Part shown: positions 1 through 55,578 of the stretch, piece by piece | Layout: each line of letters opens with the position of its first letter | Numbering within the stretch: the stretch's first letter is position 1 | Source of the DNA: Methanobrevibacter sp. | GTDB lineage: Archaea; Methanobacteriota; Methanobacteria; Methanobacteriales; Methanobacteriaceae | Direction: 5' to 3' | NCBI RefSeq assembly: GCF_017468685.1 | Contig: NZ_JAFUHT010000009.1 | Location: 1 to 55,578 of the forward strand | DNA length: 55,578 nt | Translations under genes and position numbers: made by a program | Notes under the pieces: model-generated | What the model saw: the letters and a program-made list of their open reading frames with translations, nothing else | Told to the model about the DNA's origin: nothing | The model's database searches: none

Positions 1-78
1 TCGATCCCAGTAGTGAAGTCCTTTTGTGTTTTGTTTGTGTACTATGGTTTTCTATGGGAATTTCATTTCGCTGCAAGC
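1..78 (+). rRNA. 5S rRNA, 3' part (cut by window start)
   Basis: This stretch is identical base for base to the last 78 bases of the complete 5S gene at 143-257. It ends at the same CTGCAAGC, which forms the 3' strand of helix I. The 5' part lies outside the window. It is probably the 5S of an rRNA operon to the left, but that operon is not visible here. Confidence 0.85.
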
Positions 79-142
79 CTTTTATATACAAATCTTTACT
101 CTAATTACTTATTATTTTATCATTTTCATAACATAATGAGTA

Positions 143-257
<115 letters not shown>

Positions 258-370
258 TCATTATATTATAATGTACTCTGAATTTATACAACCATCTAAA
301 TTTGAAAGTATGTAAAAACTAATTATACTATTTTTATCCTTTTTTAATTAGTTTTGATTGTCGAATACCA

Positions 371-1372
371 TTGGAATTTTATTCCTGTCCTGAGGAGGAT
401 GATATTATAACAACCAAAACCACCGAAGTTTATCATGAAGTTAGACCGCATGATCTCTTTCATGACAATGAAGTTAAACCTTGTCCTATCTGTAGTTCTA
501 CTGAAAGAATAGTTGACGATAGGAAAGCTGAAGTTACTTGTGCCCGTTGCGGATTAGTTTTAGATGAAAACATCATTGACAACGGTCCGGAATGGAGAGC
601 ATTTGACCATGACCAGAAGCTTAAGCGTACTAGAGTTGGTGCTCCATCAACTTATGCAATTGCTGATAAGGGTTTGCCTACTGATATTGACAGGCGAAAT
701 AAAGACAGTAAAGGCCGTAATATTCCCGAAGCAAATAGGCAGCAATTATATCGTTTAAGAAGATGGAATAAGCGTTTGAGAATTTCTAATGCAAGTGAAA
801 GGAATTTGGCATTTGCTTTAAGTGAACTTGATCGTGAATCTTCCAAGTTAGGCATTCCCCGTTCCATTCGTGAGGATGCTGCTGTGATTTACAGAAAAGC
901 CGCTCGAAATAAGCTCATTCGTGGAAGAAGTATTGAAAGTATGGTTGCAGCTTCAATTTATACTGCTTGTCGACGAAATAATATTCCACGTTCTTTGGAG
1001 GAAGTTTCTGAGGTATCAAATATTTCCAAAAAACAAATTGGTAAAAATTACAGGTTTTTGTCAAGAAAACTTAATATTAAATTGAAACCTACTTCACCTA
1101 TTGATTATATTCCAAGGTTTGCAAGCCTGTTGGATTTGTCTGGTGAAGCTGAATCCAAGGCAATTGAAATTATTAATCAATCAATTAAAAAAGGGTTAAA
1201 TAACGGTAAAGGTCCTGTAGGTATGGCTGCAGCTGCTTTGTATATATCTTCAATTCTGTTAAATGAAAGAAGAACCCAAAGTGATGTTGCTGAAGTTGCA
1301 GGAGTTACTGAAGTGACAATAAGAAATCGTTATAAGGAGTTGTCTGAACAGGTGGATAGTATTATCATCTAA
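371..1372 (+). CDS. tfb: Transcription initiation factor TFB
   Basis: This is the archaeal TFIIB homologue, which bridges TBP on the TATA box to RNA polymerase. An N-terminal zinc ribbon is formed by Cys38, Cys41, Cys57 and Cys60. The B-finger/linker ([20 protein letters not shown]) and two cyclin-fold repeats follow, with [18 protein letters not shown] in the first and [14 protein letters not shown] and [13 protein letters not shown] in the second. The 333-aa length is a little above the usual ~310 aa. The first usual start codon in frame is a TTG at 371 without a clear ribosome site. A GAGGAGG at 392-398 sits 5 nt before an in-frame ATT at 404, so the true start is uncertain. It is monocistronic and downstream of the 5S genes. 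Confidence 0.95.
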
Positions 1373-1407
1373 TCTATCCAATCATTTTTGTATCATTACC
1401 TTGTTCA

Positions 1408-1537
1408 AATTACTCTTAAGAAAGTTTTCTTTCGCTTCAACACCGGGACTATTTGGAGTAATTATACATAATTCATACACCACGGGGACTGAAACATTTC
1501 ATCAAGATTCATATCTTGATTATTTTCTATTTTTTTT
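1408..1537 (+). ncRNA. Candidate structured RNA A with terminator
   Basis: An 8-bp perfect helix (AATTACTC 1408-1415 with GAGTAATT 1456-1463) encloses a hairpin (GAAAG 1420-1424 with CTTTC 1429-1433). Two similar single-stranded segments follow the pattern ACACC..GGGACT, near 1439-1450 and 1477-1490. The stretch ends in a strong hairpin plus eight Ts. It could be the 3' UTR of tfb or a separate small RNA. I could not match it to RNase P or SRP RNA. Confidence 0.35.
1501..1537 (+). terminator. Intrinsic-type terminator
   Basis: A perfect 8-bp stem (ATCAAGAT / ATCTTGAT) with a TCAT loop at 1501-1520 is followed by a T-rich tract ending in eight Ts (1530-1537). It terminates tfb read-through or the candidate RNA just upstream. 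Confidence 0.7.
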
Positions 1538-1589
1538 AAAAGAAATCATTAAATATCATTTTTTACATAATATTATTGTCGTATCATTT

Positions 1590-1745
1590 TTTGACCAATG
1601 CCTACGGTCCTTCTATGAGGGAAGCTTTTGCTGTTGATGATTAGGAGAAACCCAGCATTGGATAGGCTGCCCGTTTCGAGGGTTACTCGAGGAGCGAAGG
1701 GTATTCTAGCAATGATTCAAGAGAGTTAGTATACGGGCAAAATTT
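1590..1745 (+). ncRNA. Candidate structured RNA B, two-domain
   Basis: Two long-range perfect 7-bp helices define two domains. CCAATGC (1595-1601) pairs with GCATTGG (1655-1661) and encloses a 6-bp hairpin at 1609-1623. TGCCCGT (1668-1674) pairs with ACGGGCA (1733-1739) and encloses a TCGAG/CTCGA hairpin (1676-1690) and a CTAGC/GTTAG helix (1706-1729). The GC content is clearly higher than the flanks. Domain 1 carries TGATGATTAGGAGA inside a TGCTG/CAGCA stem, which could be a kink-loop. It has no coding potential, no match to a family I know, and an uncertain strand. Confidence 0.45.
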
Positions 1746-1798
1746 AATTTAACAAATTTGAAAAAATATATTTTGTATGTTTTTGGTAAAGCATACAT

Positions 1799-3451
1799 TC
1801 ATTCTCTTTCTATCATATATTGAATAACAAGATATGCACCTAAAACCGCACTGAATACGAAACCAAACAATCCAATTATTGGTATATCGAATAGTGTAGG
1901 TCCTTTATCTGCCAGAATTGCAAGTGATGATCCGACAATGATTGCGGATATGATTAATGATACTGATAACTGATTGGTTAGCTCACCGATGCCCATATGT
2001 TTCAGGTTAACTTCAAGCTCTCCTTCTTCAAGTTTAGAAATTGTCTTGTTGATTGTATCAGGAAGATCCTTTGCCAAGTGTTCTAGCTGAAGGAAGTAAT
2101 TCAGACTAGTTTTTGCAACCCTGTCCGGTTTGTATTTATTTAGAATTATTTTATTTGATAATTTTTTAAGTTCTGTTGCTGCATTGAATTTTGGGTTTAA
2201 TTTCTTACCGGTATCTTCTATAAGTGCAATTCCACGTCCGATCATTACAAATTCTCTTGGAAGAATCACATTATTTTTAACCATTGCATTCAATAAATCT
2301 TCCATTAAACCATCCATGTTTTTCAAATCAGCACCATAATAAAGATTCAACAGGTCATTAACATCCTCTTTTAGCTCAGGAGTATTCTGGGCAGGTGTGA
2401 TAATGCCCATATAAATCAGCTGATTCATGATGTTGTCGGTATTGCCGCTAAGTAAAAGCAAAATCAGTTCTGCCAGATTTGATTTAAAAGTTTCATTCAG
2501 GATTCCCATCATTCCTTCATCAATATAGCATAACTTATTGTCTTCAGTTACAATCAGGTTTCCCGGATGTGGGTCTGCATGGAAGAATCCGTCAATCATT
2601 ATTTGTTTAAAATAAGATTTGACTCCATAATCAGCGATTTTTTTCTTATCGATTTCGGGATATTCTCCTTCCAGTAAATCGCTTACTTCAACACCATTTA
2701 TCAATTCCATTGTAATTACTTTTGAAGAGCAGTAATCGGTATATGCCTTAGGTATTTTTATATAACTAACTCCTTTGAAGTTTTTTGCAAGATTCTGCAT
2801 ATTCATTACTTCTTCAATGTAATTGAGTTCCTTAAATATGGAACGTTCAAATTCACTGACCATGGCAGGCAAATTGTATGTTCTGGTTTTATAAAGGAAC
2901 CTGTCTGTTCTTGTTGCCAAAAATTTCATTATCTGAACGTCAGATTTGATTACTTCATATGAATTTGGCTTTTGAACTTTAATAGCAACTTCTTCATTTG
3001 TGCTTTTTAAACGAGCCTTATAAACCTGACCGATTGAAGCTGAACCGATTGGGGATTCATCAATTTCAGAATATATATCTTCAATTGGGGATTCCAGTTC
3101 ATTTTCAATAACTTCTTTAATCTCATCAAATGGGGTTACTGGAGTGTTGTCCCTTAGTTTTTGAAGTTCTTCAGAAATATCCTTGCCGACAAGATCCGGC
3201 CTTGTACTTAGCATCTGTCCCAATTTGATATATGCTGGACCTAATTCCTCCAGTACTTTTCTAATTCTTAATGGAACTGATTCATCAGGGAAATATCCTT
3301 CTTTTTCAGCTTGATAATTTCTAAGGAATGGAAATTTTTTAAAAAAAGTATTTTCTTCGATTAAATATCCGAAATCATTCTTTTTTAACACTTTATAGAT
3401 TTCATTTAATCTTTTTATGTTCTCATTTCTAGCACTAGGTTTAACTTTCAT
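1799..3451 (-). CDS. ABC1/UbiB/AarF-family atypical protein kinase
   Basis: This is a membrane-bound member of the UbiB/ADCK family, whose bacterial and mitochondrial members support isoprenoid-quinone synthesis. Methanogens without quinones keep it with an unknown lipid-related role. Visible family motifs are [14 protein letters not shown] (the KxGQ motif), the ATP-loop variant [16 protein letters not shown] with the catalytic Lys, [11 protein letters not shown], and DEG in place of DFG. The C-terminus has two hydrophobic segments likely to be membrane helices. The 550-aa length is typical. It is transcribed leftward after the mutS-like gene, with about 35 bp between them. Confidence 0.9.
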
Positions 3452-3485
3452 TAATTAAAAATAGTAAAAAGTAGTATATGTTTTT

Positions 3486-5411
3486 TTAGAATTTCTCTAA
3501 AATTCTGGCATATACTGCTTTTAAGTCATCATCGGATTTTTCATATATTCTTTTTAGAATTAATTCTGGTGTACTTTTTGCAAGGAAATTCATCTTAGGA
3601 GTTCTATCCACAATTAGATTATAGTTTTCATCTAATCCTTTTGCTTCAATACCGTCCACACGAATGTTGGTGTAATTCATCAGTTCCCTTGCCATATGAG
3701 TGACAATCACACCGTAAGAATTGGATTCCTTAATCATATCGATGAATGTTGATATTATTTTAACTGCAGCATCAAGTTCTGTGATGCCTTCAAGTTCATC
3801 TAATAATACTAACTTTTCACTATTTGTGGTGACGATTGGAATAAACACGTTTAAGAATGATTCAAATGCACCTGCATCAAGGGATCTTTTCTTTGAGAAG
3901 TGGTAAATTTCATCAAATAATTTAATTTCCGCTTTTTCTGCACTTACTGGAAGGCCCATCTGTGCCATTATGGAAATTTGTGTCAATGTTTCAAGAAGGG
4001 TTGTTTTACCTCCGCTGTTTGCTCCTGTTAGAAGTGCAATATTTTCATCTTGTGTTAATTGATAATCTACTGTTTGAACAAAATCCTTGTCTTTTTTAAG
4101 AGCTAACTCTAAATGAAGGGCTCCGGTTAGTTTTATTTCCTCACTGAATTCAGGTCTGCATAAATCATATTCATATGCAAAACTACCTAAACTGAATTCA
4201 TAATCAAATCTGATTACATCTTCAACTTCAGCAATTGCCTTTTGTTTTATGGAGTTTAGTTCAATAGCTGCAGTTCTTTTAATGTCAAATATATCATTTT
4301 CTTTTTGGGATGACTGTTCGAGAGTCACCCTTTGAATTTCTGTTTCATCAATTTGAATAGGATATGTTCTGAGGTACGGATCAAAACTCATCCCAGTTTT
4401 TTCCTTAATGATTGCTTTTCGTTTACTGATAATGTCATCAAATATTTTAGTAATCTTTGGAGGGAAGTTATTATTTAATAAATTAAGTATTTCATCTCCT
4501 TCAAGATCAACTTGCTTTATGGATTTTTCCAATTCATCATCCATCTCATCTTTAAGTGAAAGAACAAGTTCTTCAATATCAACTTCTCTTTTATCAATAA
4601 TATTCAATTCATCAATGATTGGAATGATTTCTCCTAAAACACTGTCCTTATTTCTGATTTTTTGGATTTCATGAACTCTTGTAAATAACTCTTTATTTTG
4701 AATAAAGAAGTTAATGATTTTTTCAGGAACAATTTCATAATCATTATCTTCAATATTGATCATTATTACATTGGGCATGCCTTCAAAATCAAGAATTCCC
4801 TGTGAATAAACATAAAAAACTAAATCATAGTTCATCATTTCTTCTTTAAGAAGTGGGGAATCACTAGCGGTGAGAATTGGGTAATATTGGTTAAGTCCTA
4901 AATCAGTAAGATAGGAATTGTCTTCGGCACTTTCAACAAGAATAACTTTGCTTGGATCATATTCGGGTTTAACTTCTTCAACTTCTTTCAAATTTTTCAT
5001 TAAACCTCTTAATTTAATGATTGGAAGCTGAGAAACATGCTCTTTGGCATTCATTACAAAATCAAGTTTTGAATTAATTTTTCCAATGTCTTTTGAGGGA
5101 GAAAGCAATAGGATACGATTTTTGGAATAGCTGGTGTTGGAATATGCCAAAATCTTATTGATGATGTCTTCATAAAGCTCCATGGCACGGTCACTTTTGA
5201 TAAACTCATACTCAGGATTATTTAACAGTTGATTCATTATTTCAATTGCTTTTCTCTGGCTTATTCCATCAACTGCCGCTATTTTTTCAACATCAACATT
5301 ATCAACTATTTTTTGGAGTGCATCTTCTCCTCCAACACTATTAATGATTTTTTCAGAGATTTTATCTCCTATTCCTTTAATGTTTTGCAATGTAATTCTT
5401 TCTCCTTGCAT
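3486..5411 (-). CDS. MutS-family DNA mismatch/recombination ATPase with N-terminal HhH
   Basis: This is a MutS-like ABC ATPase of the archaeal type. Residue numbers below are from a TTG three codons further upstream at 5420. A helix-hairpin-helix region comes first (around 12-62: NIKGIGDKI, DGISQRKAIE). A long helical middle part follows, then the ATPase with Walker A TGANSGGKTT (465-474), the signature region around 511-523 and Walker B LVLLDELEG. There is no mismatch-binding domain I and no Smr domain, so it resembles MutS2/MutS5-like proteins more than MutS1. The ATG at 5411 is preferred. Its promoter region carries a 20-bp element shared with mcm. Confidence 0.88.
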   Translation of the reverse strand: MQGERITLQNIKGIGDKISEKIINSVGGEDALQKIVDNVDVEKIAAVDGISQRKAIEIMNQLLNNPEYEFIKSDRAMELYEDIINKILAYSNTSYSKNRILLLSPSKDIGKINSKLDFVMNAKEHVSQLPIIKLRGLMKNLKEVEEVKPEYDPSKVILVESAEDNSYLTDLGLNQYYPILTASDSPLLKEEMMNYDLVFYVYSQGILDFEGMPNVIMINIEDNDYEIVPEKIINFFIQNKELFTRVHEIQKIRNKDSVLGEIIPIIDELNIIDKREVDIEELVLSLKDEMDDELEKSIKQVDLEGDEILNLLNNNFPPKITKIFDDIISKRKAIIKEKTGMSFDPYLRTYPIQIDETEIQRVTLEQSSQKENDIFDIKRTAAIELNSIKQKAIAEVEDVIRFDYEFSLGSFAYEYDLCRPEFSEEIKLTGALHLELALKKDKDFVQTVDYQLTQDENIALLTGANSGGKTTLLETLTQISIMAQMGLPVSAEKAEIKLFDEIYHFSKKRSLDAGAFESFLNVFIPIVTTNSEKLVLLDELEGITELDAAVKIISTFIDMIKESNSYGVIVTHMARELMNYTNIRVDGIEAKGLDENYNLIVDRTPKMNFLAKSTPELILKRIYEKSDDDLKAVYARILEKF

Positions 5412-5444
5412 TTTAACCAAACCCTTTTTGTAAATATAATCTCT

Positions 5445-5490
5445 ATAAATAGTATATATTCAAACTTTGCTGAGAGCATTTGAAAAGTAA
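5445..5490 (-). promoter_or_regulatory. Promoter region with 20-bp element shared with mcm
   Basis: On the minus strand TTACTTTTCAAATGCTCTCA (5490 down to 5471) is followed about 10 nt later by a TATA-like stretch (GAATATATACTATTTATAG). The same 20 bases occur at 30475-30456 in front of mcm with the same spacing to a TATA-like stretch. It probably acts as an activator/repressor site or extended BRE. Confidence 0.55.
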
Positions 5491-7905
5491 TCAGAAATTA
5501 GCAATCGTATTTTTCAGACTGTATTTTTGAAGTTCTTTTTCATTAATATTGTCATTCAATGCTTCTCTGTAAACATCAATGATTTTATAATAATCATCTT
5601 CTTTATATCTTCCATCTATTGAAAAATTACAGTAACCGATGTCTTTTAAGTGATTAACTTTTTTAAGTAGCGAAAGTTCGCTGTCATTAAATATAATCAG
5701 TTCCTCATTGGAAATGCTTTTATGAATCGGATATTTGTTATTGTTTCTATCAATCAGGTAATTATCATATTTTTTAACTTCATTTCCATATAATAAATCA
5801 TATCTTGTTTTCATAAGCTCAACAGAACCATGAACCATCATCTCAAGTTTTTCAGGACTTTTGCAATATCTTATAATGTCCTCATAGTCACTATGGTTAA
5901 GCTCAACTGATAATGTTAATATCTTATAGTTTTTAAGGCTGCCTATTGCATAATTGTTTGTGAGATTCATGGAATAGGAACAATACTCAGCATTAAAACT
6001 ATTGCTCATAATAGGTAAGGAATAGTGCATCTTATTCAGTATTCCTCGAACCTTATTGAATGCCCTGATTAGCTTGTCATGGGTAATGTCTGGCCATTTC
6101 CAAATCAGCTCATAATCCTTGCCGTAGGATATTTCCAAAGCTTCCTTAAGGAAATTCACCATATAACTTATATTGTAATTTTCCTCTCTAAGAATTAGGG
6201 AGTCATCAGGATGAGGAATTTCCAGATAAACCCTTTTAACATTATCCAAATTTCTCAAATGGTTTAAATTAGTAGTATAAAATGAAAAGTTAACCTCATG
6301 ATTTTCAATTTCAGTTTCAACCCTATTTAAACTGATTTTTTTTCTTTTACGCTGATAGGATTTAATCACTTCTGATTCAAGTTTTTCAAATAAATTCCTT
6401 CGAAGTTCATTAAGTTTGCTTATGGGAATAAACAGTGATCCGTCATAATTGACATTTATTTGTGTGATTTCAAATGGGTAATTGTCAACCTTTGAAAGCT
6501 GCTTTCTGACAGTGTCTGTACTAACACTTTTCTTTAAAGGCTTTTCAAAAGTAGTGTTTCCCTTAACTTCTGCTTCAATGACTTTTCTATTTGCGAGAGT
6601 CAATCGGGATTTTAAAACAGGGTACTTGTTTTTCAATGAAAATGTGAGGATCAATTTTGATTTTACATAACTTGAGCCGTTGCTTTCAATTTCCTTAACT
6701 TTCTTGGATAACCTGTTTCTCTTTGTCAGGTATACATCAGATTCATTTAAGTTAAAATCACTTTTCTTGTTTTGTCGAACCCTTTTTACAATTAACACTT
6801 TATTTTTACGGGTTAAATCTTTAACCTGCTTGAATTTATCCTTGTTGAAATGATTTAAAGTGGTGACTATTGGATTTTGAGATATTTCCAATCCGTAATC
6901 GTTATTGTTTTTGACAATAAGCAAACCATCTCCCTTTTCAGGAATACTTGTTATATAGTCATGTAATCTTATTGCGATTTGATTTTTGCTGCTTTTAATG
7001 ACTCTCCCTATCTTCAAACCTGTATGTCCTGGACGAATGCTTCTTTTGGATGTGTTCATGAACTGGCCTTCACTGAATCCTCTATTGAAAACAAGACTGA
7101 TTTCTTCACTACTGCTTGTTTTTCCGCTTTTCAGTTTGTTCAATGCTTTTCTGTAATTGCTTATGACAATGGCAAGGTATTCCTTGCTGCGCATTCTACC
7201 TTCAATCTTGATGCAGTGTATTTCTGATTCGCTAATTTCCTTTAGCTGATTAAACAGGCTCAAGTCACATGGTGATAAATAGTAATCATGCTTTTTGATT
7301 CCATCGATTCGGTATTTCTGTCGACAAGGTTGAGCACAGGTTCCTCTGTTGCCGCTTCGACCTCCCTTAAAACTGCTCATTAAACATTGTCCTGAGTATG
7401 AATAGCATAATGCTCCATGAGCAAATACTTCAAGTTCCATATTTGTTTTAATATTTTGAATTTCTTCTTTTCTCATCTCACGTGGAAGAACAACACGTTT
7501 AACTCCTTTGCTTTCAAAATAATCTAGTTTCAATTGATTTTCAATTGTCATTTGTGTTGAAGCATGAATCTTCAAATCAGGCAAGTATTCATTAATCAGT
7601 TCTATCAGTCCTAAATCCTGAACCAAAACGGCATCAACACCAATCGCATGTAGGTGGGTTAAATAATTCAGGACATTGTCCAATTCTCTTTCTTTAATTA
7701 TGGTATTCACAGTCACGTAAACCTTAACATTATGCATGTGTGCAGTGTTTACTGCTTCACGGATTTCATCTAATGTGAAGTTCTCTGCAAACTTGCGAGC
7801 ACCATAATTTTTCCCGGACAAATAAACGGAACTTGCACCTGCATTAATTGCAATCTTCAAATGTTCCACAGATCCGACAGGAGCAAGCAATTCAGGAATT
7901 CTCAT
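5491..7905 (-). CDS. Peptidase U32-family protein (RlhA/TrhP-like), second of tandem pair
   Basis: This is a U32-family protein, related to RlhA and TrhP (RNA hydroxylation) and UbiU/V. The N-terminal TIM-barrel-like part has ELLAPVGSVEHL, NAGASSVYLSGKNYGAR, VHASTQMT and EVFAHGALCYSYSGQC. The four-Cys iron-sulfur motif is visible in C-x6-C (CYSYSGQC) and GNRGTCAQPC, then KIEGRMRSKEYL and FNRGFSEGQF. A long C-terminal extension follows (about 800 aa in total). ATG 7905 is preferred over a TTG at 7920, because AGGT lies about 9 nt upstream and the protein then begins MRIPELLAP. It overlaps the upstream paralogue by 14 bp, so the two are probably translationally coupled. Confidence 0.88.
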   Translation of the reverse strand: MRIPELLAPVGSVEHLKIAINAGASSVYLSGKNYGARKFAENFTLDEIREAVNTAHMHNVKVYVTVNTIIKERELDNVLNYLTHLHAIGVDAVLVQDLGLIELINEYLPDLKIHASTQMTIENQLKLDYFESKGVKRVVLPREMRKEEIQNIKTNMELEVFAHGALCYSYSGQCLMSSFKGGRSGNRGTCAQPCRQKYRIDGIKKHDYYLSPCDLSLFNQLKEISESEIHCIKIEGRMRSKEYLAIVISNYRKALNKLKSGKTSSSEEISLVFNRGFSEGQFMNTSKRSIRPGHTGLKIGRVIKSSKNQIAIRLHDYITSIPEKGDGLLIVKNNNDYGLEISQNPIVTTLNHFNKDKFKQVKDLTRKNKVLIVKRVRQNKKSDFNLNESDVYLTKRNRLSKKVKEIESNGSSYVKSKLILTFSLKNKYPVLKSRLTLANRKVIEAEVKGNTTFEKPLKKSVSTDTVRKQLSKVDNYPFEITQINVNYDGSLFIPISKLNELRRNLFEKLESEVIKSYQRKRKKISLNRVETEIENHEVNFSFYTTNLNHLRNLDNVKRVYLEIPHPDDSLILREENYNISYMVNFLKEALEISYGKDYELIWKWPDITHDKLIRAFNKVRGILNKMHYSLPIMSNSFNAEYCSYSMNLTNNYAIGSLKNYKILTLSVELNHSDYEDIIRYCKSPEKLEMMVHGSVELMKTRYDLLYGNEVKKYDNYLIDRNNNKYPIHKSISNEELIIFNDSELSLLKKVNHLKDIGYCNFSIDGRYKEDDYYKIIDVYREALNDNINEKELQKYSLKNTIANF

Positions 7906-10423
7906 GTAATCTACCTTCAATATAATTGCCCTTATTAATGTAAGACTGTGAAAAATCCATAATCTGGTATTTATACTTGGTTAGTTCATCCTGATTTTTT
8001 CCATTAAGACTTTCATTATATATGGATAAAATCTGGGAGGTGTACTGTTCATTTGAGTATCTGCAGTCCAGAATCAATGAATCCAATCCCAATTCCTTAA
8101 TTTCATTCATCTCTTCAATCAGACATAAGCAGTCCTTATTGATGATGTGGCTCTGTCTGTTATAGTCAAAGAAAATTTTATATTTGAATTTTTTCCTTTT
8201 TTTATCCTCAAGGATAGCATAATCAGCATCATTTGAAATTATGAAATCCTTGCCATCATTCAGATTGGTGAAATCATCCTTACTTACAATAACTTCCAGG
8301 TTTCCATTAACAATCATTTCCAAATCAATATTCCTGTCATGATTCTTATGCACCAGTTCCTGTATTTCATCTCCTGATAACTCAGAGGATAATATCAGTG
8401 ATTTGAATCCTGATTCATTTAAACTGCGCACGCAAAAGCTGTTCCAAACATTTAAATTGTGATTGCCGTAAATAGGACAGTCAAAGATTTCACTCATGCC
8501 CGGAAAATCGCCCATGACAGAAATGATGATTCCCTCATTTTCAAGTTCCTTGACAATCTCATTGCATTTGAGAGCATCTTCCTGTGAAATAAATGATGAT
8601 AATACCCAAACGAACTCGGTTGGAGATGCCATTAAACTACCCTGCTTTAAGGTTTCCTTAATGTTTGTGAAATAATCCTCAGGATTATTATAATGGCAGT
8701 TGCCGTCAAAGTAAATGCGTTTCAAATCAAAACCTGAAGCGGCTCTAATCTGTGAAATGTCATCAATGAAAATTGACAGTTTAGGGGATTTCCTTTTAGG
8801 TTTATCTTTAATGTTATCATAATCATCAAAGAATTTGCTTAAATCCTTTCTAACTTTTTTAACAGACTTCTTGGTAGGAGTGTAATGATTAAGCAATAAA
8901 TCAGTAGCATTATCCAAAATTTCACGTCTGATTTGATTGATTTCGCGGATAGGTATGAATATGTCCTTTGGCATATTGTTAAACCTAATATTATTGATAT
9001 AAAATGGTGTTTGACCAGTTTTTTCAAGCTGTTTTGTAATTATTTCTTCAGTTACTGGTTTGTTTTTTGCTTTTTCAAACTTGCCTAAGCATTTATGACG
9101 GAAATTAATCAATTCATCATCAATGTGGAATTCAACCTTTGTAAATAGATTTAAATCCTCATCCCAGGTTAGGGATAAATTGATTCCCACATTATTTCTG
9201 ATGGTTTCCTTTTCAAACTGCTTTAAGTATTCATGTGTTGATTTTGAATAACTGATGAAAACTTCGGTTCCGACTTTAACAAGACGTGTAGTGTCAATGA
9301 CAATTTCATTTTCATCCTGTTTTATGATGTTTTCAAGATAAATTCCTTTAATCTTGCCGTTGTACTTGAAAGCGATTCCATCTCCAGGCTCTAAAATGAC
9401 TGGGATTTCATGGTTTTTAACTTCTATTGTAACTTTGGTCCCATCAATATCTACAATATCTCCGATATATAGTCCTTCATGGCCTGAGTGGCCTCTGCCC
9501 ATAACATCTCCGGGCTTGTCGCCCATCATGTATCCGTCAGTGAACTGGCGATTGAAAACAAGGTGTAAATCTTTTTTGTAATCTCCGGGATTTCCATCAA
9601 TAATGTTTCTGTAACTGTTGACGATTGTTCCTATATAATCTCCGGATTTCATCCTGCCTTCCAGCTTTAATGATTTGACTCCGGCATCGGAAATTTCATT
9701 TAAATGATTATAGGTAGCAAGATCATGAGTGGATAGGAGGTAACCGTTTCCAATATTATATCCTCTGTATTTTAAACGGTATTCTCGTCTGCATGGTTGA
9801 GCACAAGCTCCACGGTTTCCGCTACGACCACTATTGTATGAGGACATGTAGCATTTTCCGCTGACACAATAGCATAATGCACCATGGCCGAACACTTCAA
9901 TGTCCATATTGATATTGTCCTCTTTTAATCTCTGAGTAGTCTCCTGGATTTGCGGGATAGTCACTTCTCTTGGAAGAACAACACGTTTAATATTGTTTTT
10001 GCCAGCCCATTTAATTGAAGCATAATTGTTTAATCCCATCTGTGTTGAAGCATGAACTTCCAAATCTGGAATGAATGTTTTCAAAAGCCATATTAATCCG
10101 AAATCCTGAACAATAACTGCATCCACTCCAATTTGGTATAATTTAAATAGATATTGCAGAACATCAACAATTTCAAAATTATTAATTAATGTATTAACTG
10201 TTACATGGACTTTTGCCCCATTTAAATGAGCATAATTGACTGCTTTTTTGATTTCTTCTATGGTAAAGTTTTTAGCATATGCTCTAGCTCCATAATTTTG
10301 CCCAGCTATATAAACTGCATTAGCACCGGCATTTACTGCGATTACTAATACATCATAAGAACCTGCAGGAGCCAATAATTCCTCTAAAACCATTTTATTT
10401 TTACACCTTGATTGTTTATTCAT
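7892..10423 (-). CDS. Peptidase U32-family protein (RlhA/TrhP-like), first of tandem pair
   Basis: This 843-aa paralogue of the next gene has the same order of parts: ELLAPAGSYDVL, NAGANAVYIAGQNYGAR, VHASTQMGLNN, EVFGHGALCYCVSGKC, GNRGACAQPCR, KLEGRMKSGDYIG and FNRQFTDGYMMG. The conserved cysteines are consistent with the 4Fe-4S cluster known in RlhA/TrhP/UbiU relatives, so an RNA-modifying hydroxylase-type role is likelier than proteolysis. The start is ATG 10423; a second Met at residue 11 (MVLEELLAP) is also possible. The two genes overlap and were probably produced by tandem duplication. Confidence 0.87.
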   Translation of the reverse strand: MNKQSRCKNKMVLEELLAPAGSYDVLVIAVNAGANAVYIAGQNYGARAYAKNFTIEEIKKAVNYAHLNGAKVHVTVNTLINNFEIVDVLQYLFKLYQIGVDAVIVQDFGLIWLLKTFIPDLEVHASTQMGLNNYASIKWAGKNNIKRVVLPREVTIPQIQETTQRLKEDNINMDIEVFGHGALCYCVSGKCYMSSYNSGRSGNRGACAQPCRREYRLKYRGYNIGNGYLLSTHDLATYNHLNEISDAGVKSLKLEGRMKSGDYIGTIVNSYRNIIDGNPGDYKKDLHLVFNRQFTDGYMMGDKPGDVMGRGHSGHEGLYIGDIVDIDGTKVTIEVKNHEIPVILEPGDGIAFKYNGKIKGIYLENIIKQDENEIVIDTTRLVKVGTEVFISYSKSTHEYLKQFEKETIRNNVGINLSLTWDEDLNLFTKVEFHIDDELINFRHKCLGKFEKAKNKPVTEEIITKQLEKTGQTPFYINNIRFNNMPKDIFIPIREINQIRREILDNATDLLLNHYTPTKKSVKKVRKDLSKFFDDYDNIKDKPKRKSPKLSIFIDDISQIRAASGFDLKRIYFDGNCHYNNPEDYFTNIKETLKQGSLMASPTEFVWVLSSFISQEDALKCNEIVKELENEGIIISVMGDFPGMSEIFDCPIYGNHNLNVWNSFCVRSLNESGFKSLILSSELSGDEIQELVHKNHDRNIDLEMIVNGNLEVIVSKDDFTNLNDGKDFIISNDADYAILEDKKRKKFKYKIFFDYNRQSHIINKDCLCLIEEMNEIKELGLDSLILDCRYSNEQYTSQILSIYNESLNGKNQDELTKYKYQIMDFSQSYINKGNYIEGRLHENS

Positions 10424-10518
10424 AATTAACTTTGTTTAATTTGGTATTTAAAAATACTCTAAAACCGTAACATTTATATACTAGAATTATCTACCTTATT
10501 ACTACCAGACTAATTTTT

Positions 10519-10532
10519 ATAACAATAGTTAT
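10519..10532. promoter_or_regulatory. Palindromic operator 1 of nitrogenase-like operon
   Basis: ATAACAATAGTTAT is the exact reverse complement of the two sites at 17128 and 17194. It lies about 40 bp after a TATA-like TTTATATA (10473-10480) and before the Cys/Met-rich leader ORF. It is likely a repressor site. Confidence 0.6.
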
Positions 10533-10570
10533 AAAAAAGTTTACAAAATGATATGGAAGGTGTAAAAATT

Positions 10571-10639
10571 ATGTGTAGATGTATAATAATGGTTCATAAA
10601 TGTTGTCACATGTGTATGCCTTTAGTCATGCGTATGTAA
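10571..10639 (+). CDS. Cys/Met-rich leader peptide (22 codons)
   Basis: A 22-codon ORF reads ATG TGT AGA TGT ... CGT ATG TAA. It encodes five Cys (positions 2, 4, 11, 12, 15) and six Met (1, 7, 14, 16, 20, 22), so half its residues contain sulfur. A GGAAGGTG ribosome site at 10555-10562 matches the one before the nifD-like gene at 10850-10857. A hairpin (10608-10637) overlaps its last codons and a T-run follows. Its placement between the first operator and the operon suggests a leader peptide whose translation reports Cys/Met supply. A tiny metal-binding peptide is the alternative. Confidence 0.55.
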   Translation: MCRCIIMVHKCCHMCMPLVMRM

Positions 10640-10648
10640 AATTTTTTT
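10608..10648 (+). promoter_or_regulatory. Attenuator-like hairpin and T-run in the leader
   Basis: ACATGTGTATG (10608-10618) pairs with CATGCGTATGT (10627-10637), giving 11 bp of which three are G-U, around an 8-nt loop. Four As and then seven Ts (10642-10648) follow. The stem overlaps the leader codons after the adjacent Cys11-Cys12. The T-run runs into TTTATAAAT, so it might instead be the TATA box of a second promoter. Confidence 0.4.
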
Positions 10649-10657
10649 ATAAATGCA

Positions 10658-10671
10658 ATTACTATTGTTGA
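10658..10671. promoter_or_regulatory. Degenerate operator half-matching the palindrome
   Basis: ATTACTATTGTTGA matches ATAACTATTGTTAT at 11 of 14 positions and retains the core ACTATTGTT. It lies just downstream of the TTTATAAAT at 10646-10654, where a second transcription start would be expected. It is weaker than the other sites. Confidence 0.35.
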
Positions 10672-10787
10672 ATATTTAATCTTTAAAAATATTTTCCATT
10701 TTAATGTCTGTCTTATTTTTTTGGAATATACTGATTTTTAATGGGATTTATTCAATTGAACTTTTATGAGGAGTTTGATTATTATTT

Positions 10788-10839
10788 TAACAATTGTTAG
10801 AGAGTAGTATGTTTGATTATGAAATATAACAATTGTTAT
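10788..10839. promoter_or_regulatory. Two operators upstream of the nifD-like gene
   Basis: TAACAATTGTTA (10788-10799) and ATAACAATTGTTAT (10826-10839, extending as a 20-bp palindrome over 10823-10842) lie 26 bp apart. They are just ahead of the ribosome site GGAAGGTG (10850-10857) of the nitrogenase-like operon. They belong to the same motif class as 10519, 17128 and 17194. Confidence 0.6.
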
Positions 10840-10862
10840 ATTTATTATAGGAAGGTGTAAAT

Positions 10863-12428
10863 ATGGTTAATGGACATGGTGGACATCATGGAAATGGATC
10901 ATGTAGAAAAAATAAAATTAAAAGAATACTTGATTTAGATAAGGATACTTGTCCTAACAGGGAACAACGTGCCAATGGTACAAATGTTTACTATGGGAAA
11001 GCATCTGAACTATTACAAGATGCAAAAGAAGGAAAAATTACAATTCCTGATAGAAAATTCCAGCAATCTGGTGGATGTGTTTTGAATTTCTATCTATCAA
11101 ACAGAGTAACAACTATTCGTGATTCTGTTACAATATTTAATGCTCCTGTGGGATGTTCTGCAGGATCATTAGGATATCGTGAATTGTATAGAGGAATTCC
11201 AGAATCATTGGGTAGAACTAATGAGTATAACAATGCTTGGTTGACAACAAATCTCCAACAGGATGATGTTGTTTATGGAGCCTCTGAAAAATTAAGGGAT
11301 GCTATATTAAAAGCTGAAGAACGTTATAACCCTCAGGCAATATTTATATTGACATCCTGTACAACAGGTATAATTGGTGAAGATATTGAAGGAACAGTTG
11401 ATGAAGTTCAACCAGAAGTAAATGCAAAAATTGTTCCTATTCATTGTGAAGGGATAAGGAGCAGACTTGTGCAAACTGGTTATGATGCATTTTGGCATGC
11501 TGTTTTAAAATATTTGGTTAAAGAACCTGAGAAAAAACAAGAAGATCTTGTGAATGTTGCGAGCATGTTGTCATACACTTGGCAGGACAGGCTTGAAATA
11601 AAAAGATTGCTTGGAAAATTAGGCTTGAGAGTAAATTTCATTCCTGAATTTGCAACTGTTTCTGATTTTGAGCAATTATCTGAGGCAGCTGTAACTGCTC
11701 CGATTTGTCCTACATACACAGATTATCTTTCAAGAGGATTGGAGCAAAAATACGGGGTTCCATATTTCCTTTATCCTTCTCCAACTGGAATTTCAAGTAC
11801 TGATGAATGGTTAAGAAACATTGCAAAATACACTGGCAAAGAGGATGAAGTTGAAAAATTAATAGAGGAAGAACACAAGATTTGGAAACCTAAACTTAAA
11901 GCAATTCAGGATGAATTTGTAAGTTTGAGGAAAAATGGCGAAAAGCCAACAGTTTTAGGTTCTCTTGGTCAGGGAAGATTAGTGTCACAAATGCCGTACT
12001 TTGATGAGTTAGGTTTAGCAACTCCTGCAGCAATGGCACAGGACTTTGATGATTTATTAATTGAAGAACTTGAAGATATCATTGAAAAAAGTGGAGATTT
12101 CCAATTGATGGTTAATACATTCCAAGCTGCCGAACAAGCTAATGTAACAACTAATTTGGATCCTGATTTGACATTAACATGTCCATTCCAAGGGGGAACT
12201 TGGGAAAGAGACAATAATGTAACTAGAATTCACTCATTAAGGGGAGATCCTGAACCTACTAGTGCTCAATCAGGTTATGCTGGAGCAATAGCATTTGGTA
12301 ACTTCTTGTTACATGCATTTAAAAATAAATCTTATCATAAGACTTTGGCTGAAAAAACTGAAAAAAGTTATAAAGACTGGTGGTATGAACAGGATAATCC
12401 TTTATACTACTTAAATGAAGGTAAATAA
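10863..12428 (+). CDS. Nitrogenase-like component 1, D-type (alpha) subunit
   Basis: This is a 521-aa homologue of NifD. The three P-cluster-type cysteines are Cys72 (SGGC), Cys98 (APVGCSAG) and Cys166 (LTSCTTGIIGEDI). Cys282 in APICPTYTDYLSRGLEQKYG aligns with the FeMo-cofactor Cys ligand of NifD. His457 (RIHSLRGDPEP) lies in the region of the cofactor His. An additional Cys440 sits in TLTCPFQGGTW, and the N-terminus is Gly/His-rich. It is first in a D-K-H operon and is preceded by GGAAGGTG 5 nt from the ATG. A separate K subunit and the cofactor Cys argue against CfbD of F430 synthesis. True NifD lacks this context, with no nifE, nifN or nifB nearby. A MarD-type (methylthio-alkane reductase) role is the favoured inference, supported by sulfur neighbours and shared operators. 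Confidence 0.88.
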   Translation: MVNGHGGHHGNGSCRKNKIKRILDLDKDTCPNREQRANGTNVYYGKASELLQDAKEGKITIPDRKFQQSGGCVLNFYLSNRVTTIRDSVTIFNAPVGCSAGSLGYRELYRGIPESLGRTNEYNNAWLTTNLQQDDVVYGASEKLRDAILKAEERYNPQAIFILTSCTTGIIGEDIEGTVDEVQPEVNAKIVPIHCEGIRSRLVQTGYDAFWHAVLKYLVKEPEKKQEDLVNVASMLSYTWQDRLEIKRLLGKLGLRVNFIPEFATVSDFEQLSEAAVTAPICPTYTDYLSRGLEQKYGVPYFLYPSPTGISSTDEWLRNIAKYTGKEDEVEKLIEEEHKIWKPKLKAIQDEFVSLRKNGEKPTVLGSLGQGRLVSQMPYFDELGLATPAAMAQDFDDLLIEELEDIIEKSGDFQLMVNTFQAAEQANVTTNLDPDLTLTCPFQGGTWERDNNVTRIHSLRGDPEPTSAQSGYAGAIAFGNFLLHAFKNKSYHKTLAEKTEKSYKDWWYEQDNPLYYLNEGK

Positions 12429-12473
12429 TTTAATGGATATTATTTAGTTCTTAAAATTTATGGGGGTGATTAA

Positions 12474-13844
12474 TTGTCTAGTGAAAACACATTAGAAAAT
12501 AAATCCGGAATTGATACTAATGTATCATATTTTGAAAGAGAAGCGGTTGAAGCACCGAGATACAGTTGTGCTCTTGCAGGTGTATATGGGACAACTCTGG
12601 GAATAAGAGGCGGTATTCCAATCCTTCATTCAGGTGCAGGATGTGGGGTAGGTCAGCTATTCGGAACATTATATGCTGGCGGAGAATCTGCAGGAGGAAA
12701 TGAAGGGGGAACAAGTACTCCTTGTTCCTGTCTTGTAGAAGAACATGTGATTTTAGGAGGTGAAGAAAAACTTAGAAACTTAATTGAATCAACTATTGAA
12801 ATAGCTAACGATGAATTATTTGTTGTAACTTCAGGTTGTGTTCCATCATTAATTGGTGATGATGTTGATCAAGTTGTTGATGAATTTAGAGATAAAGCGG
12901 CAGTAATTCATGTTAATGCACCAGGATTTAAAGCAAATTCTCCAGAAGGATATAATCTGTTCTGGGACGCAATTATCGATCAATTATTGCCTGATGAAGC
13001 AGGAGATGTTGAGGAAAAAACTGTTAATATTTTCGGAATTGTTCCATACAATCATGTTTACTGGAAAGGAGATTTATTAACTATCAAAAATTTATTAGGG
13101 TCAATTGGTATTAAAGCTAACATAATCTTTTCAGAAAAAAATGGTTTAGATCATATTAATCAAATACCTCAAGCTGAATACAATATTGTGGTAAATCCTT
13201 GGTTAGGTGTTAGGGCTGTAGAAAAGTTAGAAGAAAAATATGGCACTCCATTTATTAAATTCCCAAATGTTCCAGTAGGTGCAAAACAAACTGCAGAATT
13301 CTTGAGAACAGTTGGTGAAAAAATTGGAGTTCCTGAGCAAACAGTAGAAAATTTCATTTCTCAAAAAGAAGATTGGTATTATAGATTATTAGAATATCCT
13401 GGCGATGCAATCATTTTGGTACGTCCAAATTCATTTTATGCTGTTGCTGCTGAAAGTAGTTATGCAATCGCATTTACAAAATTTTTGGCTAATGAACTTG
13501 GTTATTTGCCGGATATAATTCAGATAACTGATAATCCTCCGATTGAAGTTAGGGAAGAAATTATATCAGAAATTAGAAATAATCTTGACACTGTTGTTCA
13601 ACCGGACATAATATTTGAAGCAGATACTTACAAGATTAGAAAAAATCTGGAAGATAGGCCATTCTTATTCCTATTTTCAAGTTCAATTGAAGCACCGACT
13701 TCCATTGAAGATTATAATGCTTTGCATATTCCAATTTCATATCCAATTTACAATAGGGCAGTGCTAGCTAAACATTACGGTGGATATGAAGGTGGTTTAA
13801 CAGTAGTTGAAGATGTAGTAAGCGGATTTGTAGGTCCATTATAA
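12474..13844 (+). CDS. Nitrogenase-like component 1, K-type (beta) subunit
   Basis: This is a 456-aa homologue of NifK/NifN, expected to form a heterotetramer with the upstream D-type subunit. P-cluster-type cysteines are Cys32 ([10 protein letters not shown]), Cys57 ([10 protein letters not shown]) and Cys122 ([13 protein letters not shown]). An unusual Cys84-x-Cys86 pair (STPCSC) follows a Gly-rich stretch. The start is a TTG at 12474 with a strong GGGGGTGAT at 12462-12470. It begins 45 bp after the D gene stops, in the same operon. It carries no cofactor ligand of its own, as expected for a K subunit. The function follows the D subunit; MarK-like is the favoured inference. Confidence 0.87.
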
Positions 13845-13866
13845 AAAAATTAAAGGAGGTAAGTTA

Positions 13867-14739
13867 ATGACAAAGCAAATTGCAATTTATGGAAAAGGTG
13901 GTATTGGAAAATCCACCACAACATCAAATCTATCAGCAGCACTATCAGATTTGGGGTATAGTGTAATGCAGATTGGTTGTGATCCTAAAAATGATTCCAC
14001 AACAACCTTAAGAAAAGGAAAATCAATTCCAACTGTTTTAGATACTGTTAGAAAAAGATCCAGTGATTTGGATAATCTTGTTCATGAAGGATATAATGGT
14101 ATTTATTGTGTTGAAGCTGGAGGTCCTGAACCAGGAGTAGGGTGTGCTGGAAGAGGGATTATTGCAGCTATTGAATTATTAAATACAAATGGAATCATTG
14201 ATGAATACAATCCTGATATAATCATTTATGATGTGTTAGGGGATGTTGTATGTGGTGGTTTTGCAATGCCTATTCGTAAAGGAATTGCTGATCAGGTTTA
14301 TACTGTGACCTCCTCTGATTATATGGCCATTTATGCCGTGAACAACTTGTTTAAAGGAATTCTAAAATATTCTAATAATGGTGGCGCACTACTCGGAGGT
14401 GTTATAGGTAATTCAATTAAATCTCCTCTTCAAGAAGATATGATTAGAGATTTCACTAAAGAAACTAACAGTGATGTAATCAAATTTGTTCCAAGGTCTC
14501 CTACGGTTACTCGTTGTGAGTTAGATGGTGTAACAACAATTGAAGGAGCACCTGATTCTGCTCAAGCAGAGGTCTATAGGGACCTTGCAAGAAGAATAAT
14601 TGATAATAAAAATAAATTTTTACCAACTCCATTTGATAATGATGATTTGTCAGAATGGGCATCTGGTTGGATAAATCAGTTATTGTTGAATCAGAAAATC
14701 GAAATTGATAATGTACATGAAGGAAGTTCGGGGATTTAA
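13867..14739 (+). CDS. Nitrogenase-like reductase (NifH-family iron protein)
   Basis: This 290-aa ATP-dependent 4Fe-4S reductase would feed electrons to the D-K protein. The P-loop is GKGGIGKST (9-17), with the GCDPKNDST switch region. The two cluster-bridging cysteines are Cys93 ([12 protein letters not shown]) and Cys129 ([14 protein letters not shown]). The length and motifs match NifH, BchL, CfbC and MarH alike, so sequence motifs alone do not name it. Partnership with separate D and K genes and the sulfur-linked operators favour a MarH-like protein. GGAGGT lies 5 nt upstream of the ATG. Last gene of the operon. Confidence 0.9.
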
Positions 14740-14841
14740 TCCTTAACTTCCATTAAATTAAACACGAAATAGAAAATTATCTGCCAAAATTTAAAAATTC
14801 ATATTTTATCGATGAAACACGTTTACATTGTCTTTCAAATG

Positions 14842-14931
14842 GTGTGAGTAGTTAATAGCATGTATCTCCTCTAAATTTAATCAAATTTTAACTACTCACA
14901 CATCAACCTCTACTTTTAAATAATATTTTTT
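14842..14931. repeat. 14-bp inverted repeat after the nifH-like gene
   Basis: GTGTGAGTAGTTAA (14842-14855) and TTAACTACTCACAC (14888-14901) are perfect inverted repeats separated by 32 bp. A T-run at 14925-14931 lies 23 bp further on. This could be a long terminator-like hairpin or a small mobile-element relic. The rest of 14740-14945 shows no gene. Confidence 0.6.
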
Positions 14932-14945
14932 CCAAATTAATTTTT

Positions 14946-15524
14946 ATGTATATAGTTTTTGAAGGAATTGATGGTGCAGGAAAATCAACTCAAATTCAGA
15001 TGTTAAAAGAATGGCTGGAAGCTAACGGTTTTCGAGTTGAAACAATGGTTGAGCCGACAGATTCTGAAGTCGGAAAATTAATTAGAAAAATCTTGCAACG
15101 TCCAGATGCAACAACAGATAGGATTCAAAAAACTTTAGGACTACTTTTTGCAGCAGATAGGATGTTGATAATGGATAAATTGGAAGATGAGTCAAAAATA
15201 ATTATTTCAGACAGATCATTTATTTCATCTCTTGCTTATCAGGATCCTGCTGAATGGATTGAAATTTTAAACAGGTATGCTAAAAAGCCGGATTTATTGT
15301 TATTGCTGGATTTGGATGTTAAAAAGTCTGTTGCAAGAACATCTGGTGAAGATACTTTTGAAAACGAGGAGTTTTTAGCTACTGTTAAAGAAAACTATTT
15401 AAACTTAGTTGAAAATTATGAACATAAGATTATCGATGCAAATAATGGTGTAAATAAGGTGTCTTCAGATATTAAAAAAGCAGTAGCACCATATCTTGGA
15501 ATTTGTCCGGATTGTATTCTGTGA
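14946..15524 (+). CDS. tmk: Thymidylate kinase
   Basis: It phosphorylates dTMP to dTDP for DNA synthesis. The P-loop is GIDGAGKST (7-15). EPTDSEVGKLIRKIL (substrate region) and LLFAADRMLIM follow, then the DRSFISSLAYQ segment, which is the DR(Y/S) motif of the family. A length of 192 aa is typical. There is no Shine-Dalgarno site, but a TATA-like TTTAAATAAT lies about 30 bp upstream, so it may be a leaderless transcript. It is a separate unit from the nitrogenase-like operon. Confidence 0.92.
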   Translation: MYIVFEGIDGAGKSTQIQMLKEWLEANGFRVETMVEPTDSEVGKLIRKILQRPDATTDRIQKTLGLLFAADRMLIMDKLEDESKIIISDRSFISSLAYQDPAEWIEILNRYAKKPDLLLLLDLDVKKSVARTSGEDTFENEEFLATVKENYLNLVENYEHKIIDANNGVNKVSSDIKKAVAPYLGICPDCIL

Positions 15525-15644
15525 TGTATGCTTGTTATTATTTATATGTAAATTTCAAATTTTAATTAATTTTAATTTAAAATTCACTTCATTAAATGAT
15601 GTTTAATTTAATTTTGATAAAAATAATTACTCATTTTTTTCAAT

Positions 15645-15827
15645 TTAAATTATTTCAAAACAAATAATAAAAGAGGTTTTTAAACCCCCTCCTATTTCAT
15701 TTAGATTTTCAATTTGTTTATTGAAATCAATCAATTTACAGGCAACACCTTCAAGGTATGGAATATATGCTGTTGATGGCTCATGTTTACATATGGTTAA
15801 ACATTTTCCACATCCATCACAACTCAT
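15645..15827 (-). CDS. Small ferredoxin-like protein, possibly a gene remnant
   Basis: From ATG 15827 it encodes about 60 aa with one 4Fe-4S motif (CDGCGKCLTIC) at the very N-terminus and no second cluster motif. No ribosome site is seen; an in-frame TTG exists at 15842. It follows the PLP-enzyme gene in the same direction by about 45 bp. The motif lacks the flanks of a complete ferredoxin, so it may be the surviving end of a larger iron-sulfur gene. Whether it is expressed cannot be told from the sequence. Confidence 0.4.
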   Translation of the reverse strand: MSCDGCGKCLTICKHEPSTAYIPYLEGVACKLIDFNKQIENLNEIGGGLKTSFIICFEII

Positions 15828-15873
15828 TGAATCTAAAAACAATTAGTCATTAACAATACTTAACGCTTTGAAC

Positions 15874-17079
15874 TTATATTTTACTAAATAATCCTGTTTT
15901 TTCTAATGCTTGGCGTAAATCTTCTATTATATCTTCCACATCTTCTATTCCAACAGAAAATCTGAAAAATCCATTATGGAACTCTTTAGGGTATAAATAT
16001 TGTCTTTCATCATCTTCTCCTATGAATACAATTAAACTTTCATCATGGCCTAATGAAACAGCTGAAGTTATGATTTTTAAATGGCTCACAAATTCATTGT
16101 GTTTGTCATGATTGGCTTTCAATCCAAATGCAATCATTCCACCATATCCATTAAACATTTGTTTTTTGGCTATTTCATGTCCTTTGTTTGATTCAAGTCC
16201 TGGATATGATACAAAACTTATATTTTCCTGTGATTCTAACCATTCCGCTACTGCTTGTGCATTTTCATTATGGGCTTTCATTCTTAAAGGTAGTGTTACA
16301 GAGCCTCTCATAATCAGCCATGCATTAAAAGGACTAATTGTTGCTCCTAAATTAACTTGTGACTGTTCTCTGATTGGTGTTAACAGTTCTTTGTCATTGG
16401 CTATTATTGCTCCACCCATTGAGTCTCCATGTCCGTTAATGTATTTGGTTAAACTTTCGATTACATAATCTGCTCCTAACTCAAGAGGGCGTTGGTTAAA
16501 TGGAGATGCAAAGGTGTTGTCTACTGAAAGAAGTGCACCATGTTCATGGGCTATTTTTGCAATTTCTTCAATGTCAGATATTCCAATTGTAGGATTTCCC
16601 GGAGTTTCTATATGGATTAATTTTGTTTTGTTGGTTACTGCTTTTTTTATTTCTTCAATATCGGTTGTATCAACAATTGTGGTCTTTACTTTAAATTTTT
16701 CATTAAATAATTCATTTAATAGTCTATAAGCTGCAATGTAAGTTACATTGGAGAATACAACATGGTCTCCACTTTCCAATAATGAAAAGAATAATCCTGA
16801 AAGAGCTCCCACTCCACTTGCAAGAACTATAGCATCTTCACCATTTTCCAAATTTGCTATTTTCTCTTCCAGATATTTTTGATTTGATCCTCCATTTCTG
16901 GTATATAGTATGCTATCTGCACTACTCCAGTTGATGTTTGTCGGGTCATAGGGTAATTCATAACTGTTTCCCATGGTTATTGGACGTTTAATTGCATTTG
17001 TTTCTTTGTCTACATCATTTCCACTGTGCACAGCACGTGTTTGAAATCCAAGTTCTTTTCCATATTTTCTTTTTTTCAT
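15874..17079 (-). CDS. Cys/Met-metabolism PLP enzyme, O-acetylhomoserine sulfhydrylase or gamma-lyase type
   Basis: This 401-aa enzyme belongs to the Cys/Met-metabolism PLP family. The PLP lysine is Lys212 in ESLTKYINGHGDSMGG, with Asp187 (SVDNTFASPF) for the pyridine nitrogen and ETPGNPT before it. YTRNGGSNQKYLEEKIANLENGEDAIVLASGVGA is the N-terminal tetramer-interface region (only part quoted: SNQKYLEEK). The family includes O-acetylhomoserine sulfhydrylase, cystathionine gamma-synthase/lyase and methionine gamma-lyase, and motifs alone do not separate them. A sulfhydrylase taking H2S or methanethiol would pair logically with a methanethiol-releasing nitrogenase-like enzyme. Two palindromic operators lie upstream. 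AGGT sits before ATG 17079. Confidence 0.85.
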   Translation of the reverse strand: MKKRKYGKELGFQTRAVHSGNDVDKETNAIKRPITMGNSYELPYDPTNINWSSADSILYTRNGGSNQKYLEEKIANLENGEDAIVLASGVGALSGLFFSLLESGDHVVFSNVTYIAAYRLLNELFNEKFKVKTTIVDTTDIEEIKKAVTNKTKLIHIETPGNPTIGISDIEEIAKIAHEHGALLSVDNTFASPFNQRPLELGADYVIESLTKYINGHGDSMGGAIIANDKELLTPIREQSQVNLGATISPFNAWLIMRGSVTLPLRMKAHNENAQAVAEWLESQENISFVSYPGLESNKGHEIAKKQMFNGYGGMIAFGLKANHDKHNEFVSHLKIITSAVSLGHDESLIVFIGEDDERQYLYPKEFHNGFFRFSVGIEDVEDIIEDLRQALEKTGLFSKI

Positions 17080-17127
17080 GATTTTTACCTAAAGTTTAAT
17101 TATGAATTATTTTGAAATTTACAATAT

Positions 17128-17141
17128 ATAACTATTGTTAT
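17128..17141. promoter_or_regulatory. Palindromic operator near the PLP-enzyme promoter
   Basis: ATAACTATTGTTAT is a near-palindrome, with an outer matching T/A pair at 17127/17142. It overlaps the TATA-like stretch (TATATATTGTAAAT on the minus strand) expected for the PLP-enzyme gene, which fits repression by blocking TBP. Confidence 0.6.
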
Positions 17142-17193
17142 ATTTTCAAAATGTTTATATAATATGTGGAAGAATATCTAATTTGATGAAAAA

Positions 17194-17207
17194 ATAACTA
17201 TTGTTAT
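17194..17207. promoter_or_regulatory. Palindromic operator near the decayed sulfur-carrier gene
   Basis: This is a second exact copy of ATAACTATTGTTAT, 66 bp from the first. It abuts a TATA-like TATATTTTTATATTAT (17205-17220) for the rightward gene. Together with 17128 it would control both divergent genes. Confidence 0.6.
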
Positions 17208-17252
17208 ATTTTTATATTATCTTTTTCATTGCTCGGCGAATCAAAAGAAGTG

Positions 17253-17961
17253 ATGAAAATGGTAAAAATAGTAAATACAAAAGACTTGTTAGAAAAAGAC
17301 TAACAAAACATTCAAATAATCGATGTTAGATATGAAGAAGCATTTTTGGAAAAATTGAAAACTCAATAAACATCCCTCATTCAGAGCTAACGTACAATTT
17401 AGAACAACTTGATAATGCAAAAGAGATTATTGTGTATTATAAGACTGGTGAGAGAAGTGATGATACTACAGAAGAGCTAATCTCTTGGGGTTATGAGGCA
17501 TTTAGTCTTGAAGGTGGTTTTAATCAATATTGGGAATATGTCAAAAATTTAATGGCTGTTGAGCTTGATGTCAAAGGCCAGTTGTGTCCGGGTCCAATAA
17601 TTCAAATTGCAGACATTTGAATATTTTGAGAAAGCCTGAAAAAGTAAGTGTCAAAATACTCTAATTGAAAAAACATTTGGATTCATGATGCCTAGGGGCA
17701 CTAAAAAATTAGGATTGTCAAAATGAATATGGTGGAATGGGTGCAAAAATTATTAGGTCTATAATGAATCAAAAGGTGATACTGTCTCTTGAAGAGTTAA
17801 TTGAAAGTGCAAAAAATCACGCTTTTCGCATTGTAGCCTGTCTAATGTCAATGAATATACTGGGAAGTTATCAAGAGGAATTAATTGATGGTGTTGAACT
17901 GGGTGGTGTTGCTACATTCATTGGTTCTTGGGAGAAAAGTGATATGAGTTTATTTATTTAG
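17253..17961 (+). pseudogene. Decayed rhodanese-TusA-DsrE2 fusion (sulfur transfer)
   Basis: Three sulfur-transfer domains can be read in order but only by changing frame. A rhodanese-like part begins at ATG 17253 (MKMVKIVNTKDLLEKD), with an in-frame TAA at 17301. It resumes as IQIIDVRYEEAFLE and, after a frameshift near 17363, as KIENSINIPHSEL and IIVYYKTGERSDD; the usual active-site Cys position reads Tyr-Lys. A TusA part follows (VELDVKGQLCPGPIIQIADI), broken near 17619. After a large deletion come MPRGTKKLGLSKMNM and the DsrE2 end (LEELIESAKNH, ELIDGVELGGVATFIGSWEKS). At least four disruptions make function unlikely. It sits divergent from the PLP enzyme with shared operators. Confidence 0.82.
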
Positions 17962-17969
17962 GTGGTATT

Positions 17970-18734
17970 TTGAAAATAGCTCTAGGACAAATGAAAATCT
18001 CAAAAAATATTGAAGAAAATTATAATAAATCAATTGAGTTTATTAAAAAAGCTAGTGAAAATAATGCAGATTTAATTTGTTTTAGTGAGCTTCAGTTATC
18101 TCCCTTTTTTCCACAATATCAAAAGAAAGATGTAAGTGAATACTTGATGCCATATGATTCTAAATACATTAGGGGTATTCAGGAGGCATGTGCAAAATAT
18201 GAAATATATGCTTCACCAAATTTATACGTTCGCCAGAACGGTAAAAATTATGACATGAGCTTTTTAATTAATGATTATGGTGAAATCATTGGTAATCAAA
18301 AGATGGTCAATATAGCAAACAACAAATATTTTTATGAGAAATATTATTATTTTCCTGGTGAAGATGGTTTTAATGTTTTTGAAACTAAATTTGGAAAAAT
18401 TGGAATTGTGGTCTGTTACGATAGACATTTTTCAGAAAGTATTCGCCAAGAAGCATTAAAAGGAGCTAATCTAATTTTAATACCTACTGCAAATGCGACC
18501 TTTGAAGACACAGAGCTATTCAAATGGGAAATTAGGGTTCAAGCATATCAAAATAATGTGAATATTGCAATGTGTAATAGGGTTGGCCGAGAAAATAATA
18601 TGAATTTTTGTGGTGAATCATTAATTTGCGATTATTCTGGAAAAACAATTGCTGTGGGTTCAAGCAATGAAGAAATCATATATGGTGATGTAAACATCGA
18701 AAACAGTAAAAATAAAAATTTTTTGAAAATATAA
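17970..18734 (+). CDS. Nitrilase-superfamily amidohydrolase
   Basis: This 254-aa carbon-nitrogen hydrolase has the catalytic triad Glu40 (CFSELQLSP), Lys111 (GNQKMVN) and Cys149 (IVVCYDRHFSES). The substrate could be an omega-amide, N-carbamoyl compound or beta-ureido acid; the motifs do not decide. The start is TTG 17970 with AGGTGGT just after the stop of the decayed sulfur-carrier gene, so the two form one transcription unit. Omega-amidases of this superfamily work in bacterial methionine salvage (MtnU), which would suit a sulfur cluster, but this link is inference. A second, clearly Nit2-like member lies at 38795-39619. Confidence 0.85.
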   Translation: MKIALGQMKISKNIEENYNKSIEFIKKASENNADLICFSELQLSPFFPQYQKKDVSEYLMPYDSKYIRGIQEACAKYEIYASPNLYVRQNGKNYDMSFLINDYGEIIGNQKMVNIANNKYFYEKYYYFPGEDGFNVFETKFGKIGIVVCYDRHFSESIRQEALKGANLILIPTANATFEDTELFKWEIRVQAYQNNVNIAMCNRVGRENNMNFCGESLICDYSGKTIAVGSSNEEIIYGDVNIENSKNKNFLKI

Positions 18735-18738
18735 TTAT

Positions 18739-18769
18739 AAAAAATAAGTTTGGGAGAAGATTATTCTCC
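18739..18769 (-). terminator. Terminator of the tyrS transcription unit
   Basis: GGAGAA (18753-18758) and TTCTCC (18764-18769) form a 6-bp stem with a 5-nt loop. On the minus strand a six-T run follows (complement of 18739-18744). The stop codon of the 69-aa gene lies in the loop. Confidence 0.65.
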
Positions 18770-18970
18770 TTGTAATTGTTTTAATCTTTCTTTAATTTCA
18801 TTTTCCAAAAATTCTTTTGCTTTTACAAGCTCGTCATATTCTCCGATAATTTTTGGACCAAATTCAGTTTGCTCCAATTTAATGTCGAACTTTTCAAAGG
18901 CATGTGCAAGCATTTTTTCACCAACACCATTTGGCAAACCCATTTCGTATTCTTGTTTTTCTTCCACCAT
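18761..18970 (-). CDS. Small conserved-looking protein downstream of tyrS
   Basis: A 69-aa soluble acidic protein is predicted, mostly helical, with a central FGPKIIGEYDELVKAKEFL segment and a charged C-terminal helix. I do not recognise a family. Its ATG follows the tyrS stop directly (TAAATG), so it is translationally coupled to tyrS, and a terminator overlaps its end. This tight linkage makes it a real gene rather than a chance ORF. Confidence 0.65.
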   Translation of the reverse strand: MVEEKQEYEMGLPNGVGEKMLAHAFEKFDIKLEQTEFGPKIIGEYDELVKAKEFLENEIKERLKQLQGE

Positions 18971-19933
18971 TTAATTTTCCTCCATGTATTCTCTTACAGG
19001 AGCAAAGAATTCAATTAAGAAGTCTTTAATTCCATTTTTCAAATCCATTGGATGTAAGTTGCCTTCGCTGAAGTCTTTAATCAGTTCATCATGAGTCAAT
19101 TCAATATCTCCACCGAATTTTTCAGGCCTTTTGATGAGTAAAGTATCTTGATTTGGGAAAACAAAGGTTTCTGCAATTTCAATCATTGGATTTCCTTCAA
19201 CTTCTCCTTGCGGACAGAAACTTTTCTTGATTTTTTTAGTGATTACTTCAACGCTGTCATCTACAGCAATGTAGTTTCCTTTACTTGATGACATTTTAGC
19301 ATCGCCGTCAAGACCATGTAATAATGGTGTATGAATACAAACAGGTACATTTTCACCTATTTTTTCTAAGTTTTCACGTGCTAACATTTGGATTTTTCTC
19401 TGTTCCATTCCGCCAAGAGCAATATCAACTTCTAAAGCAGCCATATCCACGGTCTGCATGATTGGATAAATTACACTTGCCACTTTTGGGTTGTCATCAG
19501 CACGGCTTACTTGATCCATACTTCTTCTTGCTCTTTTTAAAGTAGTCATGGTGGCCAATTGGTAAACTTTATCTGTATAATCTTTATCTAATTGGAAGGA
19601 TGAACCTAAAACATATTCAGTAGTTTCATCCAGACCTAATGCCTGGAAACATTTTTTATTGTATTCAGCAGTTTCAGCTATTTCTTCAACGGTTCCTTTT
19701 CCATTTAAAAATGCATGGTAATCTGCTAAAAGAATCTTAATTTTAAATCCTAATTTTTGGAGTTGTTTTAATTTTTGTACAGTTACAGCGTGTCCCAAAT
19801 GGATTTTACCTGAAGGTTCATAACCTGTATAAGCTATAGGTTGGTCTTTTTCAAGCACTTCTTTCAGCTCATCAGTATCTATAACTTCCAGGGTTCCTTC
19901 TTCAATCAATTGAATCTTTTCTTCAATGTTCAT
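18971..19933 (-). CDS. tyrS: Tyrosyl-tRNA synthetase (archaeal type)
   Basis: This class I synthetase charges tRNA-Tyr. HIGH-type HLGH is at 45-48 and KMSSS is at 213-217. [29 protein letters not shown] and [25 protein letters not shown] (partly quoted motifs: YPIMQ, GGMEQRK) mark the tyrosine site. The 320-aa length fits the archaeal/eukaryotic form without the bacterial C-terminal S4 domain. It stands between nmd3 (9 bp upstream) and the 69-aa gene in one leftward operon. Confidence 0.96.
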
Positions 19934-19941
19934 TTTATCAC

Positions 19942-20985
19942 TTAGTTCAATAAATAAATGTAATTGTCAATTTTAATAAGTTTGATTTCGTCTCCAATAT
20001 TGTAGTCAGCAAATTCCTCTTTCATTTCCAAATCAACTGCGGAATAATCGCTTGGATCTAGAATTTGTATGATGCTTGGAGATTTTGAAATGATTGTGGT
20101 TGTCTCTATTTCATCAGATTTTTTAACAAGTTCAATGTCTTCCATGTTCTTCATTGGAATGTTGTGCTTTTTGGCTGTTGAAATGTCAACTCCAACAACA
20201 CTATTTTTGCCGAGACTATTTACCTGCATGGTTTTGTCTTCAAATTTAATGAAATCATCAACTTCAAATTCAGGGATTCTTACTGAAATCCAGACTCTGT
20301 AAAGACCTTTTCCTGTGGATTTGTCTTCGCTGATAAGTCTTGGAGATTCTTTAATTATTCCTCCAAATTCCTCTTTAAGTGCTTCAGCTACTTTATGGCC
20401 GGTTTTGAATGATCCAATATAATAATCATAGCCTTCTTTTAGTTTAGCTATTTGAGGACAATATGCCAATTTGTCTTTTTTTGACTGTTTGACTAAAGTC
20501 CTTTCAACAATTTCATCGGCTTTAGCATATTCTTCAGGTTTTATTTCTCTTTTGTCTGCTCTGAACTGTATAACAGTTTCGTAATAACCTGATTGTACTT
20601 TACTGCATGTCGGACAGACTGTCTTTAGGATTTTAACTTCACTTTCATGAGTTTCTTCAATCTGAGTTCCATGAACTTCTCCGATAACTTCAACATAACA
20701 CTCTGCCAGTGTGCCTTTCATCTGGTCGATTTCAAGGTTTATGATTTCATTTTCAACTTCATCAGCAATTTTAATGTTTCTTTCCAGTGCACGGTATATG
20801 ATTTCTTCTTCGGGAATGAATTCATCACTCCATTTTCCCTCTTCAAGTTTACTATTGCAGTGGCTACAGATTTGAACTTCAATTCTTTCCGGTATTTCAA
20901 TCATCTGAAATTCTTTTAAAAAACAGTCAATACAGACGTCTCCAACCATTTCCTTATCTGTACTTCCGCACTCTGGACAAAACAT
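19942..20985 (-). CDS. NMD3-family ribosomal large-subunit protein
   Basis: This is the archaeal homologue of Nmd3, which in eukaryotes binds and exports the 60S subunit; the archaeal role is probably late large-subunit assembly. Several zinc-binding Cys pairs are present: CPECGSTD and CIDC at the N-terminus, CSHC near residue 38, and CPTC near 130. The middle carries the [12 protein letters not shown] segment. The 347-aa protein lacks the eukaryotic C-terminal export signals. Its neighbours tyrS and eif2b make a translation cluster. Confidence 0.9.
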
Positions 20986-21018
20986 ATTATCAATAAAAAA
21001 TAGGTAAAAAAAGTAGAA

Positions 21019-21426
21019 TTATAATGATTTTAAAGGTGCTGTTGCACCGCATGCAGCACATTTAAGTAAGAATATTCTACCTTCTCTGATAATTCTTGTA
21101 TCTGGTCTGTTACATTCGTGACAAATAACGTATTTGTCTACGTAATCTTCAATTCTTTCATTAATTAAATAATGAGTAAATTTACCTTGTAAGATTGCTC
21201 TTTGACCTTCAATATTTCCTGCAGTACCTAATTCTCTCATCAAGAATTTTAATAAATGTTGAGGGTCTCTGTTTAAACCTTCTGCAACATCTTTAAAGTT
21301 TTTAATAAAAGTTCTATTACCTTGGATATCTGAATAAGCTTTAGGAATTTTGAATCTTTTGTGTTCAAATACTTCAGGAGGTAATTGGTCTATTGCTCTT
21401 TCTAATAAATCTTCATAATTATCCAT
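21019..21426 (-). CDS. Translation initiation factor aIF2 beta
   Basis: This is the beta subunit of aIF2, which delivers initiator Met-tRNA to the small subunit. The core is [18 protein letters not shown], the [14 protein letters not shown] helix domain, and a C-terminal zinc ribbon with Cys102, Cys105, Cys123 and Cys126. A length of 135 aa is standard. AGGAGAGA precedes the ATG. It is the first gene of the leftward translation cluster. Confidence 0.96.
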
Positions 21427-21518
21427 AATTATCTCTCCTAATGAAATTAGTATAAGTATAATATATTAAATTTGGTTTTAATCATTTATTAATGTATTGT
21501 TAATGGGATGATTAAATT

Positions 21519-21554
21519 AAAAAATAGAAAAATAAGATAATTAATATCTTATTT
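21519..21554 (-). terminator. Terminator of the 271-aa secreted protein
   Basis: A 10-bp perfect stem (21530-21539 with 21545-21554) has a 5-nt loop. On the minus strand it is followed by TTCTATTTTTTA. The stop codon of the gene lies inside the 3' arm. Confidence 0.7.
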
Positions 21555-22364
21555 AATTTTAACTGTTATTTTTCGTTTTTCTTTAGTGACAGTGTTGATT
21601 GCAGTAATATAATGTTTGCCTTTTTTAAATGAGTTTATTTTAATTTTAGCTATTCCTTTATTATTGGTTTTAATTTTGTAGGTTTTGCTTTTAACTTTGA
21701 TTTTAACTTTTTTATTTTTAAGAATTTTGCCTTTTTTATTTAAAAACTTGATTTTAAATTCTTTATTTTTTTGATTTATGGATTTTGATAAAGCTTTAGT
21801 AGGGATTGTTGATTTTATTGTTATTTTGTTATATGTAAACCAGAATGATCCGCTATTTCCTTTTCCATCTCCTTCAGCAATGCTTGTGTAGATGTTATGT
21901 TTTCCGATATTATATTTTAGTGAAATTGACGCAAAGCCCTTACTGTCGGTATAAACTTTTTTATAGGATTTGTCATCAATTATAAAATAGACCAATAATC
22001 TCTTTTCAGGTTTGCCGTTTTCATTTAAGACTTTTACTTTAAACTCGGTGCCGTCTTTGTAATACATTTTTACATTTTTGGATACAATTTTAAGGCTGTT
22101 ATCATAGCATACGTCATCCTGATCAACGTCATAGTAGTATGTCTCTTTAAGTTCAGTTTTGTTTTTATCTGCAGAGATTAATGTGTTGTCATTGGAATTT
22201 TCTTGATTTTTATCATTATCTTTCACTTCATTAATTTTTTCAAGGGATATGTCTTGTTCGGAAGCTTGTGTTAAATTTGTATCATAATTTTCAGCACAAA
22301 CATAAGAAATGGATATGAAAAAAATCGTAAAAAGCATAAATCCTATCAGATATTTAGTTTTCAT
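21549..22364 (-). CDS. Small secreted adhesin-like protein
   Basis: A Sec signal peptide (Lys start, hydrophobic core FMLFTIFFISISYVCA, cleavage likely after ...CAE) is followed by an acidic, Asn-rich linker. Two Ig-like beta-domains come next, in residues 95-175 and 180-271, with GKPEKRLLVYFIIDDKSY and KGFASISLKYNIGKHNI typical of Big_1-like folds. The C-terminal domain is Lys-rich, as in methanobacterial adhesin-like proteins, and may stick to pseudomurein. No membrane anchor is seen. AGGAGG lies just before the ATG. Confidence 0.8.
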   Translation of the reverse strand: MKTKYLIGFMLFTIFFISISYVCAENYDTNLTQASEQDISLEKINEVKDNDKNQENSNDNTLISADKNKTELKETYYYDVDQDDVCYDNSLKIVSKNVKMYYKDGTEFKVKVLNENGKPEKRLLVYFIIDDKSYKKVYTDSKGFASISLKYNIGKHNIYTSIAEGDGKGNSGSFWFTYNKITIKSTIPTKALSKSINQKNKEFKIKFLNKKGKILKNKKVKIKVKSKTYKIKTNNKGIAKIKINSFKKGKHYITAINTVTKEKRKITVKIK

Positions 22365-22555
22365 TAATCATCCTCCTAATGTAATATAATTTTTGCATTA
22401 AGTCATATATAAAAGTTTATTATAATCAATACGGTATGGATTTATTTTTTTTTTAGTTTTCAGAGGTTATTCCATCAGTTTTTTGATCCATATTTATTTT
22501 TTTTTTGGTTTTAACTGATTGGAGTTTTATTTTAATTCAGTGGTGTTAACTATCT
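22365..22555. other. Non-coding gap between adhesin genes
   Basis: No gene is seen. A 21-bp T-rich direct repeat (ATTTATTTTTTTTTT-N-GTTTT) occurs at 22440-22460 and 22492-22512. It lies upstream of the 271-aa secreted-protein gene and downstream of the 789-aa one. Confidence 0.5.
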
Positions 22556-22593
22556 AAAAATAAGAATAAAATAAGGAAGTTAATCCTTATTTT
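22556..22593 (-). terminator. Terminator of the 789-aa adhesin-like gene
   Basis: AAAATAAGG (22568-22576) pairs with CCTTATTTT (22585-22593) over an 8-nt loop. On the minus strand a T-rich tail follows. The stop codon is inside the stem. Confidence 0.65.
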
Positions 22594-24956
22594 TTGACTT
22601 TAACTGTTTTTTTAACGGTTTTATTTAAGTATTTTGCAGTGTATTTTACTTTTTTACCCACTTTAAGTTTTTTCAATACTTTTTTCTTGATGGTTACTTT
22701 AGCAACACCTTTTTTATTGGTCTTACCTACATATTTTTTGCCTTTAAATGTGAAGGTTATTTTAGTTCCTTTTTTAGGAGCTTTTCCATTGATTTTTAAG
22801 GTTGCTTTTAAGACAAGTTTTTTAGCAGATTTTTTGACTTTAACCTTTTTTAAAGTTAATTTAATGACTGTTTTAGCTGGAGTTACTGATTTTGAAGTTA
22901 CTTTAAATGTTGTAGTTTTGGTGCTGTCGTTAAATATTCCGTCTGATTTGAATAATACTGTTGCTGTATAGGTATTTGCTGTTAAACCTGTGATTTTAAG
23001 ACTACCTTGACCTTTATTGATGTTGACTGAGTAATTTTTGTTTGCAACTTGCACTATAACTTCTCCAGTGAATGCAGAGTTTGTGGTAATAACTATATTG
23101 GCAGCATTGCCTTCTTCAATATTTGCAGCGGTGATTGATAAGTTAGGGTCAATATTTTCTTCTAAATCAACGATGATATTTCCACTAGCAATTTCTGTGA
23201 GTTTTCCGTTTTCTTTTTCAATAGAAACGATTATTTTATGAGATCCTTCTGTAAGACCTTCTAGTTTATCATATTTTATATAATATTCTCCTTCCTGATT
23301 ATATAAATCTTTTAAGTATGATTTATCGGCTTGTTTTCCATCAATTTCAATTATGATGTTATCGATTAACGGAAGTGCAGTGAATGTGATTACTGAAGCA
23401 TTTTTATCTTTAATGGTTTCATTAATTAATGTCCCATAGTCTTCAGCAGTTAATGTTTTGAAAGTCACTTTGCTTTCAACTTTGGTTGCAGCTTCATTAC
23501 CGTCAAAATACATTACAACAACAGTGTATGTTCCGTTTAATGTAGGGTTTATGTCTTTGGCTCTTATTACAAGAGCATCTTCGTTTTCCTCAATACTTGG
23601 TTGTATGTCTCCAATATCTTTTTCCCAGGTAGCAATGATATCTCCATCATCGTCCTTTATGGTTAAATTGATTTTGCCTTCTAAAATAGTTTCAGGATTT
23701 TTAATTTCTCCGTCTTCTAAACTAATGAAAACAAAATAGTCTTCATATTCAGTATAAACTGTTTCATCTTCTAAAGTAATAACGATGTTTGAGATTAAAT
23801 TAATTTTTTTGTCAGTTATATTTTTGCCTTTATATGTAATATTTATGGTATGTTCTCCAACTTCAAGAAGCCTGTTCAATTCTTTAAATCCGATGATATA
23901 ATTATTGTCTTCATCTCTTCTAGTGTTGTTAAGTTTTATTGTGATTGGTTCTTCATCATCAACATAAATTGTTATATTGTCATCTTCACTAGCAGATGAA
24001 TCAACTGTAATAAAACTTTCATTACTGGTGATTACTTTAGTTCTGGAATCAACAATAATTGATACTCCATCTATTTCTGCAGTTTGTGGTTCATATAATG
24101 TTAAAATAATTTGTTCTGCTTCTTCTTCAGTTGAATTATATTTAACTGCTCCATTATTATCATAAAAATAACTTTCTATTATATAAGTTCCTGCTTTATT
24201 TATGCTTAAATCCTTTAGATAGATAATATAGTCATCAACATCTCTATCTAATAAATCTAAGGTCTTATTAAATGATAGTGTTTTATTAATCCAAATTTCA
24301 AATCTACCATCTAAATTTTCATTGTTAACTGTAATCTTGATTAATTCGGTTTCTTCCCAATTGTTTTCCATGATGATTCCTTCATCAATGTCAACAGAGT
24401 AGTCAACTTCAATATCTTCTGATTCATACTCATCATCGATTTCAGTTAATGTCATGGTGGATTCAGTTAAAGTGACCTTGCATACAATTGTAAACATATC
24501 TATAAGTTCAGGTTTTTGATTTTTGATTTCGTAATATTTGAAAGTGAGATTATCGCCGTTTTTAATCTTGCTTAAATTATCAAAAATATCTCCTATGGAT
24601 ATTGTACCACTTAATCCATCTTCATCTTCTTCCCAATGATTGTCATCAGTGATATCGACATCTAATCTTACAATGTTCTCTCTATCTGTAGATACTTCGA
24701 CATAACCTTTTGCCTCACTTGGCAAGTAGATATCTGTAAGGGTGTTGTTATCATCCGGATCGAGGGATATTTCGTCCTCATTAGGATCGAAATAATACTC
24801 GTACTCATCATCCTCATCATAGTCATATGCTATGATATCTGCATCATCACTAACAGTCATGTTGTCTGATGCAATATCATCTGCCGCATTAACGGCTCCT
24901 ATTGTTAAAACTGTCAATAACAGTAATGTTAAAAGCATTATGTTTTTTATCTTCAT
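22587..24956 (-). CDS. Large adhesin-like secreted protein
   Basis: This 789-aa protein has a signal peptide (hydrophobic LLTLLLLTVLTIGAVNA, then ADD). An extremely acidic segment follows (about residues 26-70, mostly Asp, Glu and Tyr). Several Ig-like beta-domains contain GTYTVVVMYFDGNEAAT, AGTYIIESYFYD and ANTYTATVLFKSDG. A very basic Lys-rich C-terminal domain of about 100 residues ends the protein, of the kind repeated in Methanobrevibacter adhesin-like proteins. There is no membrane anchor, so it is probably held to the wall by the basic domain. It likely functions in adhesion to the host, fibre or partner cells. An 18-bp palindrome lies upstream at 24982-24999. Confidence 0.82.
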   Translation of the reverse strand: MKIKNIMLLTLLLLTVLTIGAVNAADDIASDNMTVSDDADIIAYDYDEDDEYEYYFDPNEDEISLDPDDNNTLTDIYLPSEAKGYVEVSTDRENIVRLDVDITDDNHWEEDEDGLSGTISIGDIFDNLSKIKNGDNLTFKYYEIKNQKPELIDMFTIVCKVTLTESTMTLTEIDDEYESEDIEVDYSVDIDEGIIMENNWEETELIKITVNNENLDGRFEIWINKTLSFNKTLDLLDRDVDDYIIYLKDLSINKAGTYIIESYFYDNNGAVKYNSTEEEAEQIILTLYEPQTAEIDGVSIIVDSRTKVITSNESFITVDSSASEDDNITIYVDDEEPITIKLNNTRRDEDNNYIIGFKELNRLLEVGEHTINITYKGKNITDKKINLISNIVITLEDETVYTEYEDYFVFISLEDGEIKNPETILEGKINLTIKDDDGDIIATWEKDIGDIQPSIEENEDALVIRAKDINPTLNGTYTVVVMYFDGNEAATKVESKVTFKTLTAEDYGTLINETIKDKNASVITFTALPLIDNIIIEIDGKQADKSYLKDLYNQEGEYYIKYDKLEGLTEGSHKIIVSIEKENGKLTEIASGNIIVDLEENIDPNLSITAANIEEGNAANIVITTNSAFTGEVIVQVANKNYSVNINKGQGSLKITGLTANTYTATVLFKSDGIFNDSTKTTTFKVTSKSVTPAKTVIKLTLKKVKVKKSAKKLVLKATLKINGKAPKKGTKITFTFKGKKYVGKTNKKGVAKVTIKKKVLKKLKVGKKVKYTAKYLNKTVKKTVKVKK

Positions 24957-24981
24957 ATTTTACACTTCATGTTTTTATTTA

Positions 24982-24999
24982 ATATTCACATGTGAATAT
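24982..24999. promoter_or_regulatory. 18-bp palindrome upstream of adhesin gene
   Basis: ATATTCACATGTGAATAT is a perfect palindrome 26 bp before the ATG of the 789-aa adhesin-like gene. It is a likely operator. The rest of 24957-25155 is AT-rich with no gene seen. Confidence 0.45.
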
Positions 25000-25155
25000 A
25001 ATAATATATTAATCAATTAAGTATTATATATGTTACATTATATTTTATAATAGGAATATTGTTTATTTTTTAATTCTATATGAAAATTTTGAAAAAAGTA
25101 TAATTGCCTGGATTTTAAGCATTAAAGTAATTTGATGTAGAATAATTTGTAGAAG

Positions 25156-28005
25156 TTAATATTCCTCTGAATCGTCATCATCTCTTCTTTCATAGAGGAA
25201 ACTTAAAAATAGAATGATAATCAATATGATTAAAAGTATAAACATTGTATTCATATTATCATCATATTTAATGATGTTTTTGGTTACTTCGTAACTTTTA
25301 GCCCCATGTCCGCTTCCTTGTGAACCTAAATCTCCATTAAATCCTTTCCCATTTAATGATATTTTTCCGTTGTATGTGCCGTTTCCACTGCCTGTTGCAT
25401 TTGAATCTCCACTTCCGGTTCCGATTCCGCCGGTATTGTTTCCAAAACCGTTGCCATTAGTTGTCTTATTGGTTTGTTTATGTGATTGTGGAACTGAAGG
25501 TTTTGAATGGTGTGTGATTTCTAATTGTGTTTCGAGTGCTTTGGATGTATATCTTTCATTTCCCTTGAAATTTATTTCAACATCATAACTGCCGGATTTT
25601 AAATTATCAAACTCAACTGTAAGGTGTTTGGTGTTTTTATTCACTGTAAATTTCTTCTGTACTCCGCCAGCACTTACAATCAAAACTGCATCAGTTTTTG
25701 ATTTGCCGATATCTATTGTCAGGTCAAGCTTATTTCCTCCATTTTTATGATAGCTAATTTTTGGAGCTTCTTTTTTCACTGTGACCTTTGATTTTAAAGT
25801 AACGTCATTATATATTTCATTTCCTTTAAGGGTGAATGTTGCAGTGTAGGTTCCTGGGTCTATGTCTTTAAAAAGCACTTCTTTTTTGCTTTTCACTAAA
25901 CCTTTTTTAACATTGATTGCTTTTTCTTCATTGTTTAAAGTAACATGGCAATATCCATTCAAATCTTCCTTGCAGGATGAAAAATCAAGTGTGAATAAAA
26001 CATTGAAGTCATCTGAAGTATATTTTTTAGCAAAAATCCTATTGGCTTTTTTAACTTCAAATTTTGCAGTATCATAAGTGTTGTCCGCTAAATTGATAAT
26101 TTTTATAGTGTATTTTCCGGCTTTCGGAAGCATCTCATTTTCAAACTCATAGTTCCACTGCTTGTGCTGGTAAACATTCATCAGATTATCTCCGATGTAT
26201 ACTATTCCGTTTTCATCACTTACAATGATGCCCACGTCCTGTGTACCAATTGGATTTTCCTCATCATCATCGTCCCAGTCGTCATCGTCCTCAGGTTTGT
26301 ATGTGTCCATTCTAACGACAAATTCAGTATCATCAAAATAAGTATTGTTTTTAACATTTAAGATATGGACTGTCTTTTTCTTTTCATTAACGATTAGGGA
26401 AGTGTTGAGCTGATAATAAACTCCATTCGGATTGCTGTCGGAGTCGATTTGTCTGAATTTGAAATGCATGGTATTGTCTTTAAATTCAACATCAACATCA
26501 TAAGTGTATAATGCCTTAAACTCAAACCTTATGCTGTGGCTGCCTGTTTGGATGTCTCTTTCATTTGTCTCTTCAATTGATGACCTTTCAAAGAATGTTT
26601 TGATGTTGATTATGTTATTGGAGGTGTACTCATCAAAGATTTCAACATCATCTACAAAAACGGTCAAATTATATGAATAAGGTAAATTATCTATTTTAAG
26701 ATTAATGTCTTCTGTATGAATGATGTTTATGACTGCAGAAGACTCGATAGGGATGAATTGTGTGTTTTTGTTGATAATGTTCAATTTGGTATTTGCCACA
26801 TATTTGTCATTTAAAAATGCACTGCTGTCCTGTGAATTTAAAAAGTTGAGTGTTAAAGCATTGTTTTTTAATGATATTTCAGGATTGAAACGGGAATACT
26901 TGTCTGAAGGAGTGAATTCAAATGAAATGTCATGAGTTCCCTCATCAAAATAATTTCCATTGCTATCTTTTGTAGGTATGTAACATGCATTTTCCCAGCT
27001 CAATAAGACTGAATTGTCATAAACTTTCCTGCCGTCAATATATACTGTAAGATTTCCTCCCCCTTCACCTTCAAGATACACTGGGATGCTTCTGGTGTAA
27101 GTTACATCAATTGGAGGTGCATTTAAATTGATTATATTTAATTCTGGAAATTTACAAACATTTAAAGTGGTATTTATTATGATGATGTATCTGTTTGGAG
27201 TATTGACTCTTTTGGATTTTGCAAAATTAACTGTAATCTCTGAATTGGAAGTATCTGCATTCACATCATAGTCTGCATATACCTTATCAGATTTCACTAT
27301 GAGGACAAGATTATACGAACCTATTGCCAACTTGGTGGTGTCAAGCTCCTCATCATTAATATTTTCATCAATTTCATATGAATTAAATAATTTGTCGTCA
27401 ATATAAAAATTTGCTTCACCGGAACGTATCCCTTTAAGGTTGAATGAAAGTGAATCGGAATATGTTATATTCAGGTCATCTGGATAGAATGTTTGGACTA
27501 TAGGATCTATGGATTTGATAATGTTGAACTGTGAAGTGAATCTATAAATTAGGTTTTGCGGGTTTTTGCTGTTGCGCATAAAGTTAAAGTCAAAAGATAC
27601 TCCTGAATCGCTGATGTATGCATCAGGCTTATATATTGATGTGGTATTGATGAATTTGAATTCATAGACAATATTATGTTTTCCTAAAGATAGCTGCTCT
27701 TCATCATCATTAATCTTAACGCTTGTTGGAATGTCTATTTGGTCGTAGCTCACATTGTCTAATTCCTCATTGATTGGGGAATCATGTCTGTCAATATAAA
27801 CATTCAGGCTCCAAGATTCATTAACCTTAACCTCAACGGGAATATAGTCATCTTCTTCCACTACTAATATTCCATCATCATCGTCGATGTTTGAATTATA
27901 TTCCGTATCTTTGAGTAATGAATCTGCAGTGTCATTTAAGTCATCATGAGCACTGACAGTACCTATAATTAAAAAAATTAATACGACCAACAACAATTTT
28001 TTCAT
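25156..28005 (-). CDS. Membrane-anchored adhesin-like protein
   Basis: This 949-aa protein has a signal peptide (LLLVVLIFLIIGTVSA) and an acidic N-terminus. Repeated Ig-like modules follow; a recurring unit carries an SYNLTVFVDDVEIF-like strand and 'GSHSIRFEFKA' or 'GTHDISFEF'. Two Big_1-like modules come near residues 660-830, then a Gly/Asn/Ser/Thr-rich stalk, a single hydrophobic helix (FILLIILIIILFLSFLY) and an acidic tail. Unlike its two neighbours it is anchored in the membrane by this helix and lacks the basic wall-binding end. It is probably displayed through the pseudomurein wall. Confidence 0.82.
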   Translation of the reverse strand: MKKLLLVVLIFLIIGTVSAHDDLNDTADSLLKDTEYNSNIDDDDGILVVEEDDYIPVEVKVNESWSLNVYIDRHDSPINEELDNVSYDQIDIPTSVKINDDEEQLSLGKHNIVYEFKFINTTSIYKPDAYISDSGVSFDFNFMRNSKNPQNLIYRFTSQFNIIKSIDPIVQTFYPDDLNITYSDSLSFNLKGIRSGEANFYIDDKLFNSYEIDENINDEELDTTKLAIGSYNLVLIVKSDKVYADYDVNADTSNSEITVNFAKSKRVNTPNRYIIIINTTLNVCKFPELNIINLNAPPIDVTYTRSIPVYLEGEGGGNLTVYIDGRKVYDNSVLLSWENACYIPTKDSNGNYFDEGTHDISFEFTPSDKYSRFNPEISLKNNALTLNFLNSQDSSAFLNDKYVANTKLNIINKNTQFIPIESSAVINIIHTEDINLKIDNLPYSYNLTVFVDDVEIFDEYTSNNIINIKTFFERSSIEETNERDIQTGSHSIRFEFKALYTYDVDVEFKDNTMHFKFRQIDSDSNPNGVYYQLNTSLIVNEKKKTVHILNVKNNTYFDDTEFVVRMDTYKPEDDDDWDDDDEENPIGTQDVGIIVSDENGIVYIGDNLMNVYQHKQWNYEFENEMLPKAGKYTIKIINLADNTYDTAKFEVKKANRIFAKKYTSDDFNVLFTLDFSSCKEDLNGYCHVTLNNEEKAINVKKGLVKSKKEVLFKDIDPGTYTATFTLKGNEIYNDVTLKSKVTVKKEAPKISYHKNGGNKLDLTIDIGKSKTDAVLIVSAGGVQKKFTVNKNTKHLTVEFDNLKSGSYDVEINFKGNERYTSKALETQLEITHHSKPSVPQSHKQTNKTTNGNGFGNNTGGIGTGSGDSNATGSGNGTYNGKISLNGKGFNGDLGSQGSGHGAKSYEVTKNIIKYDDNMNTMFILLIILIIILFLSFLYERRDDDDSEEY

Positions 28006-28310
28006 AACATTTCTAAATTTATCTTTAATAATTATTAAAGTTATTGTTATCGAATATTGTTGTATTCGATGCTTTGATCAGCTTTAAACAGTATGTGATG
28101 TCTTTTTAAGTCTTATTTACAAATTTTGGTGCCATATATTTGTAATATTGTTTGATATTATTTTTATTTGAAGTAGGATATTTTTAACATTCTTTTTTAC
28201 AGTTATGGGTAATGTTAAATGATTTTTACATAATTTGACGGTTATTTTTGTCTTTAAATATTTTTTCCACCATTCGGTTGGTGGTTTATTTTTACATGGT
28301 TTTAATTTTG
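28006..28310. other. Non-coding region upstream of the membrane-anchored adhesin
   Basis: It holds an 18-bp perfect palindrome (CTTTAATAATTATTAAAG, 28023-28040), a hairpin ATCGAATA/TATTCGAT (28049-28070), and a CCACCA/TGGTGG hairpin (28268-28285) followed by T-rich sequence on the plus strand. The first two lie within 70 bp of the adhesin start and may be operators. An 86-codon frame here looks like chance. Confidence 0.45.
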
Positions 28311-28390
28311 TAAAAATAAGAAAATAAAAATTGTTTGCTGTCAAAATCAAGAATTGTATATTAAAAACTATATTCAATTAATCTTGACAG
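28311..28390 (-). terminator. Long hairpin after mcm
   Basis: TTGACAG (28384-28390) pairs with CTGTCAA (28338-28344), and AATTG-TATA pairs with TATA..CAATT inside. On the minus strand a T-rich tail follows (complement of 28311-28330). It is a probable terminator of mcm. Confidence 0.45.
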
Positions 28391-28412
28391 GGTTAAATTT
28401 AAAAATTTAAAT

Positions 28413-30422
28413 TTAGACTACGCGTCTAAAGTATCCGGTTGTCGGTTGATAAATAACTCCTTTTTGAATAAGGTTTCTTACGATTTGTTCGGTTTTATCC
28501 TCACTGACACCATATTTGTCGCTCATGTTTGAAAGTAAAACGTTCAATGGTGCATCACCTGCAAATTCTTCTTCAAGGAGTTTGATTTCTTCAGTCACTC
28601 TTTGGATTTTGTCCCTATCTGATTTTGGTGTTCCTCCACTAACGATATCTGCATCAATTTCACCGGTTTCAGGATCAACACCAACTTCCTTAAGACATGC
28701 CATTTGCAGTCTTACAGCTTTTTCAGCATCTTCCTTTTCAACGAATTCTTTAAGTTTAATCTTAGCACTTGCTTCAGATAAACGAATGATAGCTTCAAGC
28801 TGTCTTGCAGTAATTGGAACTGCTCCCTGTTCTTCGGGATTGCTGTTTCTTGTATTTACATAGAATTCTTGCAAGATTTGATTTGCTTCATCGGTTAATT
28901 GAGGATTGACATTTTTACGGGCATAAGCAATATATTTTCTAAGCAGTTCAGGTTCAATTTCATAATCAACAGTATTCTCTTTGTGTATCTTTAGAATATG
29001 CTCTGCTAATTTTGCATCTCCTTCTCTGCTTGGTTTATCTTCAATAACAAAAATCAAATCGAAACGGGAAATAATAGGAGCAGGCAAGTCAATTTGCTCT
29101 GCAAGTACTTTGTATCTGTCAAATCTTCCAAACTTAGGGTTTGCAGCTGCAAGAACAGAACACCTTGAGTTCAATGTTGCCATAATTCCTGCTTTTGCAA
29201 TACTTACAGTTTGTTGTTCCAATGCTTCGTGGAGTGCTGAACGGTCTTCTGACCTCATCTTGTCCAGTTCGTCAACACATACGTTACCCTGGTCCCCAAG
29301 TACCAATGCACCTGCTTCCAGTGACCATCCGCCAAGCTCGTCTCTAACTGCCGCTGCAGTTAAACCCGCACCACTGGTACCTTTACCACTTGTATAAATA
29401 CTTCTTGGAGCAAGTCTGGATACATATTTTAATATTTGGGATTTACCAATACCTGGGTCTCCAACAATAAGAATATGGATATCTCCTCTCAATTTGGTTT
29501 CATCTTCAAGCTGTTTGGCCGCTCCTCCAAATAACTGAAGTGCAATAGCTTCTTTAACGTCTCTGTATCCTCTAATTGATGGGGCAGTTGATTTGATAAT
29601 TTTATCGTAAATGTGAGGGTCTTGTGACAATTCAATAATCTTTTCTTCATCCTCTTCTGAAAGTTGTAATTCCTCAAATTCCTGTTCTAAAGGTTCGATG
29701 TGATTAACATAAATGTAATTTTTGAATTTTCCACTTCTTTCTTCTCTGAATGTCTTTAATGTACCGGTTATTCTTACCTTATCTCCAGGATTCAATTCAT
29801 CAACCAAATCGTCTTCCAGAATCATAAGCATCTGCTTAGGTTCAGTTCCTCCGGAGAGATTCTCTAAAGGTTCCTGCATCCTTGCAGTTTGAGTGTCAAT
29901 GTATTTGGATTCTTCCTGAAGCAATCTGAATGACCTTCCACCACATTCACTACACAAGGAAGGTTCTATAATTGTATTTGATGATGTTTGTTCGACCTCA
30001 TGTAATCTCATACATCCTCTACATTCAAAAACACCAGTTTCAATACGAGGTCTTATTTCATCTGTTTTTCTTACAATTCCATCTGCTGATACAAATGTTC
30101 CAATATATTTACTTAATAAATCTTTTAATGGAATTATGTTGCTTAAATGTTCAAAACGAATATTTATATCTGCATCTTTTACTAACGGGTCGATGTTTTT
30201 AATAGCAATTTGTGCTGCTTGAATAACCTCTTCAGGTTTTTCAATTAACAAATCTGCAAGTTCTGGATCAAATATTTCTAATGATTGATAGTTTACGGTA
30301 AGTGATCTCTCATCAGGGTATTTTTCAAGTATTTTAAATACATCATCCTTGTAAGATGTCGCAAAAAATTCTTCAAATTTTGCAGTTGATGTTTGTGTTT
30401 TAGCTGTAGAGTTCATCACCAT
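28413..30422 (-). CDS. mcm: Replicative helicase MCM
   Basis: This is the ATP-driven hexameric helicase that unwinds DNA at replication forks. The N-terminal OB region has a zinc finger (Cys134, Cys137, Cys157, Cys160). The AAA+ part has Walker A GDPGIGKS (321-328), Walker [10 protein letters not shown] (381-389), sensor [11 protein letters not shown] and Arg finger SRFD (452-455). A C-terminal winged helix ends in [16 protein letters not shown]. The 669-aa length is normal. Starts at residues 1 and 3 are both ATG. A TATA-like stretch about 25 nt upstream suggests a leaderless mRNA, and the 20-bp element shared with the mutS-like gene precedes it. Confidence 0.96.
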
Positions 30423-30442
30423 AATATTAATTTTTTATACTT

Positions 30443-30475
30443 ATTAAAATGTTGGTGAGAGCATTTGAAAAGTAA
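30443..30475 (-). promoter_or_regulatory. mcm promoter with element shared with mutS-like gene
   Basis: TTACTTTTCAAATGCTCTCA (30475 down to 30456) is identical to the element at 5490-5471. It is followed by a TATA-like TTTTAATAAGTATA. Both copies precede DNA replication/repair genes in the same orientation. Confidence 0.55.
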
Positions 30476-30532
30476 CATTAATATAGTAATATCAATAAAA
30501 TTAATACTAATAAATTATTAATTGAGGTTAAT

Positions 30533-30952
30533 ATGAGAAAATCTAGACTAAGCTTATTTAAATCTACTTCAATGTTAATTTCCGTTGTTGGAATTATCAT
30601 GATTATTTCAACAATTATTGTAGTGGCTTATGTAGGTTATAGTATTGTTTCAACAGGAATTACAAATGAAATTTCCTCTGGAACTCAATATGATGAGCTT
30701 GCTGAGTTAAGAGCCTCATATAGCAATCTGTCTGTGAAGTTTGATAGTATCAAATCAACATATTATGCAGGCGGTGCTGATGATGTTAAAGTTTATAATG
30801 ATGCAAAATTGGAGTTGACACGGGCAAATTCAGCTATTGAAAATGTTCAAAGCGCTCTTGATGCAGGCAAACCATCAAATGAAGTTGACAGTAGAATTGA
30901 ATTTGCTAAAGAAAAACTCGATACTGCTAATAAAGCCTATAATAATCTTTAA
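30533..30952 (+). CDS. Single-pass membrane protein with coiled-coil domain
   Basis: This 139-aa protein has a basic N-terminus, one membrane helix (about residues 14-40: SVVGIIMIISTIIVVAYVGYS) and a helical, probably coiled-coil, outside domain. Family unknown. GAGGTT lies just before the ATG. It is divergent from mcm with about 110 bp between, and its end meets the convergent ftsJ-like gene directly. Confidence 0.7.
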   Translation: MRKSRLSLFKSTSMLISVVGIIMIISTIIVVAYVGYSIVSTGITNEISSGTQYDELAELRASYSNLSVKFDSIKSTYYAGGADDVKVYNDAKLELTRANSAIENVQSALDAGKPSNEVDSRIEFAKEKLDTANKAYNNL

Positions 30953-31585
30953 TTATTTTCTTTTTCTCTTTTTTTTGTTAGGCATATATTCCAGACCAAC
31001 AACATACATTTCAGAACTTTTTTTACGTGAAGAAGCAGGTTTTGTTGTCCTCACATGTCTAAATTTGCCTTTAAGTGAATCCAACATTTCCTTATACTCA
31101 GGGCCTTGAAATACTTTCATAATCAAATTTCCTTTTGGCTCCAAGATGTTTTCAGCTATTCCAATAACTGCATAGGTCAAATCGATTGATCTGAGTTGAT
31201 CAATATTTTTAATCCCGCATAATGACGGTGATGCATCAGACATTACGACTTTTGCTTTTCCTCCGATGAGGTCCATTATTTTCTGCTGAACTTCAGGAGT
31301 TGTAAAGTCTCCTCTTAATCCAAAATAGTTTTCTTCATGGAATTTTTTGAATCTGTTCAAGTCAACGCCAACAACGATACCTTCTTCACCAACTTTTTCT
31401 AAAGCCACTTGTGACCAGCCTCCTGGAGCTGCTCCAAGGTCCACTACAGTATTTCCTTGTTTGATTAATTTATACTTTTTATCAAGTTGTTTGAGTTTAT
31501 ATGATGCTCTTGAACGGTAATCTTCCTTTTTAGCCTTTTTATAATAGGGGTCATTGTGTTTTTCCATCTGCCATTTGCTTCCCAT
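30953..31585 (-). CDS. FtsJ/RrmJ-family RNA 2'-O-methyltransferase
   Basis: This is a SAM-dependent ribose methyltransferase, probably of 23S rRNA or tRNA. The Rossmann motif is [16 protein letters not shown]. The catalytic K-D-K-E set is visible as Lys in [11 protein letters not shown], Asp in VMSDASPS, Lys in LIMKVFQG and Glu in [12 protein letters not shown] 31585 is chosen because GAGGGAT lies just before it and it follows the phosphodiesterase stop by one base; upstream in-frame codons do not resemble the family. The C-terminus is a Lys/Arg tail that likely binds RNA. Confidence 0.92.
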
Positions 31586-31586
31586 T

Positions 31587-32126
31587 TTAATCCCTCTTGT
31601 ATTGGTCAAAATCAAGTGCGCTACATACCGGTGCGCCAATCTTTACAATCTCCACATCAACTTCCCTGTTGTTGATTTCAAGTATCATTACTGTTCTGTC
31701 TGCAAGTCTTGGAACAATAGGGCTTCCTGGATTTAAAAGTAAAACTCCGTCTTTCTGTTCTATTTTTGGCTGGTGTGAGTGGCCTGAAACTAAAATGTTC
31801 ACATCCAATTCTTTAGCCAGATACAATAATTGGTCACTGTCTGCTCTTGGATAGACTTCTCCATGTATGATTCCAATTTTTAAGCCTTCTGCTTCTATTA
31901 CTTTGGCTTTTGGCAAGTCAATTCCATTGACTCTGTCCATATTTCCCTGAACTGCCATGACTGGAGCAATTTCTTCCAGCTCTTCAATAACTCTTGGTGA
32001 AGTTAAATCTCCAGCATGTAATATCAAGTCTACATTACTGAAAGCTTCAATTACTTTTTGAGGCAATACTTTTGCTCTATCTGGTATGTGGGTGTCTGAA
32101 ATTAAACCAATTAACATTTTTTTCAT
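31587..32126 (-). CDS. YfcE/MJ0936-type metallophosphodiesterase
   Basis: This 179-aa calcineurin-like phosphoesterase has metal-site motifs SDTHIPD, HAGDLTS, QGNMDR, IIHGE and SGHSHQP in the standard order. Characterised relatives hydrolyse model phosphodiesters; the physiological substrate is unknown. It is the first gene of a two-gene unit with the FtsJ-like methyltransferase. Confidence 0.9.
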
Positions 32127-32183
32127 TCCTTAATAATTCAAGTTATATTTTGTTTATTATTACTTTTAAAATTAATTAAAAAA

Positions 32184-32195
32184 ACTATATAAATT
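32184..32195 (+). promoter_or_regulatory. TATA-like element of purP
   Basis: ACTATATAAATT lies about 46 bp before the purP ATG, and AGGAGAAG (32229-32236) is its ribosome site. The spacing fits an archaeal promoter with a short leader. Confidence 0.4.
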
Positions 32196-32240
32196 GTTAA
32201 AAATATACTTATATATATCATTCTTTTAGGAGAAGATAAA

Positions 32241-33332
32241 ATGGGAGAAGTTAAAAAGGAAGATATTTTAGAAATTTTGGCTAAATATGACAAAAGTGAA
32301 ATTACAATAGCTACTCTCGGAAGCCACACATCTTTACATATTTTGCAAGGTGCAAAAGAAGAAGGATTTAGAACAGCTATTGTATGTCAAAAAGGAAGAG
32401 AAGTTCCATATCAACGTTTCGGAGTTGCTGATGAATATATAATCGTTGATGAATTCAAAGACATCGTAAATGAAGATGTACAACAAAAACTCAGAGACAT
32501 GAATGCTATTGTTGTTCCTCATGGATCTTTTGTCGCATATGCTGGTCTTGACAATGTTGAAGACAAGTTTAATGTTCCAATGTTTGGAAACAGGGATGTG
32601 CTTAGATGGGAGGCTGAAAGAGACAAAGAAAGAGCATTGCTTGTTGAAGGTGATGTCAGAATACCTTTCAAATATGATGGTCCTGAAGAAATCGACAGAC
32701 CTGTAATGGTTAAATTCCCAGGTGCAAGAGGTGGAAGAGGTTATTTTGTAGCATCTTCAACTGAAGAATTCAATTCAAAAATCGAAGCTATGAAAGCAAG
32801 GGGATGGTTAGAAGACAGTGATGTAGAAGCAGCTCACATTGAAGAGTATGTTTCAGGTTGTAATTATTGTATACACTATTTCTACTCAGCACTTGATGAT
32901 ACAGTTGAATTAATGGGTATGGATACAAGATATGAATCAAGTATTGACGGTTTTGTAAGAATGCCTGCAAAAGACCAATTGGACATTGATTTAAGCCCAT
33001 CTTATGTTGTAACCGGTAACCACCCTGCTGTAATTCGTGAATCATTACTTCCACAAGTATTTGACATTGCAGACAAGTTAACAGAAAGTGCTAAAAAATT
33101 AGTTGCTCCAGGATTGAACGGACCATTCTGTATGCAAACATTAGTAAATGATAATCTTGAAGTAATCTGTTTTGAAATCAGTGCCAGAACTGATGGTGGA
33201 ACCAACACTTTCATGGACGGATCTCCTTACTCATACTTAACCTATGGTAAACCAATGAGTATGGGTAGAAGAATTGCTCTTGAAATAAAAAGAGGAATAG
33301 AAAGAGATGAACTAGAAAAAATAATAACATAG
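32241..33332 (+). CDS. purP: FAICAR synthetase PurP (purine biosynthesis)
   Basis: This is the archaeal ATP- and formate-dependent synthetase that converts AICAR to FAICAR, replacing the folate-dependent step of bacterial PurH. ATP-grasp features include VMVKFPGARGGRGYFVA, HIEEYVSGCNYCIHYFYS and FEISARTDGGTNTFMDGSPYS. The 363-aa length is the usual size. It is monocistronic, with its own TATA box, ribosome site and terminator. Confidence 0.95.
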   Translation: MGEVKKEDILEILAKYDKSEITIATLGSHTSLHILQGAKEEGFRTAIVCQKGREVPYQRFGVADEYIIVDEFKDIVNEDVQQKLRDMNAIVVPHGSFVAYAGLDNVEDKFNVPMFGNRDVLRWEAERDKERALLVEGDVRIPFKYDGPEEIDRPVMVKFPGARGGRGYFVASSTEEFNSKIEAMKARGWLEDSDVEAAHIEEYVSGCNYCIHYFYSALDDTVELMGMDTRYESSIDGFVRMPAKDQLDIDLSPSYVVTGNHPAVIRESLLPQVFDIADKLTESAKKLVAPGLNGPFCMQTLVNDNLEVICFEISARTDGGTNTFMDGSPYSYLTYGKPMSMGRRIALEIKRGIERDELEKIIT

Positions 33333-33358
33333 AGTTATTATTTTTTATTTTTTTTCTT
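33320..33358 (+). terminator. Terminator of purP
   Basis: AATAATAAC (33320-33328) pairs with GTTATTATT (33334-33342), and a long T-rich tail follows. The stop codon lies in the loop, and the hairpin also meets the end of the convergent membrane-protein gene. Confidence 0.7.
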
Positions 33359-33742
33359 ATTTTTACCGATTTGCTGTTTTTTCTCGTATTGTTCTAAAGC
33401 TCTCATACGATCTCTTTTTGCCCATGCACCAACAAGACCAACAAAAGCACCAACAATAAGGATGAGGACTGTCACACTTAATATTCCATTTTCAGTAACG
33501 AAAAATCCATCAAATTGACCCATATATCCCTGGAATGTTAAAACTATAATTGGGGTTGATGCAAGTGCTCCCATGAGGGTTCCTTTTTTAATGCTGTCCT
33601 GACCATATCCTGCATATAAAAGACCCATTGCTGAGAAAGGATATAACCAATCGTTAATTTGCCATCCGAATAATATAAATGCTGCAGCTATTGCTGCACC
33701 AAACACTAAAGCTTTAATGTTAATACCTAAATCATATTTCAT
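33338..33742 (-). CDS. Small four-helix membrane protein
   Basis: This 134-aa protein has about four hydrophobic helices (ALVFGAAIAAAFILFGW, LYPFSAMGLLYAGY, GTLMGALASTPIIVLTF, SVTVLILIVGAFVGLVGAW) and a Lys-rich cytosolic tail. Its family is not recognised; it resembles the DUF5518-type membrane protein next to it in layout. It follows that gene by 18 bp in the same direction. Confidence 0.75.
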   Translation of the reverse strand: MKYDLGINIKALVFGAAIAAAFILFGWQINDWLYPFSAMGLLYAGYGQDSIKKGTLMGALASTPIIVLTFQGYMGQFDGFFVTENGILSVTVLILIVGAFVGLVGAWAKRDRMRALEQYEKKQQIGKNKKKNKK

Positions 33743-33760
33743 ATATATTTCTCCAAAAAC

Positions 33761-34138
33761 TTAATCTTTAGAAGCTATTGCTCCTCCAAATGCTCCTGTA
33801 ATTCCCATAACAATCGCATAATATATTAAATATCCAATTACTGTAAAAATGCTTGCAATTCCAGAGATGGTAAATCCTGTTAATCCGCCAAAGATGCCAA
33901 ATAGGCTTCCTCCGAAAGTTGCAACCAAAACAAATAATATTGCAGAGATAATTGTTCCTAATGCTCCTGCAACGGCAGCATTCCACAGACCTCCCAATGC
34001 TCCGCTATGGGCAATGTAGCCTGTAATAAAACCAACAATTAACAATCCAATAAATTCATATTGTGCAAAAAATGATTTTACGATAACTGCTAAAATGAAA
34101 CCAATAAAAACTGCACTCCATTTTGTCATAATAATCAC
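33761..34138 (-). CDS. Small Gly/Ala-rich membrane protein, DUF5518-like
   Basis: This 125-aa protein consists almost wholly of hydrophobic helices, with Gly-rich segments such as LIVGFITGYIAHSGALGG and GGLTGFTISGIASIFTVIGY. This pattern resembles the DUF5518 family common in methanogens, whose function is unknown. GGTGAT precedes the start. Paired with the next small membrane protein. Confidence 0.7.
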   Translation of the reverse strand: MIIMTKWSAVFIGFILAVIVKSFFAQYEFIGLLIVGFITGYIAHSGALGGLWNAAVAGALGTIISAILFVLVATFGGSLFGIFGGLTGFTISGIASIFTVIGYLIYYAIVMGITGAFGGAIASKD

Positions 34139-34198
34139 CTTTTAATATAATTATATGAATTAATTAATAAAAGTATTTATTTATTTTTTCTGAAGTCT

Positions 34199-36796
34199 TT
34201 AGTAAATGTCTTTTAATTTGTCTTTAATCTGTTCAAGTATGGCCTGATGCATTCTTTTGGTAAATTCGCCTTTGTCATTTTGGTTTAATACATCAAGATA
34301 GCCTTGTGAAACCAGATTGAATGCAAAGGGACTTGGTATGACGGTATCTATTGTTTTTATTTCTATTTCTCCACTGTCAATCATATTGATTACTTTTAAT
34401 GCATTCTTGATGTCCATATAATCTTCCATTGCTTCTCTTCTAGCTTCCTTTAAAATTGAGAAATTATCATCCATTTCCTGAACGAACTTAAGTAAAATCT
34501 TGCCTCTTACCTGCTGTCTTCCAACTGATTTTGATTCGCCTTTGTATCGCCTGAGTGTCATCAATGACCTTCCTGCACAATGACGGAACCTTGAAGCCAA
34601 TGTTTCTGTTTTATTCAGGGAATTTGATAAAATTCTTTCAAAATTCTCAGGGGTCAATTGTCTAAATGATTCCAAACCTCCAATTGTACCATCTGAGCTT
34701 AAATAGAATCCATTGTCTGAAATGGATATTGTAATATTCGTATTGTATCTTTGAGCAACAACATAAGCAACGGCACGGGACAGGGCATCATTGACCTTGC
34801 GACCAAATAATGAATGGAATATTACGAATTTCCTTCCGCCAAAGCCCTTATAGTATTCAATGAGCAAACATCTGTTTGAAGGGATTTTGGCATATTTGTA
34901 TTGCTCAACAAAATATTCATAGATTGAATTTGCTGCAAAGTCATCAACATACAGGTAATCATAAATGAATTCCATAATCTCTTCCTTGCTTCGTCTATAT
35001 TCAAATTTTGATTCCATAAATGACCTGAACTTCTGAATATCCATTGCAAGATCAAATGATAATGGTAGCTGCTGTGAAAACCATGATGGTATTGTCGGTG
35101 GGCCACTTGCAGGAGTTACATTTATTGTCATTCCCTTGCCGTAGTTGAAGCGATAGGTTCTTCCACCTAGAACAAAGGTATCTCCTTTTTTCAGTCTCTC
35201 CATGAATGACTCTTCAATTTTACCGACGGTTTCACCATCGCATTTGACAAGAACTCCTGAAGAGTCAGGTATGGTTCCGATATTGGTGGAGTATAACATT
35301 CTGGCCAGTTTTCCACGTTTTCCGAAAGTGTTTTCTTTATAATCAATCCAAATCTTAGCGTAAACGTAACGCTCTTCAAGTTCAGGATATTCTCCTGCCA
35401 TATAACTTAACACGTCCTCATAATCATCTCTTGTGAGATCTTTATAGCAGTAGCTTTTGCGAATCACGTCATATGCATAGTCTATATCCCATGGATTTTC
35501 AATGCTCATTCCATAAATGTGCTGTGCCAGAACATCCAGACAATTGGTTGGAATGTTGATTTTATCAATTTTTCCTTCCTTTGCATTTTTAAGCAGAACT
35601 GAACACTCAACCAAATCATCACGGTCAGTTACAATGATTCTTCCTTTTGACTTTTCATGCAGCCTGTGTCCGCTTCTACCGATTCTTTGAAGTGCCCTTG
35701 CAACGGATTTGGGTGAATTTATCAAAACTACCAGGTCAATATAACCTATATCTATTCCAAGTTCAAGAGATGTTGATGAAACAACTGCCTTCAGTTTCCC
35801 TTCCTTTAACTTGTTTTCTGTTTCAAGACGAACTTCCTTTGAAAGTGAGGAATGGTGGGCCATGATATTGGAGTTATTATAGTTCATCGGATACATTTTC
35901 TTTAAGTTGTAAACAAAACGTTCTGTTCCGCTACGGGTATTTGTAAATATCAGTGTTGTCTTGTTTTCCTGTATCAAATCATCCAGCAGGTCATACATTC
36001 CCAGGCGAGTGTCCTCCTCATCAGCTAGTACAATATCGCTTACAGGACACATCACTTCCATATCCAGTTCCTTTAGATAATTTATGTTGACAATCTTACA
36101 GTTCCTCTCAACACCATATTCATAACCGACCAGGAATTTCGCAACTTCCTCAATAGGACTGACGGTTGCAGATAATCCTATTCTTGTATATTGGCCAATC
36201 ATGTGCTGCAATCGCTCAAGGGATAGGCTTAAATGAACTCCTCTTTTGTTTTCAGCTAGTGAGTGAATTTCATCAATGATGACATATTTCACATGACTCA
36301 GCTTTTCTCTGAATTTCGGAGCCACAAGTAAAATGGATAATGTCTCAGGAGTTGTAATCAGGATATGTGGCGGTTTTTTAAGCATCTTCTGTCTTTGGTA
36401 CTGTGAGGTGTCTCCGGTTCTTACGGCTTTTCTGATTCCAAGTTTCCTGCCTGCTATCTTTTCAATACCATTTAAAGGTTCATCTAGATTCTTTTCAATA
36501 TCATTGTCCAATGCTTTCAGGGGTGAAATGTAAATGCAGTAAACCTTATCCTCCAGTTCCTCTTTTTCAGCAAGTGTTGTCAATTCGCTGATTACTGACA
36601 GGAATGCTGTCAATGTCTTACCTGAACCGGTTGGTGATGAAATTAAAATATTGTTGTTTTTGTGAATGTCAATGATTGATTTTTTCTGGGCAGGTGTGAA
36701 ATCACTGAATTGTGTGTCAAACCATTTTCTGACCCATGGATGCAATATCTTAAAGATTTGCTTTTTGCTATACTCTTTAGTTTGTTCTTCAATCAT
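34199..36796 (-). CDS. Lhr-type superfamily 2 DNA helicase
   Basis: This 865-aa ATP-dependent helicase shows Walker A SPTGSGKT (54-61), motif Ia [24 protein letters not shown] (175-178), [18 protein letters not shown] and motif [13 protein letters not shown]. The C-terminal half carries the Lhr-specific region ([40 protein letters not shown]), which distinguishes it from Hel308 and RecQ. Lhr proteins unwind forks and act in DNA repair. It is divergent from the dehydrogenase gene. Confidence 0.9.
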
Positions 36797-37026
36797 TTTT
36801 CACATTCCTCAATTCTTATTGACATTATATTTTTTTGATTTTCAGTATTTTAAATATGATGCTTATTTTGTTAATAATTTCTATGTTGGGAAGTGTCCGG
36901 TATTTTTAACAATCTTTAATTGAAAAATGTATAATAATTTTGACATCAATTGAATATTATTCGGTAAACCTGTAAACTATTAAATAAAAATTGTTAAATA
37001 GTATAATTTTGTATATATATTATACA

Positions 37027-37046
37027 TAGGCTAATGCCTAAGGTGG
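37027..37046 (+). promoter_or_regulatory. Hairpin directly before the ribosome site of the dehydrogenase gene
   Basis: TAGGC-TAAT-GCCTA (37027-37040) is a perfect short hairpin that abuts the strong AGGTGG ribosome site (37041-37046). It may act as a translation or transcription switch, or shield the mRNA end. The rest of 36797-37054 is AT-rich promoter sequence with no gene seen. Confidence 0.45.
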
Positions 37047-37054
37047 TATAAAAA

Positions 37055-37825
37055 ATGAATGATTTATTTAATTTACAAGGACAAGTCGCTGTAGTAAGCG
37101 GAGCTTCCTCCGGTATCGGAGTAGACATGGCAAAAGCATATGCAAGATATGGTGCAGACATCGTCGTTACCGGAAGAAGAGTCGAAAGATTAGAAAAAGT
37201 AGTTGAAGAAATCAAAGAAATCGGAGTTGACTGCATAGGTGTAGCTTGTGATGTAACAGACACCGAAAGTGTAGAAAACTGTGTAAAAGAAATCATGGAC
37301 CACTATGGAAGAATAGACATTCTCCACAACAACGCAGGATACGGAGCAACCAAAGAAGCAGAATTATTAACTGACGAAGAATGGAACATGACTGTAGATG
37401 TAGATCTTACAGGAACATTCAAAATGTCCAGAGCAGTAGCACGTGAAGCAATGATACCACAAAAATACGGAAGAATCATCAACACAGCATCAATGTTCGG
37501 TTTAGTCGGAACCATGGCAACACCAACATCCCCATATGCAGCAGCAAAAGGTGGAGTAGTAAACCTCACAAGACAATTAGCAGCAGAATGGGCAAAATAC
37601 AACATTACAGTAAACGCAATCTGTCCTGGTACATTCCCAACAGAGCTCACACGTGAAACAATCGACAATGATGAATACAAAGCATACACTAAAACTGTAG
37701 TTCCTGTAGGAAGATCTGGTGTCGACGGGGAATTAGACTCAACAGTAGTATACCTTGCATCCCCTAAATCCAGTTACGTAACTGGTCAGGCAATCGCTGT
37801 TGACGGTGGATACACCTGTATTTAA
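37055..37825 (+). CDS. Short-chain dehydrogenase/reductase
   Basis: This 256-aa classical SDR has cofactor motif GASSGIG (16-22), NNAGYGA, and catalytic Ser146, Tyr161 and Lys165 (SPYAAAKGG). GRR after the second strand (VVTGRRVERL) suggests NADP(H). The substrate is unknown; FabG-like, gluconate/sugar or alcohol dehydrogenases share these motifs. Its codons end in C more often than those of the neighbours (AAC, ATC, GAC), and it has a strong ribosome site and a clean terminator, all signs of high expression. Acquisition from gut bacteria is possible but unproved. Confidence 0.9.
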   Translation: MNDLFNLQGQVAVVSGASSGIGVDMAKAYARYGADIVVTGRRVERLEKVVEEIKEIGVDCIGVACDVTDTESVENCVKEIMDHYGRIDILHNNAGYGATKEAELLTDEEWNMTVDVDLTGTFKMSRAVAREAMIPQKYGRIINTASMFGLVGTMATPTSPYAAAKGGVVNLTRQLAAEWAKYNITVNAICPGTFPTELTRETIDNDEYKAYTKTVVPVGRSGVDGELDSTVVYLASPKSSYVTGQAIAVDGGYTCI

Positions 37826-37865
37826 ATTGAAAATTTATATTTTCAATTTTCTTTTTCTTTTTTTT
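37825..37865 (+). terminator. Terminator of the dehydrogenase gene
   Basis: A 10-bp perfect stem (AATTGAAAAT / ATTTTCAATT, 37825-37848) with a TTAT loop is followed by a long T-rich tail. Confidence 0.75.
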
Positions 37866-37954
37866 GATGTTTGCTTAGGGTCTACAAGGCTCATAATTAA
37901 CTTTTCATTTTTCTGTAAGGGGTATTTATATATTCTTAAAATCTAATTATAATC

Positions 37955-38803
37955 ATGTCAAATTTAAATTTTCAAGATGCTATTAACAATTTATCAAATG
38001 ATGATGTTAAAGTCAGAAAAGAAGCTATTGAATCATTGGTAGGCATTACTGATGAAGATGCTATTGAACCGTTAATAAAAGCTACAACTGATGATAATGC
38101 TCAGGTAAGATTTAAAGCAGCGGAGATCCTTGGAAGTATGGGGGATGTTGCTGTTGATAAATTAATTGAAGAATTTAAAACATCACAGGGTAAAGATAAA
38201 CGTTTTCTTGCTTTTGCACTCAAAGAAACTGAAGATAAAAAAGTCATTCCCTATTTTGTTGAATCAACAGAAGATGAAGATTTTGGTGTAAGAAAAGTTG
38301 CAGTGCGTGCATTGGGTGAACTTCAAGCAGAAGAAGAATTGGATTCAATTTCAAAATGTCTGGAAGATGAAGATTGGGGAGTTAGACTTGCAGCTATTCA
38401 GGCATTAGGTGATTTGGCCACTGATGATGCAATTAAACTAATCAAAGATGCAAGAAAAGCTGAAGAGGATAAGGACTTTAAGAAGTCATGTAATAAAGCT
38501 TTAAAGAAAGCTAAAAATAGACAGGAAGCAAAGGCATCTGGTAAAAGCATTGTTAAAGTAATTCCTATGAGCACCATTAAAGAAATGGAAAAAACAAATG
38601 TTCAAAAGGCTATAAAGGAATATGAACGTTATGTTGAAGCTAAACAGGCTAAGGATGCTCCATATAAAAGATTATGTGTTTTATACAGAAAAGCTAATGA
38701 CTATGACAATGAAGTAAGGGTCATAGAAACTGCAATCGAAGTATTTGCAGGTAATGACAAGAAATTATCCTACTTCGAGAAAAGGCTGGCTAAGTTAAAA
38801 TAG
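37955..38803 (+). CDS. HEAT-repeat protein
   Basis: This 282-aa soluble protein has about five HEAT repeats in residues 1-165, visible as VKVRKEAIESLVGI, AQVRFKAAEILGSMG, FGVRKVAVRALGEL and WGVRLAAIQALGDL. A basic linker and a C-terminal helical part with TPR-like repeats follow (around 215-280). It is probably a protein-interaction scaffold; no enzyme motif is seen. Its stop overlaps the end of the convergent amidase gene by 9 bp. Confidence 0.82.
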   Translation: MSNLNFQDAINNLSNDDVKVRKEAIESLVGITDEDAIEPLIKATTDDNAQVRFKAAEILGSMGDVAVDKLIEEFKTSQGKDKRFLAFALKETEDKKVIPYFVESTEDEDFGVRKVAVRALGELQAEEELDSISKCLEDEDWGVRLAAIQALGDLATDDAIKLIKDARKAEEDKDFKKSCNKALKKAKNRQEAKASGKSIVKVIPMSTIKEMEKTNVQKAIKEYERYVEAKQAKDAPYKRLCVLYRKANDYDNEVRVIETAIEVFAGNDKKLSYFEKRLAKLK

Positions 38804-39619
38804 TACTCTGTAGAGGTCTTCCCTTTTGTTTTTTAAAATAGGAAGTTCCTCTCTAACTTTTTTTATTTCATTTAAATCAATGTCGCAAATAATCAATTCC
38901 TCTTTTTCCCTGGCTTGGGTTAAAACTTCTCCCCACGGATTAGTGACAATTGAATGTCCATAACTGTGATATGTTGCATCTTTATTTAATGCTGGTGCAA
39001 CGCCCACGCAGAAGACTTGATTGTCAAGCGCTCTTGAACGGAATAGCAGCTCCCAATGTGCCGGTCCTGTGGTTTGATTAAACGCTCCAGGATAACACAA
39101 AATTAAAGCTCCATTTTCAACCATTATTCTTGCAAGTTCGACAAATCGAACATCATAGCATATTCCAATGCCTATTTTTCCAAATTCAGTTTCAGCAATT
39201 GTAAACTCATCACCAGCAGTCAAAACATCTGATTCCTTAAAGGTAATCTTATCTTTAACATCAATGTCAAAAAGGTGCATTTTTCTATGTTTTGCAATTA
39301 CGTAGCCGGTTTTATCAAATAGATAACTGGTATTGTATAACTTATCCGATTTCCTTTCAGGAATTGATCCTGCTAAAATATAAACATTATTGTCACTAGC
39401 TAGCTTGGAAATTTCATTTAAAGTGTAACTGTCATGCTCTTCTTCACAATATTCAATGAATTTATCATTGGAGTATGGGCAATTAAACATTTCAGGTAAA
39501 ATTATAAAATCAGCATTTTTTTCAACACTTTCGGCTATCATCTGACTAGCTTTTTTAAGATTTGCTTTTTTGTCGTCAACAACATTCATCTGACAAAGAG
39601 CAAGTTTAATTTTTGTCAT
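38795..39619 (-). CDS. Nitrilase-superfamily omega-amidase (Nit2-like)
   Basis: The closest recognisable relative is the Nit2 omega-amidase, which hydrolyses alpha-ketoglutaramate and alpha-ketosuccinamate. ILPEMFNCPYSN (Glu43), HRKMHLFDIDVKDKITFKES (Lys113), IGICYDVRF (Cys154) and PGAFNQTTGPAHWELL follow the Nit2 pattern closely. ATG 39619 is chosen because the family begins with MTKIKLALCQMN; the upstream in-frame codons do not fit. Length 274 aa. Confidence 0.88.
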   Translation of the reverse strand: MTKIKLALCQMNVVDDKKANLKKASQMIAESVEKNADFIILPEMFNCPYSNDKFIEYCEEEHDSYTLNEISKLASDNNVYILAGSIPERKSDKLYNTSYLFDKTGYVIAKHRKMHLFDIDVKDKITFKESDVLTAGDEFTIAETEFGKIGIGICYDVRFVELARIMVENGALILCYPGAFNQTTGPAHWELLFRSRALDNQVFCVGVAPALNKDATYHSYGHSIVTNPWGEVLTQAREKEELIICDIDLNEIKKVREELPILKNKREDLYRVLF

Positions 39620-39662
39620 TTTAACACGTAAAAATAGAAAAAAAGTATGAATTAAATCATAC

Positions 39663-40391
39663 TTATGCAATATCTGCAGAACTTATAGTGCTTTCAATAG
39701 CTTCAGAAGTAACGGAATTTTCAGAATCTCCAGTTATCTTAAAGACATATAATTCGCCGTCACTAAACATTGAAACATATCTGGTATAATCTCCATCAGC
39801 ATTTTCCAAGAGGATGTTTGATGAGTTTCTACCATCTAATGTGATTGTTTCTACAAGTTCAACATAAGCACCTTGTGTTTGTGCATAGTTGATTCTGTCT
39901 TGAGTGATGTCTTTTAATGATTTGGCATCATTTGAAATGTTATAATATTCAATTGTAACATTATTTTCATCTTGGAAGAATATTGCTCCAGGATGTTCTG
40001 CATCACTTCCATTTATTTCTTTCCAATTGCTTGGATATTTAAATGCAAAATCATTAGCGCTGTATTCAAGTAAATCATTATTATTGCTTTGAATTACCGG
40101 ATTAGAGTTATTGCTAGTTTGATTATTTGATCCCATCAAAAAGATTCCGCAAATAACAATTAAAGTTATAATCAAGATTGCACCGATAACCATTTTGTTA
40201 TCTTTAATAATACTAATTGTATCCTCGTCATCTGAAGATTTTTTTTCAACTTTAGGTTCTTTTGGTTCCTGTTTGAAAATATCTTCACGTTTAGGAGCTA
40301 CAACTTTTGGTTTTGGAAATTTATAACCACAATTTCCACAAACAGGAGCACCATCATAACTAGGATTTCCACATTCAGGACATTTTTTCAC
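39663..40391 (-). CDS. Zinc-ribbon, single-pass membrane protein with PsbP-like outer domain
   Basis: This 242-aa protein starts with a zinc ribbon (CPECG and CGNCG). A basic/Pro-rich linker follows, then one membrane helix (about 67-90: KMVIGAILIITLIVICGIFLMG), an Asn/Ser-rich stalk and an outside domain with YSANDFAFKYPSNWKEI. That last pattern is typical of PsbP/PsbP-like domains common in methanogen surface proteins. Function unknown. It lies just upstream of the amidase gene in the same direction. Confidence 0.75.
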   Translation of the reverse strand: MKKCPECGNPSYDGAPVCGNCGYKFPKPKVVAPKREDIFKQEPKEPKVEKKSSDDEDTISIIKDNKMVIGAILIITLIVICGIFLMGSNNQTSNNSNPVIQSNNNDLLEYSANDFAFKYPSNWKEINGSDAEHPGAIFFQDENNVTIEYYNISNDAKSLKDITQDRINYAQTQGAYVELVETITLDGRNSSNILLENADGDYTRYVSMFSDGELYVFKITGDSENSVTSEAIESTISSADIA

Positions 40392-40461
40392 AGTTTAACC
40401 TCCATTAAAATTTACATTTATTAATTATAATATAAAAATATATTTAATGAAGAGTGATATT

Positions 40462-40941
40462 ATGGCAGATGATAAAACTATAAATATCGATGATATAAAT
40501 TATGCAGTTTATAAGATTGGTGAATGGAAAAATCATTATGAAATTAATCAGATCGGATTATCTCATGAGATTCCAGTTACTAAAAATACAATAACTCATA
40601 TTAAATTTTCTATGGATGAAATTAGAGCTTCTCAATTTGATTTATCAGATAAAAAAGTTAATGGGTTTGTAGCAATTGCACTGCAATTAAATCCAAAAGT
40701 TCAGGAAATGAAATTGGATGACATCGTTGAACTTGAAGAAAAAGAATATCAAAATATATTGGATGAATTGGAAAATCTGGAAGTTTTAGATGAAAATGAC
40801 TCTATTCCTCTTGAAAGCGATGAATATCTTATTTATAAATTGGAAAAAGATTGTCATGTTACCACTTCAATTCCTGCAAATGAATATACAAAGCAATTTT
40901 ATAAAGATGAATTAAAAAGAATTGAAGATGCACTGGACTAA
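40462..40941 (+). CDS. Uncharacterised acidic protein
   Basis: A 159-aa acidic, soluble protein without motifs I recognise. ATG 40462 (MADDKTINID) is preferred over ATG 40447, because GTGAT sits close before it. It is convergent with nucS, with which it overlaps by 4 bp inside a shared terminator. Confidence 0.65.
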   Translation: MADDKTINIDDINYAVYKIGEWKNHYEINQIGLSHEIPVTKNTITHIKFSMDEIRASQFDLSDKKVNGFVAIALQLNPKVQEMKLDDIVELEEKEYQNILDELENLEVLDENDSIPLESDEYLIYKLEKDCHVTTSIPANEYTKQFYKDELKRIEDALD

Positions 40942-40965
40942 AAGAAATCCAGTGTTACTTTTTTA
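40931..40965 (+). terminator. Terminator between convergent genes
   Basis: CACTGGA (40931-40937) pairs with TCCAGTG (40948-40954), followed by TTACTTTTTTATC. Both convergent stop codons lie within the loop. Confidence 0.65.
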
Positions 40966-41720
40966 TCTCTTTTTAGCTCACGGGGAGGTTCAACTGATAC
41001 AAATTCAATGCCTTCCTCTTCAATCATCTCTAAAGCATCATCCATAATTGATGGGGCAACAAGCAATCCTCTTATTTTTTTCTTTTCAGCTTCAACTTCT
41101 CTTAAATAATCATTTTCAGTATTTTCTAAGTCCTGAATGTATCTTCTAAGTTGTTTTACTGCAGTTACTCCTGCTTTACGTGCTTTTAGCTCCAATATCA
41201 TTAGGTTATTGTCACTGTCTTTTCCTAAAATGTCAATAAATCCGTGTTCAACACTATATTCTCGAGCAGTTGGGGTAAAACCCTCTTCAATAACATGAGG
41301 TTTTTCCATTATCATATCACCCATGTCTTTTTCATATCCTGCCTGTTCAAGTTCTTCAAAGTCTTCGATATTGGCATAGTTGATGAATTGGATTTGCCTT
41401 ATCTCAACAGTTAATAATTCTTTTGGGGTTCTCCTGTGACTTTCTAAGAATAAATTGTCATTTTTTATATAGGTTCTGGTTCGTGATTTAGGAGGTTGCC
41501 AATTTACAGGCTCTACCTTTTTTTCTTGATGGATTAAAAATGCTCCATCCGGCTTTATCATAATTATACGTTCTCCCCAGTTTAATTCACTGAGGGCTCT
41601 TCCTTCATAGTTTACTTTACAGCATGCAAAAATAAGTATTGTGGCTCTTTTCCTAAGTGCCTCTTCAATCAAATCATATGCATCTTCGCAATTTGGATTT
41701 TCTAAAATTTTATATTTCAT
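40938..41720 (-). CDS. nucS: Endonuclease NucS (EndoMS) mismatch nuclease
   Basis: NucS/EndoMS cuts both strands at mismatched bases and is the non-MutS mismatch-repair nuclease of archaea and actinobacteria. The N-terminal DNA-binding/dimer domain has GRALSELNWGERIIMIKPDGAFLIHQ (partly quoted: RALSELNWGERI). The nuclease core has EHGFIDILGKD, LELKARKAG and QLRRYI, which form the metal-binding site. The C-terminal KKVTLDFF resembles a PCNA-binding tail. An alternative start at ATG 41732 adds four residues. Co-occurrence with a MutS-like ATPase in this window is notable. Confidence 0.93.
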   Translation of the reverse strand: MKYKILENPNCEDAYDLIEEALRKRATILIFACCKVNYEGRALSELNWGERIIMIKPDGAFLIHQEKKVEPVNWQPPKSRTRTYIKNDNLFLESHRRTPKELLTVEIRQIQFINYANIEDFEELEQAGYEKDMGDMIMEKPHVIEEGFTPTAREYSVEHGFIDILGKDSDNNLMILELKARKAGVTAVKQLRRYIQDLENTENDYLREVEAEKKKIRGLLVAPSIMDDALEMIEEEGIEFVSVEPPRELKRDKKVTLDFF

Positions 41721-41797
41721 CACAATTAACATTGTTTAGATTAATTTAAATAATTTGTTTTTAAAACCAATATACATAGTTTTGTGGAGGAATTTAA

Positions 41798-42793
41798 ATT
41801 TACGATGATGAATATTTTGAAAGTAAAAATGAATATTTTACTTTAAAATCCTTTGAATTTGAAAATGGGGAAATGCTTGATGATGTTAAAGTGGAGTATA
41901 TGACTTTCGGAACTCCGATTTTTGATGAAAATGGAGTAATAATCAATGCTATTGTTTATTGTCACGGTTCTTTAGGTAAATATTCATCAATGAAAAAAAT
42001 TGCTCCTTTGGTTGGCAATGGGGACGTTTTTGATGAAAACAAATATTTTTTTATCTCAATAACTGCTTTAGGTTCTCCCAGTTCCTGTTCACCATCAACA
42101 ACCGGTCTGAATAATAAATTTCCAAGATATACTATTTTGGATGTGGTTAATTTTCAAAAGCAATTCCTGAAAGAAAAATTTAACATTGAACATGTTTTAG
42201 GTATTATTGGAAATTCAATGGGCGGTTTTGTCGGTTTAACTTCAGCTATTAAGTATCCTGATTTTGCAGACTTTTTAATAACTGGCGTAAGCAGTTATAA
42301 GGTTGCAGGCCATGATTTCATTCTATCAAAATTTGTTGATGAAATCATAACTTCAGATCCGGATTATGCAAAAGGGGAATTAACTTATTCATTGATTAGG
42401 ACTTTAAGATTGGCCAATTTAGCGGAATTTAATTTTGGTCTTTCAAAGGAATCTTTAAGGGCAATGTCTAATGTTGAATTGGCTGCTGAGTTTGAAAACT
42501 TTGGAAATGAAATGCTTGAAACCGATATTTATGATTTAAAATATTGCAATGAGTCCTGCATGAATTTCAATGTTGAAAATGATTTGGATAAAGTCAAATC
42601 AAAAGTGCTGATTATCTCATGCAAACAGGACCCTCATTTTCCACCGGAATTGGATGGGATTCCTATGAGTGAGATGATTGATGATTCTCAATTAATAGTT
42701 ATGGATTCTAAGTTGGGTCATTTATGCTTCAATGAGCTGGAAAGCATTCGCAATGAATTAAAAGAGTTTATGGAGAATTTTGATGATTGTTAA
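41798..42793 (+). CDS. MetX-like alpha/beta-hydrolase, active-site intact
   Basis: It is related to homoserine O-acetyltransferase (MetX). Numbers run from ATG 41873: Ser115 (IIGNSMGGFVG), Asp253 (SCKQDPHFP) and His283 (KLGHLCFNE) form the triad. FFISITALGSPSSCSPSTTG matches the MetX loop before it. The open frame extends upstream of that ATG and its codons match the start of the paralogue at 43155 (SFEFENGEMLDDVKVEYM against SFEFESGNVLDNVVVEYM), up to an ATT at 41798. A GGAGG lies 7 nt before this ATT, and no ATG, GTG or TTG fits in frame. Start is therefore ATT or a small frameshift occurred. Substrate unknown; an acyltransferase or esterase role is possible. Confidence 0.72.
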   Translation: MYDDEYFESKNEYFTLKSFEFENGEMLDDVKVEYMTFGTPIFDENGVIINAIVYCHGSLGKYSSMKKIAPLVGNGDVFDENKYFFISITALGSPSSCSPSTTGLNNKFPRYTILDVVNFQKQFLKEKFNIEHVLGIIGNSMGGFVGLTSAIKYPDFADFLITGVSSYKVAGHDFILSKFVDEIITSDPDYAKGELTYSLIRTLRLANLAEFNFGLSKESLRAMSNVELAAEFENFGNEMLETDIYDLKYCNESCMNFNVENDLDKVKSKVLIISCKQDPHFPPELDGIPMSEMIDDSQLIVMDSKLGHLCFNELESIRNELKEFMENFDDC

Positions 42794-43055
42794 AGTAATT
42801 GATTATGGTCAAGGGGAAGTTAATTTTGTCGAATATTTAGTTTCTGATTTGTCTTGTGAACAATTAAATTATCTGAACGATAATCTTGAAGAGAAAACAA
42901 GAATTGAAGGCAATGACCTTATAATTACAATGAATTTTGATGATGAGTTATATCCTTTCGGAAGTGAAGTTGCAAAATTCAGATTGGATGACTTTATTTC
43001 CCGTGAAGAAATTGAAATGAATATATTTTTATCAAGTTTTTTAGAAGATATGTGA
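42783..43055 (+). CDS. Small protein between the MetX-like paralogues
   Basis: A 90-aa acidic protein of unknown family. ATG 42783 is preferred (a TTG is 3 nt before it) because GGAG lies 7 nt upstream. It overlaps the end of the first MetX-like gene by 11 bp, which points to translational coupling. Confidence 0.6.
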   Translation: MIVKVIDYGQGEVNFVEYLVSDLSCEQLNYLNDNLEEKTRIEGNDLIITMNFDDELYPFGSEVAKFRLDDFISREEIEMNIFLSSFLEDM

Positions 43056-43154
43056 TAATTTTTCATATATTGTTATATTATGTACATTGATTTTAAGGTA
43101 ATTTTATATACTTTGTTTAATTTATTATTATTAACAAGAGTTTGTTGTGATCGT

Positions 43155-44156
43155 ATGGTTGAAAATAGTGAATCAGTTGTTGAATATGACAAATATATTT
43201 TAGATAGTTTTGAATTTGAATCAGGTAATGTACTGGACAATGTTGTTGTTGAGTATATGGCAAAAGGAACTCCAAAATATGATGATGAAGGCAATATAAA
43301 AAATGTTGTCGTTTTCTGTCATAAATTCAATAGTAACTACTCTTCATTAAGTGATCTTTACAGGATTACCGGTGAGGGAAAACCATTTGATTTTAATAAT
43401 TATTATTTCATATCAATCACTTCTTTAGGTTTTACGGAATCTTGTTCTCCTTCATCTACAGGATTAAAACACAAGTTTCCAAAATATACTATTCTGGACA
43501 GGGTAAATTTTAAAAGACAATTTCTTAAAGAAAAATTTGGCATCGAAAATGTGCATGGTTTAATCGGTCGTGGCGTTGGAGGTTATGAGATTTATACCTG
43601 GGCGTGCGAATATCCTGATGAAATGGATTTTATTATAGTCAATGGCAGTTCTTATAAAACAAATGGCTATAGGTATGTTGTTTCAAAAGCTATGGAGAGT
43701 ATGATTGAATCATCTGACGATTACTATTCTGATGTATATAATGATTCATTATCCAGAATTATGGTTTCCATTAACAAACTGTTGTACTCTAATTATTTTT
43801 CTAAAAACATATTTCAAAACATGTCAAATGCAGAAATTGATGTTTTAATGGATGATTTCGTTGATGATGGATTATTTGTAGATATATATGATTTTAAACT
43901 TCGTAATGATGCAATATTGGAGTATAATGTTGAAGATAAATTAATTAATATTAAAGCTGATGCATTAATCATCAGTTCAAATAATGACATGTATTATACT
44001 CCCGAATTTGATTTCATGCCATTGGAAAATCTGATTGAAAACTGCAAATTAATTTTATTTGAACCGAAAAGGGATTATATTAGTTATGAAAATGATCCTC
44101 GCATTGATGAAGAATTATGGGAATTTTTAGATAATTTAAAAGTAAAAAAAGAGTAG
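43155..44156 (+). CDS. MetX-like alpha/beta-hydrolase, catalytically degenerate paralogue
   Basis: This 333-aa paralogue of the protein at 41798 aligns along its full length. The nucleophile position is Gly140 (LIGRGVGGYE instead of IIGNSMGGFV), and the catalytic His position reads Tyr308 (KRDYISYE). The Asp278 position is kept (SSNNDMYYT). ATG 43155 is chosen for the partial GTGATC ribosome site and the match to its sister; an ATG 75 nt upstream is less likely. The intact frame argues for a conserved non-catalytic role, perhaps as a partner of the active paralogue. Confidence 0.75.
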   Translation: MVENSESVVEYDKYILDSFEFESGNVLDNVVVEYMAKGTPKYDDEGNIKNVVVFCHKFNSNYSSLSDLYRITGEGKPFDFNNYYFISITSLGFTESCSPSSTGLKHKFPKYTILDRVNFKRQFLKEKFGIENVHGLIGRGVGGYEIYTWACEYPDEMDFIIVNGSSYKTNGYRYVVSKAMESMIESSDDYYSDVYNDSLSRIMVSINKLLYSNYFSKNIFQNMSNAEIDVLMDDFVDDGLFVDIYDFKLRNDAILEYNVEDKLINIKADALIISSNNDMYYTPEFDFMPLENLIENCKLILFEPKRDYISYENDPRIDEELWEFLDNLKVKKE

Positions 44157-44176
44157 CTAGTTATACTAGCTATTTT
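44144..44176. terminator. Bidirectional terminator between convergent genes
   Basis: TAGCTAGT (44154-44161) pairs with ACTAGCTA (44165-44172) over a three-base loop. T-runs follow on both strands (44173-44176 and complement of 44144-44150). Each arm supplies the TAG stop codon of one gene. Confidence 0.75.
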
Positions 44177-45096
44177 GAAACATTTAGCATATGTTCTACT
44201 GCTTTTCTTGATTTATCAGCAACATCTTTAGGTAATGTCACTTCCGGAGCTTCATTAACGAGGGAATCTCTAATTTTTTCAAGAGTGTGCAGTTTCATAG
44301 TCTCACAAATTGCTCCTTCAAGTAAAGGATATAACTTTTTGCCTGGAACTTCTGAATTGATTCTTGTAATCATGTCAATCTCTGTTCCAATAACAAATTC
44401 TTCCTTATCGCTTTCAGCAATGTATCTTAACATTCCTCCAGTTGACATCACTTTGTCTGCTGCCTTTTGAACATCTATATTACATTCCGGATGGCAAATT
44501 ATTTCAGCATTAGGATATTGCTCTCTTTTAAGCTCAATATCTTCAATGTGGAATAGTCTGTGAACATAACAGTGACCGTCTTTAGGAACAGGAATAATTT
44601 CCTTATCAATTTTATCGCCAACATGTGTTCCTAAGTTTTTGTCAGGTCCGAATAATATTTTATCATGAGGTAGGCTTTCAGTAACTTTAACTGCATTTGC
44701 TGAAGTACATAATGTGTCTGCGTGCTGTTTAGCTTCAGCGATACTGTTAACATAAAGGATAACTCCGGCATCAGGATGTTCCTCTTTAGCTTTTAGCAAT
44801 TCTTCTTCTGGAAGCATATGTGCCATCGGACATTCAGCTTCAAGTGTAGGTATGACTATCTTTTTGTCCGGATTTAGAATAAAAGCAGTTTCTGCCATGA
44901 AATCCACACCACAGAATATTACTAAATCTTTATCATCAATTTGGGAAGCTTTGATACACAATTCAAGTGAATCTCCAAGAAAATCAGCGATTTCTTGAAC
45001 TTCTTTTGGTTGGTAGTTATGTGCAAGGATTATAGCATTTTTCTCCTCTTTTAATTTTAAAATCTCGTCTTGAAGTGCACTACTCATCTTTTTCAC
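44170..45096 (-). CDS. nadA: Quinolinate synthase NadA
   Basis: NadA condenses iminoaspartate and dihydroxyacetone phosphate to quinolinate in de novo NAD synthesis, using a 4Fe-4S cluster. The three cluster cysteines are in TLCTSANAVK, HPECNIDV and GAICETMK. AHNYQPKEVQEIADFLGDSL and STGGMLRYI are conserved substrate regions. The 308-aa length is typical. Its start overlaps mscS by 17 bp, and nadC is nearby on the other strand. Confidence 0.95.
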   Translation of the reverse strand: MKKMSSALQDEILKLKEEKNAIILAHNYQPKEVQEIADFLGDSLELCIKASQIDDKDLVIFCGVDFMAETAFILNPDKKIVIPTLEAECPMAHMLPEEELLKAKEEHPDAGVILYVNSIAEAKQHADTLCTSANAVKVTESLPHDKILFGPDKNLGTHVGDKIDKEIIPVPKDGHCYVHRLFHIEDIELKREQYPNAEIICHPECNIDVQKAADKVMSTGGMLRYIAESDKEEFVIGTEIDMITRINSEVPGKKLYPLLEGAICETMKLHTLEKIRDSLVNEAPEVTLPKDVADKSRKAVEHMLNVSK

Positions 45097-45841
45097 CTTT
45101 TTTTACATATTTTCTAATATCATTCATTATTATTATTTTATATTTGTCCTTATCATTAAAATTATTTACCCAAAATGAAACTTTTAATCTGTTTTCTTCA
45201 AAAGTTATCTCTCTTGCATAAACATCGGGTTTTGGGTTTTTGGCGATTTCATCATAACTTTCCATTTTCCTTATGATGTATTCTCTGAAATTTTCAACAT
45301 CAATATGGGGTGGTAATCCAGTTAATATATCCACCCTATACTTTTCAGGAGTTTTAAACAGTAAATAAGGAAGATTTGTCAATGTGGAGTTTGGAATAAT
45401 CTCTCTGACGCCATAGTCATCGACAATGATTGTTGATCTGAGTGTGATTCTTTCGATAAATCCTTTTTTGTTGTTGATTTCAATTGTATCTCCCACTTTG
45501 ATACTTTTACCTAAAATCAATACTATTCCTGAAAAGAGGTTTGAAATAATGTCTTTTGCAGCAAAACTCACTGCAATACCGACAATACCTACACTTAACA
45601 GGGTTCCTGCTAGGTTAATTCCAAAGAACTGTAAAATTATCATCAATGCAATGAAATATATTATTGAATTGATTATGTCACGTACGAGATGAACTGCAGT
45701 CATGTCTGATTTGAATCTATCCATTCTATTCATTGAACGTGCAATTATACGGGTTACAATAAGTGTTATCCCGATAATTACAAGAATATAAATCAATGTT
45801 AGTGTTGGTTCATCAAGTAAGGGAATGTTTATATCACTCAT
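45080..45841 (-). CDS. MscS-family mechanosensitive channel
   Basis: This 253-aa membrane protein has three N-terminal helices; the pore helix GTLLSVGIVGIAVSFAAKDIISNLFSG and the beta-domain IKVGDTIEINNKKGFIERITLRSTII are typical of MscS (motifs quoted in part: AVSFAAKDIISN, GDTIEINNKKGFIE). It opens under membrane tension to release solutes at osmotic shock. It overlaps rnz by 4 bp and nadA by 17 bp in one leftward operon. Confidence 0.9.
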   Translation of the reverse strand: MSDINIPLLDEPTLTLIYILVIIGITLIVTRIIARSMNRMDRFKSDMTAVHLVRDIINSIIYFIALMIILQFFGINLAGTLLSVGIVGIAVSFAAKDIISNLFSGIVLILGKSIKVGDTIEINNKKGFIERITLRSTIIVDDYGVREIIPNSTLTNLPYLLFKTPEKYRVDILTGLPPHIDVENFREYIIRKMESYDEIAKNPKPDVYAREITFEENRLKVSFWVNNFNDKDKYKIIIMNDIRKYVKKGEKDE

Positions 45842-46737
45842 AATTCAACTTCCATAAAATCTTTGGCTAATTTTGTGTTTTCAAAAATCTCACGAGCTTC
45901 CTTAAGCATGATCTCACCATATTCCGGACCATATCTTGTGCTGATATGTGTTAAAATCAATTCTTTGCTGTTTGAGTCACGGGCGATGTATGCTGCATCG
46001 ATTGATGTCGAATGCCCATATTCTTCGGCATTTCTTTTTTCCTTTTCAATGAATGTGGATTCATGAATAAGTATTGTAGAATCACGGGCAAGCATAATCA
46101 TCTCTTCACAAGGCCTGGTATCTCCTGAATAAGTTATTTTTTTACCTTTTCTTGGTTTTCCCAGTACCTGTTCTGGCTTTATTATATTTCCATTAATTTC
46201 AACTTCTTCACCGTTATGTAACTTTCCAAATGCAGGACCAACAGGAACGCCCAATTCAATTGCTTTTTCACGTAAAAATCTAGGTTTTTTCTTCTCTTCA
46301 ATTGAATAAGCCAATGCCGGAACATTGTGCTTTACTCTTTGTGCTTCAATAAAATATTGTTCATTGTCTTCAATGATTCCTGAATCAATTTCGATAAACT
46401 CAACAGGATAATCGATTGCACAGTAACCTAAAGAATAAATTGCATTTTTAACTTTGTCCAATCCTTTTGGCCCGTAAATTGTTAATTTTGAGTCTCTACC
46501 ATTTAAACTCATTGATTGCAGAAGTCCTGGAAGGCCCAGAATATGGTCTCCATGGAAATGGGTAATGAATATTTTAGAGATTTTCATAGGACTTACATTA
46601 GTGTGAAGTAGTTGTCTTTGAGTTGCTTCACCGCAGTCAAATAATATTATCTCTCCAAATGCTTTAAGAGCAATTGAAGGTTGGTTTCTTTCTTTTGAAT
46701 GAACTGCAGATGAAGTTCCTAAAAATATTATCTCCAT
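45838..46737 (-). CDS. rnz: Ribonuclease Z
   Basis: RNase Z cleaves tRNA precursors after the discriminator base. The beta-lactamase-fold metal motif is ITHFHGDHILGLPGLL, with later ligands in YSGDTRPCEEM and LTHISTRYGP. ATG 46737 (MEIIFLGTSS) is chosen because GTGATTAC precedes it and family members begin here. Length 300 aa. It is the first gene of the rnz-mscS-nadA operon, divergent from nadC. Confidence 0.94.
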   Translation of the reverse strand: MEIIFLGTSSAVHSKERNQPSIALKAFGEIILFDCGEATQRQLLHTNVSPMKISKIFITHFHGDHILGLPGLLQSMSLNGRDSKLTIYGPKGLDKVKNAIYSLGYCAIDYPVEFIEIDSGIIEDNEQYFIEAQRVKHNVPALAYSIEEKKKPRFLREKAIELGVPVGPAFGKLHNGEEVEINGNIIKPEQVLGKPRKGKKITYSGDTRPCEEMIMLARDSTILIHESTFIEKEKRNAEEYGHSTSIDAAYIARDSNSKELILTHISTRYGPEYGEIMLKEAREIFENTKLAKDFMEVEL

Positions 46738-46806
46738 AATGTAATCACTTTTATATTTCTTAGAATAATATATATTCATAATTATATTAAATTTTTAGGT
46801 GATGCA

Positions 46807-47643
46807 ATGGATAAGATTATGGAGTATATGCTGGCAGAGGATGAAGGGTTTGGAGACATCACCTCTAATGCTGTAGTTGAAGATGGAAAAATTGTATCTG
46901 GAAGCATTGTTTCAAAAGATGATGGTATTCTAGCAGGTATTGATATTATTCGTGAATTATTTGAAGAATATGGGGTAAAAGTTCAATTTTGGCTAAAGGA
47001 TGGAACAAAAATATCTTCAGGGGATGTTTTGATGTCATTTTTAGGAGATGCTAGAACAATTTTATTGCTGGAGAGAACTGCTCTTAACTTGTCCATGCGA
47101 ATGAGCGGTGTGGCAACTGCAACCAATCGCTATGTCAATCTGGTTAAGGATTATGATGTTAGAGTTGCAGGAACACGTAAAACTTCACCTGCTCTCGGTA
47201 AATTCGATAAATATGCACTGAAAGTTGGAGGTGCAGACACTCATCGCTTTAGCCTGGATGATATGGTTTTAATCAAGGATAATCATATTGCAACCTGCAG
47301 GTCACCTCTGGATGCACTATTGAAAGCAAAGGAAAACGTCAGCTTTTCTAAAAAAATAGAAATTGAAGTTGAAAGTTTGGATGATGCAATAGAATGTGTT
47401 AAAAACGGTGCGGATATAGTTATGCTTGACAATATGGATACTAATGAAACAAAAGAAGTTATTGATGAACTCAATAAGTTAAACATTCGTCAAAACTCAT
47501 TAATTGAAGTTTCAGGAGGTATCACTGATGAAACAATAGTGGATTATGCAAAATTAGGTGTTGATATCATCTCAATCGGTGCATTGACACATGCTTCTAG
47601 AAGCCTTAACTTTAGTTTGAACATTGAAGATTCACAATCTTAA
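46807..47643 (+). CDS. nadC: Nicotinate-nucleotide pyrophosphorylase NadC
   Basis: NadC converts quinolinate and PRPP to nicotinate mononucleotide, the step after NadA. AEDEGFGDIT, ERTALNLSMRMSGVAT, AGTRKTSPALGKFDKYALKVGG, HRFSLDDMVLIKDNHI and EVSGGI are the standard motifs (the longest quoted in part in families as RKTSP and KDNHI). Length 278 aa. GGTGAT lies just before the ATG. It is divergent from the operon that holds nadA. Confidence 0.95.
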   Translation: MDKIMEYMLAEDEGFGDITSNAVVEDGKIVSGSIVSKDDGILAGIDIIRELFEEYGVKVQFWLKDGTKISSGDVLMSFLGDARTILLLERTALNLSMRMSGVATATNRYVNLVKDYDVRVAGTRKTSPALGKFDKYALKVGGADTHRFSLDDMVLIKDNHIATCRSPLDALLKAKENVSFSKKIEIEVESLDDAIECVKNGADIVMLDNMDTNETKEVIDELNKLNIRQNSLIEVSGGITDETIVDYAKLGVDIISIGALTHASRSLNFSLNIEDSQS

Positions 47644-49152
47644 TTTCAACACTTCTTTTAATTCTTCATCATTCATTTCGGTAATGAATGTTTCATCATT
47701 GCTGATTGATTTGGCTGCAAGATCTGTCTTGTGTTTGCTTATGGCATCAATAGTCTCTTCAAGTGTTCCTTTGGTGATGAATCTGTAAACCATCACATCT
47801 TTGTCCTGGCCAATACGATGCACTCTGTCAGTAGCCTGATTTTCAACTGCAGGATTCCACCACAGGTCATAATGAATGACGTTGCTTGCAGCAGTGAGGT
47901 TCAAACCGGTTCCTCCAGTCTTAAGAGTTGCAACAAATATCTTGTAATCAGGATCCTCCTGGAATGTATCAATTATTTCAGTTTTCTCTTTAAGAGTTTG
48001 GGAGCCATGAAGGAACAAAACTTCCTGTTTGAACTTTTTGGAAATCAGCTCCTGAATCAGCTTGCCCATCTCAACGTACTGAGTAAATATTATTACCTTT
48101 TCATCGTTATCAAGAATGGTTTCCAGGACATTGACTAAAAGTTCCATTTTTCCGGATTCTGAAATTTTGGGCTTTTTAATGTCTAGAAACTGTGCAGGAT
48201 GATTGCAGGTCTGCTTTAGGGCAGTCAGTATCTTAAGGATTATTCCTTTTCTTTGAATTCCCTTGGAATTTTCAATATCAAAGAAAATCTCCTCTAAAAT
48301 AGCGTTATACAGTTTTATCTGCTTTTTGGACAATGTGCAGTAGATGTCATTTACCAGCTTGTCAGGCAGTTCCTTTTTAATGTCATCATCTGTTTTTAAA
48401 CGTCTCATGACAAAGGGTTTGGCTATTGTCCTTAAATTATCCAAAGTTTCCTCATCTTCAAGTTTTTCAATCGGCATGACATAGTTTCTTTTAAAGTCAT
48501 CCTTTGTTGATAAGTATCCCTTGTTTACAAAATCAAATATGGACCAGTAATCCATCAGCTTATTTTCAATCGGAGTGCCTGTGAGAGCTATTTTTGTTCT
48601 TGCAGGTACTGCCTTAATGGCTTTTGTCTGTTCAGTACTCGGATTTTTAATATTTTGCGCTTCATCAATGACGCATAAAAACCATGTTTCATCCAAAAAC
48701 ATGTCCAAATCAAGGCGAACAACACCATAGGAAGTTAATATGATATCATAATCCTCCAATGGAAATGTCCTGTTGGATCCGTGGTAAATGTAATAGGTCA
48801 AATCTGGAGTGAACTTCTTAATCTCATTTTCCCAGTTTGAAATCAATGTGGGAGGAACAATAATCAGTGAGGACTTGTTTTCCAAAAGACCCTTTTCTTT
48901 ATAAAATAGAATTGTAGATAGTACCTGTATTGTCTTACCGAGCCCCATATCATCAGCCAGAATGCTTCCGAATTTGTATCGGATATTTTGAATGAGCCAT
49001 GAATAGCCGATTTTTTGATAAGGTCTCAGTTCTCCGGTTAATGTTTCGGGGGAAGCATATATTTTAGTTTCCTTGATTAGCTTTTGAAACCTCTTGTATT
49101 CTGCAGGATTTTTTAATTGCCTTTTGGCCAGTCTTTCAGTATTTCTACTCAT
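47632..49152 (-). CDS. SNF2-family helicase, short form
   Basis: This 506-aa Swi2/Snf2 ATPase has Walker A DDMGLGKT (67-74), DEAQ (162-165), LTGTPIENKL, TLKTGGTGLNLTAA and HRIGQDKDVMVYRF. It begins almost directly with the helicase core; most archaeal relatives have a long N-terminal region (SWIM or SNF2-N) giving 900 aa or more. There is no matching sequence between it and carA, so the short form is complete or an old truncation. It overlaps the convergent nadC end by 12 bp. Confidence 0.88.
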   Translation of the reverse strand: MSRNTERLAKRQLKNPAEYKRFQKLIKETKIYASPETLTGELRPYQKIGYSWLIQNIRYKFGSILADDMGLGKTIQVLSTILFYKEKGLLENKSSLIIVPPTLISNWENEIKKFTPDLTYYIYHGSNRTFPLEDYDIILTSYGVVRLDLDMFLDETWFLCVIDEAQNIKNPSTEQTKAIKAVPARTKIALTGTPIENKLMDYWSIFDFVNKGYLSTKDDFKRNYVMPIEKLEDEETLDNLRTIAKPFVMRRLKTDDDIKKELPDKLVNDIYCTLSKKQIKLYNAILEEIFFDIENSKGIQRKGIILKILTALKQTCNHPAQFLDIKKPKISESGKMELLVNVLETILDNDEKVIIFTQYVEMGKLIQELISKKFKQEVLFLHGSQTLKEKTEIIDTFQEDPDYKIFVATLKTGGTGLNLTAASNVIHYDLWWNPAVENQATDRVHRIGQDKDVMVYRFITKGTLEETIDAISKHKTDLAAKSISNDETFITEMNDEELKEVLKLRL

Positions 49153-49330
49153 ATTTGGTTCCTTTATTTTTTTAAGTTATACTATTTATTTTGAATGTTA
49201 AATATCTTTCAATTATTCACAAAAAATTTTCAGAAATCTGAATTAAAGCACTAAAAAACAAAGTTTAATAATATATTAAAATAAAATATAATAAAGATAG
49301 TAAATTTTTATATTTTATTATGGTGATTTA

Positions 49331-50413
49331 ATGGTAAAAATAGCTAAATTGGCTTTGGAAGATGGAACTGTTTTAAAAGGCGAAGCATTCGGTTATGAAA
49401 CCACCAAATTGGGTGAACTTGTTTTTTCAACAGGTATGGGTGGTTATACTGAATCCTTGACTGATCCGTCTTTTAAAGGAGAAATATTAATGTCCACTTA
49501 CCCGTTGGAAGGAAATCACGGAGTAAGTGAAGAGTGGTATCAATCTGATAAGGTTCAGGTTGAAGGATTTGTTTGTCGTGAAGTCTGCCGTGAAGTATCA
49601 AACTGGGGACCTCAAAAAACATTGGATGAATTCCTAAAAGAATTCAAAACCCCTGGAATAAGCGGAATCGATACACGTGACTTAACACTTAAAATCCGTG
49701 AAAGAGGTTCACTTAAAGCAGCAATAACAACTGAAGATATTGCTGATGATAAATTGCTTGAAATGGCACGCTCCCAACCAAGCATTGAAGATATTGATGT
49801 TGTGCCGTTAGTGTCCACAAAGGAAATCAAAATGTTCAATGAGGATGCAGACAAAAAGGTTGCATTAATTGACTGCGGTGTCAAAAAGAACATCATAAAC
49901 TCCTTTTTGGAAAGGGATATTGGAGTGGTACTTTTCCCATATGACACTGATTATAAAACAGTCCTTGACTACTCTCCTAACGGTTTAATGATTACATCAG
50001 GACCCGGAAACCCTGACAGAGTAAGTGAAACTATAGAAACCATGAAGAAACTCTCAAACAGATTGCCGATATTCGGAATCTGTATGGGTCAGCAACTGAT
50101 TGCAAAATCCTTTGGAGCAAAATCATATAAAATGAAATTCGGTCACCGTGGAGAAAACCAACCTGTAAAAGACTTAGCAACTGGAAAAGTATTCATAACA
50201 TCACAAAACCATGGTTTCACAATCGATAAGGAATCATTGAAGGAAACTGATTTGGAATTGGCTCAAATCAACTTAAATGATGGAACTCCTGAAGGAATTT
50301 CACACAAGGAATTGCCATTGAAATGTATCCAGTACCACCCTGAAGCAGGCCCTGGTCCAAACGATACAAGACATATTTTTGATGAATTTAATCAAATGAT
50401 GGAGGATTACTAA
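49331..50413 (+). CDS. carA: Carbamoyl-phosphate synthase small subunit
   Basis: The class I glutamine amidotransferase subunit supplies ammonia to CarB for arginine and pyrimidine synthesis. The nucleophile is Cys251 in FGICMGQQL, with the His/Glu of [14 protein letters not shown]-terminal [20 protein letters not shown] (shown here up to 20 residues) is typical. Its TAA overlaps the carB ATG by one base (TAATG). Confidence 0.97.
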
Positions 50414-53400
50414 TGCCAGTTGATAAAGATATTAAAAAAGTATTGATTATTGGTTCTGGACCTATCCAAATTGGACAGGCTGCAGAATTCGATTACTCCG
50501 GTTCACAAGCATGTAAATCACTAAGAGAAGAAGGTATTGAAACAGTACTTGTCAACAGTAATCCTGCTACAATTCAAACTGACTTAGGAATGGCAGATAC
50601 TGTATATACTGAACCATTAACTCCTGAAATTGTTGCAAAAATCATAAAAGAAGAAGAAGTTGATGCTATTTTACCAACAATGGGTGGACAAACCGGATTA
50701 AACATTGCAACAGGACTTGGAGATTTAGGATTACTCGAAGGAATCAAGGTGTTAGGTTCCGATGTACAAACCATTAAAGATGTGGAAGATAGGGACTTGT
50801 TTGCAAACCTTATGGATGAAATCGGAGAGGAAATTCCTAAATGTCAAGCTGTAGAAAGCGTTGAAGATGCGCTTAAAGCAGTTGAAGAAATTGGATATCC
50901 TGTAATCGTCAGACCTGCATTCACATTAGGTGGAACCGGTGGAGGAATTGCTCACAATGAGGAAGAGTTAATTGAGATTGCAACTCATGGGCTGGATATG
51001 AGTTTCATCAATCAGGTTCTCATTGACGAATCAGTTCTTGGATGGAAAGAAATTGAGTTTGAAGTAATGAGGGATAAGGAAGACACCTGTATCATCGTAT
51101 GTACCATGGAAAACATTGACCCGATGGGTATTCATACTGGTGACAGTGTCGTAGTTGCTCCAATCTTAAACTTATGTGATGAAACCATTCAAAAAATGCG
51201 TGATGCATCAATCAAGATTATAAGGGCTTTAGGAATCCGTGGAGGATGTAACATCCAATTTGCACTAAATCCTGAAACCGATGAATACAAGGTAATTGAA
51301 GTAAACCCACGTGTATCAAGAAGTAGTGCATTAGCATCAAAAGCAACAGGTTATCCAATCGCTAAAATATCCTCAAAAATCGCTTTAGGAATGACTTTGG
51401 ATGAAATCAAAAACGACATTACTAAGGAAACACCTGCATCATTTGAACCTGCAATTGACTATGTGGTTATCAAAATCCCAAGATGGCCGTTTGACAAGTT
51501 CAAAGGAATCAGTCGTGAAGTAGGAGTTCAGATGAAGGCAACCGGTGAAGTGATGGCAATCGGAAGAACCTTTGAGGAGGCATTCCAGAAAGCATTAAGA
51601 TCACTTGACATGGGCTTTGACGGATTTGAATATGTGGAATACACAGAAGAAGACTTAGCTCATCCAACTGATTTAATATACTTCCAAATCTATTCCGCTA
51701 TAAAAGATGGAATGGAAATTGGTAAAATCCGTGAACTCACCAAAATCGACAATTTCTTCTTATATAAAATCAGAAACATCGTCAACTTTGAAAACGATGT
51801 GACTGCTGAAAAATTAGATGATGAAGACTACTTAAGAAAAGCAAAACAGATTGGATGTTCAAACAAACGCTTAGCAGAATTATCCGGTCAGACTGAAGAA
51901 TACATCAGAAACCTGCTTAAAAGATACAACATCAACCAATCATATAAGATGGTAGATACCTGTGCAGCAGAGTTTGAGGCAAAAACACCATACTACTACA
52001 GTAGCTATGATAAAGGTAATGAATTAACCTCAACCACTAAGAAAAAAGTAGTTATTCTCGGTGCAGGGCCAATTAGAATAGGTCAGGGTATAGAATTTGA
52101 TTACTGTTGTGTACATTCATCTCTAGCATTAAAAGAGGATGGAATTGAAACAATACTCATCAACAACAACCCTGAAACCGTAAGTACAGATTATGACATT
52201 TCAGATAAACTGTTCTTCGAGCCATTAACATTTGAGGATGTAATGGGTGTAATTGAACAGGAAAAACCTGATGGTGTAATTGTCCAATTCGGAGGACAGA
52301 CTTCAATCAACCTTGCAGTGCCTTTAGCTAATGCAGGTGTTAAAATATGGGGAACACCATATGAAAGCATTGACAGAGTAGAAGACCGTGAATTATTCGC
52401 AGAACTTCTGGAAAAACTGCACATTCATCAGGCACCATATGGAACAGCAAACTCCTTTGAAGAGGCAAAAGAAATTGCTGAAAGAATAACATTCCCAGTT
52501 CTTGTACGTCCATCATATGTTATTGGTGGAAGAGCGATGGAAATCGTTTACGATACCAACGAACTTGAAGAATACATGAAAGAGGCAGTAAAAGTATCTC
52601 CTGACCATCCAATTCTTGTCGATAAATTCCTTGAGGATGCAATTGAATTGGATGTTGATTTGCTATGTGACGGTGAAGATGTATTCATTGCAGGAATCAT
52701 GGAGCACATTGAGGAAGCAGGTGTTCATTCAGGAGATTCTGCATGTGTAATACCTCCTCAAACAATACCTGAACATATATTGAACACAATCCGTGAAAAC
52801 TCTAAAAAATTGGCACTGGAATTGGATGTCAAAGGATTGATGAACATTCAATATGCAGTAAAACTTGATGAGGAAATGGTTTACATTATCGAAGCAAACC
52901 CTCGTGCAAGTAGAACAGTTCCATTTGTAAGTAAAGCAATCGGAGTGCCACTTGCAAAAGTTGCAACATGGATAATGAACGGCGCAAAACTCAAAGACTT
53001 TGACTTGACCAAGGAAATCAAAATAGACCATGTTGCTGTAAAAGAATCTGTATTCCCATTCCTTAAATTACCTGAATCCGATACTGTGCTTGGACCTGAA
53101 ATGAAATCCACAGGGGAAAGTATAGGTATTGATGAAAACTTCGGAATGGCATTTTATAAATCACAGCTTTCAGCGGGAATGGAATTGCCTACTGAAGGTA
53201 AAATCTTCATGAGTGTTAAGGAAACTGACAAGAAAAAAATCAGACCTATTGCAGAAAAAGCTGCAACTCTAGGATTTGACCTTGTCGCCACTGCAGGTAC
53301 AGGAGATGCAACAGGTTTGGATAATGTTGAAAAAGTCCTAAAAGTTTCCCAAGGATCTCCTAACATCAGGGATGCAATCCTTAATAAGGAAATTGATTTA

Positions 53401-53589
53401 ATCATTAACACTTCCGAAGGTAAGCAATCTGCAAAAGACGGTTATATTATCAGACGTCTAGCTATTGAGTTAGGCATACCATATGTGACTACATTGGCAG
53501 GTGCAAGAGCAGCTTTAAATGCTATTGAGGCTGTACAAAATAGTGAAATGAATGTTAAATCATTAAACAAATATGCTGATGGAGAATAA
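50413..53589 (+). CDS. carB: Carbamoyl-phosphate synthase large subunit
   Basis: This 1058-aa single-chain form has two ATP-grasp halves (VLIIGSGPIQIGQAAEFDYSG and VVILGAGPIRIGQGIEFDYC, each quoted to show the duplicated start) and a C-terminal MGS-like allosteric domain. PAFTLGGTGGGIAHN and PSYVIGGRAMEIVYD are the two ATP-binding loops. In several archaea the gene is split in two, but here it is intact. It is translationally coupled to carA. Confidence 0.97.
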   Translation: MPVDKDIKKVLIIGSGPIQIGQAAEFDYSGSQACKSLREEGIETVLVNSNPATIQTDLGMADTVYTEPLTPEIVAKIIKEEEVDAILPTMGGQTGLNIATGLGDLGLLEGIKVLGSDVQTIKDVEDRDLFANLMDEIGEEIPKCQAVESVEDALKAVEEIGYPVIVRPAFTLGGTGGGIAHNEEELIEIATHGLDMSFINQVLIDESVLGWKEIEFEVMRDKEDTCIIVCTMENIDPMGIHTGDSVVVAPILNLCDETIQKMRDASIKIIRALGIRGGCNIQFALNPETDEYKVIEVNPRVSRSSALASKATGYPIAKISSKIALGMTLDEIKNDITKETPASFEPAIDYVVIKIPRWPFDKFKGISREVGVQMKATGEVMAIGRTFEEAFQKALRSLDMGFDGFEYVEYTEEDLAHPTDLIYFQIYSAIKDGMEIGKIRELTKIDNFFLYKIRNIVNFENDVTAEKLDDEDYLRKAKQIGCSNKRLAELSGQTEEYIRNLLKRYNINQSYKMVDTCAAEFEAKTPYYYSSYDKGNELTSTTKKKVVILGAGPIRIGQGIEFDYCCVHSSLALKEDGIETILINNNPETVSTDYDISDKLFFEPLTFEDVMGVIEQEKPDGVIVQFGGQTSINLAVPLANAGVKIWGTPYESIDRVEDRELFAELLEKLHIHQAPYGTANSFEEAKEIAERITFPVLVRPSYVIGGRAMEIVYDTNELEEYMKEAVKVSPDHPILVDKFLEDAIELDVDLLCDGEDVFIAGIMEHIEEAGVHSGDSACVIPPQTIPEHILNTIRENSKKLALELDVKGLMNIQYAVKLDEEMVYIIEANPRASRTVPFVSKAIGVPLAKVATWIMNGAKLKDFDLTKEIKIDHVAVKESVFPFLKLPESDTVLGPEMKSTGESIGIDENFGMAFYKSQLSAGMELPTEGKIFMSVKETDKKKIRPIAEKAATLGFDLVATAGTGDATGLDNVEKVLKVSQGSPNIRDAILNKEIDLIINTSEGKQSAKDGYIIRRLAIELGIPYVTTLAGARAALNAIEAVQNSEMNVKSLNKYADGE

Positions 53590-53609
53590 TTATTCTCTAT
53601 CCTTTTTTT
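53582..53609 (+). terminator. Terminator of carAB
   Basis: GAGAAT (53582-53587) pairs with ATTCTC (53592-53597) over AATT, followed by TATCC and a seven-T run. The carB stop codon is inside the stem-loop. Confidence 0.65.
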
Positions 53610-54201
53610 AATTATTTGATAAATAATTTTTAATGTTAATACCACAAGAAGGACACTCTTCCTCGCCGATTTTTAATCTGTTTTTACACTTAGGACAGAA
53701 GTTAAGCTGAACCTTATATTCTTTGTTTTGGTCAATGACAATATTTACTTCGATTCTTTCGGTAATATTTGTTTTTAAAACGTTCATGTCCCAGTTATTA
53801 TCCATCAAAAGTTTCTTATAATAGAAAGCTTCGGTCATCGTATCGTAGCTTCCAATGCTTTCATCACCTTTTTGAATGTAGAACTTGCGGATTTTATGAT
53901 TAAACAGAATTTCTCCTTCCCTTTCTGTTTTATTAACTTTTGTTCCCTTAATTCTTCCTTTAGGTCTTCTTTCTGGAAATGGTGGAAGTTCCATATTTTC
54001 ATACTTGTTTTCAAGGTCGCATTCAACAAGCAGATCATAATCGAAATTACAGAAAAACAGTGCGTCCCTTTCATATAATGCATCGGATAATTTTCTAAAC
54101 TCTCCATAGTCCTTATTATTATATTTGACTCTGTATACATCACCAGTTTTTACAATATTCCTGTAGAAGTATCTAATTTCCTGAGAGTTAATGCAAATCA
54201 C
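53608..54201 (-). CDS. Uncharacterised protein with C-terminal zinc ribbon
   Basis: This 197-aa protein has a C-terminal zinc ribbon (CPKCKNRLK and CPSCG). The N-terminal two-thirds contain two similar repeats with a YGEFRKLSDALYERDALF / IGSYDTMTEAFYYKKLLMD pattern, suggesting a duplicated small beta-alpha unit that may bind nucleic acid. A basic linker (ERRPKGRIKGTK) lies between them. Function unknown. Confidence 0.7.
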   Translation of the reverse strand: MICINSQEIRYFYRNIVKTGDVYRVKYNNKDYGEFRKLSDALYERDALFFCNFDYDLLVECDLENKYENMELPPFPERRPKGRIKGTKVNKTEREGEILFNHKIRKFYIQKGDESIGSYDTMTEAFYYKKLLMDNNWDMNVLKTNITERIEVNIVIDQNKEYKVQLNFCPKCKNRLKIGEEECPSCGINIKNYLSNN

Positions 54202-54311
54202 CCTGTTGGTTTTAAAAATAATTAATAGTGGAGGTATTAAGTTAAAAAATCATGACTATTACAAGTATATTTTTGATTTTAAGATTTAATAAAGTTAATG
54301 AATGGCGGGGT
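54202..54311. other. Non-coding gap
   Basis: AT-rich sequence upstream of the zinc-ribbon gene with no gene seen. It includes GTGGAGG at 54228-54234 on the plus strand with no ORF of useful length after it. Confidence 0.5.
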
Positions 54312-54361
54312 TAGTAGAAAAAATCTAATGATTGAATCTTCTAAAAGTATCATTAGATTTT
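54312..54361 (-). terminator. Terminator of the 41-aa gene
   Basis: A 13-bp perfect stem (54320-54332 with 54349-54361) with a 16-nt loop is followed on the minus strand by a T-run (complement of 54318-54323). Its presence supports a separate short transcript from the right. Confidence 0.7.
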
Positions 54362-54392
54362 AAAATTTAAAGTTTAAATTCTATTTTTTGAA

Positions 54393-54518
54393 TTATTGTT
54401 TATTTGAATCTTTAATTTCAATTTCCATTTTTTCTCTTTCTTTCCTTTTACGTTCTCTACGTTCTTCAAAGCGTTTGTTCATACTTGCTTTGGTCATTTC
54501 TTTTGGTACAAAAATCAT
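54393..54518 (-). CDS. Small 41-aa basic protein
   Basis: ATG 54518 to TAA 54393 encodes 41 residues, mostly Arg, Lys and Glu, in a probable single charged helix (MNKRFEERRERKRKER). The ribosome site AAAGGTGA lies 4 nt before the ATG, and a strong terminator lies just downstream, so it is a real short gene. No family recognised; its charge suggests nucleic-acid or ribosome binding. Confidence 0.6.
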   Translation of the reverse strand: MIFVPKEMTKASMNKRFEERRERKRKEREKMEIEIKDSNKQ

Positions 54519-54558
54519 ATTTTCACCTTTTATATCATTAAATTATATTTCATAATAT

Positions 54559-55578
54559 TTAAAGTATTTTATCATCGAATTTAACCCATTGAAATCCATT
54601 CAATTTTGTTATTAATGAAATATGGCTATTGACACTCACATTTTCATCTTCTGAAGATATTTTTTGTTTTATTCCGGTTAATCTTATAATTTCATCAGCT
54701 AATGTACAAAGAAGATTGTTCGGTATGAATTCAATGGATTTAGAGGTATTGTCCAAAACATCAAATCTAAAAAAATTAATCATAATATTTAAATCAGAGT
54801 ACTCTTCATCTAATATATTGATTAATTCTTCTAAAATATTGTCTTTTGATGTTATTTTTTCTTTTTCAAGTGTAGATTTAATTTTTGAACTATTTCTTCA
54901 TTAGTTTCATTGATGTATTTAGTAATATATTCTATGAATTCTTCATTTACTCCAGTGAAAAATGCATATCCTTCATCATTCATTGCATAAATTCTTATTA
55001 TTGTATCTTCAAAATCGATTTTTGATTCGATTTCTTCAAATATTATTCCATTTTCATTGTTACAATGAATATTCAACTCAAAAAATGATGGATAAGGACT
55101 ATTTATATTATGTCCTGCAATTATTATTCCTGTTCCAGCAAATCTGAGTTCATATGAGAATATTTCCCAAAGAATTTCACGATATTTTTCTCTATCTTCA
55201 GTTTCAGGAATGATGTCGTTAAATTCGAAATTGAATTTAGAATATTTTTTAATGAAAGGATAGATTTCTTTTCTTTTTTTAGTTGAAATTACTTTGTTGA
55301 ATCCATATTCTTCAATTTCAAGAAATATTGTTTCTTTAAAATCATCAACAATGTATGATAGGTATTCCTCGAAATCAGATGTTGGGGAGTAATTGTGAGT
55401 GAAGCTTAAAAAGCTATCTTTAATATCTTCAATTGTTTTTAATTTATTGAAATCGGTTTTCTTTTTAAATTCGTTAATTATGGTGGTTATAGGAATGTTT
55501 TCAAACTCCATATTTCCGTTAATCATGATCTTTGCAGGATGAATGTCTGATATTTTGAAAATCTTTTGAACTCCATCA
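54559..55578 (-). pseudogene. Uncharacterised gene, frameshifted, 5' end outside window
   Basis: A frame runs open from the window edge (DGVQKIFKISDIHPAKI, then MINGNMEFENIP at 55526) to a stop at 54852. A second frame covers 54559 to about 54890 without a stop and continues in the same style (KIKSTLEKEKITSKDNILEE, then NIMINFFRFDVLDNTSKS). Adding one A to the five-A run at 54882-54886 joins them into one protein of more than 320 residues. So this is either one gene broken by a frameshift or sequencing error, or two overlapping genes. No family recognised; it is Glu/Ile/Lys-rich and soluble. Confidence 0.5.

Follow-up and report, generated by a model that had tools for sequence, protein, structure and literature searches.

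A conserved cysteine- and methionine-rich leader ORF with a probable sulfur-regulon operator upstream of a nitrogenase-like operon in Methanobrevibacter

A short open reading frame (ORF) rich in cysteine and methionine codons lies upstream of, and in the same orientation as, the nitrogenase-like operon nflDKH of Methanobrevibacter sp., and this ORF, a palindromic operator in front of it and a U-tract behind it are all present and conserved in the sequences of related species. We tentatively favor, at somewhat less than an even chance, the explanation that these elements form a sulfur-regulon leader acting in cis, in which operator control would be combined with translation of the Cys/Met-rich ORF to tune read-through from the leader promoter, P1. 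The main rival is an independent Cys/Met-rich microprotein. Throughout, the window denotes the entire stretch of 55,578 nucleotides that was analyzed.

The first-pass annotation described an ORF of 22 codons with five Cys and six Met, and this description is exact: the ORF occupies positions 10571–10639 of the forward strand (ATG at 10571, stop codon TAA at 10637–10639) and encodes MCRCIIMVHKCCHMCMPLVMRM, in which all five Cys codons are TGT. The neighboring Cys codons that it placed at positions 11 and 12 of the peptide are likewise found, as TGTTGT at 10601–10606, two being the longest Cys run in the leader. The Shine-Dalgarno (SD) sequence of the leader, GGAAGGTG at 10555–10562 (forward strand), is identical to that of nflD at 10850–10857, so that the two ribosome sites, previously called alike, are in fact the same. 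An ORF listing opens the leader at an in-frame ATG at 10553 (28 amino acids), but the position of the SD and the relatives, two of which have no in-frame extension, point to 10571 as the start. Chance does not explain the Cys/Met richness of the leader: a Cys+Met share of at least 45% was reached by 0 of 67,898 random ORFs (from 6 Mb generated under a second-order Markov model of the window), the leader has the highest Cys/Met content among the 436 short ATG ORFs of the window, and background use in eight neighboring genes is 1.2% for Cys and 1.7% for Met. By sequence and conservation, then, the leader has the ribosome site and the ORF rich in candidate regulated amino acids that are expected of an attenuator, with translation predicted. 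The leader peptide had no match in NCBIfam, Rfam models gave no match to positions 10300–11000 at E-values up to 1 (no riboswitch, T-box or other RNA family), and viral contigs gave no match.

The case made in the first-pass annotation depended on conservation of the ORF in related genomes, and alignment across Methanobrevibacter shows it conserved in frame in five species. Among the 67 genomes of the genus, all of which were covered by the comparison of the nif-like D gene, the same D gene (94–95% identical) is present only in G019, G023 and G060 besides the genome of the window, and all three carry the leader with a nif-like DKH operon downstream. The fifth leader species is G014, where no such D gene or nfl operon was found. 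A peptide profile search retrieved exactly these five species at E-values below 1e-6; across the order, it found nothing convincing outside the genus, the partial matches near E = 0.02 belonging to another family. The peptides of the relatives are MCRSKIMNQKCCHMCMPLYMCM (G023), MCRCKPMEQKYYHMCMPLFMCM (G060), MCRCNCMMSQMCCRMCMPLVMCM (G019) and MCGCMMSNSCNRIYMPLFMAI (G014). Only two indels separate the leaders, both of three bases and in frame, and the start codon, SD and stop codon are kept.

The Cys+Met share is 45–65% in the four operon-bearing species and 38% in G014. Individual positions are less stable: the number of Cys drifts from 7 to 3 across the leaders and their positions shift, Cys4 is Ser in G023, and Cys11-Cys12, kept in the window, G023 and G019, is Tyr-Tyr in G060 and Cys-Asn in G014. 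The expectation that Cys and Met codons would be maintained thus holds for the overall content and in part for the Cys pair. In the operon-bearing species, conservation extends to 92% of alignment cells at Cys/Met positions compared to 70% at other positions (Fisher p = 0.012; cells were counted by hand from the peptide alignment and are not independent). Averaged over these four species, dN is 0.18 vs. a dS of 0.51, with few sites, so that the amino-acid constraint on the leader peptide is modest. The better conservation of Cys/Met positions, and the high Cys+Met content that is retained in the operon-bearing species although the residues change, speak for a cis-acting leader, whereas the low dN relative to dS would be expected of a microprotein that acts in trans, as would the invariance in all five leaders of two non-sulfur residues, P17 and L18, and of the motif MPLxM. 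The drift of the Cys positions argues against such a microprotein; moreover, the CCTTTA of the Pro-Leu codons doubles as the loop of a hairpin (below), so that the conservation of Pro-Leu may have its basis in the nucleic acid.

A stronger link between the leader and sulfur metabolism than the peptide provides comes from the operator. A 16-bp palindrome, TATAACAATWGTTATA, is common to the upstream regions of the leader and of nflD. Operator 1 (TATAACAATAGTTATA, 10518–10533, forward strand) lies in the predicted 5′ UTR of the leader, and nflD is preceded by operator 2a (TAACAATTGTTA, 10788–10799, forward strand), a 12-bp palindrome core, and operator 2b (TATAACAATTGTTATA, 10825–10840, forward strand). 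A site search located a further copy at 17127–17142 on the reverse strand, 47 nt before a cystathionine gamma-synthase-like gene (15874–17079, reverse strand), and the presence of one operator type at the leader, nflD and this gene within the window supports the cis reading. Exact copies of TATAACAATWGTTATA occur at 12 distinct sites in the genome of the window and are present in 56 of the 67 genus genomes, in which the reversed pattern, used as a control, occurs 0 times. Among 109 annotated site entries across the genus (one site may count twice where loci overlap), 17 are associated with cysK (NCBIfam equivalog), 20 with moaE, 6 with an SsuA-family sulfonate binding protein, 3 with FdhD, 3 with cystathionine gamma-synthase, 4 with nflD and 1 with a rhodanese-TusA-DsrE fusion; a further 23 are associated with a 111-amino-acid protein and/or RNase III, a few have adhesin-like or other genes as neighbors, and 25 have no assignment. 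Sulfur-assimilation genes thus have TATAACAATWGTTATA in common above chance. The palindrome core also occurs upstream of nflD in 25 of 29 nfl loci of the family (with up to 1.5 kb available upstream); in many genera it lies about 1.1–1.5 kb before nflD, which corresponds to the start of the first gene in an H-D-K operon, the order being read from sequence. Judged by gene context, that is, by its position before cysK, cystathionine gamma-synthase, other sulfur genes and nfl operons, TATAACAATWGTTATA probably marks a sulfur (or sulfur and molybdopterin) regulon that includes the leader, and the sites place this regulon genus-wide and apparently family-wide. A literature search for the palindrome and its regulon found no relevant description.

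Two side observations were made. In about 20 genomes (L120, L127, L143 and others), the gene of the 111-amino-acid protein, which has no Pfam match, and that of RNase III diverge from a common promoter that bears the operator. Positions 17432–17961 of the window (forward strand) hold broken pieces resembling a rhodanese-TusA-DsrE sulfurtransferase gene, and the genome has an intact paralogue at another locus (L153:1654–2673), with a MetE-like gene nearby.

The operon itself, identified by family matches and for nflD also by structure matches, comprises nflD (10863–12428), a nitrogenase-like alpha subunit, an nflK-like beta subunit gene (12474–13844) and an nflH-like iron protein gene (13867–14739), all on the forward strand. 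The best solved relative of nflD in the PDB is the methylthio-alkane reductase subunit MarD (9fmg; E = 2.3e-67 vs. 2.3e-29 for the next nitrogenase chain), and this kinship, together with the operator, fits a putative sulfur-assimilating role. While MarD is thus the closest solved relative, the operon differs from the nitrogenase-like systems methylthio-alkane reductase (Mar) and isethionate reductase (Isr) in that its order is D-K-H and no radical-SAM B gene is directly adjacent (marBHDK in Mar); no B gene was found beside D, K and H in the window. In nfl loci of other genera (L074, L075, L077, L078, L094 and L095), a tiny ORF starting MKDGIM (ATGAARGATGGAATAATG) lies upstream of D, often with an SD-like site; its place seems to be either immediately ahead of H or in the interval separating H from D, and what is conserved is either the hexapeptide or a nucleotide motif.

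Upstream of operator 1, a predicted TATA box (TTTATATA, 10473–10480, forward strand) defines P1, with a transcription start predicted at about 10500–10505 and a predicted leader 5′ UTR of about 70 nt. The predicted start coincides with a TACCAGACTA block (10503–10512, forward strand) that is near-identical in the five leader species and in three species of a second genus (g9; G101, G103 and G104). A TATA-like box precedes the operator in all of these, and P1 with its TACCAGACTA block and the operator are nearly invariant in the five leader species. A second conserved block, TCAATTGAACTTTTATGAGGAGTTTGATTA (10752–10781, forward strand), aligned among the operon-bearing species and partly in G014, is a candidate promoter, P2, of nflD itself. 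In g9, P1 and the operator lie 360–550 nt before nflD and the leader ORF is absent. Since g9 is nested within the leader-bearing clade of the D tree, as sister of the window (support 98/96), the simplest view is that g9 has lost the ORF, and the persistence of P1 after this loss suggests a role for P1 in expression of the operon, with the ORF as an added level of control on P1. The idea that P1 is merely the promoter of a small gene is weakened by the same observation.

The absence of the ORF in g9 bears on the view that the leader is a passenger, that is, a decaying or nearly neutral translated ORF in the process of being lost, where what matters is the promoter and operator. Such decay would also accommodate the drifting Cys positions and the reduced leader of G014; however, the Cys/Met richness, frame, SD and start are kept in five species, and G019 carries extra copies of both residues (7 Cys, 8 Met), and we consider a passenger ORF improbable.

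Three further observations concern promoter regions. Shortly after the P1 operator of g9 (L071, L072 and L073), where the Cys/Met ORF would be, lies a conserved AT-rich stem, GCCCCUAAAAAUU...AAKUUUAGGGC. Two adhesin-like genes on contig C34 of the window's own genome (L153:2860–2960 and 5713–5800) have a leader-like promoter style, TATATACTAGAA followed after about 25 nt by CCAGRCTACTTTTA, with a copy of the same operator at or just upstream of the TATA box. Adhesin promoters of this genome also contain the sequence CCAGACTA.

The first-pass annotation also reported an 11-bp stem following the Cys pair and then seven Ts, and both are in place: a terminator-like hairpin at 10608–10637 (forward strand; arms 10608–10618 and 10627–10637, with three G-U and three G-C among its 11 pairs), which extends over the end of the ORF and the first base of the stop codon, and a T7 tract at 10642–10648 (forward strand). 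A terminator scan of positions 10400–10900 returned this single site vs. 0.0 expected in shuffled sequences. The folding of the whole region is nevertheless ordinary (z = −0.71), and its minimum free energy structure is a different one, in which the SD pairs with the CCUUU of the ORF; in the window sequence, this pairing and the terminator stem are mutually exclusive. These features recall the amino-acid attenuators of the trp, his and leu type, in which a leader ORF rich in the amino acids of the pathway and then a terminator precede a metabolic operon. A bacterial-type mechanism would here let the position of the ribosome at Cys11-Cys12 choose between the SD/CCUUU pairing and the terminator stem, and the terminator scan does return the site in G023 as well as in the window. 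It does not in G060, G019 and G014; the hairpin can form in each of the four operon-bearing species, and its pairing is disrupted in G014. The suggestion that the stem would be kept by compensatory change finds no support among the leader relatives: all changes in it are one-sided (e.g., G-C to G-U), with no pair altered on both sides. The alternative, SD-sequestering fold fares no better, with 78% of cells paired across the relatives, 58% in the SD helix, and 0 compensatory changes. When the same peptides were encoded by random synonymous codons, 14–42% of the sequences folded at least as well in the four operon-bearing species; the hairpin does not exceed this null because the H-M-C-M...M-C-M repeat nearly dictates a self-pairing RNA. 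The mutually exclusive terminator and antiterminator hairpins with covariation that mark such attenuators are thus not seen, the Cys pair at which the ribosome would have to stall is lost in G060, and we regard a bacterial-type attenuator as very unlikely.

What is conserved at the end of the leader is the U-tract. Archaeal terminators have a run of four to seven U at their 3′ ends and do not strictly need a hairpin (PMC8716108), and a tract that fits this definition by sequence follows the leader stop codon in all five species (T7 in the window and T6, T4, T6 and T6 in the relatives), so that an archaeal-type terminator is predicted in each.

Whether the peptide itself is the product of interest turns partly on G014, whose leader stays open and has a promoter although the nfl operon was not found. 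This orphan leader (L067:10150–11300) lies beside a divergent SNF/NSS transporter gene, and just upstream is the 3′ end of a DUF1848 gene, present as a duplicate; the site looks, from its sequence, like a rearranged locus from which the nfl operon was lost. A tie between the leader and the transporter was considered and rejected: the 60–69% identical transporter homologues examined have no upstream operator and the profile finds no further leader, so that, given also the DUF1848 remnant, their proximity in G014 is probably an accident of rearrangement. Retention of the ORF and promoter without the operon would nonetheless suit an independent 22-amino-acid microprotein that acts in trans, for example by binding thiols, metals or Fe-S clusters under sulfur shortage, and merely neighbors nflDKH. 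The leader indeed has its own promoter, operator, SD, stop codon and U-tract (promoter and terminator by sequence), nflD being separately equipped with operators of its own, and thus has what is expected of a standalone small-protein gene. Methanosarcina mazei, for one, produces a standalone small protein in which four Cys are conserved (PMC11456600). Against this stand the linkage of the leader to nflDKH in four of the five species, the retention of the promoter and not the ORF in g9, and the lack of any convincing relative of the peptide beyond the genus; we judge the microprotein unlikely, if the most serious competitor.

The cis-acting sulfur-regulon leader, which we prefer, would work as follows. 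P1 with its palindromic operator would produce a short RNA that carries the translated Cys/Met ORF and ends at the U-tract. Under sulfur shortage, a repressor would leave P1 and the nflD-proximal operators, and the speed at which the ORF is translated, set by the supply of Cys-tRNA and Met-tRNA, would determine the share of P1 transcription that passes the U-tract at 10642–10648 into nflDKH. Slow decoding of codons 11–16 would hold the ribosome over the 5′ portion of the terminator region, and read-through would be favored. The use of P1 for nflD, the repression, the control of read-through, and the sensing of codons and its direction are all steps that we infer, and sensing of Cys and Met through leader translation is plausible. 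Several observations weigh against this scheme: with operators of its own close to nflD, the operon need not rely on read-through from the leader, and nflD has a candidate promoter besides; g9 does without the ORF, and G014 has the leader without the operon; the stem lacks covariation, and neither Cys11-Cys12 nor Cys4 is fixed. The evidence base is the sequences of five species. The proposal of the first-pass annotation that the leader senses sulfur amino acids on behalf of the operon is therefore right in its direction toward sulfur, for which the common operator, alongside the conserved ORF, is better evidence than the peptide alone, whereas its attenuation by hairpin is not supported, the stem showing no covariation.

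Compared to the trp, his and leu attenuators, the leader has in common the amino-acid-biased ORF, the terminator after it and the metabolic operon downstream; it differs in having no conserved antiterminator/terminator pair and no fixed regulatory codons, and in its archaeal U-tract/aCPSF1 termination. Short polycysteine ORFs of mycobacteria, which are leaderless, are described as cysteine-responsive attenuators (Canestrari et al. 2020, doi 10.1111/mmi.14498, as cited in PMC9094748). As far as that account goes, the present leader resembles them in its shortness, its richness in Cys and its place ahead of an operon. They are, however, bacterial and leaderless with runs of Cys, whereas this leader is archaeal, has an SD (10555–10562) and a predicted 5′ UTR of about 70 nt in place of a leaderless start, has Cys runs of at most two, and, as read from its sequence, has as many Met as Cys. 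A literature search of partial coverage turned up no archaeal case of ribosome-mediated attenuation.

In its fullest form, the proposal would be that of an archaeal amino-acid attenuator, in which the speed of the ribosome on Cys/Met codons would control U-tract termination before a nitrogenase-like sulfur-scavenging operon, on top of a repressor-operator switch; we consider this form doubtful. Should the ORF gate nflDKH, we would know of no earlier case of an archaeon that uses a leader peptide to gauge its amino-acid supply, and the gate would have to operate through U-tract/aCPSF1 termination in place of bacterial hairpins. Regardless of gating, the operator connects sulfur assimilation with an uncharacterized nitrogenase-like operon found in gut methanogens, and defines a candidate regulon to be tested that comprises cysK, cystathionine gamma-synthase, sulfonate transport, moaE, fdhD and nflDKH.
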